Of a stretch of DNA of 64,000 bases, positions 1-64,000 are shown in pieces. The translations under genes were made by a program, and so were the position numbers. The stretch is from Candidatus Obscuribacterales bacterium. Its GTDB lineage: Bacteria > Cyanobacteriota > Vampirovibrionia > Obscuribacterales > Obscuribacteraceae. The notes below the pieces were generated by a model. The model was not told the DNA's origin. It saw nothing but the letters and a program-made list of their open reading frames with translations, and did not search any database. Position 1 is the stretch's first letter. Every line of letters begins with the position of its first letter. The stretch covers positions 434,001-498,000 of the forward strand of contig JAHBVO010000003.1 in NCBI GenBank assembly GCA_019637435.1. Reading direction: 5' to 3'.

Positions 1-205
1 ATTAGGGTTAAACGTGACTGCATCGTTACCGATATGGCAGCAAGCTTCGTACTCTTCCCAGGAGCGGGTTTTGAAAGACCGGAAATTTGCATCAATTTTG
101 CGCATGCCGGAAGAACGTTTTCTCGGACTGTTCCAGAAACGTGATGCTGTCGGCGTGAGGAGATACTCTGTATAATCAATTCGGTTGGAAGCTTGGGCGC
201 GGAAG
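1..205. other. Window edge: no certain gene; possible 3' end of an upstream gene
   Basis: Two overlapping plus-strand frames stay open from the left edge (2-175, ending MPEERFLGLFQK...RRYSV then TAA; and 1-144). Either could be the tail of a gene that starts outside the window, but 57 codons or fewer are not enough to choose. No similarity is recognised. Confidence 0.25.
169..176 (+). promoter_or_regulatory. Candidate -10 box (TGTATAAT) for the response-regulator gene
   Basis: A perfect TATAAT hexamer lies at 171-176 with a TG just before it, about 30 bases before the proposed ATG at 206. No convincing -35 hexamer is seen at 16-18 bases upstream, so this would work as an extended-type -10. 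The assignment rests on sequence alone. Confidence 0.4.
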
Positions 206-895
206 ATGGCAAAAATTTTGCTGATAGAAGACGATCTGACGATTGGCGAATCGCTGAAGCTGCAATTGCAAAAGCGCGGAAACGAAGTCGAGTGGGTTGA
301 GGACGGCGTTGAAGGTTTAAGCCGCTTGCGGTTTTACCATTATGATCTTGCATTAGTTGATTGGGTGTTGCCAGGATTGACCGGACCGGAGATCGTAAAG
401 CAATACAGAAGTCATGGTGGCTTAGCGCCGGTGATGATGCTGACTTCCATGAATGAGGTCAATCAGAAAATCGAGGGGCTTGATTCCGGTGCGGATGATT
501 ACGTCACGAAGCCGTTCAATGTCGACGAAGTCTGTGCGCGTATTCAAGCTCTGCTTCGGCGCCCGGCGAATCTCATGCCGGCAACGATTCGGGTCGGCAC
601 TATTGAAATTGATGTGGGTCGGAAACTTGTTACGCGCAACGGCGTACCGATTAAACTCTTGCCTAAAGAATTTGCGCTGCTCGAGTTTCTATTGCGGCAT
701 GCCGATCAGTTCTTCGAGGTAAACGCCCTACTGGACCGGGTCTGGGGATCTGAATCGGACGCGACAGATGCTGCTGTCTGGCAGGCAGTCAAAAGATTGA
801 GAAATAAGCTTGATGATTCTACTGGTGAATCTATCATCGTCAATGTAAAAGGAATGGGCTACAAAATTGACAAAAGCCGCATACAGAGCGGCTGA
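206..895 (+). CDS. OmpR/PhoB-family response regulator
   Basis: DNA-binding response regulator of 229 residues. The receiver domain (about 1-118) has the acidic pair E8/D9/D10, the phospho-acceptor D52 in LVDWVLPG, the switch Thr in MLTS and the conserved Lys in TKPF. The C-terminal winged helix (about 130-225) is of the Trans_reg_C type, with a recognition-helix region like AVWQAVKRLRNKLDD and the wing ending KGMGYKI. An in-frame TTG at 185 would add seven residues (MEAWARK), but MAKILLIEDD is the classical start, so ATG 206 is preferred. Its likely partner is the histidine kinase ending at 3655, which has one small unknown gene in between. Target genes are unknown. Confidence 0.93.
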   Translation: MAKILLIEDDLTIGESLKLQLQKRGNEVEWVEDGVEGLSRLRFYHYDLALVDWVLPGLTGPEIVKQYRSHGGLAPVMMLTSMNEVNQKIEGLDSGADDYVTKPFNVDEVCARIQALLRRPANLMPATIRVGTIEIDVGRKLVTRNGVPIKLLPKEFALLEFLLRHADQFFEVNALLDRVWGSESDATDAAVWQAVKRLRNKLDDSTGESIIVNVKGMGYKIDKSRIQSG

Positions 896-897
896 GT

Positions 898-924
898 AGG
901 CGTTTTTGAAAAAGGTGCCTTTCG
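898..924 (+). terminator. Weak hairpin after the response regulator
   Basis: AGGCGTTTTTG pairs imperfectly with AAAAAGGTGCCT and is followed by TTTCGG. The stem is AU-rich and the U-run is short, so termination would be partial at best. It sits right after the stop at 895, before the separately promoted or co-transcribed gene at 1107. Confidence 0.3.
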
Positions 925-1106
925 GTCAGCCAAATGTCAGGAAGCGATCGCATACTGATTCTGTTCGATGAATTGCGAGTTGCCGATGCGTCTGAAGAAC
1001 GTTTGCTTAAGCCAGTTCCGCGCGTCATTTACTAGTTGCAACTATTGAAATGTTTCTACCTCTCCACTCATTTTTGTCCAACGTTGTTGGACAGGAGGAT
1101 ACTATC

Positions 1107-1724
1107 ATGTCTAACTTTCACGCTTTTGAGAATCAAACAGGCAAAACCGATGCGGTCTCTTCGGCTGAGAACCCGCAGTTGAACCTGCTTTCCGCTATTG
1201 GCGATGGGGAGTGGGTGACGAACGCGCGGAAGTGGATCTCTGAGGAATTTCGGAAGCTGGCTAAGCCAGAGGCTTTACATGACGAGCAGGCAAACAGCAA
1301 AGATCTCAAGTCGCTCTTAGAAGGGAGTAAACTTCTGCCTCACGTCGAATTCGAGAACATGAAGGGGCTTCTGGAAGGCGACGCGGGCGGTTTCCTTGCA
1401 GGGAAACAAAACGCAAAACGTGCCGCCGACATTATCGCCGATGATAGCGATCTTGGAAGTGATACGCAGAAAAAGGAAATAGCGAAAATGTTCGAAGAAG
1501 CTTACGAGAAGGGTCCGGAGGCCGTTGCGAAACTGGTGAGGGATATCAATGCTGAACTTGAGAAGCGTGGCTCCGATGTTCGAGTGGGCGTTGAACAGGA
1601 TTTCGATCCCAAGCCGACGTGGGGCGAGAAAAAATATGGCAATGTCGTGGTTCGCAAGGATGGAGTCGTGGAGGACCGCGTCGCTGTCTACGAGAACAAC
1701 CCGATGAAGCGCAATCTGCTGTAG
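1107..1724 (+). CDS. Hypothetical acidic protein between response regulator and kinase
   Basis: A 205-residue protein that I do not recognise. The start is fixed by a perfect AGGAGG at 1093-1098, eight bases before ATG 1107; longer in-frame starts (GTG/TTG, from about 1050) lie upstream of that site and are unlikely. There is no signal peptide or membrane segment. The sequence is strongly charged, mostly helical in the middle (KEIAKMFEEAYEKGPEAVAKLVRDINAEL) and ends with a short beta-like stretch (GNVVVRKDGVVEDRVAVYENN). It sits between a response regulator and a histidine kinase on the same strand, so a role as target or modulator of that pair is possible, but this is inference from position only. 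Confidence 0.75.
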   Translation: MSNFHAFENQTGKTDAVSSAENPQLNLLSAIGDGEWVTNARKWISEEFRKLAKPEALHDEQANSKDLKSLLEGSKLLPHVEFENMKGLLEGDAGGFLAGKQNAKRAADIIADDSDLGSDTQKKEIAKMFEEAYEKGPEAVAKLVRDINAELEKRGSDVRVGVEQDFDPKPTWGEKKYGNVVVRKDGVVEDRVAVYENNPMKRNLL

Positions 1725-1755
1725 TTTCATTTCACCAGCAGTAGCGGTAAGGATG

Positions 1756-1783
1756 ATGGGGACTGCATTTTGCAGTCTCCATT
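1756..1783. terminator. Hairpin after the small unknown gene
   Basis: GGGGACTGCA and TGCAGTCTCC form a 10-bp stem around a short T-rich loop, about 32 bases past the stop at 1724. There is no real U-tract after it (ATTCCTTC), so it may be a weak terminator or an RNA-stability hairpin between the unknown gene and the kinase gene. Confidence 0.45.
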
Positions 1784-1804
1784 CCTTCACATTGTTGGAT
1801 TGGT

Positions 1805-3655
1805 ATGGTAGCTTATTGGGATTTACTAAAGCGGCAAGTTTCGAGTTGCGAACAAAAGATGCGTCCAAAGTCCTTTAATCCGATTCGAAATCTCAAGGCT
1901 TTCTACAAAGCGGCGACCATTGGCGTGGTTCTGGTTGCATTTGTGGGATTGTCTGGGTTTCAAATTCTGTCTCTGCAGCGAGAAGTCGATGAGGCCTATC
2001 GGAAAGATCGTGACATCACAGATGGTGTCGTTCTTATTCACCGGGCAATGAAGGCTGCTTACGATGCGCTTCGCGAGATAGTTTATTTTGAAACAGATCC
2101 TGCCAGCGCCGGAAAGGACTACGAGCAACGGTTTCAAAAAAGAATCGTCGAGCTGACTGAAATTGAAGGTCAACTGGCGCGCCAGAGAGCCACGAAGCAA
2201 ACAAATTTGAAAACGTTTATCGACGATTTGAAAAAAGAGTTGGGAAAAGTAAATGAGCTAGCCAATGTTCCATACGAGTCGTTTACAAAGGTAATGGCTG
2301 TTCAACGGGCTTCTTATTTAGGGCATGAGCTTACGCGCATAACCGAGAAGATGCTTGCCGAGCAGGAACGCATGAGTGTTAAGACGCGGAAGGAACTCGA
2401 TGCGAAACGAGATAAGCTGCGCAATACCGTTATTTTCGAATTCTCGTTCGGTGTCAGCCTGGTGGTATTGCTGGTGGTGATATTCAGTTTCGATCAATTG
2501 ATTCAACTCAACATAATGATGGCGAACTCGAACCGCTTTGCGCGAGGCGAGGAGCTGCTTCCGCAGGTTCCCGGCTCCGATGAGTTTGCGCAGTTGGATG
2601 AAACGTTTCACTCGATGGTTGCGTCGATCAATGCGCTGACGGAGCGGGAGAAGGCAGTATTTCGCAACACGAATGATCTGATTTTTGTCCTGGATGGTAC
2701 CTTTCGCGTGACGTTTATAAACGATGCAAGCCGCTCCATGCTGGGGATTGCGCCCGAGAATTTGTTGCAGGTTTCGGTTGTCGAATGGAGTGACACCATC
2801 GTCAAATCGCTGGAGAAGTGCGTCGAACTTGAGAATTTTACGTTTGAAGAAATGCTGAAAGGCGCCGAGGGGCAAGTTGCTGAGGTTGAGATTTCTGCGC
2901 ATTGGTCTGAGCGTGATCGGTCGTTTTACTGTGTAGGGCATGATATCGGGTCTCGCAAAGAGCTTGAGCGCATGAAACAAGGTTTTCTTGCAATGGTGAC
3001 GCATGATTTGCGCAGTCCAATTGCTGCCAATCAATTGGCGCTGGAAATGTTGCTTGAAGAACCGAAGATGGGCTCGTTATCAGAGGATGGCGAACGATTG
3101 ATTCGTCGAATTTTGTCGAGTGACAAGAAGTTGACGGCGCTGATTAACGACTTGCTTGATATGGAGAAATTGAATGCGGGGCAGTTAAGTCTAGATATGG
3201 AGCTGGTTTCCTTCAACGACCTGATTGAAGAGTCGATTGGTTTGCTGGAGCCGCTCATCAAAGCTCAGAAGATTGAGTTGAAACGCGATGATGTGGATAC
3301 GCTCATCTACTGCGACTCGGCACGGATCGTTCAGGTTGTTTCCAACATTTTTTCGAACGCGCTAAAGGTTTCTAAACCAGGTGATACCATCGAACTGCGT
3401 TTCAGTGAAACTCCCGAGGAGTCTATAGTTTCAGTAAAGGATAATGGTCCGGGAATTCCGATCGAGTTTCTTCCAATGCTGTTTGAGCAGTACACGCAAA
3501 CGGGCGAAAAGTCGCTCATGAAGAAGGGAAGCGGCTTGGGACTAGCGATCAGCAAAAAACTTGTAGACCTGCACGACGGCGAAATCGTGGTGTCCACCGA
3601 AGTCGGAAAGGGAACGTGTTTCGAAATCCGCCTCCCCAAGCGATCGATACTATAG
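1805..3655 (+). CDS. Membrane sensor histidine kinase (HAMP-PAS-HisKA-HATPase)
   Basis: A 616-residue sensor kinase. TM1 lies at about 36-56, followed by a long helical extracytoplasmic region of some 150 residues with no recognised ligand fold. TM2 is at about 209-232, a HAMP-like linker follows to about 280, then a PAS domain (NDLIFVLDGTFRVTFIND, about 285-380). The HisKA domain carries the phospho-accepting His in MVTHDLRSP (about H400). The HATPase has an N-box (FSNALKVS), G1 (DNGPGIP) and G2 (GSGLGLAISKKL). An alternative ATG at 1859 (MRPKSF) still precedes TM1; neither start has a clear Shine-Dalgarno site. It probably phosphorylates the regulator encoded at 206-895. The PAS suggests cytoplasmic sensing in addition to the periplasmic helices. 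Confidence 0.92.
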   Translation: MVAYWDLLKRQVSSCEQKMRPKSFNPIRNLKAFYKAATIGVVLVAFVGLSGFQILSLQREVDEAYRKDRDITDGVVLIHRAMKAAYDALREIVYFETDPASAGKDYEQRFQKRIVELTEIEGQLARQRATKQTNLKTFIDDLKKELGKVNELANVPYESFTKVMAVQRASYLGHELTRITEKMLAEQERMSVKTRKELDAKRDKLRNTVIFEFSFGVSLVVLLVVIFSFDQLIQLNIMMANSNRFARGEELLPQVPGSDEFAQLDETFHSMVASINALTEREKAVFRNTNDLIFVLDGTFRVTFINDASRSMLGIAPENLLQVSVVEWSDTIVKSLEKCVELENFTFEEMLKGAEGQVAEVEISAHWSERDRSFYCVGHDIGSRKELERMKQGFLAMVTHDLRSPIAANQLALEMLLEEPKMGSLSEDGERLIRRILSSDKKLTALINDLLDMEKLNAGQLSLDMELVSFNDLIEESIGLLEPLIKAQKIELKRDDVDTLIYCDSARIVQVVSNIFSNALKVSKPGDTIELRFSETPEESIVSVKDNGPGIPIEFLPMLFEQYTQTGEKSLMKKGSGLGLAISKKLVDLHDGEIVVSTEVGKGTCFEIRLPKRSIL

Positions 3656-3668
3656 CAAGAATTTGCTA
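3653..3668 (+). terminator. Small hairpin overlapping the kinase stop codon
   Basis: TAGCAA and TTGCTA pair across GAAT, beginning at the TAG stop of the kinase gene. ACTATAG occurs on both sides of it. No U-run follows, so its role as a terminator is doubtful. Confidence 0.25.
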
Positions 3669-3740
3669 CTATAGGAAAGCATAGGAGTGATTCCGTGAAA
3701 ACCTGCACCACAAGCCATTTCTCGTGCCATCTCGTCGCAG

Positions 3741-4280
3741 GCGGAGTCGGTATTGTCTACGGGAGAGCGCCGAATTTTTGCAATTGCGTCATAGCCAGAT
3801 AGCCAAAGGTCTGGGCGCTTGGTGGGGCGAATTCAGGTATGGTCCTCTCCATGAGGGTTCCGTTCCCCGAAATAGCACTAGAGAAGATAGTTGGAAAATT
3901 TGGGGCGAGATGGAGTCGGCGAGGCATTCTTGGGCGATTGCGTTCGTTGGCGGAGTCTGTGTTGTCTACGGGAGACCGCCGGATTTTTGCAATTGCGTCA
4001 TAGCCAGATAGCCAAAGGGCTGTGCGCTAGGTGGGGCGAATTCAGGTATTGTCCTCTCCATGAGGGTTTTGTTCCCCGAAATAGCACTAGAGAAGATAGT
4101 AGAAAAATTTGGGGCGAGATGGAGTCGGCGAGGCATTCTTGGGCGATTGCGTTCGTTGGCGGAGTCGGTGTTGTCTACGGGAGAGCGCCGAATTTTTGCA
4201 ATTGCGTCATAGCCAGATAGCCAAAGGTCTGGGCGCTTGGTGGGGCGAATTCAGGTATTGTCCTCTCCATGAGGGTTTTG
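3741..4280 (+). repeat. 209-bp tandem repeat, about 2.6 copies, with palindrome cores
   Basis: The stretch reading ATTGCGTCATAGCCAGATAG recurs at about 3784, 3993 and 4202, giving an exact period of 209 bases. Each unit contains a half-palindrome core (GTCTACGGGAG...ATAGCC) related to the elements at 27.8, 43.9 and 51 kb, and an ACTAGAGAAGATAGT motif about 90 bases after the core in the first two copies. The last copy is followed by the CATATAGTAG tail at 4302-4311. It fills the gap between the convergent kinase gene and the MoxR operon. Small open frames here only reflect the repetition and show no start signals. Confidence 0.9.
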
Positions 4281-4324
4281 GGACGCCCGGCGAAGCTAGA
4301 TCATATAGTAGCGAGTTTTTTTAA

Positions 4325-4369
4325 AGGGAGGAGGCGCAGACCCGGGTGGGGTCTGCGTCTCCTCTTGTT
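4325..4369 (-). terminator. Strong hairpin at the 3' end of the MoxR operon
   Basis: GAGGAGGCGCAGACC pairs with GGTCTGCGTCTCCTC (about 15 bp with few mismatches) directly downstream of the last operon gene, whose stop is at 4378. On the minus strand the stem is followed by CCTTTAAAAAAAC rather than a clean U-run. It is GC-rich enough to terminate or protect the operon mRNA. Confidence 0.6.
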
Positions 4370-4377
4370 TCGCGCTC

Positions 4378-5277
4378 TTACTTGGCGCGTTTCCACTTGG
4401 ACAGCACGGCTTCCGCTTGTTTCCAAAGTGCGGCGCGTTCGTCGTCCGACAGGGGTTGGTCGGAGTAGATCGCGGGCTCGTTTCCAGCCAGGAAGCGGGT
4501 GACGAGCGTGTCGTAGAGCTTGTCGTCCTTCAGCTGCGCGGCCGGGATTGGACCGATGCTGAATCGGGCGCGAACCAGTCCGTCGAGCTCGAGGTGTTCC
4601 GCTTTCGAGCAGTTGCCATTCCGGATGAGACCGGTGATTGCGACTGCGCGTTCATAGACCTGGTCGACGACCGGACCTCTGACGCGGGTCTTGAGCCAGT
4701 GACGGAATGCCACCACTGTCAGTGCCAGGAAGATGATGCTCGAGAGCGCGAGCGGGATGGCGTGACGCAGCGTGTACCAGAGAACCGGCACGCGCGGATC
4801 GGCGCCTTCCATCAGCTCCTTGCGACCATCCCAGGTGTTGGAGGTGAAGAGCGAGAGCGGTTTGATCGTCAGATCTTGCCGCTTGTCGTCGACTCGATAG
4901 CTGATCGAGCCCTCCATCACTTGCTCCGGCTTGAAGCGGAAGCTCTGCATGGCGAGAGCGAAGCGATAAACAGTCGAGCCGTCTTTCAGGTCCTTCTGCG
5001 AAACCGCCGGCTTGTCCGCCAGTTCGAAATCGCCGCCGATGGACAGGGTCTTGGGGTCGACCACCGTTCCAGGCGCACTGCGCACGAACAGCTCGACCTC
5101 GATCAGATCGCCGAGGTGGTGAGCATAGTCGCGCTCGACCTTGACCACGACCTGGGGTTCGTTCGAGGCTGCCGCGGGAAAGTCCGGCCAGCTCGGTCTG
5201 GTGAAGAACCAGAACGCGACGCCGACCGCGACGACGATTGCGAAAATCGCCGCCAGGGAAATCAGACGTTTCTTCAT
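4378..5277 (-). CDS. BatD/MxaA-like membrane protein, last gene of the MoxR operon
   Basis: A 299-residue membrane protein. It starts MKKRLISLAAIFAIVV with a membrane anchor (about 5-26), has an extracytoplasmic beta-sandwich-like region (about 45-180, with VVVKVERDYAHHLGDLIEVELFV as its first strands), a second membrane segment (IPLALSSIIFLALTVVAF, about 192-212) and a cytoplasmic helical tail. This layout is that of BatD/MxaA-type partners of MoxR-VWA systems; I do not see a clear motif, so the call rests on topology and context. The ATG at 5277 overlaps the stop of the upstream VWA gene (ATGA), and a GGAGGAAC site precedes it, indicating translational coupling. A longer reading frame upstream of 5277 lies inside the VWA gene and is rejected. 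Confidence 0.75.
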   Translation of the reverse strand: MKKRLISLAAIFAIVVAVGVAFWFFTRPSWPDFPAAASNEPQVVVKVERDYAHHLGDLIEVELFVRSAPGTVVDPKTLSIGGDFELADKPAVSQKDLKDGSTVYRFALAMQSFRFKPEQVMEGSISYRVDDKRQDLTIKPLSLFTSNTWDGRKELMEGADPRVPVLWYTLRHAIPLALSSIIFLALTVVAFRHWLKTRVRGPVVDQVYERAVAITGLIRNGNCSKAEHLELDGLVRARFSIGPIPAAQLKDDKLYDTLVTRFLAGNEPAIYSDQPLSDDERAALWKQAEAVLSKWKRAK

Positions 5278-6440
5278 GTCTTGTTCCTCCGTCCGAAGCT
5301 GCCGAGCCGCCACTGGTTGGTGACGGCGATGGACAGTGCAAGAGAAATGAACGCTGCGATCAGCGCCCATGGGAAGAGTTCGACGGTACCGCCTACGGTG
5401 GCAGTCGACTTCTTGCCGACGTACTTGAGCAGGTCGACGTCGGTGTCGTTCTGAAGGTGAATGAACTCACCGCCAGAAATATTCGCCAGGTTCTGAAGCA
5501 GGGCGGCGTTCATGCCTGACTTCTCGATCTGCCCGTCGGTTTCGAGCCAACGCTTGCCGTTGTCCTTGAGGGCGATGGCAGTGGCGTCGTCGGCGGCGAG
5601 CTTGCTGACCGGGATCTTCGAGGGCATGACATTGCCCATCGCGACCACGATCACCTTCACTCCACGCTCCCTGGCTTTCTGGGCGAAGTCGACGAGCTTT
5701 TCTTGCTTGTCGTCATTGCCGCCGTCGGAGAACAGGATGAGGACCCGTTCGTGCGTTGCCGGCGAATCGGCATCGAACATGGCGAGCGCCAGCTCGAGTG
5801 CTTTGCCCATGCCCGAACCTTCGCCCGGGGCGCTGGAAATCGTCAGACCGCGGTCGACGACCCACCTGAGAGCGGAGGCGTCCTTGGTCAGAAAGGCTTG
5901 CGGAAACGCTTCGCCTGCGTAGCTCACCAGTCCCAGGTAGTTTCCGTCGAGCTGCGCGATGAGCTTGTCGAGGAGGATATGGCGGACCATCTCGAGGCGC
6001 GTTCCCGCGTCCTTGTCCTCCTTCTCCTCCTTGCGCGCGATCGGGCGCCCGAAGTTGTCGAACTCACGGGTAGGCTCGATCAGGCGCTTCGCCACTGCTG
6101 ACGGTGGCACCTTGCCGTCGTAATCGAGCGCCGCCATGCTGCGACTCACGTCGGCGACCGTGATCACGTCGACGGTGCCTTCTGCGATCGTCTTGGTCCC
6201 GTTGGGGATGACCGGGCGGGCCAGCGCGACGATGAGCAAACCCGCGGTGAGTGCGGCGAAAGCGGCGCGCGCCAGGTAGCGAGCAGGCGAGAGCGGTTTC
6301 GACGTCTGGGAAATCAAATCCCAGTCGCCGAACTGCGCCTGCATCGCTTTGCGCCGCCGCCAGTTTGCGAACACCAGAACACCCGCCAGGATGGCGACGA
6401 CCGGTGCGTAAAACAGCAATTCTTGGTTCAGGAAAAACAT
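5274..6440 (-). CDS. VWA-domain membrane protein (BatA/BatB/MxaL-like)
   Basis: A 388-residue membrane-anchored von Willebrand A protein. Two N-terminal membrane segments (about 9-26 and 57-76) lead into a VWA domain. The MIDAS motif is intact: D97, S99 and S101 in DVSRS, the threonine/serine region near SAPGEGSGMGKAL, and the aspartate in ILFSDGGNDD. A last membrane segment (FPWALIAAFISLALSIAV) closes the protein. In Bat and Mxa systems such proteins work with MoxR ATPases in maturation of periplasmic or membrane complexes. An unusual feature is the charged insert after the MIDAS (KRLIEPTREF...KEEKEDKDAG, about 115-145). It is separated by 9 bases from the TPR gene before it and is coupled to the BatD-like gene after it. 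Confidence 0.88.
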   Translation of the reverse strand: MFFLNQELLFYAPVVAILAGVLVFANWRRRKAMQAQFGDWDLISQTSKPLSPARYLARAAFAALTAGLLIVALARPVIPNGTKTIAEGTVDVITVADVSRSMAALDYDGKVPPSAVAKRLIEPTREFDNFGRPIARKEEKEDKDAGTRLEMVRHILLDKLIAQLDGNYLGLVSYAGEAFPQAFLTKDASALRWVVDRGLTISSAPGEGSGMGKALELALAMFDADSPATHERVLILFSDGGNDDKQEKLVDFAQKARERGVKVIVVAMGNVMPSKIPVSKLAADDATAIALKDNGKRWLETDGQIEKSGMNAALLQNLANISGGEFIHLQNDTDVDLLKYVGKKSTATVGGTVELFPWALIAAFISLALSIAVTNQWRLGSFGRRNKT

Positions 6441-6449
6441 CTGTCGCTC

Positions 6450-6935
6450 CTAAATCTTGTGCTGGATTTTGCCCTTGTCGGGCTGTCCGCCACCCTTGCC
6501 GCCTTGCGCCTGGATCATCTCCAGGTTGTACTTGGCGGGAAGGTGATCGGGGTTCATCCGCAGCGTGTCTTCATAGTTCTGGATAGCCTTGTCGAACTTC
6601 TCCTGCTTGTGGTAAATCTTGCCGAGCAGGAAGTAGGTGCGTTCGAGCTTCCAGCGGTCGAGACGGTTGTACCGGCCGCTTTTGTCGATCAGCTTCTCGA
6701 GCTGGAGTTCCAGCACCCGAGCGGCATCGTCGAGCTTACCCTCGTCGTACGCCTTGGCGGCGCCGTTGAGGAGGATTTCGGTTTGGTCGGCGACCAGGCT
6801 GGTGCGCGCCTCTCGGAAGTTGTCCTTCGAGAGGGGGAGCGCGTAGGTGAAGAACCCGTAGAAGCCGTAACCGAATGCTAAAGCGATTGCCAGGGATAGA
6901 ACGAGCCTCCCCAGCGGTTTTGCTTTGTTGAGCAT
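6450..6935 (-). CDS. Small membrane-anchored TPR protein of the MoxR operon
   Basis: A 161-residue protein beginning MLNKAKPLGRLVLSLAIALAF, so with one N-terminal membrane anchor (about 9-32). A helical region (TEILLNGAAKAYDEGKLDDAARVLELQLEKL) and a clear TPR (ERTYFLLGKIYHKQEKFDKAIQNYEDTLRMNPD) follow, with a Gly/Lys-rich end. TPR partners (BatC/BatE, MxaK) lie between VWA genes in related operons, which fits its position here. The start at 6935 has a GAGGT site and lies 4 bases after the stop of the preceding VWA gene; longer upstream frames overlap that gene and are rejected. Confidence 0.82.
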   Translation of the reverse strand: MLNKAKPLGRLVLSLAIALAFGYGFYGFFTYALPLSKDNFREARTSLVADQTEILLNGAAKAYDEGKLDDAARVLELQLEKLIDKSGRYNRLDRWKLERTYFLLGKIYHKQEKFDKAIQNYEDTLRMNPDHLPAKYNLEMIQAQGGKGGGQPDKGKIQHKI

Positions 6936-6939
6936 GTTG

Positions 6940-7974
6940 TTACCTCGTGAGTACAAACACCTCCGAGAGCAGGAACAGCCCGAGGAAACCCAGGGCAGCC
7001 CACGCGAAGATGAAGAACACATCGTTGCGTGTTTCCTGTTCGGAGATAGTTACGGCAGACTTTTCCAGCCTGTCGATTGTGGCGAAACAATCGTTGAGCG
7101 CCTCGGTGTTTTCCACGCGGAAGACGCTGCCGCCGACGCGGTTGGCGAGTTTGACGATGCCGACTTCCTTCTGTGCGAGCGTCTCGCCGATGCCGACCAG
7201 GTACAACTTGATGTTGTTTTCCTGGAGGACCTGGATGAGGCGGCGCTCCGTCTGCGAATCGATGTCATCTTCGCCGTCGGTGACCAGAATCAGAACGCGC
7301 GACTTTGCTTGACCGGACTCCTTGAAGTGCTCGGCGGCCAGGTCGATTGGACCGGGCGGCACTTTTCCGAAGTTGGTGCCGGTGCCGAGGTTGTTCTGGA
7401 TGAACTGCGCCTTGCGGTACAGCATCCGGAGGTCGTCGGTGATCGGCCAGCCGTAGCGCGGGTTGACGTCGAAGAGGATGAGTCCGATGCGGTCGCCGGT
7501 CTGCTTCTTCCAGCGGTTCTCGATGAAGTTGAGGAGCGCGACTTGCGTTGCATGGATGCGCTGCAGCCGGCCGTCGGTCGGCGGCTTGAACTGCAAGCCC
7601 TTCCATTCGCGGCGCCGGTCATTGAAGTCCGACTTGAACGCGAGTTCGGGCGGCGTCTCTTGCGGTGCCAGCTTGCCCTTCCAGGGGAAGCTCATCGAGT
7701 ACGAGATGTCGACCGCGAGGATGATATCGCGGCCGGGGATGGTCTTGTGGACCGGGTCGCCGGGAACTTGCGGGCGAGCCAGTGCCACTACGAGCAGTGT
7801 CAGCGCGATGGCCGCGAACGCAATCGGCGCCCGTGCCAGAATGCGCAGAAACCGCGAGCTCGTCGCGGTCAGCAAACGATGGTCCGAGTATCCGAGATAC
7901 CCTCGCTTCTTCAGGACGAAGAGGAAGGGCACAAGCAGGATAGCCGCGAACCAGAGAGGTTGCGCGAATGTCAT
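6940..7974 (-). CDS. VWA-domain membrane protein (BatA/MxaC-like)
   Basis: A 344-residue VWA protein. It opens with a short membrane segment (LWFAAILLVPFLFVL), a basic loop and a second membrane segment (about 49-66, ending VALARPQVP). The VWA domain has an intact MIDAS start, D89-I-S91-Y-S93, and the later ILVTDGEDD. A C-terminal membrane segment (FFIFAWAALGFLGLFLLSEVF) anchors it again. It is a paralogue of the VWA protein encoded at 5274-6440, matching the BatA/BatB pair. A loop of about 50 residues sits between MIDAS and the next helix. Its ATG overlaps the TGA of the YwqK-like gene before it (ATGA), so the two are coupled. Confidence 0.88.
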   Translation of the reverse strand: MTFAQPLWFAAILLVPFLFVLKKRGYLGYSDHRLLTATSSRFLRILARAPIAFAAIALTLLVVALARPQVPGDPVHKTIPGRDIILAVDISYSMSFPWKGKLAPQETPPELAFKSDFNDRRREWKGLQFKPPTDGRLQRIHATQVALLNFIENRWKKQTGDRIGLILFDVNPRYGWPITDDLRMLYRKAQFIQNNLGTGTNFGKVPPGPIDLAAEHFKESGQAKSRVLILVTDGEDDIDSQTERRLIQVLQENNIKLYLVGIGETLAQKEVGIVKLANRVGGSVFRVENTEALNDCFATIDRLEKSAVTISEQETRNDVFFIFAWAALGFLGLFLLSEVFVLTR

Positions 7975-9035
7975 TGTTTCCTTCCCTTCTCGACTCTGTT
8001 GAGAAGACCGACCTCGTCCAGGAACACGTCCTGGTCGATGGTTTCTGGCGTGCCGCCGGCCTGCTCCGAGACGATGGTTGTGCCCGCGGCGTCGTAAGTC
8101 GTGGTTTTCACGACCTTGTCGCCCACATCGAGCTGTTTCACTGTTGCGAGGGTGCCGTCCGCGCGGAACTGTTGAACTGCGCTGACGATGCCGCGGTCGT
8201 CGTCGATGAGATAGACGCGAGTGATCCGGCCGGTTTCGAGCGAGTACTCTTCCACCTTCACCATGCCCCAGCCCTTGTAGTACTGGCGCAGGCGGAGCTT
8301 GCCTGACTCGGGCGCGTAAACTTCACGCACCTTTGCCTGCAAGTTGCCGGTGAGCTTGAACAGGAGCTTGCCCGAAGGCGTGAAGCCCTCGCCCTCCTGT
8401 TCGCCGTCGAGGCGGGTTGTCTTGGAACGGTACTTGAGCGAGCCGTCGTCCCAGAGCATCTCTTCCCAGCTGTCGCCGTTCGCCTTGAAGATACTGCGGC
8501 TGGTGACCTTTCCGTTGCTGTACATGCTTGTGACAGCGTCGGCGTTGTCGAGGATCTTGCGCTCCATCTGGAGATTGCCCTCGCGATCGTACTGGCGCAC
8601 TTCCGCCGGCACCAGCCCATCTTCGGTGTTGATGGTTTCGGTGCTGATCTTGCCGTTGTTCGGCCAGAAAGTCCGCTCCGCCCGGAACGTGAGTTCATCA
8701 CCGTTCCAGAGCTTGTGAAGCACGAGGATTTTGCCGTCATAGGTGAACTGCTTCTCCTCGACGGTTCCGTCCTCGATGCTGCGTTGCTTCGAATGAATCA
8801 GAGCACCGCGCTCGTTCCACTCGTTGAGGGAGATGACGGTCGTGCCGTCGTCGCCGAATTCGACTCGCGAGGCGAGCTTGCCGTTGGGGTAGCGCACCTC
8901 TTTGGACGCTACTGTGCCGTCCCACCAGCGCGTTTCCACGCCCCGAGGGTCAGCTGTCACACCCTTGTGGATGAGGGTGGCGAAAACAAATGCTAGCATC
9001 AGAGCGCCCGTGAAGGCGCACCATTTCAGCGTCAT
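7971..9035 (-). CDS. YwqK/MORN-like beta-repeat protein inside the MoxR operon
   Basis: A 354-residue protein with an N-terminal membrane anchor or uncleaved signal (WCAFTGALMLAFVFATLI) followed by about 12 short repeats of the form 'YxNGKLxSRxEFxDDGT' (for example RYPNGKLASRVEF, WDDGSLKYRSKT, RADGTLATVKQL). These resemble the YwqK/toxin-antitoxin MORN_2 repeats. A start at 9050 (MRRHIM) overlaps the previous stop, but it contains the AGGAGG that serves the ATG at 9035, so 9035 is chosen. I know of no such protein as a standard member of Bat or Mxa operons, and its job there is unknown. It is probably extracytoplasmic, alongside the VWA domains' partners. Confidence 0.8.
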   Translation of the reverse strand: MTLKWCAFTGALMLAFVFATLIHKGVTADPRGVETRWWDGTVASKEVRYPNGKLASRVEFGDDGTTVISLNEWNERGALIHSKQRSIEDGTVEEKQFTYDGKILVLHKLWNGDELTFRAERTFWPNNGKISTETINTEDGLVPAEVRQYDREGNLQMERKILDNADAVTSMYSNGKVTSRSIFKANGDSWEEMLWDDGSLKYRSKTTRLDGEQEGEGFTPSGKLLFKLTGNLQAKVREVYAPESGKLRLRQYYKGWGMVKVEEYSLETGRITRVYLIDDDRGIVSAVQQFRADGTLATVKQLDVGDKVVKTTTYDAAGTTIVSEQAGGTPETIDQDVFLDEVGLLNRVEKGRKQ

Positions 9036-9046
9036 GATATGCCTCC

Positions 9047-9970
9047 TCATCGGGTGGGAGCCTGAAGTTGTGTGAGTACGCGGGTTGAGGCGGTGTCGCC
9101 CTCCTCGGTGCTCACGTTGATGGCGGTGGCGCGGCAGTCTTTCAGCCGCTCCATCACCTGGATCTGGCGTGCTTCCGCGGCGGCCTTATGGCGCGCAGCG
9201 GTTTTCTTCGTGACCCAGAGGTCGCGAACAACGCCGCCGGCATCCTGCACCGTGTAGAGAACGGGCAGCCAGCCGACCTTGGGCAGCTCGCGTTCGAGCT
9301 TGTCCTGCACGAACATGGCGATCACCCGGTGTCTGCGCCCAGCGCGCTTGAGCGCCTCCCAGTCGGCTTCCGTCGTGTTGATGAAATCGCTGACGACGAA
9401 AACGATGGACGGGCTGCGCGGCAGGAGCGCGAGCCCCTTCGCCAGTCCGCTGTGATTGTCCGGGCGGACCGTGTGCTGCGACTTGAGCGTATGCAGGATG
9501 ACGGGAAGCATCATCGAGGCGGGTGAACCGCTCTTGACGCGCCGCTCCACACCCCATTGCGAGTATGTCACCAGTGCGATCGGATCGTGCGTCGTGGCGA
9601 GGGAGCGAACGCCGCACGCCGCCAGTTCCGCTGCGAGCACGCGTTTGGTCACGCGGCTGCTTCCGAAGTTCATGGTGGGCGAAACGTCGCAGAGAATCGT
9701 GCTCTTCACATGCGATTCTTCTTTGAACAGCGCCACCAGTATCTGCTGACCGCCCGTCAGAGCGGTCGCATTCCAATCGATCGTGCGCGGGTCGTCGCCG
9801 GGCACGTAGAGTTCGTGACCGTCGAAGTCGTCGCCTTCACCGCGGTGGATGGAACGCCTGTCGCCAGGAAGCCGCTGATGCGACTTCATTCTGCCGACGG
9901 GAATCTCCACTGCAGCTACTCGGCGTGCGATCTCGCGAACGATCCCCATTGTTTGAGGGTCGGTTTGCAT
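9047..9970 (-). CDS. DUF58 protein (MxaS/YeaD2-like), partner of MoxR
   Basis: A 307-residue DUF58 protein. The family motif is plain: LYVPGDDPRTIDWNATA (about residues 54-70), followed by a VWA-like fold with CDVSPTMNFGSSR (a DxSxS-like MIDAS in which the last Ser is shifted) and a later VVSDFINT. DUF58 genes almost always follow moxR, as here. The start is ATG 9970, eight bases after GGAG; a GTG at 9976 is in frame but badly spaced. There is no membrane segment, so the protein is cytosolic and probably bridges the ATPase and the membrane VWA proteins. Confidence 0.9.
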   Translation of the reverse strand: MQTDPQTMGIVREIARRVAAVEIPVGRMKSHQRLPGDRRSIHRGEGDDFDGHELYVPGDDPRTIDWNATALTGGQQILVALFKEESHVKSTILCDVSPTMNFGSSRVTKRVLAAELAACGVRSLATTHDPIALVTYSQWGVERRVKSGSPASMMLPVILHTLKSQHTVRPDNHSGLAKGLALLPRSPSIVFVVSDFINTTEADWEALKRAGRRHRVIAMFVQDKLERELPKVGWLPVLYTVQDAGGVVRDLWVTKKTAARHKAAAEARQIQVMERLKDCRATAINVSTEEGDTASTRVLTQLQAPTR

Positions 9971-10015
9971 GAGCACATCTCCGTTTAGCTAATAAGAAAA
10001 CACCCGAAGGCGCTC

Positions 10016-11047
10016 TCAGGCAGCCTTGGGAGCGTACTGGTCGGTGTCCTTCGAGAACTTGACGTTCTCGACGATCTTCTCGATCACCGAGTCCGACTTG
10101 GTACCGTTGGCGGTGGCTTCGAAGGTGAGGGCGACGCGATGGCGCAGGGTCGGCAGCACGACTTCCTGGATGTCCTCCGGGGTGACGAACGCGCGGCCCT
10201 TGATGGCGGCGAGAACGCGGGCCAGACCGCGGATGGAGAGCTGACCGCGCACGGAGCTGCCGACTTCGATCAGGTTGTTGAACTTGGAGTCCGCCTTCAC
10301 GATAGCCGCGTGCTCTTCGAGACCCGGACGGGTCGCGCGCACCAGGGCGACGATGTACTGCATGGCGGCGGGCGAGACGTAGACGCCCTTCTTGATGAGC
10401 TGGCGCAGCTCGATGACTTCTTCGATCGAAATCACCTGCTTCACGACGTCCTGCGGATCGCGGCTGTCGAGCGCCTCGTTGGCGAGGATCAGCTCTTCGT
10501 CCGCGGCCGAGGCGTAAGGGACGACCAGTTTCATGGCGAAGCGGTCGACGGCGGCTTCCGGCAGTGGATAGACGCCTTCCTGCTCGACCGGGTTCTGCGT
10601 CGCCATGACGAAGTACGGGTCGGGCAGGACGATCTCCTGGCCGGAGATGTAGATGCGCCGCTCCTGCATCGAGGAGAGCACGGACGAAAGGGTCTTGCCC
10701 GGGGCGCGGTTGATTTCGTCGATCAGGACGAAGTTCTTGCCGCTGAGCGGACCTTCTTCGGTGACGAAGGCGGCCATGCCCGGGTTCCAGACCTTGACGC
10801 CGACGAGATCCATCGGCTTGACGTCGGCGGTCATCTGAACGCGAACGCTCTTCGAGTTCTTGACCGACCGCTGGAACACCTCGACGAACAGCGACTTGGC
10901 CGTGCCGGGGAGACCTTCGAGGAGGACGTGCTGATCGGCGAGCATGGACGCGATCGAAAGCCGCTTGACGCTGGCGTATCCGATGACGACCTTGTCCATT
11001 TCGGCGGTCAGGCGAGAAAACGAGTCACAGACATTCTGAGTAATCAT
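10016..11047 (-). CDS. MoxR-family AAA+ ATPase
   Basis: A 343-residue MoxR-type AAA+ ATPase. It has Walker A GLPGTAKS (45-52), Walker B VLIDEINRAPGK (about 103-114), sensor 1 in VMATQNP and the MoxR signature QEGVYPLPEAAVDRFAMKL. The lid region contains RATRP and the typical 'GSSVRGQLSIRGLARVLAAIKGRAFVTPEDI' pattern. MoxR proteins act as chaperone-like ATPases with VWA partners to assemble or activate protein complexes, for instance metal or cofactor insertion in methanol dehydrogenase. The start MITQNV at 11047 has GAGG six bases upstream; the reading frame continues upstream through the hairpin-rich leader but without a start signal. It is the first gene of the seven-gene operon. Confidence 0.95.
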   Translation of the reverse strand: MITQNVCDSFSRLTAEMDKVVIGYASVKRLSIASMLADQHVLLEGLPGTAKSLFVEVFQRSVKNSKSVRVQMTADVKPMDLVGVKVWNPGMAAFVTEEGPLSGKNFVLIDEINRAPGKTLSSVLSSMQERRIYISGQEIVLPDPYFVMATQNPVEQEGVYPLPEAAVDRFAMKLVVPYASAADEELILANEALDSRDPQDVVKQVISIEEVIELRQLIKKGVYVSPAAMQYIVALVRATRPGLEEHAAIVKADSKFNNLIEVGSSVRGQLSIRGLARVLAAIKGRAFVTPEDIQEVVLPTLRHRVALTFEATANGTKSDSVIEKIVENVKFSKDTDQYAPKAA

Positions 11048-11089
11048 TGCTAAGCCTCGGTTTTGGGTGCGTTGCGCTACCCGGTTAAC

Positions 11090-11190
11090 GATGTGGAGGT
11101 CTTGCGACCTCGTGCGATGAGAACGAGATTTTGGAACCTCGTGATGCGACGAGGTCTGGTGACCTCGGGACGTGCAAGGTTGTGGGCCTT
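11090..11190 (-). promoter_or_regulatory. Hairpin-rich leader in front of the MoxR operon
   Basis: Within 100 bases before the operon there are two near-identical small hairpins, GAGGTC-TTGC-GACCTC (about 11096-11111) and GAGGTC-TGGT-GACCTC (about 11151-11166), plus a third pairing of ACGAG with CTCGT between them and AAGG/CCTT near 11178-11192. The repeated stems could form a structured 5' UTR or be operator half-sites. No known riboswitch is recognised. Confidence 0.45.
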
Positions 11191-11199
11191 GTGCGAAGA

Positions 11200-12300
11200 G
11201 CATGTCGAAAACCGACGCCAGCCAGGGGTGTGAACCATTTGGCTGACGTGATCGAAACCGCCTGCTGCGCTGCTGGCGCAGACAGTCGGGCTGCGTAAGT
11301 AAACTCGGCCGTCTGGAACAGCCGGAAGCTTCGTCGTCCTCTGCGATGTCCTCTGGATAGGTGCTCAGCCGACCCGCGCGCGGTTTAGCGTGCGTGGCGT
11401 CAGATACCCATAGTCGAAACCATTAGCGTTGTCGAAAAGCTCCAGCCGGGCTGCGCCGCAATACTCACGTACAGTTAGCGCTGAGGGCTGGGTGTTCGAA
11501 CTACTCTTGGTTTTGGAAGACGTTACGCGGAAAGGAGAGACGGAAGAGACAAAATGAAAGTAGTTGCAAAGAGGTGAAATCTGCAATGAGTTGATTGATA
11601 AGTTTCAAAGTGTAATCCCGGTCTAATAAAACTGCTAACGCCTCGCTGGTCTTGACTACTAGTAATTCAAGAGCTGTTTTGGGTTTTGCTGGGTTGTCAA
11701 CGTGATCTAAAACTGAGGATCTTGCTGGGTCATAAGGCTCGCGCTAGTTTGGACCGTCATTTTCGGCTTGATCTGTTTAAATCGGCTAAGGGGCAGAGTC
11801 TTCGCTCTCTGGGCGCGGAGGAGAATCGACTTTTCGCTTTGCGTTCAGGTGCGACGAGACAGTTCTAATTTCGACGGAAAATTCATTGCCGGGTGAATCC
11901 GCTATTGAACGAACTGCGCGAGTCTTGTCCAACGAGTTGAAACGTATTTGAAGTGCACAACTGGTCGGAGTTTGCGGTGCTGTAACGGATTTTTGCGGGC
12001 TGTGCTTTGCAAAACTTTGTCTCCGTTCGGTCCCTAAACTCATAAGAGCTTCTGCTAGTAATATTCATCAGCCAAATCGTTCTTTTGACTTCAAATCTCG
12101 GAAAACCTACCAACCAGCAGACTTTAGAAAAACTCCGCCCGAGCTTTCGTGCTCTCGAGGGAATCGGTCTGCACTATTGGTGGTGGCATCGACGCTCGGA
12201 TTTGATGAGCTGGGGAACGTTCTGCGTTCGCTCGTAGCTCGTCGTTTTCCGCGATGTCTCCTTGATAACGAGTCTGGACGACTGGTTGACCCCCGTAAAC
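11200..12300. other. About 1.1 kb without a supported gene
   Basis: Short open frames occur on both strands (for example 11686-11868 plus and 11786-12043 minus), but none has a Shine-Dalgarno site, a plausible protein composition or a relationship to its neighbours. The segment probably holds the promoters of the divergently placed MoxR operon (minus) and the 12323 gene (plus). It is rather AT-rich between 11,560 and 12,080. Confidence 0.5.
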
Positions 12301-12322
12301 CTGTAAAACTAGGAGACACACC

Positions 12323-12529
12323 ATGTCGAAGAATCCGCTCGAAGGCCGTGGTCGCGCCGAAGAGGAGCGTTGGGCTCGTGAGCAGGACGCTCGTGCGATC
12401 GAGGAGATGAAGAAGAAGGACGCCGCCAAGAACGGCGGTGCCGAGCCGGACAAGAAGAAGGGCTGCGGCTGCGGCGGCAAGCGCAAGCAGGCCGACGGCA
12501 AGTGCCCCTGCGGTTCGTGCGGCAGCTGA
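12323..12529 (+). CDS. Small protein: IF1-like helix plus Cys-rich tail
   Basis: A 68-residue protein. ATG 12323 follows AGGAG with good spacing. The N-terminal half is a charged helix containing RAEEERWAREQDARAIEEMK, which follows the spacing of the mitochondrial-type ATPase inhibitor IF1 (AEEER-x2-R-x-Q...KK). The C-terminal half has six cysteines in GCGCGG and CPCGSCG, likely to bind a metal such as zinc. I base the IF1 comparison on remembered IF1 sequences, not on an alignment. Some bacterial proteins combine an IF1-like helix with a zinc finger, so the combination is plausible. An alternative is a simple metal-binding small protein with a coiled-coil helix. It precedes an unknown gene at 12641 on the same strand. 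Confidence 0.8.
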   Translation: MSKNPLEGRGRAEEERWAREQDARAIEEMKKKDAAKNGGAEPDKKKGCGCGGKRKQADGKCPCGSCGS

Positions 12530-12640
12530 TTTGCTGCTGACTGAGTGAGCTCGAGCGCCTGGAGCTGGTTGCGACAAAGTCGTGATTGGTTTCAGGCGCA
12601 GAGCTTCGCTCCGAGAAAGTGAAAAGTAGGAATTAGGACA

Positions 12641-13114
12641 ATGTCCGCCAAGAATGTGCATGCCAACAAGGCGTTTCAGGCGAGCCTGGAGCGCGTCAAT
12701 GGCGTGCTAGAGAATCCGACCAAGCGTTTTCGTGCGTCGGGTCCTCGCAGTAAGTTAGCGTTCATCGGCATGCAGCTGGTTGCTTCGCAGCTAGCCTTGT
12801 TTGCCGCCGAACTGTCCTTACTGACTGATGAAGTCGAGATGCAGCTGGTCAACGAGCGCAAGGCGACCATTCGCCGTGAGCTGGTTGTTCCCGAAGTTGC
12901 ATTCGAGGCGTTTGCCACGATGCTGCTGAAGGCAGACGGCGCGCTCAAGACGAGCCCTGGCAGCAAAGATAAGAATCTCATCGGCACGTATCGCGTCCCC
13001 GTCGTTCTCGACGTCGCCGCGCTCAAGAATGCCGAAGCCTTCATGCAGGAGATGCGTGCGCTTGTCGACGCTCTCTACGGTGAGGGTATCGAAACGTTGG
13101 ATAAAATCAGCTGA
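12641..13114 (+). CDS. Hypothetical helical protein
   Basis: A 157-residue protein not recognised as any family. The start at ATG 12641 follows AGGA (TTAGGACA) and codon choice matches the neighbours. It looks soluble and mainly helical, with a basic N-terminus (KAFQASLERVNGVLENPTKRFRASGPRSK), a mildly hydrophobic helix (FIGMQLVASQLALFAAELSLL, about 45-66) and a C-terminal helix (FMQEMRALVDALYGEGIETLDKI). It lies 111 bases after the Cys-rich small gene and ends in a strong terminator, so the two may form one transcript. Confidence 0.75.
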   Translation: MSAKNVHANKAFQASLERVNGVLENPTKRFRASGPRSKLAFIGMQLVASQLALFAAELSLLTDEVEMQLVNERKATIRRELVVPEVAFEAFATMLLKADGALKTSPGSKDKNLIGTYRVPVVLDVAALKNAEAFMQEMRALVDALYGEGIETLDKIS

Positions 13115-13139
13115 CCAAGCGTCGGTTGATTGATGATTC

Positions 13140-13188
13140 GCGGTGAGGATGCGCGCGCAAACGGCGTCTTCACCGCCTTTTCTTTATT
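13140..13188 (+). terminator. Rho-independent terminator after the 12641 gene
   Basis: GCGGTGAGGATGC pairs with GCGTCTTCACCGC (13 bp with G-U wobbles) and is followed by CTTTTCTTTATT, about 25 bases past the stop at 13114. Confidence 0.8.
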
Positions 13189-13270
13189 GGGCTTGGGCGA
13201 GGTTCAACTATCGAAAGTAGCGGAGCGCTCGACCTCTGTTGATCGGGGTGTGATTGGAGGACCCAAGCGG

Positions 13271-13660
13271 GATTCAAGTGTCCAAGCGGTTCGCTGCAAA
13301 TTAGATTGCGGGATTAGCGGCAAAAGCTGCAAACCAATTTGCAAGCGCCTGATTTAGGACCCAAACTAGCCCGATTCAAGTATCCAAGCCGGTCGCTGCA
13401 AATTTGATTGCAGGATTAGCGGCAAAAGCTGCAAACCAATTTGCAGGCGCTCGATTTAGGGCCCAAACTAGCCCGATTCAAGTATCCAAGCCGGTCGCTG
13501 CAAATTTGATTGCAGGATTAGCGGCAAAAGCTGCAAACCAATTTGCAAGCGCCTGATTTAGGACCCAAACTAGCCCGATTCAAGCATCCAAGCCGGTCGC
13601 TGCAAATTTGATTGCAGGATTAGCGGCAAAAGCTGCAAACCAATTTGCAGGCGCTCGATA
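13271..13660 (+). repeat. 102-bp tandem repeat array, four copies (left array)
   Basis: GATTCAAG recurs at 13271, 13373, 13475 and 13577, an exact 102-base period; the last copy is cut short at about 13660. Each unit has two hairpin-forming palindromes: CTGCAAATTTGATTGCAG (6-bp stem) and CTGCAAACCAATTTGCAG (7-bp stem, 4-base loop), about 33 bases apart start to start, separated by GGCAAAAG. Copies differ by a few bases. An inverted array of the same period and core is at 16455-16918. In the frame corresponding to the right array's open frame, some copies here carry TGA stops, so the array is not coding. Confidence 0.93.
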
Positions 13661-14134
13661 GCGGAAGAGAAGTGTGATATCGAAAGGCATTAAGTCGACC
13701 AGATTGGTCGATAATTGTCGGCTGGCCGAGCTCCCGCTAATTGTCAAGAATTTGAGTTTCGCCATATTATCCAAAGCACCAGAGCCCACGACATGAGCTC
13801 TGACGCCGTTCGTTTCATGGGGCTAACGTTCAAGGGCGGGTGGAATGAGCTTTTCCAGCCCTGGAAAGGGTGGTGTTTTGCGGTCGGCGCTGGTAGGTTC
13901 GAATCAACTCTATTATTCGTTGCCTAATGAACCCAGGTTTTCTTTAAACGAATATCGCTGCGCTGCACAATTCGGATTAGATTTTTCGCTGAGACGCGAG
14001 GAGAAACAACCCGTTTTGCGATACCGAATTTTGGTATTACTGGCGGTGCTGGTCGCGGCAAGAGTTGAATTGCGGGTTCGCTATTGTTTCACGGACAGCG
14101 GCATGGTGCCGCTGTTGTAGTTCGGAGATTTGTT
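13661..14134. other. No supported gene between the left array and the glycosidase gene
   Basis: Short plus-strand frames at 13715-13927 and 13845-14120 have no ribosome-binding site and no plausible protein features. The region probably contains the promoter for the gene starting at 14135; I could not pick a convincing -35/-10 pair. Confidence 0.45.
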
Positions 14135-15190
14135 ATGACCAAGAAGAACAACATCGCTGTTTCCGCCACCGTCGCCCGTCTCGGCGTGGTGCTTGAGCCC
14201 GATGGCAGCATCGAGGAAGCGGAAGGGATTCTGAATCCCGCTTGCAGTCGCAGTCGCGACGGCGAACTTATCATTTACTCTCGCAGTGTCGAGAAGGGCA
14301 ACATCTCGCGCGTCGGTCTCATCACCGCCTCCGAGGAAAACGGCAAGTTGTCGGTCAATCGTCGCGGTTACGCGTTGGTGCCCGAGGCTGATTATGAGCT
14401 GCGTTCGAAGCCCGGCGGTCAGGGTGTCGAAGATTGTCGCGTCACTTTCGTGCCGGCTCTCGACCTCTATCTCATGGCGTATACCGCTTTTGGAAATGAC
14501 GGACCGCGTGTCGCGGCTGCCATTTCCAAAGATGGTTTCAACTGGGAGCGGCTCGGACCGATGCACTTCCCGCGTCTGCGCAACTGTGCGCTCGACGACA
14601 AGGATGCGGCGTTCTTTCCGGAACCGGTGCTTTCGCCCTCCGGCGAGCTCTGCATCGCGATGTATCACCGCCCGATGGTGTTCCTGCCTGACGTCAGTGA
14701 CAGCGTGACTGCGGCTCTGAGCCTGCCGAGGCGCAAGCGTCAGTGCATGCGCATCGCGTACATCTCGTTCGACGCGGTGAAGCGCGACATCAAAAACCTG
14801 ACTAAGGTCAAGTCGTCGCGTCTGTTGCTGCCACCGAATCGCAAGTGGGGCTCGCTGAAGAACGGCGCCGGCACTCCGCCCGTGCGCACTTCGCTCGGCT
14901 GGCTGTCCGTCATGCACGGCGTCGACGCTGTGCCCAAGGGCGACGGCAAGTGGTCGATGCGCTACAGCGCCGGTCTCGTGATTCACGACATCGAGCGCCC
15001 TGACCGCATCATCTACGAATCGCCGGAGCCGCTTTTCTTCCCGGAAACTCCGGAAGAGCTGACCGGTGTCGTCAACAACGTCGTCTTCCCGACCGGCATC
15101 GACCCGCTGAGTGACAGCGAGTTCGATGTTTATTACGGGATGGCTGACTTCCGCATCGGGCGCGTTCGGCTGACCGTCAAGGCGGGCTGA
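14135..15190 (+). CDS. GH130-like glycosidase/mannoside phosphorylase family protein
   Basis: A 351-residue five-bladed beta-propeller enzyme of the GH130/PH1107-related type. Family features visible are the N-terminal NPACSRSRDGELIIYSRS, the signature GQGVEDCRVTFV (about 95-106, the catalytic Asp lying in the ED pair; most members have EDPR), LMAYTAFGNDGPRVAAAISKDGFNWERLGP, and the repeated DKDAAFFPEPV and NGAGTPPV blade motifs. Family members phosphorolyse or hydrolyse beta-mannosides; the substrate cannot be told from sequence. ATG 14135 follows GGAG by eight bases. There is no signal peptide, so it is cytosolic. It stands alone with its own terminator, between the left 102-bp array and the PLD-HTH gene. 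Confidence 0.85.
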   Translation: MTKKNNIAVSATVARLGVVLEPDGSIEEAEGILNPACSRSRDGELIIYSRSVEKGNISRVGLITASEENGKLSVNRRGYALVPEADYELRSKPGGQGVEDCRVTFVPALDLYLMAYTAFGNDGPRVAAAISKDGFNWERLGPMHFPRLRNCALDDKDAAFFPEPVLSPSGELCIAMYHRPMVFLPDVSDSVTAALSLPRRKRQCMRIAYISFDAVKRDIKNLTKVKSSRLLLPPNRKWGSLKNGAGTPPVRTSLGWLSVMHGVDAVPKGDGKWSMRYSAGLVIHDIERPDRIIYESPEPLFFPETPEELTGVVNNVVFPTGIDPLSDSEFDVYYGMADFRIGRVRLTVKAG

Positions 15191-15204
15191 GTAGGCGCGC
15201 ATTG

Positions 15205-15270
15205 ACCAAGAAACACCGGGTAAGGGAGTCGGGCTTGAGAGCTCGATTTGCTTACCCGGTGCTTCTTTCT
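15205..15270 (+). terminator. Rho-independent terminator after the GH130 gene
   Basis: AAGAAACACCGGGTAAG pairs with CTTACCCGGTGCTTCTT across a 26-base loop and is followed by TCTCTT. The stem is also usable on the minus strand, for the gene ending at 15332, only in reverse order, so it chiefly serves the plus strand. Confidence 0.75.
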
Positions 15271-15331
15271 CTTGCGCGCAAGCCAACGAGTCGATGTAGT
15301 AGCGTCAAGGGTTCGAGGTTCGAGATTCGCG

Positions 15332-16195
15332 TTATTTGACTATCGTTGGATTTGAGATCGGCGCGATGATTATGCTAGAAGTTTCCCGCCCAGATTTCTT
15401 TGAACGGCTCGGCGTCCTCTTTTGCGGAAGAGGGTTCAGTGTCGGAACCTCATCCCAGTAGCTTCGCGTGATGTTTAGAACTGCTGCAGCCGTGTCCTCA
15501 GGAACTACTGCAAGCTTTAGATCGAGAGCTTTGAAGACACTCAAGAATGCGTCCATGTGACAGTTTTTCCCTCTCTCCATAGCTCCAATGGTTTGATGCG
15601 GCACTCCGGAAAGCCGCTCTAGGTCGACTTGCGAGAGATTGAGGCGAACGCGCTGCTTCCTAAGCAGCACGCCAAATTGTGTCATGGGAGCGTTGACGCT
15701 GCTGTTGCCCCATAGTTCGTTGTTTTGTTTCATACATTCCTCACAGTAATCTAGATCGAATTTTTCACAAGCTTCCTCGATTTCATCAGGGTCTTCGGTT
15801 CGTCGCATGCACTCAGAAGTGTTGAAATGGCTAAAGACGTTCATGCTCCCGAAGTACATGACGCGTTTGTCGATGAGCACGAACTTGTGGTGAAACTTAC
15901 GTGCATTGAGGTGAAACCTCCATGACCTCAGAATGTCCAGGGACGTTGTGCGGTTTTGTGCGTAGTCGGACTTCAAATCGTCTGGGAGCGCTTCTTCCAT
16001 TGTGCCAACGGATTGTGTCGTTAGGCACGATGCCACCCCTCTGTCTTTGAGAGAACTGAATAGTCGAGAACCATCGGCGAGCCGCCTCGGATGCAGAAAT
16101 GGGCTGTGGATAATCAATCGAGATCTAATGCCAGGCAGGTCTGCCTTGAACGCGGACCAGAATTCTGCCGAGTTTAAAAGTTCGGCTGTGCGCAT
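15332..16195 (-). CDS. PLD-nuclease-like domain fused to an XRE-type HTH
   Basis: A 287-residue fusion. The N-terminal part (about 1-125) is a phospholipase-D-superfamily domain with one HKD motif: H102-x-K104-x4-D109 followed by G116-S117-x-N119 (FHHKFVLIDKRVMYFGSMN). Single-HKD enzymes such as Nuc dimerise to form the active site. A Cys-rich stretch follows (CEKFDLDYCEECMK), then an XRE helix-turn-helix (about 173-225, LLRKQRVRLNLSQVDLERLSGVPHQTIGAMERGK) and a basic tail. The start MRTAEL at 16195 is supported by AGAGGTG seven bases upstream; a longer frame to 16300 lacks a site. The combination suggests a self-regulated nuclease, as in defence or toxin loci. It lies between two inverted 102-bp repeat arrays. 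Confidence 0.85.
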   Translation of the reverse strand: MRTAELLNSAEFWSAFKADLPGIRSRLIIHSPFLHPRRLADGSRLFSSLKDRGVASCLTTQSVGTMEEALPDDLKSDYAQNRTTSLDILRSWRFHLNARKFHHKFVLIDKRVMYFGSMNVFSHFNTSECMRRTEDPDEIEEACEKFDLDYCEECMKQNNELWGNSSVNAPMTQFGVLLRKQRVRLNLSQVDLERLSGVPHQTIGAMERGKNCHMDAFLSVFKALDLKLAVVPEDTAAAVLNITRSYWDEVPTLNPLPQKRTPSRSKKSGRETSSIIIAPISNPTIVK

Positions 16196-16454
16196 AGAAG
16201 CACCTCTGTTGTGGATAATAGACGCCAGAAACGAGGACTGCGCCTCATTGCTCGGAAGTATGAGGGTAGGGTACGAAAAATTTTGCGGTCGCAGAATCAA
16301 GAATTATTGCCGGAGATGATGATGGGACGCGAGGTTCGAGGCTCGCGCAGTCGTTTTTTTGATGGGCTTGCAGAAATCTACCGAAAAGGCCCATTAATAA
16401 ATTTTGGGCGGTACGGTGGTTGTCGATACTTAGAAACAAGGATAAATGTGTGCC
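16196..16454. other. Leader/intergenic region between PLD-HTH gene and right array
   Basis: About 260 bases without a supported gene. Repeated GAGGTTCGAGGCTCGCG-like sequence (16331-16347) resembles GAGGTTCGAGATTCGCG at 15315-15331, so the PLD-HTH gene is flanked on both sides by a short similar segment. The promoter of the PLD-HTH gene should lie here. Confidence 0.4.
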
Positions 16455-16918
16455 CCTGCAAATTGGTTTGCAGCTTTTGCCGCTAAACCTGCAATCAAAA
16501 TTGCAGCAAGCCGCCGGGTCACTCGAATCAGGCTGATTTGAGGCGCAAATGAAGAACCTGCAAATTGGTTTGCAGGTTTTGCAGCTGAACCTGCAATCAA
16601 AATTGCAGCAAGCCGCCGGGTCACTCGAATCAGGCTGATTCGCGGAGCAAATGAAGAACCTGCAAATTGGTTTGCAGCTTTTGCCGCTAAACCTGCAATC
16701 AAAATTGCAGCAAGCCGCCGGGTCACTCGAATCAGGCTGATTTGAGGCGCAAATGAAGAACCTGCAAATTGGTTTGCAGCTTTTGCAGCTAAACCTGCAA
16801 TCAAAATTGCAGCAAGCCGCCGGGTCACTCGAATCAGGCTGATTTGAGGCGCAAATGAAGAACCTGCAAATTGGTTTGCAGCTTTTGCCGCCAAACCTGC
16901 AATCAAAATTGCAGCGAC
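16455..16918 (-). repeat. 102-bp tandem repeat array, about 4.5 copies (right, inverted array)
   Basis: CCTGCAAATTGG recurs at 16455, 16557, 16659, 16761 and 16863, again a 102-base period. The core is the reverse complement of the left array at 13271-13660: each unit holds CTGCAAATTGGTTTGCAG and CTGCAATCAAAATTGCAG, both 7-4-7 hairpins. The spacer half of the unit (GCCGCCGGGTCACTCGAATC) differs from the left array. Because 102 is a multiple of three, the minus strand has an uninterrupted 158-codon frame of 34-residue repeats (LIAGLAAKAANQFAG...), but it has no start site and I treat it as non-coding. Confidence 0.93.
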
Positions 16919-17208
16919 CGTTCTGATAGCCTATTGGCGAGTCATTGACGCCGTTTTTGAACTAGGCTAGAAGCAGTGGCATCCTCAAAATAGCGTGCCA
17001 GCCGTTGTTTGGGGGGAGATGGATAGTACTAAAGAATTTAGTAGCTAGTCTGCGGAAGCGAAAGGGACAAGAACATCAGGCTTGCGCGCCTAAAATCCTG
17101 CCCTCCCGCCCGGTCGAGCGCAGGTGTCTGGTTTGAACAGACACCTGGCTTTGAACCGTTGTCGTCGTCGGAGTTTTTCTTTTGTTCGCATCAACGCACC
17201 TCTCCCGC
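16919..17208. other. Intergenic, includes a strong hairpin
   Basis: No gene is supported. At 17121-17147 GCAGGTGTCTG and CAGACACCTG form a 10-bp stem around TTTGAA, some 60 bases downstream of the ClpP-like gene's stop on the minus strand. There is no U-run on that side, so it may stabilise the 3' end or terminate weakly. Confidence 0.45.
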
Positions 17209-17811
17209 TTAGGCCGCCGAAGCGACGGACGCGGGAGCAGACTGCGTTGCGAACGGCGCGATGGGCTCGATTTCGTCGATCAAGCCCTCGGCGAGAGCCT
17301 GCTCGGCGGTGAGCCACCAGTCGACGCCGCCGGCGATGTTGGTGTTGATCTTCTCCAGCGTCAGGCCGTGCTCAACGTTGCCCGTGCGGCTGCACAGGAT
17401 GGCGCTGGTCTGGGCTTGAAGCTGTTCGCAGCGGCGGAGTTCCGCGCGCATCTGGGACAGGGTGCCCTTCATCTCGGAGCTGACTTCGTGAATCAGCAGC
17501 CAAGCGTGAGCACCCATGACGCGCACGTCACCCGCCTGCAGCAGCCAGCCGGCGCAGGACGCGGAGCGACCGTGGACGACGATGGTCACGTGGTGACCGG
17601 CAGCGCGCAGCATGTTGATCTGGTCATACATGTACAGCGCGTCCAGGATGTTGCCACCCTGACTGTTGAGGACGATCTTGACCTTCCGGTTCGGGTTGTC
17701 CCGGCACCAGTTGATGATCATGATCATGAAATCCACCGCCGACGTCTGGTTGATGCCGGTGGCGAACACGAAAACACCCTTCAGAGGGTCAGTTTGGATT
17801 GCGTTTTCCAT
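17209..17811 (-). CDS. ClpP-like serine protease
   Basis: A 200-residue ClpP/crotonase-fold protein. The catalytic triad is recognisable: S85 in GRSASCAGWLLQAG (ClpP has GxAASMGA), H108 in AWLLIHEVSSE (ClpP MIHQP) and D164 in GGVDWWLTAEQALAEGLIDEI (ClpP TERDRFLSAxEAxEYGLID). NSQGGNILDALYMYDQI matches the ClpP SPGG loop with Gln for Pro. The N-terminal axial loop and hydrophobic ClpX-docking features are less typical, so it is a divergent ClpP-like protein (as in ClpP-related families encoded outside clpPX) rather than the housekeeping ClpP. No Clp ATPase lies next to it; the nearest is the solo ClpB-like gene at 26016. The Ala/Ser-rich C-terminus is unstructured. Confidence 0.85.
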   Translation of the reverse strand: MENAIQTDPLKGVFVFATGINQTSAVDFMIMIINWCRDNPNRKVKIVLNSQGGNILDALYMYDQINMLRAAGHHVTIVVHGRSASCAGWLLQAGDVRVMGAHAWLLIHEVSSEMKGTLSQMRAELRRCEQLQAQTSAILCSRTGNVEHGLTLEKINTNIAGGVDWWLTAEQALAEGLIDEIEPIAPFATQSAPASVASAA

Positions 17812-17968
17812 AGCTTTCTACTTTCGTCCGGCAGGTCATGCGGCTGCGACGCGCCTCTTGTTGGGCGCTGCAGCGGCTAAACCCTTGGGATGTTTGGGTT
17901 GAAGCTCGGAAAGAAAGTCTCCGAGCCGGTTAAGAAAACAAGTTATGCGCGCGCTGCATTGAAGGCAG

Positions 17969-18796
17969 CTACTGCGCCGTCCAGCCGCCGTCGACTGTTA
18001 TCGAGGAGCCGGTGATGTTCGAAGCCGCTTTGCTTGCGAGGAAGACGACCGTGTCTCCCAGTTCGTCTACTTCGACGAACCGCTTGCTCGGCTGCTTTGC
18101 CGACAACAACTCCTCGGCGGCAATCTCTTGCGAGACGCCTTTCCGCTGAGCCAGGTCGGTTATCTGCTTCTCCACGAGCGGGGTTCTCACCCAGCCGGGG
18201 CAGACCGCGTTGACCGTGATTCCGGTCTCCGCATTTTCCAGCGCTGCGACTTTCGTGAGCCCTATGAGCCCATGCTTGGCAGCGACGTACGCGGCTTTCT
18301 GGGCTGACGCCACGAGACCGTGTACGGATGCGATGTTGACGATGCGCCCGAAGCCGTTGCGTTTCATATGCGGCAGTGCTGCGCGCATGGTGTGAAACGC
18401 AGAGCTTAGATTTATCGCCAGAACGGCGTCCCACTTTTCGACTGGAAAGTCCTCGACGGAAGCTGTGTGCTGGATGCCGGCGTTGTTGACGAGGATGTCG
18501 ACGCTGCCCAGCTCATTCACGGCGAATTCGACCAGTTCCGCAATTTCTTGCGGCTTGGTCATGTCGGCGCCGTGGTAAACGATTGTGCGTTGCGAGCTTT
18601 CGGCGAGTTCGGTTTTTACCCGCTCCACCTCAGCTGTGTCCGCCAATCCGTTCAGCACAATGTGGCAGCCGTTTGCAGCTAGACGTCTTGCGATACCTAA
18701 ACCGATACCGCTTGTCGAGCCTGTTACGACTGCCACTTTGTTATCGAGAATTTTTGAGTGCTGTTCTTTTGTTGCACTCGCTTCCAGTTGAGACAT
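17969..18796 (-). CDS. bdhA: D-3-hydroxybutyrate dehydrogenase (SDR family)
   Basis: A 275-residue short-chain dehydrogenase that interconverts 3-hydroxybutyrate and acetoacetate with NAD. It has the cofactor motif GSTSGIG (26-32), NNAG (105-108), and the catalytic S158, Y171 and K175 (NIASVHGLVAS...YVAAK). The segments GIQHTASVEDFPVEKWDAVLAINL and HGLVASAQKAAYVAAKHGLIGLTK match bacterial 3-hydroxybutyrate dehydrogenases closely in my memory of the family. The N-terminus is about 15 residues longer than usual (MSQLEASATKEQHSKI). ATG 18796 follows GAGGAG. It is 26 bases downstream of the patatin gene on the same strand and likely in one operon with it. Confidence 0.88.
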   Translation of the reverse strand: MSQLEASATKEQHSKILDNKVAVVTGSTSGIGLGIARRLAANGCHIVLNGLADTAEVERVKTELAESSQRTIVYHGADMTKPQEIAELVEFAVNELGSVDILVNNAGIQHTASVEDFPVEKWDAVLAINLSSAFHTMRAALPHMKRNGFGRIVNIASVHGLVASAQKAAYVAAKHGLIGLTKVAALENAETGITVNAVCPGWVRTPLVEKQITDLAQRKGVSQEIAAEELLSAKQPSKRFVEVDELGDTVVFLASKAASNITGSSITVDGGWTAQ

Positions 18797-18822
18797 CCGT
18801 TCTCCTCTTCCTTCGCGCCAGT

Positions 18823-19695
18823 TCAGGCGCTACACAGGCGTCCTTCGGCCTTCGCGTGAGCGATGACTTGCTTCGCGGTATTGTAGCCGTTTTCGACCAT
18901 CCGCATGCAGGTCGCTTCGGAGATACCGAAGTTGAGACCAGCCACTTCAGGCAGACCCGTCTCGATGACGAGGTGACGCTTGGTGTCGACGTAACGCGAG
19001 TTGCCGGCGACAGGGAAGAAGAGTTCGCGGCAGTGGAAGTACAGGTCGATCGGATACTTCCACTCCTTGGGCATCGCCGACGCCGGGCGGAACTTGCTGA
19101 CGAACGCCGGCCGGTCGAAGAACTCGGTCGGGTTGTAGTGGTAGTAGGCGCCATCGACGAGCAGGCGCGGACGCCCGTTGTCCATGAACCACTCCGGCTG
19201 GAACACGCCCGGAGGCGAGCCCGAAGCCGTCAGCGCCGTCGCCAGGTCGTAGTCCTCGCCTTCGAACAGCACCGGGTCACGCGTGAAGTAGTCGCACGCG
19301 AGAATCTTCAGGCGCTTGTTCGGCTTGAGGCCGTATTGGGCGATGAGCTTGGTGATGAACGGCTTGAGCGAGAACGTGCCGCCGACCGACATGGCGATGG
19401 GGTCAGCGAGGCGAGTGCCCTCGAGAACAGCCGCAAGGTCATCCCGCATCCCGCGCATGGCGAGGAACACCGGAATCATGTCCTTGGGCTTGTAGCCGTT
19501 GGTGAAGAAGGCAGCGGTCATGCTGCCGGCCGAGACGCCGAGAACATCACCGACTTCGATGCCCTCTTCCATGAACGCCTCGATAACGCCGAAGTGGTGG
19601 AAGATGTTCCAGCCACCGGCACCGAAAACCATCGGAGAGCCGTTATGCAGGCATTGGTCCTGACGGTTGTCGGCAACTTGGAGAGTTTTGGTCAT
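18823..19695 (-). CDS. Patatin-like phospholipase
   Basis: A 290-residue patatin-family lipid acyl hydrolase. The oxyanion loop GAGG (25-28), the nucleophile S55 in GVSAGS and the catalytic D181 in DGAYYH form the Ser-Asp dyad. There is no signal peptide, so it acts in the cytosol. The start at 19695 (MTKTLQ) is fixed by GAGGAGG nine bases upstream; a longer frame to 19755 is without support. Immediately downstream is 3-hydroxybutyrate dehydrogenase. Some intracellular polyhydroxybutyrate depolymerases and granule-associated hydrolases are patatin-like, so a role in PHB mobilisation is possible, but simple phospholipid turnover is equally compatible. Confidence 0.87.
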   Translation of the reverse strand: MTKTLQVADNRQDQCLHNGSPMVFGAGGWNIFHHFGVIEAFMEEGIEVGDVLGVSAGSMTAAFFTNGYKPKDMIPVFLAMRGMRDDLAAVLEGTRLADPIAMSVGGTFSLKPFITKLIAQYGLKPNKRLKILACDYFTRDPVLFEGEDYDLATALTASGSPPGVFQPEWFMDNGRPRLLVDGAYYHYNPTEFFDRPAFVSKFRPASAMPKEWKYPIDLYFHCRELFFPVAGNSRYVDTKRHLVIETGLPEVAGLNFGISEATCMRMVENGYNTAKQVIAHAKAEGRLCSA

Positions 19696-19739
19696 GATGA
19701 CCTCCTCTAGTTGCAGGTTGATCAATAGTCGCCTGGTGT

Positions 19740-20229
19740 GAGCCTCGGAGAGCACTCAGCAGTTTAGCGACAGCGTAAAGAACAAACCCCGTGACCGTCC
19801 GAATGTCCATCGACAAGGCTATTGAGCGCATGTTGGTGATTCGGAATGGCTTTGGCTTTTGATCCAAATTTCTTTATGAGGGATTGCAACATCACCGTAC
19901 ACAAAGCACTTGCAAGAACGAATAGTATTTCCAAGGGCTTTGAATAGTTCCCGTGCTGAAATAAAGTCATGAAACGTAGAAGGAGTGAACGTTTCTGAAT
20001 TCTCATAGATCTCTTGCTCAAAACTCTTCTAGAACTCTTTGAACATTGCATAGTTCGCATAGCACTAGAAGCTCACAGAGCTTTTAAACAGCAAGAGCCT
20101 GAATCTGTGGCATTTTGGCAGATCTGTTAGTGACTTGATGAGCTGCGCTAGGATTTTGGGAGCAATGTGTTTCGGTCAGTCGTGGCAGCAATGGCATCTC
20201 ACTCTCTTTTCTGGCTTTTCGAACTGCAA
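19740..20229. other. About 490 bases without a supported gene
   Basis: This AT-rich stretch separates the patatin and esterase genes, both on the minus strand. Small frames at 19643-19867, 19764-20060 and 20084-20485 lack start signals. The patatin-dehydrogenase promoter is expected here; no clear boxes were found. Confidence 0.45.
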
Positions 20230-21540
20230 CTAACGTGATTGTCCTCGGAAAAACTGCCAGATCTCTTCGCCCGTGTTGATGTCCTGGCAGCAGTTGCTCT
20301 GACGCTTCCCGGCTAGAAAGATGCAGCCCGGCCAGGTGTGTCCGCCGCCCTCGATGGTGTACAGGATGACTTCGCGGCCCCGTGTTCCCCAGACATCTTT
20401 CTTGACGCGCATACCGTCGCGCGGATCGAGGTCTGCAAGATAATTCGAGCTGGGAGACCCCTGGCAGTGGTTGTGATTGGTCCAAAACCGAATCACGTCA
20501 GGAACACTGAACCACCCGCCGTACTGCACCAGGCTCAAAAACGAAGGGTCGATTTCGGAGATGCCCAGCTTCGAGGCGTATTTGCCAAGTTGCTTTGATT
20601 TGCCGTCTCCCCAGTTTATAAGCGGGTCTTGCGAGCCGATGAAAAAGACAATCGGTATAGGTCGGTCACCGTTGCTGCGCGTCACTGCTCCTTCCATACC
20701 GGTGGAAGCGACCACGGCTACTGCCGCAATCTTCTCGGGACGGCTTGCGGCGAGCAATTGCACGAAGTATCCGCCATTACTCAAGCCCACGGCGTAGACG
20801 CGATGAGTGTCTATGTTTGCTGTCTGTCCGAGCTTTTGCAAAACAGCATCGACATAGCCGACGTCATTGTGTCGTTGGTTTTTCATACCGTCTTCCCACT
20901 CGCCGCCGAGGGCTTCACAGTAGACTGCGATGAAGTCATTTCGGTTGGCTGTTCCGCTTAGGCCAGTTACGCCAATCATTGACTCGCCGGACATGTTCAA
21001 ACCGGGAAAAACAAGAACTACTGGTGTTGCACGTGATTTGTTGTGGTTGCTGGGAAGGTGTACCCAGAAGGGTCGCGAACCTCCGTCAACCTTTACGAAG
21101 TCGCAGTAGTCCTTTGATGATCCAGTCTTCTGGCGTGTGTCTTGAGTGGAACCGGCACTGTTTTGGCGCGATGACGTGGACGTGCTATAAGTGGCGGCTG
21201 GAGCCTGTCTCCAATTGGCAGGGGCTTGTCTGGAAGTATATGGCTGAGACGAAGATGCGCTCTGCTGGCGACTATTCGCTGGGGGCTGCTGATATGCTTG
21301 CGCTCCGCTGCGTCCTCCCATGCCGCCGGAGGTCCTGTAATAGCCCTGCTGCTGCGCAGCTTGTTGTGCCTGCGGGGAATCGGCTCGAACAGCCTGGCGG
21401 CTTCCTGGAACGAAGATATACTGCTGCGAGCGAACTGGTGCGATTGTGAGCGCGAATGCGGTTAGCACCGTGGGTAGTACCAAACTTCTTAATGCTGGTG
21501 TTATAACTTTCAAGATGTTCGGGTGAGCGGAACGGCGCAC
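20230..21540 (-). CDS. Secreted PHB-depolymerase-like esterase (LpqC/CE1 type)
   Basis: A 436-residue exported alpha/beta hydrolase. A signal-like segment (about 14-36, ending PVRSQ) is followed by a Gln/Ser/Ala-rich linker (about 40-140) and a catalytic domain. The domain has the nucleophile S254 in GLSNGG, a likely acid D305 in IGSQDP and the catalytic H401 in GGGHTWPG, the typical pattern of LpqC, feruloyl esterase and poly(3-hydroxybutyrate) depolymerases. The long low-complexity linker is unusual. The start is a GTG at 21540 without a strong Shine-Dalgarno site. Together with the 3-hydroxybutyrate dehydrogenase gene at 17969 it could supply the two ends of a PHB-degradation route. Confidence 0.85.
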   Translation of the reverse strand: MRRSAHPNILKVITPALRSLVLPTVLTAFALTIAPVRSQQYIFVPGSRQAVRADSPQAQQAAQQQGYYRTSGGMGGRSGAQAYQQPPANSRQQSASSSQPYTSRQAPANWRQAPAATYSTSTSSRQNSAGSTQDTRQKTGSSKDYCDFVKVDGGSRPFWVHLPSNHNKSRATPVVLVFPGLNMSGESMIGVTGLSGTANRNDFIAVYCEALGGEWEDGMKNQRHNDVGYVDAVLQKLGQTANIDTHRVYAVGLSNGGYFVQLLAASRPEKIAAVAVVASTGMEGAVTRSNGDRPIPIVFFIGSQDPLINWGDGKSKQLGKYASKLGISEIDPSFLSLVQYGGWFSVPDVIRFWTNHNHCQGSPSSNYLADLDPRDGMRVKKDVWGTRGREVILYTIEGGGHTWPGCIFLAGKRQSNCCQDINTGEEIWQFFRGQSR

Positions 21541-21623
21541 AAGGTTTGCTAATGGATGGGCGAAAGTGTTTCGTAAACGACCGAGGATTTAAGTCAATGT
21601 ATGCGTGATCGCTGTCAGCTTGA

Positions 21624-22271
21624 TCAACGTCCGCCCTGGTAGCGTTTCATCAGTTCTCGCGCCTGGTCGCTGTTGAGCATGCTGGGGTCAAAGTTTGCTG
21701 GAATCTTCTTCTTGATTGAGTCTGGTATTTCACCACCGAACCACTTCTCCTTGACCTTTTCTATCAGATTGTCGGCATTGCCGCCCTGAAGGGCGTTTTT
21801 AAATCCCGATGGAATTTGCATCGAGCTTGGTGGCGGAGAAGACTCGGCGATTGGTGGCGCTGGCTTTTGAATCTTCAGCTGCTGGCTGCGCTTCAATTGC
21901 TCCGTAAGACCGGAAACGATCGAGTTAAGCCTGGTCTGGACGTCTTTCTCGCTTGCTCCTGCCTTCACGCTATCTTCGAGAGAGTTGAAGGCCGACATGT
22001 ATGCCGTGATTCCGAAGCCGTAACCCTTGGCGGTCATGATTGTTTCGTAAAGCTTCTTGCGTTGATCGAGAAGCGGTCCTGGTGCGAGTTCCGGCGTATC
22101 GGCTGACGCGGTGGCTGCCGCCTTGGGTGCTTCAGTGTCCGGTGCCGTTGCTTCTTCCGTTGCAGTCGGCGTGGGTGGCAGGTCCTGGCTAAATGCAGGA
22201 AGTTGGTTGGTCATTATCAGCGCGATGGACAAAAAATATGCAGCTGTGCGTGCGGAAGGAAAGTTGGACAT
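21624..22271 (-). CDS. Secreted hypothetical protein
   Basis: A 215-residue protein, not recognised. The start is ATG 22271, seven bases after GGAGGT; a GTG at 22280 overlaps the ribosome site. A signal peptide (about 1-30, AAYFLSIALIMTNQLPAFSQD) leads to a Pro/Thr/Ala-rich stretch, a helical core (LYETIMTAKGYGFGITAYMSAFNSLEDSVKAGAS...LTEQLKRSQQLKIQ), a proline linker and a C-terminal part with FGGEIPDSIKKKIPANFDPSMLNSDQAR. It is on the same strand as, and upstream of, the esterase gene but separated by 83 bases. Confidence 0.78.
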   Translation of the reverse strand: MSNFPSARTAAYFLSIALIMTNQLPAFSQDLPPTPTATEEATAPDTEAPKAAATASADTPELAPGPLLDQRKKLYETIMTAKGYGFGITAYMSAFNSLEDSVKAGASEKDVQTRLNSIVSGLTEQLKRSQQLKIQKPAPPIAESSPPPSSMQIPSGFKNALQGGNADNLIEKVKEKWFGGEIPDSIKKKIPANFDPSMLNSDQARELMKRYQGGR

Positions 22272-22444
22272 CTTAAGCACCTCCGTTTGTACTATTCCCA
22301 GGATTCGTGATTTGTAGCCTCATCGTCCATCTTTTAGTGTTTTACTATATGCCGTCAGAGAAGCGCAACAGGAACGAAAGCTGCACTGCCTGATACGGAA
22401 GTGGCAGCTTCGTTACGAGTTCGGCTCTCGTGTGTTGCTTGAGC

Positions 22445-22573
22445 CCTGTCAATGCTAGAGCGACAGTTTTAGCGAATTCCGTCGCTGATAGATTGACAGG
22501 CCGACTCTAGATCGAGCCCTGTCAATGCTAGAGCGACAGTTTTAGCGAATTCCGTCGCTCTCTCATTGACGGG
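22445..22573. repeat. Pair of long palindromes (REP/BIME-like), 73-bp spacing
   Basis: Two copies of a 56-base near-palindrome lie at 22445-22500 and 22518-22573. Outer arms CCTGTCAAT and ATTGACAGG, and inner arms AGCGACAG and CCGTCGCT, pair around TTTTAGCGAATT. The sequence between and around the copies also repeats (GATCGAGCCCTG). This is the form of REP/BIME elements. It is unrelated to the other palindrome family in this window and lies between a secreted-protein gene and the rhomboid gene. Confidence 0.9.
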
Positions 22574-22645
22574 CGGATTGTTCCGAGAACTTGTTGACGG
22601 ATGGGCTGTTAGGAGGACTAGCAAACTAGCTACTCCTCGTACCAG

Positions 22646-23332
22646 CTAGTCATCCGGCGTGCTGCTGGGCGGCGTGCGCGGCTGTTTTTCTTCAAAGCGT
22701 TTGCGCAAGAACTTGGCGAGGAGAGCGGTGAAGAGAAGTCCGCCGATGAAGCCGCCGAAGTGGGCGAAATAGGCGATGCCGTCTCGCGTTCCGCTGTCCA
22801 GGTAGATGCTGATCAGCTGATCCGACACCCAGTAGATGACGAACAGGGCGCCGAGCATGCGCGGCATCGTGAGGCGCTGCCCGAGGCAGAAGGTCACGAC
22901 CAGGAACGCTCCCATTACGCCGGAGATAGCACCGGAAGCGCCAACCAGCGGTGTGTAATCGAAGGCGTGAAACAGGTAATGACCGAACGAGCTCGCAAAG
23001 CCGCTTACCAGGTAAATGGCGAGAAAGCGCGCTGAGCCTAGCTCGCGTTCGACCAGTATGCCCATGACGAGGAGGAGCGCCATGTTGTTGAAGTAGTGGT
23101 CGAAGCCCGCATGCAGGAATGTGGAGGTCAGCATGGTAAGCAGGTTGTAACCGATGTCCGGCAGGCTGCCCGACATAATCGCCTCGGTAAGGCGACGCGG
23201 AATCAGTCCCCACTTGATTGTCATCCAGGGAATCCGAGTGGAGATTTCCTGGATGATTGAGAGAAAGAGTACGGCGAGGTTCGCAAGGACCAAGCCTGGC
23301 AGAACAAACAGGTCAGATCTGCGAGTGTTCAC
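22646..23332 (-). CDS. Rhomboid-family intramembrane serine protease
   Basis: A 228-residue rhomboid. The catalytic dyad is S133 in GASGAISG and H191 in AHFGGFIGG; the L1-TM2 region HAGFDHYFNNM carries the conserved His and Asn residues. At least six membrane segments can be traced from LVLANLAVLFLSII to GGLLFTALLAKFL. The start is GTG 23332, and no better ATG exists before the first membrane helix. The C-terminus is a short charged tail. The substrate is unknown. It is next to plsC on the same strand, separated by a hairpin at 23371-23417. Confidence 0.9.
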   Translation of the reverse strand: MNTRRSDLFVLPGLVLANLAVLFLSIIQEISTRIPWMTIKWGLIPRRLTEAIMSGSLPDIGYNLLTMLTSTFLHAGFDHYFNNMALLLVMGILVERELGSARFLAIYLVSGFASSFGHYLFHAFDYTPLVGASGAISGVMGAFLVVTFCLGQRLTMPRMLGALFVIYWVSDQLISIYLDSGTRDGIAYFAHFGGFIGGLLFTALLAKFLRKRFEEKQPRTPPSSTPDD

Positions 23333-23370
23333 TGCGGATACTCACTTTGCGAGTTCAGTTATTGTGAGAA

Positions 23371-23417
23371 AGGCGAGCCGACGGGTTCCGGCTAAGGACC
23401 GGGATTTCGGCGGCTCG
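23371..23417 (-). terminator. GC-rich hairpin between plsC-like and rhomboid genes
   Basis: GGCGAGCCG pairs with CGGCTCGCC, with a further inner pairing of GGTTCC-like and GGACC segments. It lies 20 bases downstream of the acyltransferase stop (23438, minus strand). No U-tract follows, so it may be an attenuating or stabilising hairpin. Confidence 0.5.
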
Positions 23418-23437
23418 CCCCTCACGTGGAGAAACAG

Positions 23438-24217
23438 TTACTTCGTGTCGTCCTGGTCGGCCAGGGAAGTCGTGTCGCAGGCGGGACCGGTGATGCCGTC
23501 CTTCAAGCGTTCGATCAGAGCCTCTGGCGTGACAGGTTCGAGCTCGTGCACAAAAATGGGCTTGCCGAACGTGATGGTCACGCCATGACGCCAGGTGAGC
23601 TTCATCTTCAGGAAGTCGGTCGCAGACTCCGGATCGCGCGTGCCGTAGCAGATTTGAATCGGGACGATACCGACGGTTTCCTTGTGTTCAAGCGCATCGC
23701 AGGCGCCAATCGCAATCCAGGCGGCGCCCTTCTTGAACTCGAGATACTGGCCGGTCGGGCTGATTTTGCCCTCGGGGAAGAGCGTAACCGGCGCTCCTTT
23801 CACGACCAGGTTGATGGATGCCGGAATCACTGAGCGTCCGCGGGAGCGGTCCACAGGATACGAGCCGGCAGCTCCCATCAGGATAGCCTTCAAGCCGCCC
23901 ATGCCGCGCATCTCTTCGACGGCGCTCATGAAGCGGGTTCCAAGAGGCATAAACGGGTACAGAACAATCGCATCCAGCATGGCGCTGTGATTCGGGCAGT
24001 AGATGATTCGTCCGGCTGCCTTGAGATTCTCGCGACCGACGATCGTCACTTTGCCGACCTGAATCCAGGTCCACAAGCGCGACATGAGTTTCACGAATCT
24101 CTGGAAACCGCGATGTTCGGTCGGAATAAAGCCACTGGTCGTACAATTCGCCGCATATTCGCGGTAGCGCGCCAACCACGATTTTCGTGGCTTGGCGTTT
24201 CGGTTGAAGATACCCAT
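23438..24217 (-). CDS. 1-acyl-sn-glycerol-3-phosphate acyltransferase (PlsC-like)
   Basis: A 259-residue lysophosphatidic-acid-type acyltransferase. Motif I is NHSAMLD (76-82, HX4D) and motif III is FPEGKIS (147-153); between them PVDRSRGRS resembles motif II. A weakly hydrophobic segment lies before motif I. Enzymes of this family transfer an acyl chain to lysophosphatidic acid at the inner membrane. ATG 24217 follows GGGAG. The C-terminus (ITGPACDTTSLADQDDTK) is acidic. The substrate cannot be assigned with certainty; some members acylate other lysophospholipids. Confidence 0.88.
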   Translation of the reverse strand: MGIFNRNAKPRKSWLARYREYAANCTTSGFIPTEHRGFQRFVKLMSRLWTWIQVGKVTIVGRENLKAAGRIIYCPNHSAMLDAIVLYPFMPLGTRFMSAVEEMRGMGGLKAILMGAAGSYPVDRSRGRSVIPASINLVVKGAPVTLFPEGKISPTGQYLEFKKGAAWIAIGACDALEHKETVGIVPIQICYGTRDPESATDFLKMKLTWRHGVTITFGKPIFVHELEPVTPEALIERLKDGITGPACDTTSLADQDDTK

Positions 24218-24927
24218 GAGTTAACTCCCGCCCGGGGTGGGGCATGGTTGTGCACGTGCCTGACGGCATGCGCAGATGACTCGGCTGGTTTCTCAGCGCT
24301 CACCGTTTTTGAACGGTTGTAGGCGTCGGCGGCGGGCATCGGATGCCGCCAAAAGGCGTATCCGGCTTCACGTCGGCGGTTTGGGGCGCGGCACGAGTCG
24401 AGACTGGGTTACGGTTGGGACCATAACGCAGGGCTTTCAAGTAAATTTGCTGAATCAATTAGCTGAGGTGCTTCTGCTTGAGTTTCTGTTTGAATAAAAG
24501 GCGATAAACACTAGCAAAGGTCGGCCAGGGGTTTAAACGCTTCGTGCGAGGTGAACTATTTATGTTTTCTTTAGTATTCAAGAGCGGGCGATAGCTAAAT
24601 CGAAGCGAAACGCAATGAAATCGGGCTATTTACATGTCCGTTTCAAAGATGCCGAAGCGCTTGGAAACCGCCACCCATGGGCGACTTTGGATATTTCACA
24701 CTTAGCGCAAGGTCGCCGAATCATCCGCCAGTAGGCTGCCAGTAGCCGTCTCGGGACTCTTTGTGCCCGGCCAGTGTTTGTGTATGGTGAATTTATATCT
24801 GCATTCGCTTTGCACTCAAGTAAAAAACCGAGCAAAACTCTAACCACGCTGCCTCACAACGGAATAAGATCTAGACGCTACACGGCGACTAGTGACTCAC
24901 TCCGTGCCAGCGAAAGGGAGATAGCCT
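24218..24927. other. Divergent intergenic region, about 700 bases
   Basis: No gene is supported between the divergent plsC-like and CYTH genes. A GC-rich pairing (GGCGGC...GCCGCC) near 24327-24352 is close to the plsC side. AT-rich sequence from 24430 to 24640 is likely to hold promoters, but no pair of boxes is convincing. Confidence 0.45.
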
Positions 24928-25614
24928 ATGGGCGTGATTATCAAAATGCTGCAATGGCTGTTTCTGCCCTGGCTGAATCGCAAGTTCAAAGGACTTGCAG
25001 CAGCGTATGGACAGGAACAAGCGAAGCCTCACTTCGAGGTCGAAAGAAAGTACCCCGTTTCGCCAGAAGAATTCCACAAGTTGTCCGGACGTCTCAGAGA
25101 CCTCGGCTTCTTGAAGAAATCGAAGGCGACCATCGTGGACACTTTCCTGCCGGCCGAAAAGGACGGCGACATGGTTCGTCTTCGCGAAGAAACCGTGGAC
25201 GGGCTCACCGTGACTGTCATCACGCTCAAGGAGTGGGTGGACGTCGACGGCGAGCGCGAACGCAAAGAACGCGAAAGCGATCCGATTGACTCTGTCACCA
25301 AGGACACCCTCATGTCCCTCGGGCGCCGTCTTGCGACGGAACCGCTCATGTCCTTCAGCAAAGACCGCACCACATTCGTCGGCCGCCGCGATAAGCGAGC
25401 TGTCACGGTGGCGCTGGACGTCGCTTCCGGACTTGGTGACTACTCCGGCAATTACCTCGAGATCGAGTTGATTGTCGAGCGTCAGGAAGATGTCGCCGAA
25501 GCCAGAGCCTTCGTCGAAAGTTTCGTCACGGAACTGCTCGGTTCACATCGCGAATGCGCCATCTCCTACATGGAGATGCTCAAGCGCTCGCGGAAGGCGT
25601 CGAGTAAGAACTAA
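24928..25614 (+). CDS. CYTH-domain protein (triphosphate tunnel metalloenzyme)
   Basis: A 228-residue CYTH protein. An N-terminal hydrophobic/amphipathic segment (MLQWLFLPWLNRKFKGL) precedes the CYTH signature E37-V-E39-R-K41, and later strands carry alternating charged residues (VRLREETVDG, VTVITLKEW, KDRTTFVGRRDKRAVTVALDVASG, YLEIELIVER). Such enzymes bind triphosphates in a beta-tunnel and hydrolyse thiamine triphosphate or inorganic triphosphate, or act as class IV adenylyl cyclases; sequence alone does not separate these. ATG 24928 follows GGGAG. The N-terminal segment could attach it to the membrane, which is not usual for the family. Its own terminator follows. Confidence 0.88.
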   Translation: MGVIIKMLQWLFLPWLNRKFKGLAAAYGQEQAKPHFEVERKYPVSPEEFHKLSGRLRDLGFLKKSKATIVDTFLPAEKDGDMVRLREETVDGLTVTVITLKEWVDVDGERERKERESDPIDSVTKDTLMSLGRRLATEPLMSFSKDRTTFVGRRDKRAVTVALDVASGLGDYSGNYLEIELIVERQEDVAEARAFVESFVTELLGSHRECAISYMEMLKRSRKASSKN

Positions 25615-25685
25615 GCGAAACGAAGTCGAGCAAGAGTCAAAAGCTTTTGTTTGGCGAAACCGAAACAGCTAAGCGCAGTCTGAAG

Positions 25686-25711
25686 CGAGTTCCGAAAGGA
25701 GCTCGTTTTTT
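25686..25711 (+). terminator. Rho-independent terminator after the CYTH gene
   Basis: CGAGTTCC and GGAGCTCG pair across GAAA, immediately followed by TTTTTT, 72 bases after the CYTH stop. Confidence 0.85.
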
Positions 25712-25739
25712 GTTGCGCTGAAACTGTTTCACAACACAG

Positions 25740-26010
25740 GTTTGTTCACGACCTGCAACCGAACTGAGGAAAGTCCTCGTGCGGAGTGGACAGGCGTGGG
25801 CAACCGCGCTTGTAACCAGGGTATGTCATTGCGCCGAATTCGACGCCGTAGCGATACGGTGTTGTGTTCTCCGCTGACTGTTACCCGTTTTCATTAACCC
25901 GGGTGTGTACAGGGCGAGACGACGATCGCGTGTGCGGTCGAGCCGTTCGCGCCCTGATTGCCCCACAAAGACTAGGACCGGGGCTTTTGCACGGTCCGCC
26001 AAAAAGGAAA
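25740..26010 (+). promoter_or_regulatory. Long structured leader of the AAA+ gene
   Basis: From the previous terminator to the start codon at 26016 there are about 300 bases with several hairpins: GAGGA-AA-GTCCTC (near 25766), CGCCGTA-GCGA-TACGGTG (25848-25864) and GGACC...GGTCC (about 25975-25998) which ends a few bases before the AAGGA ribosome site. A structured 5' UTR that can hide or expose that site is suggested. No known riboswitch or rnpB fold is recognised. Confidence 0.45.
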
Positions 26011-26015
26011 TAGTT

Positions 26016-27503
26016 ATGAATACGAGAACTAACAACGCAGCACCGGAGCGCGAACTTCCGTTCGTCGTCGTCAACCTCGACACAATGACTCCGGCAGAAG
26101 AGCAGTACGCCGAACGCTTCGACAGCCGTCTCATCGGACAGCCCGAAGCCCGGCAGATCGCACTCGACGTGCGAGCCAAGTATCGCAACCCGCTTCGCAA
26201 CAAGGAATACCCGCTGGGCGTTTACTACTGCGTCGGCAAGTCCCGCCGTGGTAAGTCGCTCCTGGCGCAGGTCCTGGCGGAGCTGTTCCACGGCAACAAG
26301 AAGGCTCTGACTCGCATCACCGCCGAGGACTACCTCGACGACAGCCAGATGTCAGACCTGACCGGTGCGACGCCGAAGTATGTCGGCTACCGCGCGCCGG
26401 TCGACGTGAGCAAGATGTCCAGCGAGGAACTCGCGAAGACTGACGGCTACAGCAAGGTGTCGCAGTGGAACCGCACCCGAGTGCGCCTGGGCTCGAAAGA
26501 GTTCATCGACGTGGTCGTCATCGAAGAGTTCGAGAAGTCGGGCTACGACTTCTTCAAGTTCTGGATGGAGATCTTCGACAAGGGCGCCAAGACCCTGGGC
26601 AACGGCGAGGAATGCGACTTCAGCAACACCGTGTTCATCCTCACCTCCAACATCGGCATGGAACGTGTCGAGCGCGAAGAGAAGGGTGGCATCGGTTTCA
26701 CCAGCACGCAGAAGACGCTGACCCACAAGGAAATCGTCAACATCGTCTCCCAGGAGATGAAGCGTGCCTACAAGCCCGAGTTCCGCAACCGTCTCGACGG
26801 CGTTGTGGTCTTCCGTGAGCTCTCCAACGAAGATGTTGCGAAGATCGTCGATGTCGAAGTCGACAAGATCGAGCAGCGCATCGTTGACCAGATGCCCCGC
26901 GGTCAGGACTTCACGCTCGATGTGCAGGCTTCGGCCCGCGAATTCCTGCTCGCCAAAACGGGTGGTGAAGTTGCGGAACTGAAGCGTGTGATCGAAACGC
27001 ACGTGATGACCTCGCTGGGTCGCATGCTCGACCCGGACAACGAGGAGCGCATCCAGGGCGGCGATCTCGTCCGCGTCAACTGGGACGGGAAGTCGGACAA
27101 GCTCACCTTCGCCATCGCGCGTGGGCACGGCGACGTCGACGGCAACCTGGAAGGTCTCAAGCTGTACGGTGGCGACACGGCTGGTTCGCTTCGCGGACTG
27201 TCGCTCCAGCGCCGTGTGGCAAGAGCCCGCATGCAGGCTCGTCGCGAGGCTGAGAAGGAATGGAACCTGGTTCTGACCTTCGCCAGCAAGGACGAGTTCG
27301 AAGAGGAGGCTCCCGCTCTGATTCATGACGTGAAGAGCGTCTTCGAGATCCGGGTGAAGGGCTACGCGATCATGGAAGAGGCACCTTATTCGGTGACTCT
27401 GATGGTGGTCGCTTCCGACGACCAGATCAAGCTGGCCAAGGAGCTCTATCCGGAGCTGGAGGCCAAGCCGATCACGCGTGCGCTCGTGCCCGTGAAGAAG
27501 TAA
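26016..27503 (+). CDS. Single-domain ClpB/ClpA-like AAA+ ATPase
   Basis: A 495-residue AAA+ protein equal to the second ATPase module of ClpA/ClpB (AAA_2 plus ClpB D2-small). Walker A is GKSRRGKS (74-81), the pore loop is KYVGY (121-125), sensor 1 is TVFILTSNIG (about 205-214) and the arginine finger lies in FRNRLDGVVVF (R259). Walker B reads VVVIEEFEK: the usual FDE is I169-E170-E171, so Asp is replaced by Glu, which may slow hydrolysis. An N-terminal domain of about 60 residues replaces the Clp N-domain and first ring. A C-terminal domain (about 400-495) is of unknown fold. ATG 26016 follows AAGGA. It might work as an unfoldase or a remodelling motor. Confidence 0.88.
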   Translation: MNTRTNNAAPERELPFVVVNLDTMTPAEEQYAERFDSRLIGQPEARQIALDVRAKYRNPLRNKEYPLGVYYCVGKSRRGKSLLAQVLAELFHGNKKALTRITAEDYLDDSQMSDLTGATPKYVGYRAPVDVSKMSSEELAKTDGYSKVSQWNRTRVRLGSKEFIDVVVIEEFEKSGYDFFKFWMEIFDKGAKTLGNGEECDFSNTVFILTSNIGMERVEREEKGGIGFTSTQKTLTHKEIVNIVSQEMKRAYKPEFRNRLDGVVVFRELSNEDVAKIVDVEVDKIEQRIVDQMPRGQDFTLDVQASAREFLLAKTGGEVAELKRVIETHVMTSLGRMLDPDNEERIQGGDLVRVNWDGKSDKLTFAIARGHGDVDGNLEGLKLYGGDTAGSLRGLSLQRRVARARMQARREAEKEWNLVLTFASKDEFEEEAPALIHDVKSVFEIRVKGYAIMEEAPYSVTLMVVASDDQIKLAKELYPELEAKPITRALVPVKK

Positions 27504-27600
27504 CAACCGCAGCGGAGGTTGCTATTGCAAAACGGACCTATTCGACTTCGCGCCAGTCCGGTGAAAACACCGATGACGACTGGCGCGAAGTGCGGAGGCG
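27504..27600 (+). ncRNA. Structured 3' UTR (stacked hairpins) of the AAA+ gene
   Basis: Right after the stop, CAACC...GGTTG forms a small hairpin (27504-27521). Next is a long perfect stem, ACTTCGCGCCAGTC with GACTGGCGCGAAGT (27545-27591), whose loop contains GGTGAAAACACC. This much pairing in a 3' region before the terminator hints at an RNA element or a stable mRNA end. It could also be a separate small RNA. Confidence 0.45.
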
Positions 27601-27618
27601 AGCCTTCGACCGCAAACC

Positions 27619-27661
27619 GAACACGCTGATAGCCCCGGCTCTCAGCGTGTTCTCCTTTTTT
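27619..27661 (+). terminator. Rho-independent terminator after the AAA+ gene
   Basis: GAACACGCTGA pairs with TCAGCGTGTTC around TAGCCCCGGCTC, followed by TCCTTTTTTT. Confidence 0.9.
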
Positions 27662-27669
27662 GAGCTATC

Positions 27670-27810
27670 ACTATAAAAGATAGTATTAGCGATCGAGACA
27701 GAGCAGGCGTTTCGAGCGTTTTGTTAGGATAGAAAAGGCGAGCACTATAGAAGATAGTATTAATGATCGAGACAGAGAGGGAGTTTCGAGCGTTTTGTCA
27801 GAATAGAATG
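27670..27810 (+). repeat. 74-bp direct repeat, two copies
   Basis: ACTATA(A/G)AAGATAGTATTA, then GATCGAGACAGAG and TTTCGAGCGTTTTGT, occurs at 27670-27743 and again from 27744. The start of each copy, ACTATA...ATAGT, is itself a small inverted repeat like those in the 209-bp repeats at 3.7-4.3 kb. It is adjacent to the palindromic module at 27818. Confidence 0.8.
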
Positions 27811-27817
27811 CTCCGGT

Positions 27818-28162
27818 GTCTACGCCACGATGCCGGAATTTTCGAATTCCGTCATAGCCAGATAGCCAAGACGGGAAATTTCGGTGTCCTGTTTAGTCGG
27901 AGAGGGGGCACGGTGCTGATACCACAACGATTTTGGGACTTCTGAAGATGTGGAGGCATATAGTAGCGAGATTACTGTCTACGTCACGATGCCGGAATTT
28001 TCGAAATCCGTCATAGCCAGATAGCCAAGACGGGAAATTTCGGCGTTCTGTCTAGTTCGGGAGGGCTCCAGGTGCTGACACCACAACGATTCTCGGACCT
28101 TTGGAGATACGAAGGCGTATAGTAGTAGGTGGGTGAAGATATGGGGGCATATAGTAGCGAGG
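27818..28162 (+). repeat. Palindrome-plus-tail repeat modules, two tandem copies and an extra tail
   Basis: Two copies about 159-160 bases apart. Each begins with a palindrome-like core (GTCTACGCCACGATGCCGG; then GGAATT-TTCG-AATTCC in the first copy at 27835-27850, a 6-bp stem with a UUCG loop), continues CATAGCCAGATAGCC, and ends in GGCATATAGTAG (27955-27966) or GGCGTATAGTAG (28114-28125). A third tail, GGCATATAGTAGCGAG, is at 28146-28161. The same architecture recurs at 3.7-4.3, 43.9 and 50.9-51.4 kb. Confidence 0.85.
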
Positions 28163-28338
28163 TTTTTGGGGACTACGTAGTTTCCCCACTGACTTTTTGA
28201 TTGGGGTTGTGTATAAACGGTTTAGGCGTCCTGTTCGACCACTTACTACTTACTAAACGCAAGCTACACTCAGACCCTGAGCCGAAGGCGTGCTGCAAAT
28301 CCGTACTCGTGTTTAGCTGCGCGAGTTCAGGAGCTATT

Positions 28339-28893
28339 ATGGACAATTTGAAAGTTGATTTGAGCGCAAGCGATTTCGCGTCCGACGGTAAGCTCGGTTC
28401 CGGAGAATCCGGCACTGGGGTGTGGACCGAGGCGATGATGCGCGAACTGCTCGCGGAAGTACCGAGAGGCTCATTCGAAGACCTTCTTCGGGAGGCGAAT
28501 CAGAAGGAGAGCGAGCGTTCTCTCAGGTTGGAAACCGCAACCGAACGTTTGTATCAGGCGGTTCTGAGCCGGCGGACGGAGGAGTTGATTGACTTGCTCT
28601 GCGATCTGCCTTCGAAGGATCTGCGCGCGGTGGTTTCCGACGTGGCGAACACTTTCCAGCAGAACGGGCTTCGTTCCGTCGACATTCGAGTCGATGATTT
28701 CGATCGAATTGTGCTCTTTGACCAGGACAAAAACCGCGGATTTGCGGTCGCGGCGAGTGGAAGCTACCAGCGTGTCTCGAGGTTTTACGACTCGTCTTAT
28801 CGCTACGGTTTGGAAGTTTGGCTTGACGATTCAATGTTTGAAACAGTTGAAGTGGTTTTCGACGCCATTCGTGAGCAGTTGACTGTTCACTGA
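28339..28893 (+). CDS. Hypothetical acidic protein
   Basis: A 184-residue protein I do not recognise. ATG 28339 follows AGGAG; longer frames upstream run through the repeat region and lack a site. It is acidic, soluble, with an N-terminal disordered part (MDNLKVDLSASDFASDGKLGSGESG), a helical middle (EDLLREANQKESERSLRLETATERLYQAVLSRR...) and a beta-rich end (DIRVDDFDRIVLFDQDKNRGFAVAASGSYQRVSRFY). No known motif. It ends 110 bases before the M24 peptidase gene on the same strand. Confidence 0.75.
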   Translation: MDNLKVDLSASDFASDGKLGSGESGTGVWTEAMMRELLAEVPRGSFEDLLREANQKESERSLRLETATERLYQAVLSRRTEELIDLLCDLPSKDLRAVVSDVANTFQQNGLRSVDIRVDDFDRIVLFDQDKNRGFAVAASGSYQRVSRFYDSSYRYGLEVWLDDSMFETVEVVFDAIREQLTVH

Positions 28894-29003
28894 GGTTTCG
28901 CCGACCCATCAAGTACAGGGATTACGTTGACAACTGTGTCTTCATAAATCGAGCCGCCCGTTCTGATAGAGTATTTCTCGTTACCAGGACAGGCGGAAGC
29001 GTG

Positions 29004-30107
29004 ATGAATAAACGGCTTAAGAAGTTGCAGGGCTCGCTGGCGAAAGCGAAAGTCAAAGGGCTTTTGCTTCGAGTTAATGAGTCCGGGCAATCGACTCAGC
29101 CGAATAATCAAAACGTTCTCTATTTGAGCGGTTTCGGCGGTTCGACTGCCGTTCTCCTCGTCACGGCGGATAAGGCTCTCATCGTTGCTGATGCGCGTTA
29201 CTGGGCGCGCTGTAAAACCGAAGCGAAAGACTTCGAGCTGGTCAAAGTGGAGCGAGGCAAGAAAGTTTCCGGCGCTATCAATCAGGCTCTGCAACTGGCG
29301 GGACTGACTGCAAAGAGCAAAGTCGGTTTCGAGTCGCACCGCTTGCCTCATCAGATTTGGGAAGACTGGCAGAAGGATTTGAGGGCGACGCTTGTCCCGA
29401 CAACCGGTCTGGTAGAAGCACTCAGGCAGTATAAAGAACCGCATGAAATCGAGGAATTGCGCGCGGCGTGCAAGGCGACGAGCAAGGTTTATCAGGAAGT
29501 GGTGGCACTGATGAAGCCGGGCATGACCGAGAACGACGTGGCGTTCGAGATCGATATGCGACTTCGGAAGCATGGCGCCGTCGACAACAGTTTCAGTTCC
29601 ATCGTAGCTGCTGGACCTAATTCCGCGATTCCGCATCACGCGACCGGGAACAAGAAATTGAAGGCGGGTGAGCCGGTGGTTATGGATTTTGGTGGTGTCT
29701 TCGATGGTGGCTATTGTTCGGATATCACAAGAACGGTCTTTGTTCCAGGAAAGGCTCCCACAGCGAAGATGAAAGAGATCTACAACATCGTTCTTGCGGC
29801 CAATCAGGCGGCGCGCAAAGCCCTGCGTCCTGGAATCATGTATCGCGATTACGATAAAGTGGCGCGCGATTACATTGCGGAGCGCGGCTATGGACAGTAC
29901 TTTACGCATGGTCTTGGACATAGTTTAGGTCTTGAAGCGCACGACCCGTTCGACTACGAGAAAGCTCCGTTAAACGAGGGCGCGGTCTTCACGGATGAGC
30001 CCGGAATCTACATCGATGGTGTCGGTGGAGTGCGAATCGAGGACGACCTGGTTGTCACCGCCACTGGTGCCGAGCGATTGACGATGGCACCGTACTGGAA
30101 GTTTTAA
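29004..30107 (+). CDS. M24-family Xaa-Pro aminopeptidase
   Basis: A 367-residue metallopeptidase that removes N-terminal residues preceding proline. The creatinase-like N-domain (about 1-125) is followed by the pita-bread domain with the five metal ligands in order: Asp in VMDFGG, Asp in CSDITRT, His in THGLGHSLG, Glu in FTDEPGIY and Glu in VRIEDD. The active-site His is in IPHHATG. ATG 29004 is preceded by GTG 29001; GGAAG lies a few bases before either, so the start could be one codon earlier. Length is normal for PepQ/YpdF-like enzymes. It has no signal peptide. Confidence 0.92.
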   Translation: MNKRLKKLQGSLAKAKVKGLLLRVNESGQSTQPNNQNVLYLSGFGGSTAVLLVTADKALIVADARYWARCKTEAKDFELVKVERGKKVSGAINQALQLAGLTAKSKVGFESHRLPHQIWEDWQKDLRATLVPTTGLVEALRQYKEPHEIEELRAACKATSKVYQEVVALMKPGMTENDVAFEIDMRLRKHGAVDNSFSSIVAAGPNSAIPHHATGNKKLKAGEPVVMDFGGVFDGGYCSDITRTVFVPGKAPTAKMKEIYNIVLAANQAARKALRPGIMYRDYDKVARDYIAERGYGQYFTHGLGHSLGLEAHDPFDYEKAPLNEGAVFTDEPGIYIDGVGGVRIEDDLVVTATGAERLTMAPYWKF

Positions 30108-30203
30108 ACCATTACGTTTCGCGCTACAAGTTCTCTGCGACCCCGTTTGCGATACTGCTTCAGTTAACTGTTTCAACAGTGTACTTTGCTGTATGTATGG
30201 AAA

Positions 30204-31283
30204 CTAGCTCCACGCCTCGCGTTTCGACATGATGTCGTCTGCGACAGTGCGCATCAGTTGTTCGACTGGACCGACAGTGGTACCTAAAATCCCCATTGAT
30301 TTGCGAACCTGGAGCCAGTGGAGGAAACACAATCGCTCTAGCGCCGCGGCGTAGGGGAGCGCCTTTTGAACGTCTTCCGTTTTGCGCCCTGACTCGAAAC
30401 AATATGCTTCCAAAATTTCGTCTACGTGTTTTCTCAGCTCTCCGTTTTTAGGATGGTCCGAGATAAGAGACGCCAGATCCATGGTGGGCACGCCGATTTG
30501 GGTGAACCATGACCAGTCGATGATGAAGGTGCGCTCGTTTCGTTTAATAATATTCTCGGCATACAGATCGCCGTGAACCAGCGTGGTGGGCTCACCGGCA
30601 AGTGCGTGCGCTATCTCCTTGGCTGCTTGCGCAATAGTAATCACGTCGTCATCGTTCAAATCGCCCCATTCCAGAAGTGGCTTGGTGACTTGATTTGCAA
30701 ATGTTTCAAAATCTATTGGATTGAGCGTTCTCAAAACATTCATCTGAATCAGTTCGTCTGTGCGATACGAATAAGCGCGGTGCATGCGCGCTATATCTTC
30801 GCCGAGGTGGCGGGCAGTTTTGGTTTCCACTGCCTGATCTTTCAAATTGACGCCGCCGAGGTCTTCGAGGAACATTGTCGTGAGCTGCCCGCTGTGCGCG
30901 GTCATATAGAGCTGCGCGGAACTGGCGATTGATGGAATCAGAATGCGTTCATGCAAGTCCTGTTCTACGTCCCAGGGCGGCAAGACCTGTTTATAAATCA
31001 GCGAATCGGGCAGGCAGTCTTTGAGGACGATACGTTCAACATAGCTTAAATCGCGATGGCGCAAAAGCTCGCGGCTGACAATCTCGACTGTTTTGCCATA
31101 AAACTCTGATAGCCATGACTGGAGCTTCTCGTCCGGTGCGGGCGTGAGAAGTTGGAGCGAGGGATCTTCTTGAGGAGCTTGCAATGCTTGTCTCCACTGG
31201 TTTCCTTGAATCGCGGCGAGCGCTGCGCGATTGTTGAGATTGACGGCTGGGCTGGAGCGTAACGGAGCATGCACCGTCGACAA
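30204..31283 (-). CDS. Aminoglycoside phosphotransferase-fold (APH/choline-kinase-like) protein
   Basis: A 359-residue small-molecule kinase of the APH/HAD-like kinase fold. The catalytic loop is VHGDLYAENII (about residue 236) and the metal-binding Asp follows in FIIDWSWFTQIG; the preceding part carries a typical N-lobe (VERIVLKDCLPDSLIYKQVLP). The substrate is unknown; choline, homoserine, fructosamine or an antibiotic are all possible for this fold. The start is uncertain: TTG 31283 gives the full N-terminus (MSTVHAPL), with a GTG nine bases later and no good ribosome site for either. It is divergent from the MscS gene at 31934. Confidence 0.82.
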   Translation of the reverse strand: MSTVHAPLRSSPAVNLNNRAALAAIQGNQWRQALQAPQEDPSLQLLTPAPDEKLQSWLSEFYGKTVEIVSRELLRHRDLSYVERIVLKDCLPDSLIYKQVLPPWDVEQDLHERILIPSIASSAQLYMTAHSGQLTTMFLEDLGGVNLKDQAVETKTARHLGEDIARMHRAYSYRTDELIQMNVLRTLNPIDFETFANQVTKPLLEWGDLNDDDVITIAQAAKEIAHALAGEPTTLVHGDLYAENIIKRNERTFIIDWSWFTQIGVPTMDLASLISDHPKNGELRKHVDEILEAYCFESGRKTEDVQKALPYAAALERLCFLHWLQVRKSMGILGTTVGPVEQLMRTVADDIMSKREAWS

Positions 31284-31933
31284 TGCTTATCGTAGCAGCG
31301 GGCGAGTGTCGCGTAGCCATTCGATGGCATTTGTGTACAAGCGTGATGAGATCGATCTCATGACAATGGCTTGAAACCTTGATTTTGCGTGAATTTCGGA
31401 TCGCGCGAGCTGAAAGACGTGCGCTAGATGGGCTTGCCAAGCGGAATCGTAGCGATAACTAGCGCAGGTTTTCAACATAACAATCTAATAAGAGTATCAA
31501 AGAGGAGTGAATTATAAGCTCATGAGCGTTTACGAACGTTGAAACCACTTGCGCGCAATTAATAGCTTGAGCTTGCATCTGATTCATTTTCTCTGAGGCT
31601 CTTGGCACTAAACACAGGCAAAGTTTCACTCGACAAACATTAGCTTTTAACTACACGCGACGTGTGTTTTAGCTGATTGCGGTCTGTCTGTGGTTTTGCA
31701 TGAGCGCTCACGACATCAGCCGACCCGGTGTACCTCTGGTGCTCTCTGGTTGTGCAAGTCTCTCTTGCTGATTGCCGTCAAACGCAGTCTGGCTGTTCAA
31801 AGTCGAAGAGAAAATCGAAAAGGATTTTTCCCGAACGTCCGTGAGTCGAGCGCAGGTGGATACTTCAGTTTCCATCCGCTGTCGCAGTGCTCCGCTCGTT
31901 CGCTACTCCTGAACTCAGGCAAAGGAAGGACAC
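31284..31933. other. About 650 bases without a supported gene
   Basis: This divergent region lies between the APH-like and MscS genes. Short frames on both strands (31036-31478 minus, 31690-32142 plus) overlap the neighbouring genes in other frames or lack start sites. Promoters for both flanking genes are expected here. Confidence 0.45.
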
Positions 31934-32794
31934 ATGTTCAAGCATATCCAATGGAAGAAGGCGGTGCCGCTCGTCATCATCGCGCTTCTGGCGACAATTT
32001 TCGCCGGTACCGATGTGCTCAGCGCTGCTGTGCAGACGCAGATCATCGACGTCTTCAAGACGTACGTGAGCGGCATCGTTCCCTACACCGCCAACATCTT
32101 CGTCGGCCTCATCTTCATCTGCCTCGCCAACCTAATCTATGACCCGCTGAAAGCCGGCATGGAGAAGGCGCTCAATCTGAGCAACGCAGACGAACGCGGT
32201 CGGCGCATCGTATCGCGCGCGGTGCTCCTGGTTTACTGGCTCATTGCCATCATTGTCGGCGTGAGCTTCATCGCTCCGGACTTCCTGTCCAAGCTGGTCG
32301 TTGGTTTCGGTCTTTTCGGTGCGGCCATTGCGCTTGCACTGCAGGGCATCGCCAACGACTTCATCGCCGGCGCATTGCTCAATTTCCGCCCCAAGTTCTG
32401 TGTGGGTGACGAGATTGAGCTCATCGGCGTTGCTGTGAAGGGCAAGGTCACGGACATCGGCTACGTGCTGACCGTTCTTGAAACCGAGAACGGCACGTTC
32501 ACGGTTCCGAACCGAGAAGTCTGGTCGCGACCGGTCAAGGTCACGAAGCCTGGCGTCGGTACGGTCACACCGTCCGGCGGCTTGAGCTGCACGACCGCAG
32601 AGGATGGCAAGTCGGGCAAGGGCACCGCCGATGGTGCTGCTGCTGCTGCGTCCGCCACTGCTTCGAGTCCGGCTGCCGGTTCCACGACTGCTCCCGCGCC
32701 CGGCACCACGACTGGTGGCGACGCCGATGGCAACAAGGGTGCCGGTGGCAGTGCCGCCTCGGAACCCGACGATAAGACGCCTCCGGCGAAGTGA
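31934..32794 (+). CDS. Small-conductance mechanosensitive channel (MscS-like)
   Basis: A 286-residue MscS-type channel that opens under membrane tension to release solutes. Four membrane segments are visible: about 9-31, 50-72, 95-114 and the pore helix about 120-150 (VGFGLFGAAIALALQGIANDFIAGALL, with the small-residue packing and Gln of MscS TM3). The beta domain follows (FCVGDEIELIGVAVKGKVTDIGYVLTVLETENGTFTVPNREVWSRPV). The usual C-terminal alpha/beta vestibule is missing; instead there is a long Ala/Thr/Gly/Ser-rich disordered tail (about 225-286). ATG 31934 follows AAAGGAAGGA. It stands before pepA on the same strand. Confidence 0.9.
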   Translation: MFKHIQWKKAVPLVIIALLATIFAGTDVLSAAVQTQIIDVFKTYVSGIVPYTANIFVGLIFICLANLIYDPLKAGMEKALNLSNADERGRRIVSRAVLLVYWLIAIIVGVSFIAPDFLSKLVVGFGLFGAAIALALQGIANDFIAGALLNFRPKFCVGDEIELIGVAVKGKVTDIGYVLTVLETENGTFTVPNREVWSRPVKVTKPGVGTVTPSGGLSCTTAEDGKSGKGTADGAAAAASATASSPAAGSTTAPAPGTTTGGDADGNKGAGGSAASEPDDKTPPAK

Positions 32795-32826
32795 TTCGTT
32801 TTCTTCGTGCGACTCATGTAATAACG

Positions 32827-32853
32827 CGCAGCTCTGCCAAGGCAGGCTGCGCC
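32827..32853 (+). terminator. Hairpin after the MscS gene
   Basis: GCGCAG pairs with CTGCGC around GCCAAGGC, 33 bases after the MscS stop. No U-run follows, so it may be an attenuator between the channel gene and pepA. Confidence 0.4.
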
Positions 32854-32877
32854 TAACTCTACGAAAAGAGGGTAGCA

Positions 32878-34404
32878 ATGAAATTCCAACTCGATACGAA
32901 AAGCTGCGCTGCGAAATCCGCAACCGGCCAACTGCTCATCGTCCCCTGTTTCGAGAGCGACCTGAAAACGGTCGCCACCGCCGGTGAGACCTTCGCCGCT
33001 CTCAACGCCGGTTCTGCCATCGTCACCGCCGCCGCCGAACAGCAGTTCGCCGGCAAGGCAGGTGAGCTGTTCCCGCACTTCAACGTCAACCACGGCGGCA
33101 ATGTGCTGCTCGTTGGGCTGGGCGATGCCGCGAAGCTGACGCTCGCTGTGCTCGAAGGCGCGATGGTCAAGGCGCTCAAGAAGGCGAAGGAAACGAAGGT
33201 CGCGGAGCTGTCCGTGGACCTGCAGCCCATCCTGGCGCAGTCGCTGGACGCCTACGCTGTCGGCCGCCTGCTCGGCTCCAGCGTCGTCACGCTGGACCAT
33301 AACGCGAAGAGCTTCAAGACGAAGCACTCGAACCCCAAGGGCGACCACAACATCAAGTCGATGCGTGTGACCGCGCCGCAGAACCTGGCCGAGACGGTCA
33401 AGAAGGGTCTGCTCGACGGTCGTTCGCTCGGCTCGGGTGTCACCTGCGCACGCGACCTGGTCACGCTTCCGGCTAACCACCTGACGCCGTTCAAGCTCAT
33501 GGAAGCGGCCAAAGAAGTCGTCGCTCAGAGCAAGGGCCTCATCACGGGCAAGTATTTCTGGGGCAAGCGCTTGCAGCAGATGGGCGCCCATGCGCTCCTG
33601 AATGTGGCCCGCGGCTCCAGCGAACTGCCCGTGCTCATCGAGCTCGACTACACGCCCGAGACGGGTCCGACGAAGGAGGCGCTCTGCCTGGTCGGCAAGT
33701 CGGTCACCTTCGACACCGGCGGCGTCAATCTCAAGCCGGCTGACGGCATGCGCCACATGAAGCGCGACATGGCCGGCGGCGCTACGGTGCTCGGCGCGCT
33801 GAAGGCAATTGCGGCGCTCAAGCTGCCGATCTCCGTGAAGGTGATCATGGCGGCTACCGAGAACATGCCCGACGGCAAGGCTTACAAGCCCGGCGACGTC
33901 ATCAACACCATGAACGGTATCACGGTCGAGATCGACAACACCGACGCGGAAGGGCGGCTGACGCTCGCTGATGCGATCGAGTACGCCAAGCGCTCCGGCG
34001 CGACGCGCATCGTCGACTTCGCGACCCTGACCGGCGCGGTGAAGATGATCGCCGGCGACGTCGGTGCTGCTGCGTTCGGCAACCATCCGGAATTCACCGC
34101 CAAGGTGGTGGAAGCCGGTGCGTCGGTCGGCGAGCTCATGGTCAATGTGCCGATGTGGGCTGAACTGCGCCGGCAGAACGATTCCGACATCGCTGACCTG
34201 AAGAACTCGGGCGGCGCCGGTGCCGGTGCGACGACGGCGGCGTGGTTCATCCGCGAATTCGCCGGCGAAGAAATCGATTGGGTGCACATCGACATCGCCG
34301 GTGTGGCCTGGCGCGAGCGTTCGCTCGGCGTCGATCCCAAGGGCGCAACCGGCTGGGGTGTTCGCACCGCTGTCGCGCTCGCTGAGTCGCTGGTTGCGAA
34401 GTAG
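32878..34404 (+). CDS. pepA: Leucyl aminopeptidase (M17)
   Basis: A 508-residue cytosolic leucyl aminopeptidase. The N-terminal macro-like domain (about 1-165) is followed by the catalytic domain with GKSVTFDTGGVNLKP (first metal ligands and catalytic Lys), MKRDMAGGA, PDGKAYKPGDV and the family signature NTDAEGRLTLADA (about 354-366). All metal ligands expected are present, in the usual order. The length is that of family members. It trims N-terminal residues from peptides; some PepA proteins also bind DNA. ATG 32878 has AGGGTAG shortly upstream, a moderate ribosome site. Confidence 0.95.
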   Translation: MKFQLDTKSCAAKSATGQLLIVPCFESDLKTVATAGETFAALNAGSAIVTAAAEQQFAGKAGELFPHFNVNHGGNVLLVGLGDAAKLTLAVLEGAMVKALKKAKETKVAELSVDLQPILAQSLDAYAVGRLLGSSVVTLDHNAKSFKTKHSNPKGDHNIKSMRVTAPQNLAETVKKGLLDGRSLGSGVTCARDLVTLPANHLTPFKLMEAAKEVVAQSKGLITGKYFWGKRLQQMGAHALLNVARGSSELPVLIELDYTPETGPTKEALCLVGKSVTFDTGGVNLKPADGMRHMKRDMAGGATVLGALKAIAALKLPISVKVIMAATENMPDGKAYKPGDVINTMNGITVEIDNTDAEGRLTLADAIEYAKRSGATRIVDFATLTGAVKMIAGDVGAAAFGNHPEFTAKVVEAGASVGELMVNVPMWAELRRQNDSDIADLKNSGGAGAGATTAAWFIREFAGEEIDWVHIDIAGVAWRERSLGVDPKGATGWGVRTAVALAESLVAK

Positions 34405-34426
34405 CCCGCGACTACAACCGTAACAG

Positions 34427-34462
34427 GACTGCTCGGCGCGGTTTTACACGCGTCGAGCAGCT
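34427..34462 (+). terminator. Hairpin after pepA
   Basis: CTGCTCGGCGCG pairs with CGCGTCGAGCAG around TTTTACA, 25 bases past the pepA stop. There is no U-run; it would act as a mild terminator or 3'-end stabiliser. Confidence 0.5.
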
Positions 34463-34578
34463 GGTTATACCCATGAAACACAAACGAAGCCTTTCTTTCT
34501 CGAGCTCCCAAAAGCTCTGTTTAACGTCCGGATTCTCTCTGCGCGCGAGTGCGGGGATAACGATTTGGAGGAATAACA

Positions 34579-36027
34579 ATGGACGGACCTGATCACGGCG
34601 GCGACCACGGTGGTGGTCACGGCGGCGGTTTTGGCGGCGGTCACGGCGGGGGCGACCATGGTCACGGCGGTGGACACCACGGAGGTGGACACCACGGCGG
34701 CCATCACGGGGGGCACCACGGTGGCCATCACGGCGGCCATCACGGCGGTCATCACGACCATCAAGGCGGTCACCACGGTGGCCATCATGGCGGCAAGGGC
34801 GGTAGCATCACCGCTCAGTCGATCAGTGTTGCTGGTCCCAGCAGCTCTGGTCCGCAGGGTGGTGGCTCCGGTGCCAACGACCTCGGCGGCGACCACGATT
34901 TCGCCAACCACAGCCGCGATAGCGGCGGACCTTTCAACACCGGTCTGGACGATCACCTCTCGAACCTCGAGATGGACCAGTTCGGTGGCAGCCGACGTCT
35001 CTTCGACATCGACGCTGCAAACGATCAACTCATGCTCTCCTACGACCACTGTGTGGTCTTCGACGGAGGGCAGACTTGCGAGGGTGGCGGCTACCGGCTG
35101 GTGGACGCTGTTCGTGGCACCTTCGAGGACGACGTGTATGACCCGAACGGCTCTACCTCTCCGGTTCACACCACGCACCAGCTCACACCGGAGCAAATCG
35201 AAATCGTCAAGGCGATGGCGGCTGACCCGCGCCGGCGCATGTACGGTGTTCACGTTACCAACCACGGGCTCATTCACCTCAAGGATGAGTTCAAGCGCAT
35301 CGCTGAGGCGTGCAACTGTGTGCGCATCGACACGGTGACGCCGAACTTCTTCGCGTCCGACGACCAGCTGCCCGAGCTGGCAGACTGGAACATCTGGAAG
35401 CCGCCCTTCAGTCGCAAGAAGGTGCCGGCCGGTTACTACCCGAACGCGACCGGTTATACCAGGATCTGGAAACAGTACTGGCAGGTGAAACATCCGGACC
35501 CGACCTGGTGGGAGAAACTCTTCATCCAGTACGGTCCCAAGCACAACCCGAACTGGCGCTTCGACCGCTTCTGCAACACGATTCTCGAGGTCACCTGCGT
35601 GACCTGGTATTTCCGTGAAGCTTGCGATTACGAGACGCGTTTTCACGTCCGCGTGATTTCGCTTCCCTATCTCGACCCGCACGATAAGCGCTGGGGCTAC
35701 CTGAAGGAGCCGTTCGCCAAGTACCAGCTCGCAGCCAAGCAGTTGTGCGAACAGGTGCTTCGGCGCCTGAAGGCCTGCCCGCCTCATCCGATTGCGGTGC
35801 AAAACCGCGGCGAAATCCTCAAGAAGACTCGCGAGGAAGCGGAGCGACGCAGGGCGGAAGCTCGGGCGATGCGCGCCAACAGCAGCTTGAACGTGCCTGC
35901 GGGTACGCGACCGCCCCTGGTCGATGCTGGCGGCTGTCCGGTGAAGTCCGGTGCCGATATCGGTGCGGCGCTCAGCGCCAAGCCGGATCTGGTCACGATG
36001 AAGCTGAAGCTGCCGCGACGCAGCTAG
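34579..36027 (+). CDS. His/Gly-rich protein with unknown C-terminal domain
   Basis: A 482-residue protein. The first 75 residues are almost only His, Gly and Asp, in HHGG and GGGH repeats (about 30 histidines), a composition that would bind metal ions such as nickel, copper or zinc. A Ser/Gly linker follows. From about 120 to 420 there is a globular region with no recognised family (QLMLSYDHCVVFDGGQTCEGGGYRLVD, RMYGVHVTNHGLIHLKDEFKRI, and a Trp-rich part GYTRIWKQYWQVKHPDPTWWEK). The C-terminus is a charged helix (RGEILKKTREEAERRRAEARAMR) and a basic tail. ATG 34579 follows GGAGG by seven bases. Codon use in the His part is strongly GGC/CAC-biased, probably from repeat expansion. It could be a nickel-storage or metallochaperone-type protein, but no HypB/UreE domain is seen. 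Confidence 0.8.
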   Translation: MDGPDHGGDHGGGHGGGFGGGHGGGDHGHGGGHHGGGHHGGHHGGHHGGHHGGHHGGHHDHQGGHHGGHHGGKGGSITAQSISVAGPSSSGPQGGGSGANDLGGDHDFANHSRDSGGPFNTGLDDHLSNLEMDQFGGSRRLFDIDAANDQLMLSYDHCVVFDGGQTCEGGGYRLVDAVRGTFEDDVYDPNGSTSPVHTTHQLTPEQIEIVKAMAADPRRRMYGVHVTNHGLIHLKDEFKRIAEACNCVRIDTVTPNFFASDDQLPELADWNIWKPPFSRKKVPAGYYPNATGYTRIWKQYWQVKHPDPTWWEKLFIQYGPKHNPNWRFDRFCNTILEVTCVTWYFREACDYETRFHVRVISLPYLDPHDKRWGYLKEPFAKYQLAAKQLCEQVLRRLKACPPHPIAVQNRGEILKKTREEAERRRAEARAMRANSSLNVPAGTRPPLVDAGGCPVKSGADIGAALSAKPDLVTMKLKLPRRS

Positions 36028-36034
36028 AGTGGGT

Positions 36035-36076
36035 GGGCGGCGATCGGTCAGTCTCATAAAGACCGGTCGCCGCCGC
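36035..36076. terminator. Perfect hairpin after the His/Gly-rich gene
   Basis: GGCGGCGATCGGTC pairs with GACCGGTCGCCGCC around AGTCTCATAAA. The stem is about 14 bp. There is no U-run, and it is nearly symmetrical, so it may stop either strand or stabilise mRNA. Confidence 0.5.
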
Positions 36077-36155
36077 TTCCCGGCGCGCTAATTATTCGCC
36101 GTGTGCTATCCTTGCCTTGCTTCAAGCCCCTGCAAGTCAAGGTCTCCATCTCGAA

Positions 36156-36914
36156 ATGGCAAAAACGCAAACGGCGAAGAAATCGAACCTCAAACTGACC
36201 GTCGCAGGCTTGAGCGACGTTGGTTTGATGCGGTCTGAGAATCAAGACCGGCTGTACATAAGCCGCGACAAACGGATTCTAGTTGTCGCCGACGGCATGG
36301 GTGGACATAACGGGGGGTCGGTCGCCAGTCAGCTTTTCATCGACTGGTTCGAAACCGAATTCAAACGCAAAAGTCCACTTCTGAGCAGTCGGCGTTCAAT
36401 CAAAACCTGGGCGCAGCGCGTCATTACGATGGCGAATTCGGAAATATACAAATGGGGCAGGACCGAGCTCGACCTCTGGGGAATGGGCACGACAGGCGTC
36501 GCGCTCGTTGTCGGAGACGATTTCGTGCATTGCTCTCACGTTGGAGACTCCCGAATTTACCGCGCCAGGCAAGGCAAGCTTGTTCAGCTGACGAAAGACC
36601 ACTCGGCTGTTCAGGATATGATCGATGCAGGAGAATGCACTGAGGCTGAGCGCAAAGGCCACCCTCGGTCGCATATCGTCACTCGGTTCGTCGGTGACAT
36701 CGCTGTCAACGTCGAACATCATGCGTATAAATGGCAGGAAGGTGATGTTTACCTCCTCGCCTCTGACGGCTTGACCGATATCGTCGAAGACTCGTTCATA
36801 CAGTCGGTCTTATGCAGTCGGATGAGTATCAAGCGCATGTGTGCCGAACTTGTCGATCGTGTTTTGATGTCGGGAGCCCCGGATAACGTCACGGTTTTGG
36901 TAGCGGGCATGTAA
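36156..36914 (+). CDS. PP2C-family Ser/Thr protein phosphatase
   Basis: A 252-residue bacterial PPM/PP2C phosphatase. Motifs in order: SDVGLMRSENQDRL, VVADGMGGHNGG (metal-binding Asp and Gly), the GTTGVALVV strand, HVGDSRIYR, LTKDHS, and the late LLASDGLTDIV and GAPDNVTVLV with the remaining metal Asps. It removes phosphate from Ser/Thr in proteins. The start ATG at 36156 lacks a strong site; an in-frame TTG at 36117 would add 13 residues (MLQAPASQGLHLE). The Ser/Thr kinase at 48005 is 11 kb away. The region before it holds only the preceding hairpin. Confidence 0.9.
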   Translation: MAKTQTAKKSNLKLTVAGLSDVGLMRSENQDRLYISRDKRILVVADGMGGHNGGSVASQLFIDWFETEFKRKSPLLSSRRSIKTWAQRVITMANSEIYKWGRTELDLWGMGTTGVALVVGDDFVHCSHVGDSRIYRARQGKLVQLTKDHSAVQDMIDAGECTEAERKGHPRSHIVTRFVGDIAVNVEHHAYKWQEGDVYLLASDGLTDIVEDSFIQSVLCSRMSIKRMCAELVDRVLMSGAPDNVTVLVAGM

Positions 36915-36935
36915 CAACGCCTCCTCTAAACCTTG

Positions 36936-36965
36936 AGAGCCGACCGTGAAGGTTGGCTTCTTTTG
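36936..36965 (+). terminator. Rho-independent terminator after the PP2C gene
   Basis: AGCCGACC and GGTTGGCT pair across GTGAA, followed by TCTTTT, 24 bases past the stop at 36914. Confidence 0.85.
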
Positions 36966-37064
36966 CTGCGTTTTCTGCTTCCCGGCACTCTCTCGAATTC
37001 GTTTCAATAACCGCGCCTCCTCAAAACAGGCGAATCTTTAGCAATCAACGCAAAGGGATCGTCT

Positions 37065-38813
37065 ATGCACGATATGAACTTCCTGCAGGACATGCTGGTC
37101 CTGTTCGCGCTGGGCATATTCACCGTGGTGATCTTTCACCGCGTGAACCTGCCTCCGGTGCTGGGATTTCTCCTCACGGGTCTGCTGTGCGGACCCTATG
37201 GATTCAAGCTCGTGGAAAACATCCACGAGGTCGAGGCTCTGGCGGAACTCGGAGTGGTTCTGCTGCTCTTTACGATAGGCATAGAGTTCTCGTTCGAGAA
37301 ACTGAAGAAGATGCGACACTTCCTGCTCATCGGCGGAAGTCTTCAGGTTCTTGGCACGATCGCGGCGACCGCCGTAATCGGAGGACTCTTCGGATTGGCG
37401 CTCAACGTGGCAATCTTCCTCGGTATGCTGGTCTCTCTGAGCAGCACCGTTCTGGTCGTGCGACTGCTCCAGCATCGCAACCAGATGACGGGTGGGCATG
37501 GTACAGCATCCGTCGGCATCATGGTCTTCCAGGACCTCTGCATCGTGCCGATGGTGCTGGCTGTTCCCTTCCTCGGCGGCACAGAGCTGGATATGACGAA
37601 GATCTTGCTCATCACCGGCAAGTCAGTCGCCTTCGTCATCGTTGCCGTTGTTCTGGCGCGCTACATGGTGCCCTGGCTTCTCGATCATGTCGCCAACACG
37701 CGTAAGCGTGAGGCATTCGTGCTGAGCGTCATGCTGCTGTGCCTGGGTACCGGTTACGCCACCTCTCAGGTCGGTCTGTCGCTGGCTCTGGGCGCCTTCC
37801 TCGCCGGTCTGGTCATCTCCGAATCGAAGTACAGCCATCAGGCCTTCAGTGACATCTTGCCGTTTCGCGAGGTGTTCAACTTCCTGGTGTTCGTGTCGAT
37901 CGGAATGATGTTCGATGCGCGCACGCTGCTGGCAGAGCCCTGGCTGATCGCCTGGTGTCTGGTTCTGCTTGTCCTGATCAAGGCTGCCATCACAGCCGGT
38001 ATCGCCTTCGGTTTCGGCTATTCGTTGAGAGTTGCCGTGATGACTGGCTTTACGCTGGCTCAGGTTTCGGAGTTCTCGTTCGTTCTTGCCAAACAAGGTT
38101 TGGCTGAGAAAGTTTGGGACGCCAGTGCCAATCAGGTATTCCTTGCGGTCGCCATTCTCTCGATGGCGGTCACTCCGGGCGTCTGGGCTATTGGCGAAAG
38201 GGTCGCGAAGCTTCTCGAGCGCGTCCTGCCCGACCGTTGGGTGGGTGGTCGACGCGCGACCCCCGCCGATACCGGACAGGTTCTCGAAGGGCACGTGATC
38301 ATCGTCGGCTACGGCATCAGCGGTCGCACGCTGGCTCGCGTCCTTACGGACGTCAACACACCGCACATCGTCGTGGAACAAGATCCTGACCTGGTTCGCG
38401 TCGGTCAGGCGGCCAAAGAGCCAATCTTCTACGGTGATGCTGCCAGTCAATCGGTTCTCGAACATGCCGGCATCGGCACGGCGAAACTGATTGCAATTAC
38501 CACAATCGACGCTCGCTCGGCAGCGCGGACGGCGGCACTGGCGCGGGGGCTCAATCCCAACGTGCAGGTGATCGCTCGCGCTCGCATGCTGGACGAAGTC
38601 GACCCGCTTCTAAAAGCAGGGGCGCACGAGGTCGTTCCGGAAGAACTCGCAGGCAGCGTCGAGATGTTCGCGCGTGTTCTGACGAATCTTCAGGTGCCCG
38701 ACCCGGTCGTCGAATCCTGCATCGACCACGTGCACAAGGACTGGGCTGGGACTTATCCTCCCACTATCCTCGGGTTCGTGAAGTCGAACAAGAAAGAAGG
38801 AGAAGAAAAGTGA
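37065..38813 (+). CDS. CPA2-family cation:proton antiporter with TrkA-N domain (KefB/YbaL-like)
   Basis: A 582-residue monovalent cation:proton antiporter. The transport part (about 1-390) has 12-13 membrane segments with the family's AELGVVLLLFTIGIEFS and LSLALGAFLAGLVISES motifs. The RCK/TrkA-N domain (about 410-525) begins GHVIIVGYGISGRTLA, an NAD-type Rossmann motif, and continues with VVEQDPDLVRVGQ and YGDAASQSVLEHAGI. KefB/KefC move potassium out of the cell in stress; the sequence does not say which ion is used here. ATG 37065 lies close to GGGAT; a second in-frame ATG is at 37074. The stop overlaps a small membrane-protein gene (GTGA). Confidence 0.92.
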   Translation: MHDMNFLQDMLVLFALGIFTVVIFHRVNLPPVLGFLLTGLLCGPYGFKLVENIHEVEALAELGVVLLLFTIGIEFSFEKLKKMRHFLLIGGSLQVLGTIAATAVIGGLFGLALNVAIFLGMLVSLSSTVLVVRLLQHRNQMTGGHGTASVGIMVFQDLCIVPMVLAVPFLGGTELDMTKILLITGKSVAFVIVAVVLARYMVPWLLDHVANTRKREAFVLSVMLLCLGTGYATSQVGLSLALGAFLAGLVISESKYSHQAFSDILPFREVFNFLVFVSIGMMFDARTLLAEPWLIAWCLVLLVLIKAAITAGIAFGFGYSLRVAVMTGFTLAQVSEFSFVLAKQGLAEKVWDASANQVFLAVAILSMAVTPGVWAIGERVAKLLERVLPDRWVGGRRATPADTGQVLEGHVIIVGYGISGRTLARVLTDVNTPHIVVEQDPDLVRVGQAAKEPIFYGDAASQSVLEHAGIGTAKLIAITTIDARSAARTAALARGLNPNVQVIARARMLDEVDPLLKAGAHEVVPEELAGSVEMFARVLTNLQVPDPVVESCIDHVHKDWAGTYPPTILGFVKSNKKEGEEK

Positions 38814-39208
38814 TTATTCTTGTTCACCTCGTTTTTCTGACGCTTGTGTACCTGGGACTGCCTGCCCTCAGCGCAGTTCTTGGCGACGGCGGCGTCATCG
38901 CTGATGGTGGCATGCTCGCTGCCGTCGGTCTGGCCGTTGCGTCGGAAGTCGTCCTCGTCATCATGTCGGTGCTGGCGAATGTGCTCACCAAGCTCGCGGG
39001 AATCAATCCGCTGCTGCAGCGCCGGAAGGCTGAGACAATAGCTCAAGTTGCGATCGGTCTCGGGCTGGCGGCGTTCCTTTCGCTGTTGCCGGCAAGTATT
39101 CTCGGTCTGGCATGGTACTGGGCGCTGATCGTGCCCGCGTTTATCTGTGTGGGAATGCAGGTTATTGTGACGGTCAAGCGTCGTATGATCGCGCGTTCCT
39201 ATCGCTAG
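38810..39208 (+). CDS. Small membrane protein coupled to the antiporter
   Basis: A 132-residue protein with about four membrane segments (about 2-22, 33-61, 77-97, 101-122) and a basic C-terminus (TVKRRMIARSYR). It is not a known family to me. Its GTG start shares bases with the antiporter's TGA (GTGA), after AGAAGGAG, so it is translationally coupled and probably made in fixed ratio. By context it may be a subunit or modulator of the antiporter, as KefF/KefG-type partners are for Kef, though those are soluble. A strong terminator follows. Confidence 0.8.
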   Translation: MIILVHLVFLTLVYLGLPALSAVLGDGGVIADGGMLAAVGLAVASEVVLVIMSVLANVLTKLAGINPLLQRRKAETIAQVAIGLGLAAFLSLLPASILGLAWYWALIVPAFICVGMQVIVTVKRRMIARSYR

Positions 39209-39256
39209 GAGCCCGTGCCGAGACCGGCGAGGACTGCTCTCAAGTTTTGTGGCGTG

Positions 39257-39315
39257 GTGGCGCTGGCGGTGGCGGAGTTTTCTCCCCATCGCCGGCAGCC
39301 ACTGCGTTTTTTTTC
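39257..39315 (+). terminator. Strong rho-independent terminator after the antiporter pair
   Basis: GTGGCGCTGGCGGTGG pairs with CATCGCCGGCAGCCAC across CGGAGTTTTCTCCC (itself able to pair), followed by TGCGTTTTTTTTC. It ends the antiporter-small membrane protein transcript. Confidence 0.9.
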
Positions 39316-39344
39316 TTTTTCTTTGGTATTACGGGTAGTGCAAA

Positions 39345-39365
39345 CTAAAGAATATAGTAAAATGA
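39345..39365 (+). promoter_or_regulatory. Solitary ATATAGTA motif
   Basis: ACTAAAGAATATAGTAAAAT occurs between the terminator and the GNAT gene. It matches the tail of the palindrome modules (CATATAGTAG) without a palindrome nearby, so it may be an ancestral or regulatory copy, for instance a -10-like TATAGT. It is 240 bases from the next start. Confidence 0.3.
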
Positions 39366-39608
39366 GTGGCTCGGCTGCCATTTTTTCGTCCGCATCCAGC
39401 ACGTCAGGAGCCCCTTTAGGTTGGGCATGACAATTCAAAGGCTGGATGTATTCAACTCGCTACAAGTTTCACGACAACTTGCGAATAAGAGTCTCTCAAA
39501 AAATTCCGAAAAATGGGAAACAAAAAGTAGCCTTTACGAGTCCCAGTAGCAAAACGATTTATGATAGGTGAAGGCGGCAAACACTGTGACCGCGCCAATC
39601 GGAGCCCC

Positions 39609-40367
39609 ATGAAACGCAAAACTGTTTTTCGCGACTGTATTAGATCTGACCTGAAAGTTCTTCAAAAACTGGTTGAGGAACTGTACTACACGGACGCGGG
39701 ACCGCGCGCCGATGTGCCGGAGATTGCGTTTACTTATCGCTCACTGTCAGCGAAGCCGGATAAGGGGCGCCTTATCGTTTTCGAGAAAGGGGATGAACTG
39801 GTCGGTTACGCCATTTTAATTTTCTTCTTCAGTAGTGAATTTGGCGGAGACATCATTGATATCGACGAGATTCTGGTCACTGAAGATGCACGTGGACAGG
39901 GCGTTGGCAGTGCCTTCTTCGAGTGGATTTCCAAGACTTACAAGAAAGCGGTCGGCTGGAGCCTGCAAGTGCGTCCTGGCAATAAAAGGGCGCGAAAACT
40001 CTACGAGAGTTTCGGTTTCTTGACCTCAGCCAACCTTCATCTCTACAACATTTTTGCATGGAACGATCGTCATCTTTTGCGAGGCGAGTCGGCCAAGAAA
40101 AAAGAATTCAGCCGGAAAAATACAACACCAAGCAAAACCGAGCCCAAGAGTGTCAGCAAAAAATCGACAGCCGAACACCGTTCATCAGCGGGACATGCAG
40201 GAAGTAAATCGAAGCCAAACAATAAGACTCGTGCCAAGTCGACGGTAAAAACCAGCTCCAGCAGTGCGAAGACAAAATCTCGAAGCCTCGGCGGTCGGTC
40301 CACTAAGACCGGATCATCCAGAGCCCAAGCTGCCGCAAAGAGTGGCGCCCGAAAACGAAGTCGATAG
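39609..40367 (+). CDS. GNAT acetyltransferase with a basic Lys/Ser-rich tail
   Basis: A 252-residue protein. Residues 1-165 are a GNAT N-acetyltransferase: VGYAILIFFF strand, then DIDEILVTEDARGQGVGSAFFEWI, the acetyl-CoA binding motif A (V-x3-RGxGxG), and a motif B end (NKRARKLYESFGF). Residues 170-252 are a low-complexity tail rich in Lys, Ser, Arg and Thr (KSTVKTSSSSAKTKSR...GARKRSR), like histone-H1-type or nucleic-acid-binding tails. The acceptor is unknown. ATG 39609 follows CGGAG; an ATG 48 bases earlier lacks a site. Diamine, phosphinothricin or ribosomal-protein acetylases are all possible. Confidence 0.85.
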   Translation: MKRKTVFRDCIRSDLKVLQKLVEELYYTDAGPRADVPEIAFTYRSLSAKPDKGRLIVFEKGDELVGYAILIFFFSSEFGGDIIDIDEILVTEDARGQGVGSAFFEWISKTYKKAVGWSLQVRPGNKRARKLYESFGFLTSANLHLYNIFAWNDRHLLRGESAKKKEFSRKNTTPSKTEPKSVSKKSTAEHRSSAGHAGSKSKPNNKTRAKSTVKTSSSSAKTKSRSLGGRSTKTGSSRAQAAAKSGARKRSR

Positions 40368-40399
40368 ACAAGCGAGATCAGATTTCTCAAGAGTCCCTA

Positions 40400-40891
40400 T
40401 TATGCTTGCGGAAAGAACAGATAATCCTTTCCGTCTTTGCTCGGGCGAATGATAACAACCTTGCCCTCTGTGCGTTTCGGGCGTCCTGATTTGTTCAGTT
40501 CCATAAACATGTTTGAAACGATGTCTTCAGGAACGATGCGGTCGCGCGATCGGTTTCGCTCCAGGCAAATCTCCAGAGGTATGTCCAGGAGCCAGAGTTG
40601 GATATCCGCGTATCCGAATTTTTCGCAGCGCTCGAGAATCGGTTTGCGTTGTTTCGGATTGAGATTGGTGTTGTCGATGATTACGTCGACGCCCTCCAGC
40701 ATTAGCTCTTCGAGTCGCGTAAAAAAGAGCGCGAACACTTCTTCTTTATCGCCCTGCTCGGCTGCGTTGCCATAAAGCTCCAGGCGGATGCTGTCCGCAT
40801 TGATGTATTTCCAGCCCTTCTCGGCGATTTTTTGCGCGAGCGTGGTTTTGCCCGAGCCAGGAACACCAATCATGAGAATAATCCGCTTCAA
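40400..40891 (-). CDS. P-loop nucleotide/polynucleotide-kinase-like protein
   Basis: A 163-residue P-loop kinase of the AAA_33/zeta-toxin/T4-PNK type. Walker A is GVPGSGKTT (9-17), NADSIR and VIIDNTNLNPKQR follow (the NTN motif binds substrate hydroxyl and metal), and lid arginines occur in CLERNRSRDR. The start is a TTG at 40891, eight bases after GAGGAG; an ATG six codons later would cut into the P-loop strand. It is the last gene of the pyrB-pyrC-membrane protein operon, 12 bases after the previous gene. A role in RNA or nucleoside phosphorylation is likely for the fold, but the substrate is unknown. Confidence 0.85.
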   Translation of the reverse strand: MKRIILMIGVPGSGKTTLAQKIAEKGWKYINADSIRLELYGNAAEQGDKEEVFALFFTRLEELMLEGVDVIIDNTNLNPKQRKPILERCEKFGYADIQLWLLDIPLEICLERNRSRDRIVPEDIVSNMFMELNKSGRPKRTEGKVVIIRPSKDGKDYLFFPQA

Positions 40892-40903
40892 AGATTCATC
40901 TCC

Positions 40904-41359
40904 TCAAGAGCCAGTTTTCGATGATTGCACGGAGTTCGGCCGGTTCTTCGTTTCCTCGACGACCCACTTTGTCCAGACTCCTGCAAGATACATACTAAAG
41001 ATGAAATAGGTGATCATCAAGATGCGCTCGGTGCGCATGTTGTCCTCGGTAGCGATTGAAATCCTGTGCCCGAGCCAGGCGTTGCCGAAATAAACGCCGC
41101 CGATTGTCAGAAAGTAGAGGCTGGTCGAAACATAACTCATGCGCGCCCACTTGTTCAGTTTTTTATACGACAAGAGAGTTTCAAGCAGCCAGCCGCAGCC
41201 AAAGATCAGGAGAGACAGCCCGTAGTGCTGAAAGCGGCTGATCGGCATGTAGTTTTGCACATGCGTGAAAAAAACCGCAAGCGCTATCGCTGCAAACAGA
41301 AGAACCAGCCGGCAGCGGCTTGTAGATTGCCACAAAGATTTTATCGAGATGCGCGCCAT
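40904..41359 (-). CDS. Hypothetical four-helix membrane protein
   Basis: A 151-residue membrane protein, not recognised. About four membrane segments are visible (LVLLFAAIALAVFFTHV, GLSLLIFGCGWLLETLL, VSTSLYFLTIGGVYFGNAW, ILMITYFIFSMYLAGVW). It starts 8 bases after the pyrC stop and ends 12 bases before the P-loop kinase gene, all on the same strand, so it is co-transcribed with them. Confidence 0.75.
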   Translation of the reverse strand: MARISIKSLWQSTSRCRLVLLFAAIALAVFFTHVQNYMPISRFQHYGLSLLIFGCGWLLETLLSYKKLNKWARMSYVSTSLYFLTIGGVYFGNAWLGHRISIATEDNMRTERILMITYFIFSMYLAGVWTKWVVEETKNRPNSVQSSKTGS

Positions 41360-41367
41360 TGCTTAAA

Positions 41368-42678
41368 TCATAACCGATCTTGATAGACGATCTTTCCGTT
41401 GGCGATGGTGGCGACCACTTTGGCTGAGAGCATGACGCCGTCGTAGGGAGAGTTCGAACTCTTGGAGAAACCTTTTGTCGTCTGGTAAGTCCAATCGCGT
41501 TTCGGATCAATGACGGCGATGTCTGCGCGAGAACCTGCAACGAGGGCGGGATCGGGAAGACCGATGACAGATGCCGGACCGCTCGTCAGTAAATAAATCA
41601 GCTCATTGATCGTCAAATGTTCTTCCTTGACCAGTCGCTGATAAACGACGCTGAAAGCGGTTTCTAACCCGATGATGCCAAACGGTGCGCTGGCAAAAGC
41701 CTGTGCTTTTTCTTGCTTAGTATGAGGCGCATGGTCTGTGGCGATGGCGTCGAAGATGCCCTCTTTAAGCGCTTCTACGAGTTGGTTTTGATCGCGCTTG
41801 CTGCGCAGCGGCGGATTCATTTTGAATCTGGTGTCGAAGTCGCGGATGTCTTCGTCGGCAAGTGTAATGTGATGCGGCGAGACTTCAGCTGTGACTGAGA
41901 GCCCGTCTTCTTTCGCGCGTTTAATCAGTTGAATTGCTTCGCATGTAGAAACATGCGCGAAGTGCAAGCGTCCGCCGACCGCCCGCACCACTTCGATTTC
42001 ACGGGCTACGCAAGCCGATTCCGACACGGAAGGGATGCCTTCGAGTCCAAGCTTGGTGGCGTACTGCGAGTCGTGCATGCAACCTTTTTTGGAGAGCGCA
42101 TGGTCTTCAGGATGGCTTATGATGGTCTTGTTGAGCAGTTTTGCAAATTGCAGTCCGCGCGCCATCACGGCAAGATTGTGCAACGGCATGCCGTCGTCGG
42201 AAAATGCGATTGCTCCCAGCTCCGCTAGCTGAGCCATCTCCGTGAGCTGTTCGCCTTTCAGTCCGAGCGTGACGGCGGCGAGTGGTAGCACGCGAATGCA
42301 GGCGGTTTCTTCGATCTTGTCTTTGATGATTGAAAATATGCGCGGCGTGTCGGTGGGCGGATCCGTGTTCGCCATTGAAACCACGGTAGTGAAACCGCCT
42401 GCAGCGGCCGCTCTGGTGCCGCTCTCAATCGTCTCCTTGCCTGCCTGATTCAGATCGCGCAGATGGGTGTGAATGTCGATCAGCCCTGGTGTAATCCACA
42501 AGTCATTGGCTTCGATGACGGTTTCATCGCTTGCTTCTGCGAGTTCTTCGCTGATTTCCTTGATGACACCATCAGCGATGCGCACATCGGCTCGGTGAAA
42601 CTCTTTCTTGGTGCCCTTTCCCGGCTGATGGGGCGGGACGATCAAGCCGCGCCGCAAGAGGATCTTTCCTGTGGTCAT
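41368..42678 (-). CDS. pyrC: Dihydroorotase, class I
   Basis: A 436-residue dihydroorotase, third step of pyrimidine synthesis. Metal ligands: H70 and H72 in DIHTHLRD, later histidines in ISHPEDH and AHVSTCE, and Asp in ATDHAPH. GAIAFSDDG carries Asp where class II has a carboxylated Lys, as in class I enzymes; class I enzymes usually work with aspartate transcarbamoylase, whose gene overlaps it (ATGA). The last metal-site motif is intact. Length is normal. It is followed by two unrelated genes (membrane protein and P-loop kinase) in the same transcript. Confidence 0.95.
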   Translation of the reverse strand: MTTGKILLRRGLIVPPHQPGKGTKKEFHRADVRIADGVIKEISEELAEASDETVIEANDLWITPGLIDIHTHLRDLNQAGKETIESGTRAAAAGGFTTVVSMANTDPPTDTPRIFSIIKDKIEETACIRVLPLAAVTLGLKGEQLTEMAQLAELGAIAFSDDGMPLHNLAVMARGLQFAKLLNKTIISHPEDHALSKKGCMHDSQYATKLGLEGIPSVSESACVAREIEVVRAVGGRLHFAHVSTCEAIQLIKRAKEDGLSVTAEVSPHHITLADEDIRDFDTRFKMNPPLRSKRDQNQLVEALKEGIFDAIATDHAPHTKQEKAQAFASAPFGIIGLETAFSVVYQRLVKEEHLTINELIYLLTSGPASVIGLPDPALVAGSRADIAVIDPKRDWTYQTTKGFSKSSNSPYDGVMLSAKVVATIANGKIVYQDRL

Positions 42679-43697
42679 CGATGTGAATCCTCTGAATTCA
42701 AAAGAAGAAGTAAGACTGCCATTCGTACGGGAATGCCGTTGGTTACTTGCAAATGAATCGCTGAAATACTCGGGTCGTCGGCAAGTTCCGATGTCAACTC
42801 CACTCCTCGATTGATTGGTCCGGGGTGGAATAGTCGTACCGTAGACTTCGCCCTCTTCATTCTGGCATGGTCCAGACGCCAGATTTTGCGATAGTCATCG
42901 AGGCTGGTGATCAGTCCGTCTTGCTGGCGCTCCAATTGCATGCGTAATGCCATGACGAAATCTGCGCGCTCAAGGGCTGGTGAGAGTTCATAATGAGTCG
43001 TGACGCCCATCTCTGATAGTCCTTCCGGCATCAAGGGTGGTGGCGCGCAGACATGAACGTCAACACCGAGATTGGTCAGAAGGCGTATGTTGGAACGCGC
43101 TACGCGACTATGTTTAACATCGCCGATGATCGCGAGTTTGCGCCCTTCGACGTTGCCGCAGATTTCTTGCATCGTGAATAGATCGAGAAGCGCTTGCGTA
43201 GGGTGAGCGTTCCAGCCGTCGCCTGCGTTTACAACCGAGACATAGGAGGGTACTGCGTTGGAGAGCTGGGAAGCAGCACCTGAACTGGCATGTCGTTGAA
43301 TAAGGGCGTCGGCTCCCATTGCGATCAGGGTCGAGGCGGTATCGAATATGGTTTCACCCTTGGTGACCGAGGATGTGTTTATGTCCAGATTTATAACCTG
43401 GGCGCCTAGAGTCTGAGCCGCTAGAGTGAAGCTGCTCCGAGTGCGCGTGGAGTTCTCGTAGAAAACGTTGGCGACCACTTTGTCATTTAACAGATTGAGC
43501 GGAGATTTATCGCGGGCAATGATGTGCTTCGCCGTTTCCGCCGTCGCCATTATGCTTGACACCTCGTCCCTGGTCAGGTCACCGGTGTCTATCAAATGTC
43601 GTCGTTGGTTGAATTTCCGAGCGCCGTCGCTGCGCGTTGTCGCGAGCAAAGCGGCTCTGTTTGTTTCTTGAGAGGGGTTGCTGATGTTCGATGGCAT
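42675..43697 (-). CDS. pyrB: Aspartate carbamoyltransferase catalytic subunit
   Basis: A 340-residue aspartate carbamoyltransferase, second step of pyrimidine synthesis. Carbamoyl-phosphate binding is in YENSTRTRSSF (STRTRS, about 83-88), the 80s/240s loops include KGETIFDTASTL and HASSGAA, the aspartate site includes HPTQALLDL and MALRMQLERQ. The start chosen is ATG 43697 (MPSNIS); a TTG at 43733 would add MTFALPDWENGS. It overlaps pyrC (ATGA), so the pair is coupled. No pyrI regulatory subunit is next to it, and I see no pyrR-type attenuator upstream. Confidence 0.93.
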   Translation of the reverse strand: MPSNISNPSQETNRAALLATTRSDGARKFNQRRHLIDTGDLTRDEVSSIMATAETAKHIIARDKSPLNLLNDKVVANVFYENSTRTRSSFTLAAQTLGAQVINLDINTSSVTKGETIFDTASTLIAMGADALIQRHASSGAASQLSNAVPSYVSVVNAGDGWNAHPTQALLDLFTMQEICGNVEGRKLAIIGDVKHSRVARSNIRLLTNLGVDVHVCAPPPLMPEGLSEMGVTTHYELSPALERADFVMALRMQLERQQDGLITSLDDYRKIWRLDHARMKRAKSTVRLFHPGPINRGVELTSELADDPSISAIHLQVTNGIPVRMAVLLLLLNSEDSHR

Positions 43698-43733
43698 TGA
43701 CCCATTTTCCCAATCCGGCAGAGCGAATGTCAA

Positions 43734-44104
43734 TTAAAGCCAAGCGGTTTAACTCTGCTAAGGCAAAGGGGCAGTCAAGCAGTCGGGATACATGTTGCAG
43801 GGGTGCTGTTGCTCGGATGCCTCGCGTGTGTTTCGAGTGCATGAAACGGCATCTCTAAGTCGTCGGGTGTTTTGTCGGTTTGGCTACGGCTCGTAGACGC
43901 TTTTTCGAAAATCCGGCATCGTGGCGTAGACAAGCGGGGCGTTTTGGGTCTAGTTTGGAGAAGGAGTCTCTTGAAAGTCGTTCTGGGGACAGGTTTTGGG
44001 TTTCGAGGCATACGAAAGAATATAGTAGACGGTTTTGGTAGCGCCACGGTCGAGAAGTTCGGTCGACCGTGGCTTTCGGTGGGAGCGTTTGTGCTCCGGG
44101 CAGA
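43734..44104. other. Intergenic region with a palindrome module
   Basis: About 370 bases with no gene between pyrB and the 44105 gene. A palindrome-like element at 43882-43931 (GGCTACGG...GTGGCGTAGAC) is followed about 85 bases later by GAATATAGTAG at 44019-44029, the same arrangement as at 27.8, 51 and 3.7 kb. Minus-strand promoters for pyrB are expected nearest 43734. Confidence 0.65.
43882..44030 (+). repeat. Palindrome-plus-tail repeat module (single copy)
   Basis: The core GGCTACGGCTCGTAGACGC...ATCGTGGCGTAGAC contains a TTTTTCGAAAATCC hairpin, and the tail CGAAAGAATATAGTAG lies at 44014-44029. Orientation is plus. See the 27.8, 50.9 and 3.7-kb copies for comparison. Confidence 0.75.
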
Positions 44105-44368
44105 TTATTTGCGCATGAGCTTAATGACCCATGCGGCATCGTCGCCGGTCATGTCGGTGCCGAACATATTGCAGCGACCGTCCTTGGGCGAATCGTAAAT
44201 GTTGGAAAGCTCGCGCTTCACCGGAAGGACGATGCTGTCGTTGGGCGCGAGCACGAGTTTGGCGAGCATCACGTGCACGCGGGTGCGGATGCGGCGATTC
44301 GCCTGGGAATTGAACTTCTTGGAGGAGCTAGGGGAAACGACCGGCGACTTTTTAAACGAGCGAGACAT
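44105..44368 (-). CDS. Small basic hypothetical protein
   Basis: An 87-residue protein, not recognised. The start at 44368 (MSRSFKKSP) follows AAGGAG by eight bases. It has a basic, Ser-rich N-terminus, a hydrophobic stretch (VHVMLAKLVLAPNDSIVLP), and ends DDAAWVIKLMRK. No motif. It lies downstream of the membrane-protein gene at 44501 on the same strand and may share its transcript. Confidence 0.7.
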   Translation of the reverse strand: MSRSFKKSPVVSPSSSKKFNSQANRRIRTRVHVMLAKLVLAPNDSIVLPVKRELSNIYDSPKDGRCNMFGTDMTGDDAAWVIKLMRK

Positions 44369-44500
44369 GGCGGACTCTCCTTCTGAGAGTGGCGCAGCCC
44401 GCCGGTCCACTGGAACCGGCTTTCAGAGATGCGCCCAATCAGAAGAAGGGCAAATGAGTTTTGAGAAACATTCATTCCTCCATGGTGTGAATGGGTTTAG

Positions 44501-44974
44501 TTACTGGAAAAAGCGAACGCGCACCGCGAGCTTTTCCAGCACCGGGATGGTGAGTGTGGTCAGCACGAGCAAAATCGTGCCGAAGAACGGTTGGTAAATC
44601 TGCGGCCAGGTGACCTCGAACGGTCCACCGAGCGCGAAAACCCAGACGGTGAAGGAAACCGACGCCGCAATCGCGTGGAACTTGCGCGAGGGTGGCTCGT
44701 TCAGAAAGAAGATGTAGGTCGGTTTCAGGCAGACGTAGAGAGGCGTCAATATCAAGATCGCTACGAACACGACCCAGTAGAGCGGGACCTGGTAGTCGAG
44801 GGTCTGGGTTTTGATGACGCCGTCCAGGAACATGTACGCTGTCACAAGAGGTCCGGGGATGTAGCGAATGATTTTCTCGAAGTACGAGACTTCGCGGCTG
44901 TCCGGCGGAATGATTTTGTGTTTGTTGGGACAGTTGGGGTCGCAAACACACGTGCAAGACACAGGGGGTTTCAT
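44501..44974 (-). CDS. Hypothetical membrane protein with a Cys-rich N-terminus
   Basis: A 157-residue protein. ATG 44974 follows GGAGGG. The N-terminus carries four cysteines (CTCVCDPNCPN), a possible metal or disulfide site, and is followed by four membrane segments (about 38-58, 60-85, 100-118, 128-148). I do not recognise the family. It lies upstream of the 44105 gene. The sequence FALGGPFEVTWPQIYQPFFGTILLVL suggests a membrane hairpin. Confidence 0.75.
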   Translation of the reverse strand: MKPPVSCTCVCDPNCPNKHKIIPPDSREVSYFEKIIRYIPGPLVTAYMFLDGVIKTQTLDYQVPLYWVVFVAILILTPLYVCLKPTYIFFLNEPPSRKFHAIAASVSFTVWVFALGGPFEVTWPQIYQPFFGTILLVLTTLTIPVLEKLAVRVRFFQ

Positions 44975-44999
44975 GATGAACCCTCCGGGAGTTAATTGA

Positions 45000-45600
45000 T
45001 GGTAAATCCTCGAAGAGGAACAGTGCGTATCGAGACGGTGAGCGGGGTGTCGAACAGGCACAGGGAGTCCTGAAACAGCGAGCGGCTCCGACCGGGGCGC
45101 CTATGCGTCGGTGGGGGGGATTAAGTGTTGCAGGCGCTCGCTGAGTTGGTGTTTAGTCCTGAGCTCAAAGATTCGATACAGATGTCATGTTCCATGCTGA
45201 GTGTTTGGCGCCGATTAAATCCAGTGTTTTGCGAAAAAAATGCAAATCTAATCCGGACAATTTGTGCAGACGGCTGGCGAAAAGCGTCTTCCGAAGAGGC
45301 ACAGTTTGTTGCAATATCAACAGGTTTAAGGCAAGTTGTAACTGCATACTAGAGCAGGCTGAAGCGGGTCCTTCTCAGTAGACCTCCTGCAGGATTGGCG
45401 TGCCCCATTAACGTATAATGAGCGGAGGGCTATATCGCCTCGATGGTACCAAATACAGTATTATCGACCTGTCCCGTGACAACTCTTGCGAGCCGCTTTC
45501 TAACAGGTATCGATTTGTTGTCAGCGGGTCTTAAATGAGTCCTTCTTAATGCTTGCGAGCCAATTGCGATCTACCGTGAGAATGGTGACAGAAGGAGCCC
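45000..45600. other. About 600 bases, no supported gene
   Basis: Divergent region between the 44501 (minus) and 45604 (plus) genes. Small frames at 45125-45352 and 45165-45381 look non-coding. A perfect TATAAT is at 45414-45419 on the plus strand, but its nearest -35-like sequence (TTGGCG) is only 13 bases upstream, so it is a weak promoter candidate for the gene at 45604. Confidence 0.4.
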
Positions 45601-45603
45601 GAT

Positions 45604-46293
45604 TTGAAATTTTTAGGATGGATCGTTTTTTCCTGTGGTTTGATGTCTTTTATCGAACACCAGGTGCATGCCCGCTTGATGCACCGCAGAAATTTTCTAA
45701 GTGAACGCTCTGCAAAATACAAACGCGTTTTCGAATCGCACGCAATCGTGCACCATAAGCACTACTCGAAGATATTTCATGACGAGCCGGTGCCGCCAGG
45801 CGAAGACAAAGAGATACGCCTGACTGTTCACAAAGCGCCAATCAAAGGGCTTCCCGCAGCGTTGATCCTCGCCTGTTTTTCGTGGAAAGCGGCGGCAGCG
45901 TTCACGGCTGTTATAACCGCTCACCACTGGATCTGGAACAAAATCCACCTTGAGATGCACAAGCCCGAACAGCGCAAGTTCAGCAAGTGGCCTGTTTACC
46001 GCTTTCTCGCTCGCTATCACTGGCTGCACCACAGATATCCGGATAAAAACTTCAACGTTGTTTTCCCGTTCGCTGATTACGTTCTCGGCACGGTCGCCAA
46101 GGCGACGCCTGAGGATGAGCGGGCGATGATTTTGGAGTTCGAGTCAAATCAAGTTGCGGCGGATGCGGCTGAGGTTGTTTCCACAGGCTTGCCTGGCGAA
46201 AAACCAGTGGCGTCTGTAGCTGGCGACGCTTCGGTGCCGAACCCGGCGTCTCAGCCGGTTGGCGCCACCGCGACTGTGGACCTGACTGCCTGA
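45604..46293 (+). CDS. Fatty-acid-hydroxylase-superfamily-like membrane protein
   Basis: A 229-residue protein with the eight-histidine pattern of the fatty-acid hydroxylase/desaturase superfamily: H19/H22/H27 (HQVHARLMH), H46/H50/H51/H53 (HAIVHHKH), H107/H108, H115/H119 (HLEMH) and H139/H142/H143 (HWLHH). These bind a diiron centre. Membrane segments are seen at about 2-20 and 82-106. The enzyme is shorter than usual and has an Ala/Val/Pro-rich tail of about 50 residues. The start is a TTG at 45604 after AAGGAG, seven bases upstream. Substrate (fatty acid, sterol or carotenoid) cannot be told. Confidence 0.82.
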   Translation: MKFLGWIVFSCGLMSFIEHQVHARLMHRRNFLSERSAKYKRVFESHAIVHHKHYSKIFHDEPVPPGEDKEIRLTVHKAPIKGLPAALILACFSWKAAAAFTAVITAHHWIWNKIHLEMHKPEQRKFSKWPVYRFLARYHWLHHRYPDKNFNVVFPFADYVLGTVAKATPEDERAMILEFESNQVAADAAEVVSTGLPGEKPVASVAGDASVPNPASQPVGATATVDLTA

Positions 46294-46389
46294 ATTCAAG
46301 CGCAAATTAAAATTTGAAAGATTTTGAGTGGCGCAGCTGTTGATGCTACGATAGGTCCGAACGACGTTTTCGTAGCGGCTTGGTGAACG

Positions 46390-47280
46390 ATGCCATCAAT
46401 TCTTTCGGCCGACGAGATTATAGAGATTGCCGGCGGGCGACTGGCGCAGGGTTTGGTCCCGAGCGAGTCAGGACGAATCGTCACGGACACGCGCCAAGAC
46501 TTAGAGGGCGCCTGGTTTTTAGCTCTCCAGGGGCAGGTTTACGACGGTCACGATTTCCTGGGTGATGCCTACTCCGGTGGTGCCATCGGGTGCATTGTCG
46601 AGGAGCGTCAGAATTATCCGTTGCCTGCCGAAGCGCCTTTTCCGCTTATCGCAGTGCCTGAGACGTTGATTGCGCTTCGCGATCTGAGCCGAAACTGGCG
46701 GCGCCGTTTGGCACTCAAAATGATTCTTGTCGTCAGTGCTGAGCGTGAGCGGGCATTTGGATTAGCCAGTTACACCGCCAAAATTTTGTCTTCGCGCTTT
46801 CCGACAAAGCTGATCGACTTCAGCACTGCTCCTGGAAATCCGCTCAGTGAACTTATCGCGCTCGATGAGTCGACGCAGTTTGTAGTGGCGAGCATGGTGC
46901 CGCCTTGTATCGACGATGTTTTGTTCGAGTCCGCCGCGTTGTGTCCGAATACTCTGATTTTTACAGATGAACCGTTCGCGTACATGCGTCTGACCACGAC
47001 GCCTGAGGAACTCGAAAAAGGCATGATGAATCTGCTCTCTTCGATGGATCGAAGACCGGGTCTGGTGCTGGCTTGTGGAACGGCGGCTGCGGTAGTGCGT
47101 GGATTTGAGATGCCGCAAAACGCAACCTTCAAGGCATTTCCGGGCGCGGCGTCCAAGCCTCATGTGACGGGCGATGGTGAAGAACACTTTATGCCCAGTG
47201 CGGAAGAAAGCTGGTGTGTTGCGGAAGTCTGCAAGGATTGCGGCATTCCGGACGATATCATATATGGTGCTTTTGTTTAG
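46390..47280 (+). CDS. MurF-like protein lacking the ATP-binding P-loop
   Basis: A 296-residue protein. Its first 100 residues match the N-terminal UDP-sugar-binding domain of MurF/Mur ligases (SGRIVTDTRQDLEGAWFLALQGQVYDGHDFLGDAYSGGAIGCIVE), and the join NWRRRLALKMILVVS mimics the start of the central domain. There the P-loop (usually TGSxGKTT) is replaced by SAERERAFG, so it cannot bind ATP in the usual way. The remainder (to 296) is shorter than MurF (about 450), with the C-terminal domain absent or changed; DIIYGAFV is the end. ATG 46390 is near TGG; an alternative ATG is not evident. It may be a cell-wall-related pseudoenzyme or sensor. Confidence 0.75.
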   Translation: MPSILSADEIIEIAGGRLAQGLVPSESGRIVTDTRQDLEGAWFLALQGQVYDGHDFLGDAYSGGAIGCIVEERQNYPLPAEAPFPLIAVPETLIALRDLSRNWRRRLALKMILVVSAERERAFGLASYTAKILSSRFPTKLIDFSTAPGNPLSELIALDESTQFVVASMVPPCIDDVLFESAALCPNTLIFTDEPFAYMRLTTTPEELEKGMMNLLSSMDRRPGLVLACGTAAAVVRGFEMPQNATFKAFPGAASKPHVTGDGEEHFMPSAEESWCVAEVCKDCGIPDDIIYGAFV

Positions 47281-47352
47281 TTAGACGCCGCGTTTAACGC
47301 GTGATTATCGGCAGGAGCGTTTCTAACTGCTGTTGCGCTCGCTCCGGTGCTT

Positions 47353-47793
47353 TCACGCCCGCTGTTCTGACGGGTGTAAACGCCCTTTGCTGCGCGACAC
47401 GAACAGGTAAAGCTGTTGTGTGAGCCACATTGTTCCAGGCAGAATGTAGAAAACTGCCGCGATTTTTCCGAACGGCAAATTTTTGAGAATAATCGGCACG
47501 GCTTCCGGACCTTCCCATTCCAAGCCGTTTTCGTCGATTAACAGCAGGCTCCACTTCGAGTTATCCAGGCGCTGAATCAGATCAGTGGCGCGCGGGCTCG
47601 TTGAGTCGCGATCGACAAAAACAAAGGATTGCTGCTTGTCCCACCATTTTACGAGCGCGCCAAAATTTCGCACAACAGTGCAGCGCTCATCGCAAACGAT
47701 GGTGAATGATAGGGACTCCTGGCATGCATTTGCGACAGTGTTCATGTCAAGCGCACCTTCCCGGAAATTTTTTGAGTTGGTTAAGTTTAGCAT
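47353..47793 (-). CDS. DCC/DUF393-like thiol-oxidoreductase-fold protein, degenerate motif
   Basis: A 146-residue protein. The N-terminal motif FTIVCDERCTVV (about 30-41) parallels the DCC family's hYDGxCxxC, but only one Cys of the motif (C38) remains and the second is V41. Later parts fit the family pattern (FVFVDRDST, LLLIDENGLEWEGPEAVPIILKNLP, YLFVSRSKGR). Such proteins are thioredoxin-fold-like and often of unknown function. The loss of CxxC suggests it is not a redox enzyme. ATG 47793 follows AGGTG. It is convergent with the MurF-like gene. Fairly weak family assignment. Confidence 0.65.
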   Translation of the reverse strand: MLNLTNSKNFREGALDMNTVANACQESLSFTIVCDERCTVVRNFGALVKWWDKQQSFVFVDRDSTSPRATDLIQRLDNSKWSLLLIDENGLEWEGPEAVPIILKNLPFGKIAAVFYILPGTMWLTQQLYLFVSRSKGRLHPSEQRA

Positions 47794-48004
47794 TGGTTCA
47801 CCTTTCCTGAGAAGCCGGTAGGATCAAATTTTTTGTGTTTTTTGAAAGTTCTAAAGTGTTCTTGACAGCATGTTGTCATGCTTAATTCCGTTGAATAAAC
47901 CCGCTGCTTGAAAAGGGTGTTGGCTCAGAAAGTGGGCATAACAAGTAAGTCTAGAGCGAGGATAGGTTGCTCTTTTCGGTCAATAGCACAGTAATCGTTG
48001 GAAG

Positions 48005-50827
48005 ATGCTCGGGGTGTCGTTTTCGACTATGCCGGGTTTCTATCTCCATTGTCGAGGCATCTCTTACGTGAGTGACGAACAACCGGAGGGAACGCTCCAA
48101 TCGTCTGATAATGACGATATCCTGAACACCGGCACGCATGCGCTTGCTGGTGAGTTGATTGCAAAACACTACGAGATTATCGGCGAGGCTGGATCAGGCA
48201 ATGTCTCGCGAGTGTATCGAGCCAGGCATCTATTGATCAATAAGATCGTGGCGATCAAACTTCTGCATCAGCATAATCTCGCCAAGGCGAACACGGTTAT
48301 GCGTTTCCAGCGAGAAGCCACTATTGTTGCGCTTCTCGATCATCCGAACATAGTGAAGTTCTACGAGTTCGGGGTGCACTCGACTGAACAACCGTATCTG
48401 ATTCTTGAATTTGTTGAAGGGAAAACACTTTCGCAGATCGTGGAAGAGGGCGGCCCAATGGAGCCGCATCGCGCCTGCAGTCTGTTTATTCAAATCTTGG
48501 ATGCGATAGAACACTTGCATCAAAACGACATTCTGCATCGTGACATCAAGCCCGACAACGTCATGCTTAACGAGAAGGATGTTGTGAAACTAGTTGATTT
48601 TGGTTTTGCCGGAAAACATCATCGAGACGAGCAAGAGCAGTCTCTGACAAAGGTAGGAGAGATCTTCGGCACGCCCAATTACATGAGCCCCGAGCAGCAA
48701 ATGGGCAAAGAGCTCGATGAGCGGAGCGACATTTACTCGCTCAGCGCGCTGCTGTTTTTTCTTCTTGCCGGACGACCGCCGTTTCAAGCTCAATCTACAT
48801 TGACTACGCTAATGCAGCATGCAAGCGAGGCACCGCCATCGGTGGCGTCGCGAGTTTCTGATTCTGAACTCGCAAAAAGGCTGGACGATGTAATTGCGCA
48901 TGGATTAGCCAAGGAGCCTGAGAATCGAATTCAAACAATAGGGCAGTTTCGGTCCGAAATCGAGAAGATATTGGGAGTAAATTCATCCGCAGTTAGAAAA
49001 ACATCTGCAATGTCTCCGATTTCGTCTTCGTCGAAAGACCAGGTAGAACGCGCACCTCGTTCAACTGCCAAAGTGATGAAGGTCACGGCCGGCGCGGCTG
49101 TTTTACTCTTGATCGTTGGCGGATTTATTGTGATGAGCAATGCCAAGAAAGCAGATCGAGAACGCGAGGAACGAGCAGCGAAGGCGAAGTCGGAAGCGAA
49201 TCGTCCGCAAACTCGTGAGGAGATGATCGCGCTCTGTAAGCATCTTGATATGAAAGGACAGACGCAGTTTAACACCGGACAGTACGCGCTGAGTGAGAAA
49301 ACGTTTCGTCATGCCCTTGAGTTGGGGCGACAAATTGATCCTGATGGACCGCAAGTTCAAAACGCTCTGGAAGAGTTGATCGATCTTTCGACGGCTCAAA
49401 ACAAGCCTCCGGAACCCGCTTGGGAAAAGGCTCTCAAACGTATAACGTCGGTCGCGCTGAAGCTGCAGCAGAAAGAGAGTGCTGAGCTCAAGCGAGATGC
49501 GGAGCGTTTAGCTGAAGGTAATAGTCCAGGTACCAAGGCGGATATGGCGGAGGTGAAGCGCGTGGTCAGTGGCTCGATCGAGTGCTCTCAGGAGTTGTAT
49601 TTGCTCGGTGATATCGATGGTGCCTTATCGTTGTTGAACAGTCTGGATGGCGTGGGGAAGAGGTTTCCTGAGATTTATAGATCTTGGGATGCAGTGGTTC
49701 GATATTTGAAGGTAGAGGAAGGTTCTTCTCGTTCTTCCGCGGATGTTGCTGCGGAGGCGCGTCCAGCGCTAGTGGCTCTGGAACGTGATATTGCCAATGC
49801 GAGAAAAATGCCTGACTACGATCGGGCGCAGTTGGCAGAGCATTATCGCGCCGCTTCTTCGATGGCGCTTCGGCTGAACGACTATCCCAAGGCAATTCGC
49901 TATCTGAAAGAGTCGACCGACGCGGTATTGAGCTGGTCCGGATCGACCAGTTCTCGCTATGCCAACGCCTTGATTGCCGAGGCTTTTCTCTACGATGATC
50001 TCGGACAGCGTGGCAAGGCTCAGCAGAAAGCGCTTGCCGCCTTGAAAGTCTACAAGGGACCGAAAGTTTCTGAGGCTTCGGATCCGAGCAATCTGAACCG
50101 GGTGGCGGACATCTACACTTTCCTTGGAGACTACAGCAATGCTGCAAGTACGCTCAGCGAGTCGCTCGCGTTGCAGCAGAAAGCGGAGATGAAAAACTAT
50201 GCTCGAATTGGTGACTGTTTAGTCCAGATTGCGCATGTTGGTGTTTTGCAGAAACACACTGAGGGACTGGCTCCGCTGCTGAAGCGCGCGATCGCTATTC
50301 GGAAACGCATTTGTCCGGAAATTGTAAATTACATCAGCGCTCCGTTACGAATGCTAGGAACAATCGCGCTTCTGGAAGGTAGAGCGCAAGAAGCAGAAGG
50401 TTTCTACAAGCACGCGTTGGAGTTAGATCTTTCGGACAAGAGGGATCCGAAACATGCTTCTGCAGCCGAGGATTACGCCGTGCTTGCTAAGCTGTACGCC
50501 AGTTATGGCACCAGGGGTGGTGACGAGAAAGCGGTGGCTGCTCTGAAATCTCAAATTGAAACTGTTTTGCGCACCTACGGAAATCGAGGCGGGGTCGTGA
50601 TTCCAGTGCAATTAGAGATTGCGCGCATATATGAAAAGCGCGGTGAGTACGATGCGGCTAACAAGATTTTGATTGAAGCCGAAAGGTTGGCGGAGAAGTC
50701 TGAAATTCCCATCGCGCCTAGGAGTCTGGCGCGTGTGTACATGCAGCACGCTAAGGTTTTAGAAGAGATGGGTCGCCCCGACGAAGCCGCAAAACTGCGA
50801 GAAAAGTCGAACCAGGGTCGCTACTAG
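48005..50827 (+). CDS. Membrane Ser/Thr protein kinase with TPR repeats
   Basis: A 940-residue Hanks-type kinase. Kinase domain (about 50-325): glycine loop GEAGSGNVSRVYRA, VAIKLL (Lys), catalytic HRDIKPDN (about 178), DFG as VDFGFAG, activation segment to GTPNYMSPEQ. A membrane segment lies at about 357-378 (AGAAVLLLIVGGFIVM). The extracytoplasmic part (about 390-940) is mostly TPR-like helices (for example QTRLNTGQYALSEKTFRHALEL-type repeats and ALNDYPKAIRYLKEST), suggesting it senses or recruits proteins outside. The start is uncertain: ATG 48005, ATG 48029 and a GTG at 48068 preceded by GAGG are in frame. PknB-type partners (PP2C at 36156) are elsewhere. Confidence 0.92.
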   Translation: MLGVSFSTMPGFYLHCRGISYVSDEQPEGTLQSSDNDDILNTGTHALAGELIAKHYEIIGEAGSGNVSRVYRARHLLINKIVAIKLLHQHNLAKANTVMRFQREATIVALLDHPNIVKFYEFGVHSTEQPYLILEFVEGKTLSQIVEEGGPMEPHRACSLFIQILDAIEHLHQNDILHRDIKPDNVMLNEKDVVKLVDFGFAGKHHRDEQEQSLTKVGEIFGTPNYMSPEQQMGKELDERSDIYSLSALLFFLLAGRPPFQAQSTLTTLMQHASEAPPSVASRVSDSELAKRLDDVIAHGLAKEPENRIQTIGQFRSEIEKILGVNSSAVRKTSAMSPISSSSKDQVERAPRSTAKVMKVTAGAAVLLLIVGGFIVMSNAKKADREREERAAKAKSEANRPQTREEMIALCKHLDMKGQTQFNTGQYALSEKTFRHALELGRQIDPDGPQVQNALEELIDLSTAQNKPPEPAWEKALKRITSVALKLQQKESAELKRDAERLAEGNSPGTKADMAEVKRVVSGSIECSQELYLLGDIDGALSLLNSLDGVGKRFPEIYRSWDAVVRYLKVEEGSSRSSADVAAEARPALVALERDIANARKMPDYDRAQLAEHYRAASSMALRLNDYPKAIRYLKESTDAVLSWSGSTSSRYANALIAEAFLYDDLGQRGKAQQKALAALKVYKGPKVSEASDPSNLNRVADIYTFLGDYSNAASTLSESLALQQKAEMKNYARIGDCLVQIAHVGVLQKHTEGLAPLLKRAIAIRKRICPEIVNYISAPLRMLGTIALLEGRAQEAEGFYKHALELDLSDKRDPKHASAAEDYAVLAKLYASYGTRGGDEKAVAALKSQIETVLRTYGNRGGVVIPVQLEIARIYEKRGEYDAANKILIEAERLAEKSEIPIAPRSLARVYMQHAKVLEEMGRPDEAAKLREKSNQGRY

Positions 50828-50842
50828 TGAGTCCGTAACAGT

Positions 50843-51148
50843 GGCTACTATATGTCTTCGTTAGGACTGGCGGGCGAAAGAGTTACTGAGTAAGGCTCCA
50901 GGGGATCAGTTCTTTTAGGGGTGGCTTGAAAAGAGGTTGTTTGGCTACGCCACGATGACGGAATTCGCAATTTCCGGCATTCTGCCGTAGCCAAAGCTTT
51001 ACTACTATATGGCTTCGTGAACGCCGACTGCTGAAAGAGGCAGTGGGTAAGGGTCCTGGGGATCGAATTCTTTGATGTGGCTTGAAAAGTGGTTGTTTGG
51101 CTACGCCACGATGACGGAATTCGCAATTTTCGGCATTCTGGCGTAGAC
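50843..51148 (-). repeat. Palindrome-plus-tail repeat modules, two tandem copies (inverted)
   Basis: Two units about 157 bases apart. Read on the minus strand each has a palindrome of about 50 bases (51099-51148 and 50943-50992; arms GGCTACG and CGTAGCC with GGAATTCGCAATTTCCGG in the middle), about 90-100 bases of spacer, and a tail CATATAGTAG (about 51003-51012 and 50845-50855). The spacers share GGCTTGAAAAG and other blocks, so this is a direct duplication. It lies between the convergent kinase and HtpX genes. Confidence 0.88.
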
Positions 51149-51219
51149 AACTTTCCCCAGCGGACCGGCCGTTCATCTGAACTGATGATCCGCACGGGGT
51201 GCCGGAACGCGAGGAGTTT

Positions 51220-51368
51220 GTCTATCCTGCGATGCCGGATTTCGCGAATTCCGTCATTGTGGCGTAGCCAAAACGCTTTTTCATCGATGACTCTCTTAAG
51301 TGCTGATCCTGGAGATGCTGACAGTATGGGGAGTCTGGGCAGATCGACAAAGCTAGGCCATATAGTAG
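51220..51368 (+). repeat. Palindrome-plus-tail repeat module (plus orientation)
   Basis: A copy pointing the other way: core TCTATCCTGCGATGCCGG...GTGGCGTAGCC (51221-51269) with GGATTTCGCGAATTCC in the centre, and a tail GCCATATAGTAGG at 51357-51368. Together with the two minus-strand copies it forms a head-to-head group. Confidence 0.8.
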
Positions 51369-51381
51369 GCATGTCCTGGCG

Positions 51382-51424
51382 AAAAAGAGGCACCCAGGCT
51401 TGTTTTGCAACAGGCCTGGGTGCC
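51382..51424 (-). terminator. Strong rho-independent terminator of htpX
   Basis: On the minus strand GGCACCCAGGC and GCCTGGGTGCC pair around TGTTGCAAAACA, and TCTTTTTC follows. It is 7 bases beyond the htpX stop at 51431. Confidence 0.92.
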
Positions 51425-51430
51425 GGAAGG

Positions 51431-52489
51431 CTACATGATGCGGGGGCAGCTGCCACCGGACATCTCGTCGAGCATCTTGAGGCGCTCGGGGATCGGCGGG
51501 TGGTTTTCGCCCAGACCCTTCCACCAACGGCGGATGGAGGCGAAGACACCGCCCTTGTTCTTCTTCGGGTCGCCGGTGAACTCGTTGTCGAAATCCGACA
51601 CGAGAAGCAGCGGGCTCAGACCGGAGATGAGGAAACGCGTCTTCATGTCGGGTCCGCTATGGAAGGTCATCCAGAGGACGATCTTCTGGAGCGAGGTCGA
51701 CAGCGCGCAGGGATTGTTGGTCCACAGCGCGGCGAGCGCGTCAGCGTGGCTTTCGCGGCAGCGGCTCACGAACAGCGTGACGAACTTCGCGAAGATGCTG
51801 ACGATGTAGAAGAGAATCGCCATGACGATGAAGCCGGCGATGCCGCCAGTCGTCGCGAAGAAGCCCTTCTTCTGCTTGTTGACCTTGTTCTCCAGCTTGT
51901 CGAGCAGCGTCGCCGACTTGCGGGAACTGAACACGCCGTGAAACAGCCAGGGCAGACCCTGCGCCACGATCAGGCTGAACGCCGAGCCGAGCACCGCGGT
52001 GAACGAAGTGATCGCGACGTCGTGAGCCTTCACGTGCGCGAGTTCGTGAGCCAGAATGGCTTCGAGCTCGTCATCGTTGAGACCGACTTCGAACAGTCCT
52101 TCGGTTGCGGCGATGAAGGCGTTCCGCGGGTTGCGGCCGGTGGCGAAGGCGTTGGGCACGGGCAGCGGCGAAACATAAACCGGCGGCTTCACGGGAAGAC
52201 CGGTCACGGGGTAGAGCTTGTCGACGAGCCGCACCAGACGCGCGTGGTCCGGGTCGTTGAGATTCGGCGCCTGGCATCGCATTAGCTTCTTCACGAGAGT
52301 GCCTGAGTGATACCAGCCGAGCAGCGGAAAGAGAACCCAGAGGCCCAGGATGATCATGCCGAACGACCAGTGGAACCCGAGGTACCACAGACCACCGACC
52401 GAGAGGGCAGCCAGGAACAGAACACCGAGCGCCGTCTGAATCCAGGTCATGGAGATTCGACGCTTGATGGCGGAGTGATTGTGTGCCAT
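51431..52489 (-). CDS. htpX: M48 zinc metalloprotease (HtpX-like)
   Basis: A 352-residue membrane protease that degrades damaged membrane proteins. Zinc ligands: HELAH (148-152) and the third ligand Glu in RCRESHADALAA. Membrane segments are at about 16-36, 41-60, 160-180 and 205-230. ATG 52489 follows AAAGGGA. An extra basic, Lys-rich stretch (LENKVNKQKKGFF) is between the third and fourth membrane segments. The tail ending CPRIM is normal. Compared with E. coli HtpX (about 293) the protein is longer because of a C-terminal extension with a conserved-looking PPIPERLKML. Confidence 0.88.
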   Translation of the reverse strand: MAHNHSAIKRRISMTWIQTALGVLFLAALSVGGLWYLGFHWSFGMIILGLWVLFPLLGWYHSGTLVKKLMRCQAPNLNDPDHARLVRLVDKLYPVTGLPVKPPVYVSPLPVPNAFATGRNPRNAFIAATEGLFEVGLNDDELEAILAHELAHVKAHDVAITSFTAVLGSAFSLIVAQGLPWLFHGVFSSRKSATLLDKLENKVNKQKKGFFATTGGIAGFIVMAILFYIVSIFAKFVTLFVSRCRESHADALAALWTNNPCALSTSLQKIVLWMTFHSGPDMKTRFLISGLSPLLLVSDFDNEFTGDPKKNKGGVFASIRRWWKGLGENHPPIPERLKMLDEMSGGSCPRIM

Positions 52490-53100
52490 CCGAAAGTCCC
52501 TTTATGTGAGAGTTGTTGTTTCAGGTGCAAGAAAACAGCCACCGCGCCGATTTTGGAGAGCAGCGTGACGACTGGGTTTTAGCGATCCTGTATGACTTCA
52601 CCCACGAATGAGTGGGCTAACAGAGAGTAAAGTAGCGTGGGGGGAACGCTTTAGAAGGCTTGCAGTGAAACCAAAAGAAACTGAAATAAGAACTTTGGAA
52701 GTCTACTTAACTCGCTATTCTCGGCTCAAGAAGAAATGATTAGAGAGTCTATAGCTAATGATCAAAGTTACTAATTAGCGCTTCTTGACATTTTGGAACA
52801 TAGTTTGCGCGGCTCGCGATATGGAGCAGGTTGACCGCGGATGCTTCCAAGGCTGGCTGCGGGAACCTCTTGTCAAGCGGGTTCCCCTTGGAAGTTTCTG
52901 TTTCAAAACAACCAGACCTTAATCGACCGCTGATACTAAATATAGTGCCAAAGATTTGTCGAGGTTCGTTGAGTCCTATGCGAAACCCTAGAATCGAGTG
53001 GGATCTAGATGAGGAGAATCCAGTCGCGACCATGGCGTTTATCGAGCTGTGCCAGCCTTGTGTTCACGCCCTTAAAGCATGGTACGGTTAGGTAACAACA
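52490..53100. other. About 600 bases without a supported gene
   Basis: Region between htpX (minus) and the 53101 gene (plus). An open frame at 52831-53091 lacks a ribosome site and family features. Promoters of both flanking genes should be here; the AT-rich 52,660-52,800 part is the likeliest place. Confidence 0.4.
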
Positions 53101-54141
53101 GTGGCGACCAGACACATGTCCTTTGAAAAAAACTATCGAACATATCTGGATGAGCTAGACCGGCTTTACAGACGGGCTATGGAGGTTCCCTTAAAGGGGA
53201 TGACCCATGAGCAGGTTGCTGAAATCAAGCAACACCAGTTTTTTACCAAGACACAAAAGGACAGATTGAAGCACACTGCACCGGAGTTAATTCGTACTTA
53301 CAACAATGCAAAGGCCGCTTTGCTAATCACTATGGGAAATGATGCGAAAGCGACCGTCCTCGAACAGCAGATAGCCTCCCTAGAAAAGGACCTTGAGTCG
53401 CTGAAGGCTAATTTGCAAAAGGTTTCGGACGAGCTAGAATCCGCACTCTTGGCTGTTGGAGCAAACAAACCAGTTTCTGAGCGCGAAATAGTGAACCCGA
53501 TAGATACATTGCTATCAATCGATGAGAAGGTCGATGCGCTGCAAAGGCTCTCTAAGGAAAATGAGCCTGTTGTAGAGGCATTTATGGTGTCTATCGACGC
53601 TGAGCTTGGTACTCAGTCGAATGCGAATTTTAAAAAACCGGAGAGAATAAAGGAAAAAGCACAACGTCCCGAAATAGTACGAAAAAAGCCATGGTTCGAC
53701 GTCGAGCACATTCGAGATGGCTACAGATTCAAGACGGTCCTGATGGACTTGTCCGTTCTGCCAAAAATTGCACAGGCTATCAAGGCAAGTGGGTTCGAAG
53801 TCGTCAAATTAGACACTGCGAAATTGCTGAAACCCGGAATGTGGGGCTGGCGAATTGTTGCTTTCGATCTGCGAATGCCGAATGGGCAATTGGTTGAATA
53901 TTACCTTCCAGTTGCAGAACTAGAACGCGTAAAAGACTCCTGCCATGATCTCTTTGCAAAATGGCGAAATGAAGACTTGGAGAATTTAAACCCAGCTGAC
54001 AGATCGGAGTTTATGCTTGATCTCGAAACCAGCGATGATAAATACCAAGAGGCATGGAATACATACCTCGAACGTACAGGGCAAACCGAGGATCAGCTGG
54101 AAAAGTTGCTTGAAGAGGTTTACGACGCAATCTATGAGTGA
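53101..54141 (+). CDS. Hypothetical protein with coiled coil and possible RelA/SpoT-like C-terminal part
   Basis: A 346-residue protein. It is more AT-rich than most neighbours by eye. An N-terminal helical region is followed by a strong coiled coil (QQIASLEKDLESLKANLQKVSDELESALL, about 88-120). The C-terminal part (about 200-320) reads FDVEHIRDGYRFKTVLMDL...GWRIVAFDLRMPNGQLVEYYLPVAELERVKDSCHDLFAKWR, reminiscent of RelA/SpoT-type nucleotidyltransferase domains in toxins, but key catalytic residues cannot be assigned with confidence. The GTG start at 53101 follows AGGT by eight bases; ATG 53116 is an alternative. It ends 4 bases before a small convergent gene. Confidence 0.75.
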   Translation: MATRHMSFEKNYRTYLDELDRLYRRAMEVPLKGMTHEQVAEIKQHQFFTKTQKDRLKHTAPELIRTYNNAKAALLITMGNDAKATVLEQQIASLEKDLESLKANLQKVSDELESALLAVGANKPVSEREIVNPIDTLLSIDEKVDALQRLSKENEPVVEAFMVSIDAELGTQSNANFKKPERIKEKAQRPEIVRKKPWFDVEHIRDGYRFKTVLMDLSVLPKIAQAIKASGFEVVKLDTAKLLKPGMWGWRIVAFDLRMPNGQLVEYYLPVAELERVKDSCHDLFAKWRNEDLENLNPADRSEFMLDLETSDDKYQEAWNTYLERTGQTEDQLEKLLEEVYDAIYE

Positions 54142-54145
54142 ATGC

Positions 54146-54373
54146 TCAGGCTGAAACAGCAGTGCCGTTTTTGTTCAGAGCAGCGCAAGCCTCACTGTAC
54201 AAAGACTCCGCTTCCGCTTGATCTCTAACTTTTGTGAAATCAGTGTTTAACTCTGAAGCGGAGAACAAGATTGTTTCTGTCCATGTTCCATCAACGCGCG
54301 ACGCCACAAAACCTGAAGTTCTGTCGAGAACTAACACCCTTCCGTCTTTTGATTTGCCGACTCTGTAACTCAT
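54146..54373 (-). CDS. Small hypothetical protein, convergent to the 53101 gene
   Basis: A 75-residue protein starting MSYRVGKSKDGRVLVLDR. It is unrecognised; the sequence is mixed alpha/beta with a tail of small residues (CAALNKNGTAVSA). The start ATG at 54373 is preceded by CGGGAACAC, a weak ribosome site; a longer frame to 54415 has none. Being convergent and 4 bases apart from the 53101 stop, it might be a partner gene of it, but no shared promoter exists. Confidence 0.5.
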   Translation of the reverse strand: MSYRVGKSKDGRVLVLDRTSGFVASRVDGTWTETILFSASELNTDFTKVRDQAEAESLYSEACAALNKNGTAVSA

Positions 54374-54421
54374 AGTGTTCCCGAAAGTGTCTGTCCATCT
54401 TTTATTGTGCCCCAAAAAAGC

Positions 54422-54440
54422 ACAGAAGTATAGTAGCTCA
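54422..54440 (+). promoter_or_regulatory. Solitary TATAGTAG motif
   Basis: CAGAAGTATAGTAGCTC matches the tail of the palindrome modules but has no palindrome beside it. It lies between two minus-strand genes, so a role as their promoter would require the opposite orientation. Confidence 0.25.
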
Positions 54441-54541
54441 TTAAAACGTGACCGTTGCAGATGGAGTTTAGACTCACTTTGTACTTTGTCGATCTTAGCT
54501 GCCCACTCGCGGTCGAGCCAGTCTCAATCTGTCCTACCACA

Positions 54542-55141
54542 TCACTTCTTGTTCGCGTCAGAACCGCAACACGACTCGCTTTTCGTTCTTCCTTGCTTAA
54601 GCTTCGGCTCGGCACCGGCCTCTGAATTTTGCTCGCCTGTCGTTTTAGAAGCCGCCTTCTTGCCGTTATCCCAAAGCCGTTCGCGCTTGTATTTTTGCAA
54701 GGTCGGGCTTTCCGTTTCAAACGGATACTCCTTCGCGTACCGTTTATCAATGAACTTTTGAATGTCGGAAATGCTCTTGCCCTTGCGATGAAACTTGAGC
54801 GCGAGAATCGCCTCTTCCTGGCAAATGTGACAATCGACGCCGTGGTCGCTCGTGAAGCAGTCGAGCAAACTTCCGTGGCAGTCCGTCATGTCGCACCCGC
54901 AATAACAAAAAAGTTTCTCGCAAACTTCCGGAACTTCCTTTGCGGCAAGATATCCGGCTTTGACTTGACCGACGTAATTGCTGGCGTCGAGAACTTCCTT
55001 CCTTGCAGTTTTCTCGCCGGCAGATGACGCGGCAGCGTTCGCGAAGGCAGGCGGTGTAAACAAAAGCAACGCCGCGGATAGCGCAAGGGCGCCTGACGGT
55101 TTCAAACTGAAACGAGATTTTGGTTGTGTCGGAATCGCCAT
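54542..55141 (-). CDS. Exported CYCXC-type Cys-rich protein
   Basis: A 199-residue protein with a signal peptide (about 14-35, GALALSAALLLFTPPAFANA). A Cys-rich core matches the 'PCYCXC' family: FCYCGCDMTDCHGSLLDCFTSDHGVDCHICQEEAILAL (about 80-117), with eight cysteines plus His residues, likely metal or disulfide sites. Then a helical part (SISDIQKFIDKRYAKEYPF) and a disordered tail ending CCGSDANKK, with two more cysteines. The family is known by its motif and is of unknown function. ATG 55141 has no strong ribosome site. It is divergent from mnmG with 150 bases between. Confidence 0.82.
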   Translation of the reverse strand: MAIPTQPKSRFSLKPSGALALSAALLLFTPPAFANAAASSAGEKTARKEVLDASNYVGQVKAGYLAAKEVPEVCEKLFCYCGCDMTDCHGSLLDCFTSDHGVDCHICQEEAILALKFHRKGKSISDIQKFIDKRYAKEYPFETESPTLQKYKRERLWDNGKKAASKTTGEQNSEAGAEPKLKQGRTKSESCCGSDANKK

Positions 55142-55291
55142 GCATCTAGTTGTAGCAGGTTTTCGTGCGGACGAAAACGTTTGTGCGCCGGAGCTTATGA
55201 GCGCGGAGTAATTTTAAGATCGTAAAGGTTTACAAGCGGCTCTAAGATCTATTTGATATGATCACTCTTCCTGATGAACTGATCAGCCTTT

Positions 55292-57214
55292 ATGGGTGTC
55301 GACATGGATTTTGATGTAATTGTTGTTGGCGGCGGACATGCCGGAGCCGAGGCGGCGAACGCATCTTCGAAGATGGGTCTCAAGACTCTTTTGCTCGCGG
55401 TCAACCTCGACACAGTGGGCGCGATGCCTTGCAATCCGGCTGTTGGTGGACCCGGCAAATCACATCTGGCTAAAGAGGTCGATGCGCTTGGTGGCGTAAT
55501 TGGTATCGCCGCTGATGCTACATACTTGCAGTTGCGAACGCTCAACTCAAGCCGCGGACCAGCTGTACAAGCCCTGCGCGCCCAGTCCGACAAACGCGAA
55601 TATAGCAACTGGATCAAAAACTATTTGGAAACCTTGCCGAACCTGACGCTCAAACAGGGCATGGTTAACCGCTTTATCGTAGAAGGGCGCCGTATCTGTG
55701 GCGTGGAATTGGCTTTCGGCGAGCGCATCAAAGCCAAAGCAGTTGTTCTATGCGCCGGAACATTCCTCGAAGGAACGATTTGGATTGGGAAACAAACCCA
55801 ACCCGCCGGCCGCGCCGGTGAGTTTCCCGCTGTTGGTCTGTCTGAAAACCTTCGTTCGATGGGCTTCACGACCGGTCGATTGAAGACCGGAACGCCGCCA
55901 CGCATCGATGGGCGCACAATTGATTACACCAATCTGCCTGTTGTTCCAGGCGATGAAAACCCTGATTTCTTCTCATTCCTCGACAAGCGTCCGGTTTTGG
56001 AACAAGTCCCCTGCCACCAGACCAGAACCACCGAGAAGACGCACGATATCATCCGCGCAAACCTGCATGAGTCGCCGATGTACTCGGGAATGATTCATGG
56101 AATCGGACCGCGCTATTGCCCTTCCATCGAAGATAAGATTGTTCGTTTCGCTGATAAAGACAGCCATTCGTTCTTCCTGGAGCCGGAAGGTCGTTCGACT
56201 TACGAGATTTATTTGCAAGGCTGCTCGACAAGTTTGCCGGTCGCGGTTCAACAACAGATCGTCAATTCGTTGCCCGGTCTGGAGAACGCTTCAATGGTTC
56301 GCGCCGCATACGCGGTTGAGTATGATTACTTGCCGGCAGTGCAGTTTACTCACGCCTTGATGGCTAAAGATCTTGATGGTTTCTTTGCTGCCGGGCAGAT
56401 TTTGGGAACGTCCGGTTACGAAGAAGCAGCAGCGCAAGGTATCGTAGCTGGTATCAACGCAGCCCGCTATTGTCTCGACAAAGAGCCGATGATCCTCGCG
56501 CGTTCCTCCAGTTACACCGGCACTCTCGTAGACGATCTGGTTACGAAGGAGATTGGCGAACCCTATCGAATGATGACGTCGCGCTCTGAATACAGACTGT
56601 TGTTGCGCCAGGATAACGCTGATTCCAGGCTGACTCCGATAGGTCGAGAGATCGGTCTGGTCGACGAATATCGCTGGAGAATTTTCTGCGAAAAACAGGA
56701 TGCGATTCGTGCGGAGAAAGAGCGTTTGTCCTCGACCCGTGTTAAGCCTGATGAAAACTGGATTGCCGCGTTATCCGAAATAGGCGAGGAGATGAAACAG
56801 TCGCTGACGCTGGAAGAACTTTTGCGTCGTCCGCGCGTTCCCTACTCTTTGATCGAGAGCCTCAGTCCGTCTGAGGAAGGGCGCGAATTCCCGCACGCCA
56901 TGCCGGTTGAAACCGACATCAAATATGCCGGTTATATTGAACGTCAGCGCCATCAAGTCGAGCAGGCTGAAAAATATGACAGTGTAAAACTGCCTGCCGA
57001 CCTCGATTACACAACGTTGGTGCATTTGTCTAAAGAGACACGCGAGAAGTTGAATCGCATTCGTCCGGAGACGCTCGGACAAGCCGCTCGTATAGGCGGT
57101 GTTCGTCCGGCTGATGTTTCGGTGCTCATGATCTTTTTGGAAACCGAACGACGCAATCGCACTCACGCCGAGCGCGGCAAGAATAAAACCGATCTAGCTG
57201 CCGCAGGAAGTTAG
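55292..57214 (+). CDS. mnmG: tRNA uridine-5-carboxymethylaminomethyl modification enzyme MnmG (GidA)
   Basis: A 640-residue FAD enzyme that with MnmE modifies the wobble uridine of certain tRNAs. The FAD motif [10 protein letters not shown] (about 13-22) leads, followed by the MnmG signatures [14 protein letters not shown]-like [38 protein letters not shown] and [14 protein letters not shown], and the C-terminal helical part ([47 protein letters not shown]). Length and order are complete. The start at ATG 55292 (MGVDMDF) has an alternative ATG at 55304. MnmE is not in the window. The next gene starts just two bases after its stop. Confidence 0.97.
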
Positions 57215-57216
57215 AC

Positions 57217-58167
57217 GTGCAGAGTCGCATGGAATCATTATCTCGCGCGATCTCGTTTGCCGTTATGTCCAATTGGATGCGCGTTTCAGTTCTCGCTATA
57301 GCTGTTTCGCTGATACCATTTTCTGCGTCAGCGCAGCAAAACAGTACAGCAGCTAACCCGTTCGGGAAGCCGATGATGCCTGCATCTCAGGCGGCAGCGA
57401 AAGCGGTTTCTACTAAAAATGAAAGTGGTGCTGCTCGCAAAACATCAGCATTCGTTTCTCCTTCTCCAGGAGGCGCAACATCTGCGCAGCCGGCGAAACC
57501 GGCACCACAGGCTGCTGTCTCGCAGAGCCCGCACCTGCAAGGAGTGATTCAACACAGTGACACGCTTCCACCCCTGCCCGCGAAATATCGAGCCGGTGCT
57601 TTCTTTGGAGCATACGGATTGCCCTCTCCAACCGGTCAGCGTGAGCCTCGCGTCAATGTTCAATTTAAAATTCCAGACTGGTTGGCCGGTAAATGGGAGC
57701 GCAGTCATTCGATCGAAACGCAGAGAACCGAGTTGCCATCTAATAAGGCGTTGAAGCCGGCAGGGTTGACAACAGCGAAATCGCAAGATGTTTTCGGCAC
57801 CTATCGCGATAAAACTGGACAGATATGGCAAGTCTTTTCTTCCGATCATGCGACCGGAGAAATCGATCGCGGCGAGTTTGTCGACCGGCACACAGTCACG
57901 AAATACAATCTCGACGTCCTCAACGCGAGAACCGCCGTTGTTGAGGTGCGCGCGTTTCACTTGATCGTCAGCAAGAAGACGCAGCGCATCGTTCAAAGCT
58001 ATCAGGACGAAGAATTCAACACATACAATTTACTCGGCGAGGGTGTGGTGAAGACCGACAGTTCCGTCAAAGTTTTCGATGGGGACGGCAATCCGCAGCT
58101 CCTGACGCGGGGCAGCTCGGATGTTGTCAGAATCAGCCGTTTCGAAGATTTACAGGCGCCGAGATAG
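57217..58167 (+). CDS. Secreted hypothetical protein downstream of mnmG
   Basis: A 316-residue protein with an N-terminal signal (MRVSVLAIAVSLIPFSASAQQ, about 21-41), a Pro/Ala/Ser-rich stretch (about 45-115) and a beta-rich domain (about 140-310) with no recognised motif. The GTG at 57217 follows AGGAAG by about seven bases, and starts only two bases after the mnmG stop, so it is probably in the same transcript; ATG 57229 is an alternative. The sequence FRVDVFGTYRDKTGQIWQVFSS-type strands look like a small beta barrel. Function unknown. Confidence 0.8.
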   Translation: MQSRMESLSRAISFAVMSNWMRVSVLAIAVSLIPFSASAQQNSTAANPFGKPMMPASQAAAKAVSTKNESGAARKTSAFVSPSPGGATSAQPAKPAPQAAVSQSPHLQGVIQHSDTLPPLPAKYRAGAFFGAYGLPSPTGQREPRVNVQFKIPDWLAGKWERSHSIETQRTELPSNKALKPAGLTTAKSQDVFGTYRDKTGQIWQVFSSDHATGEIDRGEFVDRHTVTKYNLDVLNARTAVVEVRAFHLIVSKKTQRIVQSYQDEEFNTYNLLGEGVVKTDSSVKVFDGDGNPQLLTRGSSDVVRISRFEDLQAPR

Positions 58168-58437
58168 GTTTAGTCCATGAAAGTGCAGCTGATAAAACTG
58201 CAAACATTCGTTCGAAAAATTTCTGTCAAGTTACACAACATTCGCCCTCCGCGATGTTATTACTGTATATATCTGCGGGTAGATAGTTAGCAGTGATACG
58301 TTTGCGCTTGTCATCTTGGCGACGAAATGTGGCAGGAAACGGCAACACTGGCTGTTTTAGCTTGTGTCCAGGCGGGGAACGTAAGTAAGTGAAAGCAATC
58401 AGATTATTCGCACAAAAAAGAGGTTGGTCCAATTCCG
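58168..58437. other. 270-base intergenic region
   Basis: No gene or clear terminator is seen between the secreted protein and the MshEN-TPR gene. Promoter elements are expected for the latter; TATATAT-like sequence occurs near 58265. Confidence 0.4.
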
Positions 58438-60912
58438 GTGAGCTTCTTCAAACCAAAACAGTCCACAAATAAGCCTCAAGATGTGATGATTGGCGAGCTT
58501 CTTGTGAAGGCGCAAATTATCAGTCAGAAGCAGCTCGACGATTGTGTCAGACAGTCGGGCATGAAGCGCCTGCATCTCGGGCAGATGCTAATGATGTCCG
58601 GCTACATTACTCCCCGCGATCTGCAAGCGGCGATGGATGCCCAGACGATGTTGCGGGATAATCTGATCGACGGCGAGATGGCTGTCAAATGCCTGAGAAT
58701 GGCTTACAAACAAGGTCTTACATTTGCCGACGTAGTAAATAATCAGCAAGCGATCGACCAGGAGAAAGCGGATTCGGCGGTCTGGACGCTTGGTCATCTG
58801 TTGCACGAAGCGGACGTCGCGACGCAAATGCAGCTGGATGCGGCTTATCAGCGGAGCAACGCAACGAATATTCCGACTGGTCGGATATTGATTTTGAACG
58901 GCGTTATCAACGAGCATCTGCTGTCGCGGGCGCTCGATTTGCTGGTGAAGGCGCGCGATGAGGTCTGTACTCGAGAAGAAGCGGTTGAAGCGATGCGCGT
59001 CGCCGCTGGAATGTCGCCCGGAACTCCCCTGACTCAAAGTCTGCTTTTGCCGAGTGCCAGCAAGCGCCCGCGGCTCGGGCAGCTGATGTTGGCTGCTGGA
59101 ATCATGAGCGAAACCGATGTTATGAACGCCGTCGAGTTCGGGTTGACCTATAACATTATGATCGGTCAGGTCATGGTCGAGCAGGGCTACGTGTCCGTTC
59201 ATATGGTCGAGGCTGCGCTGGAGTTGCAGCGCTATGTGGAAGATGGGCAGATTGACGAGGCTCGTGCCGGTGATGTGCTTGAAAAGGTTTATCATGGCAA
59301 TGGCAATGTTAACGACCTGATTACGAGTCTCCAACCGGTTCTTCGCATGGCTGCCGATAGTCAGCCGAAGCTCTCATTTGAAAAACTGCTTACACTGGCT
59401 CGCGTTGTATCGCAGGAGCAGATTCATGAGGCGTTCGACATTTGCCGGCAAACTCCGGAAGCGCTTGCGAAGATTCTGTGCCTGACTGGTTTTATCGAAG
59501 CCAGTACACATGACTCCGTACTGCGGTGTCACGAGCTTCTCGAGTCTGGACGCCTGACTCAGGACGATGCGCTCGTTGCTCTGGACTATTGTTTCAGCAA
59601 GAGTACCGGATTCGATGAGGCTTTGAGTGACCTGGGCTGGTCGGATCATGGGCTGGCGCATAGTGAGCATGCCCAGCTCGCCCACGAACAAGAATTCGAT
59701 CCCGACCGAACTGCCGATGAGATGCCGGTTCTTGCTGGAGACGCCGTTCCTGGTTTCAATCTTCTCGATCACTTCGGACTGGGTGGTGGAGATTCGGAAA
59801 GCACCGAGGCAGAAGAGCCTGCGGTGGCTGATGAACCGGAAGAATACGCACCGGCTGCGCCAGGCGCGGACGAGGAAGAGCAACAAGAGCCGGAGCCTGA
59901 GCCGGTTGCCGAAGAACAAGATGACAATTCATGGGCGCTTCCGGATGATTCCGGGGAAGGTCCTTCCCTGTCCAGCATGGGAGTCGCGACCAGCGATATA
60001 GCCGTAATCAGTTTTACCGAACAAATCCTGGAAGACCCGATGAGCAATGTTGCCGAGCCGCCTGGCGGCAAGTTGGCAAACATTCTCGACCGATTGGCTG
60101 ATGGCGAAGAAGAAGATGCCGCGCCGGCTTCCAACGGATCGAGCTCATCCGAGAATGGCGACTCCGCTGTTTCGTCCAATGGTGGTGGAAACGGCGCCGG
60201 CGCCTTGCCTCCTCCGAAAGAGTTGAAGAAGCTCGACCCGGCTGACGCCAGACCGCTCGGACCGCTCGGGCGTGTTCGACCGGATCGCAACGCGCTGCGT
60301 GAGCAGGAGATGACGATTGCGCCTCAGCGCATGAAGATCGACGAAGCACAGCTGCTGTCGAAAACCGAAATGGAAGCGGTTCCGGAGCCTGAGACCGACA
60401 AAAAAGCGGCAGTGGGTGCCGCGATGTACCGGCTGGCAGAGAGCTATTTCGAGCAGGGTGACTTCTCCGAGGCCCAGAAGATTTACGAGAAGATTCTTGC
60501 GATCCGCCAGGCGGAGCTGGGTAGCCAGCACATCGAGCTGGTCGATGACTTGAATAAGCTAGCGGAAGTGCTGTGGGTGCAGGGCAATTTCAGGCAGGCT
60601 GAGCCTTTTGTTCGCCGCGCCGTGACGATTTTGGAAACAACTCAACCGGTCGACCCGTTGCGTCTGGCTGAGGGACTGCGGATTTTGGCAGGTTTGTTCT
60701 TCCAGCAAGGGAAGTTCGAGCCGAGCATTCCGTTCCTCGAACACGCCCTGCTGCTCAAGAAAGCGTCGCTCGGTGAAGACCATCGAGACGTCGGTAATTT
60801 GCTGCGAGAATACGCGAAGTTGCTTAAGAAGATGGGGCGGACCGCCGAAGCTGAGAAGCATTACCTGCAAGCGAAGAAGATTCTGGCGAAGAATCCCGAG
60901 CCGGAAGAGTAG
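58438..60912 (+). CDS. Protein with four MshEN/GspE-N-like modules and C-terminal TPRs
   Basis: An 824-residue cytosolic protein. The first 380 residues contain four repeats of the GspE/PilB/MshE N-terminal type, with the pattern 'hGELLVKAxhIxxxQLDxAhxxQ...LGxhLhxxGxI' (about 17-70, 118-175, 210-265 and 318-375). In MshE this fold binds cyclic di-GMP. A Glu/Pro/Ala-rich linker (about 420-640) follows, then TPRs (AEPFVRRAVTIL, SIPFLEHALLLKKASLGEDHRDVGNLLREYAKLLKKMGRTAEAEKHYLQA) of the kinesin-light-chain type. The start is a GTG at 58438; GAGG lies farther away than usual. Role unknown; a scaffold controlled by a second messenger is a possible reading. Confidence 0.85.
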   Translation: MSFFKPKQSTNKPQDVMIGELLVKAQIISQKQLDDCVRQSGMKRLHLGQMLMMSGYITPRDLQAAMDAQTMLRDNLIDGEMAVKCLRMAYKQGLTFADVVNNQQAIDQEKADSAVWTLGHLLHEADVATQMQLDAAYQRSNATNIPTGRILILNGVINEHLLSRALDLLVKARDEVCTREEAVEAMRVAAGMSPGTPLTQSLLLPSASKRPRLGQLMLAAGIMSETDVMNAVEFGLTYNIMIGQVMVEQGYVSVHMVEAALELQRYVEDGQIDEARAGDVLEKVYHGNGNVNDLITSLQPVLRMAADSQPKLSFEKLLTLARVVSQEQIHEAFDICRQTPEALAKILCLTGFIEASTHDSVLRCHELLESGRLTQDDALVALDYCFSKSTGFDEALSDLGWSDHGLAHSEHAQLAHEQEFDPDRTADEMPVLAGDAVPGFNLLDHFGLGGGDSESTEAEEPAVADEPEEYAPAAPGADEEEQQEPEPEPVAEEQDDNSWALPDDSGEGPSLSSMGVATSDIAVISFTEQILEDPMSNVAEPPGGKLANILDRLADGEEEDAAPASNGSSSSENGDSAVSSNGGGNGAGALPPPKELKKLDPADARPLGPLGRVRPDRNALREQEMTIAPQRMKIDEAQLLSKTEMEAVPEPETDKKAAVGAAMYRLAESYFEQGDFSEAQKIYEKILAIRQAELGSQHIELVDDLNKLAEVLWVQGNFRQAEPFVRRAVTILETTQPVDPLRLAEGLRILAGLFFQQGKFEPSIPFLEHALLLKKASLGEDHRDVGNLLREYAKLLKKMGRTAEAEKHYLQAKKILAKNPEPEE

Positions 60913-61016
60913 AACGCACGCATGCGCTCTGAAATGTCCGGCGCTTTGAAAGCAGTCGTGTTGTAGAATGCATCTGTTGATCACTCTTCGGCTTCCGATC
61001 GATTGTGGGTAATCTC

Positions 61017-61670
61017 ATGAGAATTCAAACACCTCTCGCGCTTTCAGTCTTATTTGCGACGACGATTTCTTTCTGTGCAGCCGGCGCGAACAGCGCTTTT
61101 GCGCAGCCGCAAGCGCAAGGGGAGCCTGATCCCTCTCTGCTGAAACGGCACGCTCCTACCGACTCCGATGCGGCGGTCGAACTTAAGGAGTTTCATGGGC
61201 AGGGCATCTCGGTGAAATATCCCGCCGGTTGGGAAGTTATTTCGGATGTGCCTGAGCCGCGAGTACTGCACGTAAAAACACTGGGCGGCAAGGTGAATGC
61301 CAGTGTAACGGTACAGGACCTGCCGGATGACACATCCCTGGATGACTACAAAGAAGCCACCACGCGTGATATCACTGAGGAGGCTGGGCAAATTCATCCG
61401 GAAAAACTTTCGGAGGAAACCACTCACCTCGGTGAAATGCCGGCATGGAAGTTGGTGTACTCAATCAAAGTTCCGGACAGTAAACCGGCTTCGTCTGCCA
61501 AGCAAACTTTGTTTGTCGCCGTGAAGGACGGTCGCGGATACCTGCTTTGTTGCACCGCATTTGATGCGCTTCCCGGCAAGTTTGACGGCGTTTTCAGATC
61601 TATGGCAGACTCGATGAAGGTTGATTCGGGGGCTGCAAAAGCGGCTCCGGCTGCGGATGCCCCCAATTGA
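61017..61670 (+). CDS. Secreted PsbP/DUF1795-like protein
   Basis: A 217-residue exported protein with a signal peptide (about 1-29, LALSVLFATTISFCAAGANSAFA). The domain (about 55-200) begins FHGQGISVKYPAGWEVISDV and continues with VHVKTLGGKVNASVTVQDLPDDTSLDDY and LHQTLFVAVKDGRGYLLCCTAF-like strands, typical of the PsbP-like fold (DUF1795-like). An Ala-rich tail follows. The chosen start is ATG 61017; a GTG at 61005 is in frame. Its 3' end overlaps the convergent ferritin-like gene by 71 bases. Function is unknown, but members are common in cell envelopes. Confidence 0.8.
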   Translation: MRIQTPLALSVLFATTISFCAAGANSAFAQPQAQGEPDPSLLKRHAPTDSDAAVELKEFHGQGISVKYPAGWEVISDVPEPRVLHVKTLGGKVNASVTVQDLPDDTSLDDYKEATTRDITEEAGQIHPEKLSEETTHLGEMPAWKLVYSIKVPDSKPASSAKQTLFVAVKDGRGYLLCCTAFDALPGKFDGVFRSMADSMKVDSGAAKAAPAADAPN

Positions 61671-62151
61671 AATATCGAATCATCAGGGGGAGCAGCATGT
61701 GTCCCTGAACGATGCGGTGGAAGTAATCCTCATGAGAAAGTTCGACTTCCGAAAGTTCGAGTAGCTGTTCTTTCATCTCAAGCAAACCCAGTTGCTCTGC
61801 GTGTTGCGCGGCGACGAAGTATTCTTGCGTATTGGCATTTTCCAAACGTCCGGCAAAATACATCGGTAGAAACCAGCCCGTAAGAAAGCATCCAATGAAT
61901 GCTGAGAGCCCGATGCACGACATCATGAATTCTCGCCAACACTGCGGTTTCCCGTCGAGCTGGTCGAGCATCTGTCCAACGAGAGCGCGATGTGTCCACT
62001 CATCCGTTTCAATTTTGTGGATGTCTTTCTTTTGCTGCGGATCGCGCACCGAGCGCCAGTGTCCTGCGTAGGCGTAAGCTGCGGCGAGTTCGCCCGAGTA
62101 AGCCATATGGAGAATATGGATGAGGGCTTTTCGATGTTCTACTGCGTCCAT
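61600..62151 (-). CDS. Ferritin-like/COQ7-type diiron protein
   Basis: A 183-residue membrane-associated protein of the ferritin-like diiron kind. HMAYSGELAAAYAYAGHWR and IETDEWTHRALVGQMLDQL carry the E and ExxH ligands of the first helix pair; EYFVAAQHAEQLGLLEM and ELSEVELSHEDYFHRIV give the second pair. A membrane-like segment (IGLSAFIGCFLTGWFLPMYF, about 78-98) sits between them. This layout resembles demethoxyubiquinone hydroxylase (COQ7) but is divergent. ATG 62151 (MDAVEH) is preferred; a TTG at 62181 would add ten residues. The C-terminal 25 codons overlap the convergent PsbP-like gene. Confidence 0.78.
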   Translation of the reverse strand: MDAVEHRKALIHILHMAYSGELAAAYAYAGHWRSVRDPQQKKDIHKIETDEWTHRALVGQMLDQLDGKPQCWREFMMSCIGLSAFIGCFLTGWFLPMYFAGRLENANTQEYFVAAQHAEQLGLLEMKEQLLELSEVELSHEDYFHRIVQGHMLLPLMIRYFNWGHPQPEPLLQPPNQPSSSLP

Positions 62152-62295
62152 AATTGGTCTACCGTTTTCATCGTGCTTCAATTATTGCACTTGGAAATCA
62201 CGCGCGCCGAACTGAAGCAGATCCGTTAAGAATCGCTGAAACCAGCAATAGTCGAACACTGATAGCCGTGCCGGTGGAGGTTGCTGGCAACGGTT
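62152..62295. other. Short intergenic region
   Basis: About 140 bases between the ferritin-like gene start and the LysM gene stop on the same strand, with no supported feature. A promoter for the ferritin-like gene could lie here. Confidence 0.4.
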
Positions 62296-63999
62296 TTAAA
62301 GCGACCGCGCTACGGCTGTCAAACCTTGAGACAGGTTGTCGGTGTCGGTAATCGCGGTTGCTTTGCCGAGCTGACTTGTCTTGGCTCCTGCTGCGGCTGC
62401 TTCACTAGCCGCGGAGTTCTGGGCGACTGGGTTGGTTGCGACTTCGGTGGGTAATGTGGTGGTGTTATGGGTGGTGGCTTCTAGCGCTGATGGTTTAGCA
62501 TGGGCCAGATGATTGCTGTCTGGTGCGGATGGTTTTGCGTGAGCTAAATGATCGCCGGCAGGTGCGTGGGGTCCATCAGCCACATGGTGGGCGGTTTTGG
62601 GAGCGTGTGAAACGGGGTGGTGCGCGTTGCTGACCGTGTTCGTGGTTGGAGAATGTGTCGGCGCGGGAGTGTGAGTGGATGGCGCAGCGTGTGCGACCTG
62701 CATATGACTGCCGCCATCAGGGATTGCAAGGTTTTGACCAGGATGGATCAGATCAGGATTGGTGCCGATTGTTCCCGCGTTTTGCTCGTAAATCGATGGC
62801 CAGTTTTTGCCGCCGCCAAGGTGATCTTTAGCGATATTCCAGAGATTGTCACCAGGTTTAACTAAGTACTCGGATGGGTTGGAAGCAATGTTTTCAGCGC
62901 CGCCAGGCAGCTTCAAGTCCGTTCCCGAAAAGATCAAATCGGGGTTGCTGCCGATTGCGTCTTTGTTCAAGTCGTAAATTTCTGTCCAGCGCTGACCGGA
63001 GCCGAGGTGATCTCTGGCGATATTCCACAAGTTGTCGCCTTGTTGCACGAGATGATGCGGCTGTGCATCGCCGGTGGTGGCAATCTCGGTGCCACTCCCG
63101 GTGGTGCCGTCGTTGCCGGGGAGCGAGCCGCGCCCATCGGTTTCAACGCCTGAACCTTGCATGCTGCCAGCGTTTTGCTGCATGGATTGCATGCTGCTCT
63201 CGCCGCCGGTCTGAGCTGGACGCATCTGAGTATATTGCTGCTGCCACTGTTGCGGAGCGATTTGACCGCCAGCAGACTGCATTTGAGCTGTTGGAACTTG
63301 CGAACCGCCAATTGTGGGACCGAATGACCCTTGTTGGTTTTCCATTGCCAGGAATTTGTTTGAATTCCAGTCGACATTCATTGCATTGCCGTGTATGACC
63401 TGGTTTCCGTCCATGGAAGTCATTTCATACATTGAGCCGCCGGGACCGACGTTGCCACCGATGTCGAACGTTTGCGCGGTGAAGGGCTGGTGTTCGAGGC
63501 TCAGTGTGACAGGGCTTCCGACAGCGCTGGCGGCTTTGCCGCCGTCCATCAAGCTCTGTTGAAGTAAAGTCTGGAACGGGTTGTTCGCGCCCATGGTCGT
63601 GAGCGTCATCGGGAAGTCGTGCATTACGACCGTCGCCAGGGTTGTGAACGCATTTTGCGCGGCTGCCGCCCACAAGGTCGGATCGAGCAGAGCCATTAAA
63701 CCGCCATCGGCAGGGAAGAAGAAGGCCATGAGCGCGGAGAAGAAATCACCTACGATTCCGGTCAATCCGGGCATCTTCAAGATCATTTGAACGAGTGGCG
63801 AAATCGGCTCGCCGCCCGGAGGCATTGCGCCGGCGAGGGCGCCCTGCTCAAGCCCTGGCATGAGTCCTTGTTCCAGACCGGGCATCAGTCCCTGTTCCAG
63901 ACCGGGTGTGAAACCTTGACCGGCGGTGAGCCCCTGTTCCAGACCCGGTGTTAATCCCTGGCTCAGCGAGCCCGGTTGGGTAATCGCTGATTCAACTCC
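62296..63999 (-). CDS. LysM-repeat protein, 5' end outside the window
   Basis: A partial protein of at least 568 residues; the frame stays open to the right edge, so its true start is beyond 64000. The visible N-terminal part has repeats of TPGLEQGL and MPGLEQGL (about six) and then a Met/Gly/Gln-rich region. Two LysM domains (HHLVQQGDNLWNIARDHLGSG...LKLP and EYLVKPGDNLWNIAKDHLGGG...LAIP) follow; LysM binds peptidoglycan or chitin-like glycans. After them comes a long Thr/Pro/His/Ala-rich tail. Between the two LysM domains and the N-terminus a Gln-rich stretch (QMQSAGGQIAPQQWQQQ) occurs. No signal peptide can be checked because the N-terminus is missing. It is probably surface-attached. Confidence 0.85.
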   Translation of the reverse strand, partial: GVESAITQPGSLSQGLTPGLEQGLTAGQGFTPGLEQGLMPGLEQGLMPGLEQGALAGAMPPGGEPISPLVQMILKMPGLTGIVGDFFSALMAFFFPADGGLMALLDPTLWAAAAQNAFTTLATVVMHDFPMTLTTMGANNPFQTLLQQSLMDGGKAASAVGSPVTLSLEHQPFTAQTFDIGGNVGPGGSMYEMTSMDGNQVIHGNAMNVDWNSNKFLAMENQQGSFGPTIGGSQVPTAQMQSAGGQIAPQQWQQQYTQMRPAQTGGESSMQSMQQNAGSMQGSGVETDGRGSLPGNDGTTGSGTEIATTGDAQPHHLVQQGDNLWNIARDHLGSGQRWTEIYDLNKDAIGSNPDLIFSGTDLKLPGGAENIASNPSEYLVKPGDNLWNIAKDHLGGGKNWPSIYEQNAGTIGTNPDLIHPGQNLAIPDGGSHMQVAHAAPSTHTPAPTHSPTTNTVSNAHHPVSHAPKTAHHVADGPHAPAGDHLAHAKPSAPDSNHLAHAKPSALEATTHNTTTLPTEVATNPVAQNSAASEAAAAGAKTSQLGKATAITDTDNLSQGLTAVARSL

Positions 64000-64000
64000 T

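What the first reader, a model, noticed from the sequence alone, without database searches (positions are those of the whole stretch)
4378..11047. Seven-gene MoxR operon with a YwqK/MORN-like repeat protein inserted
The order MoxR-DUF58-(YwqK-like)-VWA-TPR-VWA-BatD/MxaA-like has the elements of both Bat and Mxa systems. Three of the junctions are ATGA overlaps or share the start and stop signals, so products are likely to form one complex. The 354-aa repeat protein (7971-9035) is membrane-anchored and sits where mxaA would be expected. No methanol dehydrogenase or other client gene is adjacent, so the substrate is open.
Basis: partly seen in the sequence, partly recalled or inferred. Interest (0 to 1): 0.58.

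Follow-up and report, generated by a model that had tools for sequence, protein, structure and literature searches.

The report
Mxa-type chaperone operon with beta-sheet subunit
A non-photosynthetic relative of cyanobacteria carries a gene set like the one that helps methanol-eating bacteria finish building methanol dehydrogenase, but no such enzyme was found and the set has gained an extra membrane-anchored flat beta-sheet protein that has stayed with it in relatives, so what the machine works on is an open and testable question.

Summary
The host is an Obscuribacteraceae bacterium (Ca. Obscuribacter group). By gene order (MoxR, DUF58, -, VWA, TPR, VWA) and by profile (last gene = MxaA homologue, hhalign P 1e-11) this is a relative of the Mxa (methanol dehydrogenase maturation) operon, not a Bat/Mxa mixture. 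The YwqK-like gene occupies the slot that mxaA holds in 17 of 17 proteobacterial loci examined; the MxaA homologue is last. The YwqK-like gene is not a passenger: the seven-gene order recurs in 3 relatives, and YwqK-VWA-TPR-VWA-MxaA without MoxR/DUF58 in 3 more; those seven YwqK proteins form one clade (96/94). An eighth, divergent case may be a second recruitment. The protein is modelled as a TM helix plus a 25-strand single-layer beta-sheet like OspA/MORN (pLDDT 90); its TM segment is its best-conserved part (76% against 43%). No PQQ alcohol dehydrogenase passes the family cut-off in any of 50 family genomes, against 12 of 14 MxaA-bearing controls. Most likely it is a client-specific, periplasm-facing subunit of an orphan Mxa-type MoxR/VWA machine; whether it is adaptor or client is unresolved.

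The parts
10016..11047 (-). MoxR AAA+ ATPase (MxaR-like), 343 aa; Walker A GLPGTAKS and Walker B VLIDEIN readable in the sequence; cytoplasmic
   Evidence: Pfam AAA_3 145 bits, AAA_lid_2 60 bits; no membrane segment
9047..9976 (-). DUF58 protein (MxaS-like), about 307-309 aa; cytoplasmic
   Evidence: Pfam DUF58 104 bits; no membrane segment
7971..9035 (-). YwqK/MORN-like protein, 354 aa: one TM helix (about 3-23), 25-strand single-layer beta-sheet (33-330), short C-terminal helices; alternative ATG at 9050
   Evidence: AlphaFold2 model mean pLDDT 89.6; OspA best fold match Z 14.1; TM part 76% identical in the four closest copies against 43% for the sheet
6940..7974 (-). VWA1 (MxaC-like; also resembles BatA): TM-TM-VWA-TM with intact MIDAS DxSxS
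   Evidence: Pfam VWA 41.8 bits; BatA_Lepto 1.1e-22, under its curated cut-off; MIDAS in 33 of 34 VWA1 rows
6450..6935 (-). TPR protein with N-terminal TM helix (MxaK position), 161 aa
   Evidence: Pfam TPR_1 33.4 bits; its profile matches an ORF at this position in 11 of the 17 Mxa loci at E 0.0011 or less
5274..6440 (-). VWA2 (MxaL position): TM-TM-VWA-TM with intact MIDAS
   Evidence: Pfam VWA 43.5 bits; MIDAS in 33 of 34 VWA2 rows
4378..5277 (-). MxaA homologue, 299 aa: TM, Ig-like beta-sandwich (42-144), TM, C-terminal helical domain
   Evidence: hhalign to 17 MxaA proteins Prob 97.4, P 1.2e-11; AlphaFold2 mean pLDDT 92.8
4328..4364 (-). GC-rich hairpin behind the last stop, likely end of the transcript
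   Evidence: inverted repeat 16 bp, 94% complementary; not flagged by the pattern scan

Best explanation
The operon encodes an Mxa-type MoxR/VWA maturation machine of the cell envelope whose client is not methanol dehydrogenase. Inferred mechanism: a cytoplasmic MoxR ring works with the cytoplasmic VWA-like DUF58 protein; the MxaA homologue (periplasmic Ig domain, second TM, cytoplasmic helical domain) couples this ATPase to a periplasmic assembly of two membrane-anchored MIDAS-bearing VWA proteins and a TPR protein; the YwqK-like protein, held in that assembly by its conserved TM helix, presents a long flat OspA/MORN-type beta-sheet that binds the client and so sets the specificity of this copy of the machine, beside paralogous copies with other accessory genes or none. 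Shown here: gene content, homology to MxaA, co-inheritance of the YwqK-like gene with the VWA1 block, modelled fold, conserved anchor, absence of PQQ alcohol dehydrogenases over the cut-off. Inferred: topology, complex formation, adaptor role.
For: Order MoxR-DUF58-x-VWA-TPR-VWA equals that of the proteobacterial locus L181, whose neighbourhood also holds a CxxCH (cytochrome c-like) protein and an SRPBCC protein. Last gene = MxaA homologue (P 1.2e-11 and 3.4e-11 in the two directions; controls YwqK or VWA against MxaA give Prob 0.1 and 0.6). YwqK-like gene directly upstream of VWA1 in 8 of the 34 VWA1 clusters read; 7 of these 8 YwqK proteins form one clade (96/94), and six of the matching VWA1 proteins (window, L082-L085, L087) form one clade (97/97). 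Its TM segment is its most conserved stretch (76% against 43%), as expected for a partner held in the membrane. YwqK and MxaA diverge fastest (52% and 54% identity to G002) while MoxR, DUF58, VWA1, TPR and VWA2 stay at 73-81%. PQQ alcohol dehydrogenase over the cut-off in 0 of 50 family genomes against 12 of 14 MxaA-bearing controls. MoxR acting with a VWA partner on a client is established for NorQD (PMC9976466: abstract and Background section read).
Against: The full seven-gene order is in only 4 of 50 family genomes, and four relatives keep YwqK-VWA1 without MoxR/DUF58 nearby, so a direct tie to MoxR is weak. YwqK-family genes are numerous in these genomes (31 of 50 genomes match; 7 places in the window's own genome), mostly away from such operons. 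No interaction, expression or topology data. The positive-inside rule is not decisive for the YwqK anchor. The TM-over-sheet contrast could partly reflect loose constraint on beta repeats.
Confidence: 0.45

Rival explanations
1. The YwqK-like protein is the client: the machine folds, inserts or charges this beta-sheet protein (and perhaps the YwqK-family lipoproteins elsewhere in the genome), as Mxa genes sit beside their client MxaF.
For: It is encoded inside the operon and diverges fast, as clients may; these genomes hold many YwqK-family proteins, and four lie in tandem upstream of a VWA-MoxR operon in G008 (L166).
Against: Its anchor is more conserved than the rest, which fits a resident subunit better than a released client; paralogous operons in the same genomes (types B, C, D) lack it; no metal or cofactor site is evident.
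Confidence: 0.27
2. Bat-type aerotolerance/envelope-stress operon with a bystander repeat protein.
For: VWA and TPR genes give weak matches to Leptospira BatA (1e-22), BatB (3e-15) and BatC (7e-14) models, all far under their curated cut-offs; Bat clusters also carry MoxR, TPR and VWA genes (PMC3557215, passages read).
Against: TPR lies between the VWA genes; the last gene matches no Pfam model at E under 0.1 but matches MxaA.
Confidence: 0.12
3. Neutral passenger: the YwqK-like gene is one of many YwqK-family genes that happened to land here.
For: YwqK-family genes abound and most VWA1 clusters read (26 of 34) lack one.
Against: Position is kept over 22-52% identity in at least 7 genomes, with one clade on the YwqK tree; 4-nt overlap with VWA1; conserved anchor.
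Confidence: 0.06
4. A MoxR-vWA conflict (immunity) system of the ternary kind with a beta-repeat sensor in place of the beta-propeller.
For: MoxR plus VWA plus a beta-repeat protein; Pfam bpMoxR 44.5 bits on MoxR.
Against: AAA_3 scores far higher (145 bits); PADLOC matches are limited to weak ones for MoxR and TPR; no effector domain is fused to the VWA proteins, which are membrane proteins; an MxaA homologue is present.
Confidence: 0.04

Closest known systems
Mxa accessory genes of methylotrophs (mxaRSACKLD; Ca2+ insertion into MxaFI methanol dehydrogenase)
   Same: Gene order MoxR-DUF58-x-VWA-TPR-VWA; MxaA homologue present; similar predicted membrane layout
   Different: MxaA homologue is last, YwqK-like gene in its slot; no MxaD-like gene behind the block; no PQQ alcohol dehydrogenase over the cut-off in any of 50 family genomes
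Bat (Bacteroides aerotolerance) operons of Bacteroides and Leptospira
   Same: MoxR, VWA and TPR genes; weak BatA/B/C profile matches
   Different: TPR lies between the VWA genes; MxaA homologue as last gene
NorQD, CbbQO, RavA-ViaA (MoxR/VWA chaperone couples)
   Same: MoxR ATPase with a VWA-like partner
   Different: NorD is described as probably cytosolic (PMC9976466); here two membrane VWA proteins, MxaA, TPR and a beta-sheet protein are added
YwqK / MORN_2 repeat proteins; OspA and MORN single-layer sheets
   Same: Repeat pattern; single-layer beta-sheet fold (OspA Z 14.1, Toxoplasma MORN1 Z 9.7)
   Different: TM-anchored and operon-linked; MORN_2 score below the family cut-off; no toxin partner seen (YwqJ-YwqK pairing is recalled, not tested)

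Membership tests
Mxa accessory operon | Order MoxR-DUF58-(x)-VWA-TPR-VWA | tested here: met
   window and L181
Mxa accessory operon | MxaA homologue in the operon | tested here: met
   last gene, hhalign Prob 97.4 and P 1.2e-11 against 17 MxaA rows
Mxa accessory operon | MxaA between DUF58 and the first VWA gene | tested here: not met
   YwqK-like gene in that slot, MxaA homologue last; 17 of 17 reference loci have MxaA there
Mxa accessory operon | PQQ methanol/alcohol dehydrogenase client in the genome | tested here: not met
   TIGR03075 over cut-off in 0 of 50 family genomes; 12 of 14 in controls. Most are draft genomes
Bat operon | Adjacent VWA pair (BatA-BatB) followed by TPR (order recalled) | tested here: not met
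   TPR lies between the VWA genes
Bat operon | BatD as last Ig-type protein | tested here: inconclusive
   No Pfam model matches the last gene at E under 0.1; no BatD set of my own was compared
MoxR ATPase family | AAA_3 and AAA_lid_2 domains | tested here: met
   145 and 60 bits, over the cut-offs
MORN_2 / YwqK repeat family | Pfam MORN_2 over its gathering score | tested here: not met
   27.7 against 29.6 bits; the modelled fold still agrees with that kind of repeat
OspA/MORN-like single-layer beta-sheet | Fold match covering the sheet | tested here: met
   Predicted model against 2fkj_A: Z 14.1, 277 residues, rmsd 8.3; fold only, no claim of descent
MoxR-vWA ternary conflict systems | VMAP, iSTAND, FtsH or beta-propeller component | tested here: inconclusive
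   None seen among Pfam or PADLOC hits; no dedicated VMAP or iSTAND model was run

The most novel reading that the evidence does not exclude
Obscuribacteraceae have turned the Mxa machine into a set of parallel envelope-maturation machines with exchangeable specificity modules: a TM-anchored OspA-like beta-sheet protein here, a histone-deacetylase-like/GNAT gene pair in another copy, none in others, working on clients that are not quinoproteins. The YwqK-like sheet would be a new kind of client-binding subunit for a MoxR/VWA chaperone.
Probability: 0.3. Interest if true: 0.65.

Novelty: new variant of a known kind. Interest (0 to 1): 0.42.

Why it matters
MoxR/VWA machines are common, but few clients are known. 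A lineage that keeps several Mxa-type machines without any recognisable PQQ alcohol dehydrogenase suggests that the machine is not tied to that enzyme, and a dedicated beta-sheet partner gives a handle for fishing out the client. The searches of the open-access library ('Obscuribacter' with 'MoxR'; 'MoxR', 'MORN repeat', 'YwqK'; 'MoxR', 'DUF58', 'VWA', 'periplasm', 'MxaA') listed no paper that describes this pairing; subscription journals are not covered.

Tried and rejected
Rejected: (1) Bat/Mxa hybrid: TPR position and MxaA profile point to Mxa. (2) Passenger: position kept in 7 or 8 genomes. (3) Toxin-antitoxin reading of 'YwqK': nothing in the operon resembles a toxin in Pfam. (4) Conflict system. 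(5) Type B/C/D operons as the same system: they lack the YwqK-like gene.

Led nowhere: single-sequence hhalign of the last gene against one MxaA gave Prob 5.5 only, aligning just the R-x-(F/Y)-G-Y-x-x-G-D stretch; the profile-profile run was needed. The PDB fold search with the last gene found generic Ig-like matches only (Foldseek best E 6e-4, VIA Z 8.3). Three GAGGTYNCMARAYCTC hairpins upstream of moxR are absent from the three relatives' upstream regions. Holding all eight YwqK-bearing VWA1 proteins in one clade is rejected (p-AU 0.0004); without the long-branched L119 it is not rejected (p 0.14), but the tree does not show it either.

Limits: loci were chosen by VWA1 and YwqK similarity and 40 stretches were read, not every VWA1 match; VWA1 matches were found in 23 of the 36 family genomes searched there. 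High scores of A3 are partly by construction, since A3 was built from those seven proteins. The first gene map mis-picked frames in places (DUF58 of L083 and L109-L110 regions); one search picked better, but drew L083's YwqK and L084's TPR frames wrongly (both appear).
Full report
What is there. Seven minus-strand genes lie at 4378-11047 exactly as reported. Junctions are tight: gaps of 39, 11, -4, 4, 9 and -4 nt. A hairpin follows the last stop. The window is part of a 7.66-Mb genome in six contigs; the loci found in named records at over 30% identity carry titles of Ca. Obscuribacter, Obscuribacterales, Melainabacteria or Cyanobacteria, so the host is taken to be a member of the Obscuribacteraceae.

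What the proteins are. Pfam gives MoxR (AAA_3, AAA_lid_2), DUF58, VWA, TPR, VWA; the third gene is just below the MORN_2 cut-off, the last gene has nothing. NCBIfam gives weak Leptospira BatA/B/C matches far below the curated cut-offs. PADLOC gives nothing beyond weak hits for MoxR and TPR.

The last gene is an MxaA homologue. One proteobacterial locus among the VWA1 relatives (L181, a betaproteobacterial MAG) has MoxR-DUF58-301 aa-VWA-TPR-VWA, then a protein with a CxxCH motif and, further on, an SRPBCC protein. The 301-aa protein was taken as MxaA. Searching 274 genomes of that class found it in 14 (16 places); with one of two plasmid hits that made 17 proteins. In 17 of 17 loci it lies between DUF58 and VWA. 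The profile of the window's last gene was the best of my profiles for 9 of the 17 at E 0.0016 or better, and profile-profile comparison gave Prob 97.4, P 1.2e-11, aligned over 207 columns from the Ig-like domain through the second TM into the C-terminal domain. The controls, YwqK-like or VWA profiles against MxaA and YwqK-like against the last gene, gave Prob 0.1, 0.6 and 0.3. A single-sequence comparison had been inconclusive. The name MxaA rests on gene order and recall; no database model for it matched.

So the window operon is Mxa-type, with the MxaA homologue at the end and the YwqK-like gene in the mxaA slot. The roles of mxaACKLD in Ca2+ insertion and of mxaRSEH in maturation are stated in PMC11845868 (passage read). 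No match over the cut-off of the PQQ alcohol dehydrogenase model TIGR03075 occurs in any of 50 family genomes (49 of 50 have weak, partial matches), whereas 12 of the 14 MxaA-bearing genomes pass it. A quinoprotein alcohol dehydrogenase is therefore an unlikely client here.

The YwqK-like gene. The single-sequence search matched 14 of 99 genomes, the window's own included. Reading 40 stretches gave 34 clusters with VWA1, the window included. Eight have the YwqK-like gene directly upstream of VWA1: window, G002, G001 and G027 with MoxR-DUF58 in front; G013, G008, G021 and G017 with no MoxR or DUF58 in the stretches held (8 kb before VWA1 for G013 and G008; the contigs of G021 and G017 start 4.0 and 5.8 kb before it). 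Twenty-six lack it, among them the second operon of the window's own genome (L081). All four genomes without a local MoxR have MoxR matches elsewhere. On a VWA1 tree the four complete operons are one clade (100/100) and join G013 and G008 with support (97/97); G021 is unresolved and G017 falls with another lineage on a long branch. On a tree of 16 YwqK-family proteins the operon copies without G017 are one clade (96/94), set apart from copies elsewhere in the genomes. One old association with vertical inheritance, and perhaps a second one in G017, fits both trees. In a sample of 386 genomes of the phylum only the window's own gave a full-length match; two others had partial ones.

Shape and membrane. 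The model (mean pLDDT 89.6, seven sequences) is a TM helix and 25 strands in one layer. Fold matches are OspA (engineered OspA 2fkj Z 14.1, 277 residues, rmsd 8.3), TCP10/G-box domains (Z 11.8, rmsd 6.7, 181 residues) and MORN1 (Z 9.7, rmsd 7.6, 199 residues); the high rmsd probably reflects bending of a long sheet. In the four closest copies the first 24 residues are 76% identical, residues 25-330 43% and the tail 30%. Several copies elsewhere start like lipoproteins (L114 second copy, L115-L118; also the operon copy L119), which argues that the sheet faces the periplasm. Positively charged loops between the first two TM segments suggest that both VWA domains are periplasmic; this is inference.

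Mechanism. My reading: an Mxa-type MoxR/VWA maturation machine, with the YwqK-like sheet as its client-binding or client-presenting subunit. Shown: homology, order, co-inheritance, conserved anchor, no PQQ alcohol dehydrogenase over the cut-off. Inferred: complex, topology, energy coupling through the MxaA C-domain, adaptor role. NorQD gives the model for MoxR plus VWA (PMC9976466, abstract and Background read). The main rival, that the YwqK-like protein is the client, is not excluded.

Paralogous machines. The family keeps several copies per genome (G013 has four clusters among those read) in four layouts: with YwqK; MoxR-DUF58-VWA1-TPR-VWA2-MxaA without it (five read: L081, L100, L101, L102, L108); VWA1-TPR-VWA2-MoxR-DUF58-MxaA (six read); and a group of 15 without MoxR, of which 9 have a histone-deacetylase-like gene and 8 a GNAT-like gene close by. 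Some of these contigs are truncated, so these are lower bounds.

Verdict. Real, conserved in a small lineage, a new variant of the Mxa kind, with an unknown client. Interest moderate.

Noticed in passing
L088, L089, L091-L093, L095-L097, L103 (relatives; not in the window): A VWA1-TPR-VWA2-MxaA cluster without MoxR is preceded by a histone-deacetylase-family gene (9 of 15 clusters of this group) and a GNAT-like acetyltransferase gene (8 of 15, L094 included), often with a divergent GGDEF gene; an unusual pairing of acetylation enzymes with an Mxa-type block.
   Followed up: partly
window 3735-4361: Three 209-bp direct repeats (93% and 74% to the first) between the operon end and a histidine kinase gene.
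   Followed up: no
window 13271-13659: Tandem array of a 102-bp unit, 3.8 copies, 94% matches.
   Followed up: no
window 11096-11166: Three small inverted repeats GAGGTYNCMARAYCTC upstream of moxR, the only ones of this pattern in the window; absent from three relatives; possible operator or leader hairpins.
   Followed up: partly
L166 363-3801: Four YwqK-family ORFs in tandem upstream of a VWA-TPR-VWA-MoxR-DUF58-MxaA operon in G008; perhaps related clients or partners.
   Followed up: partly
window 185-3655: Response regulator and a membrane histidine kinase on the plus strand downstream of the operon; similar kinase and regulator genes turn up near some relatives' clusters (clusters c12, c13).
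   Followed up: no
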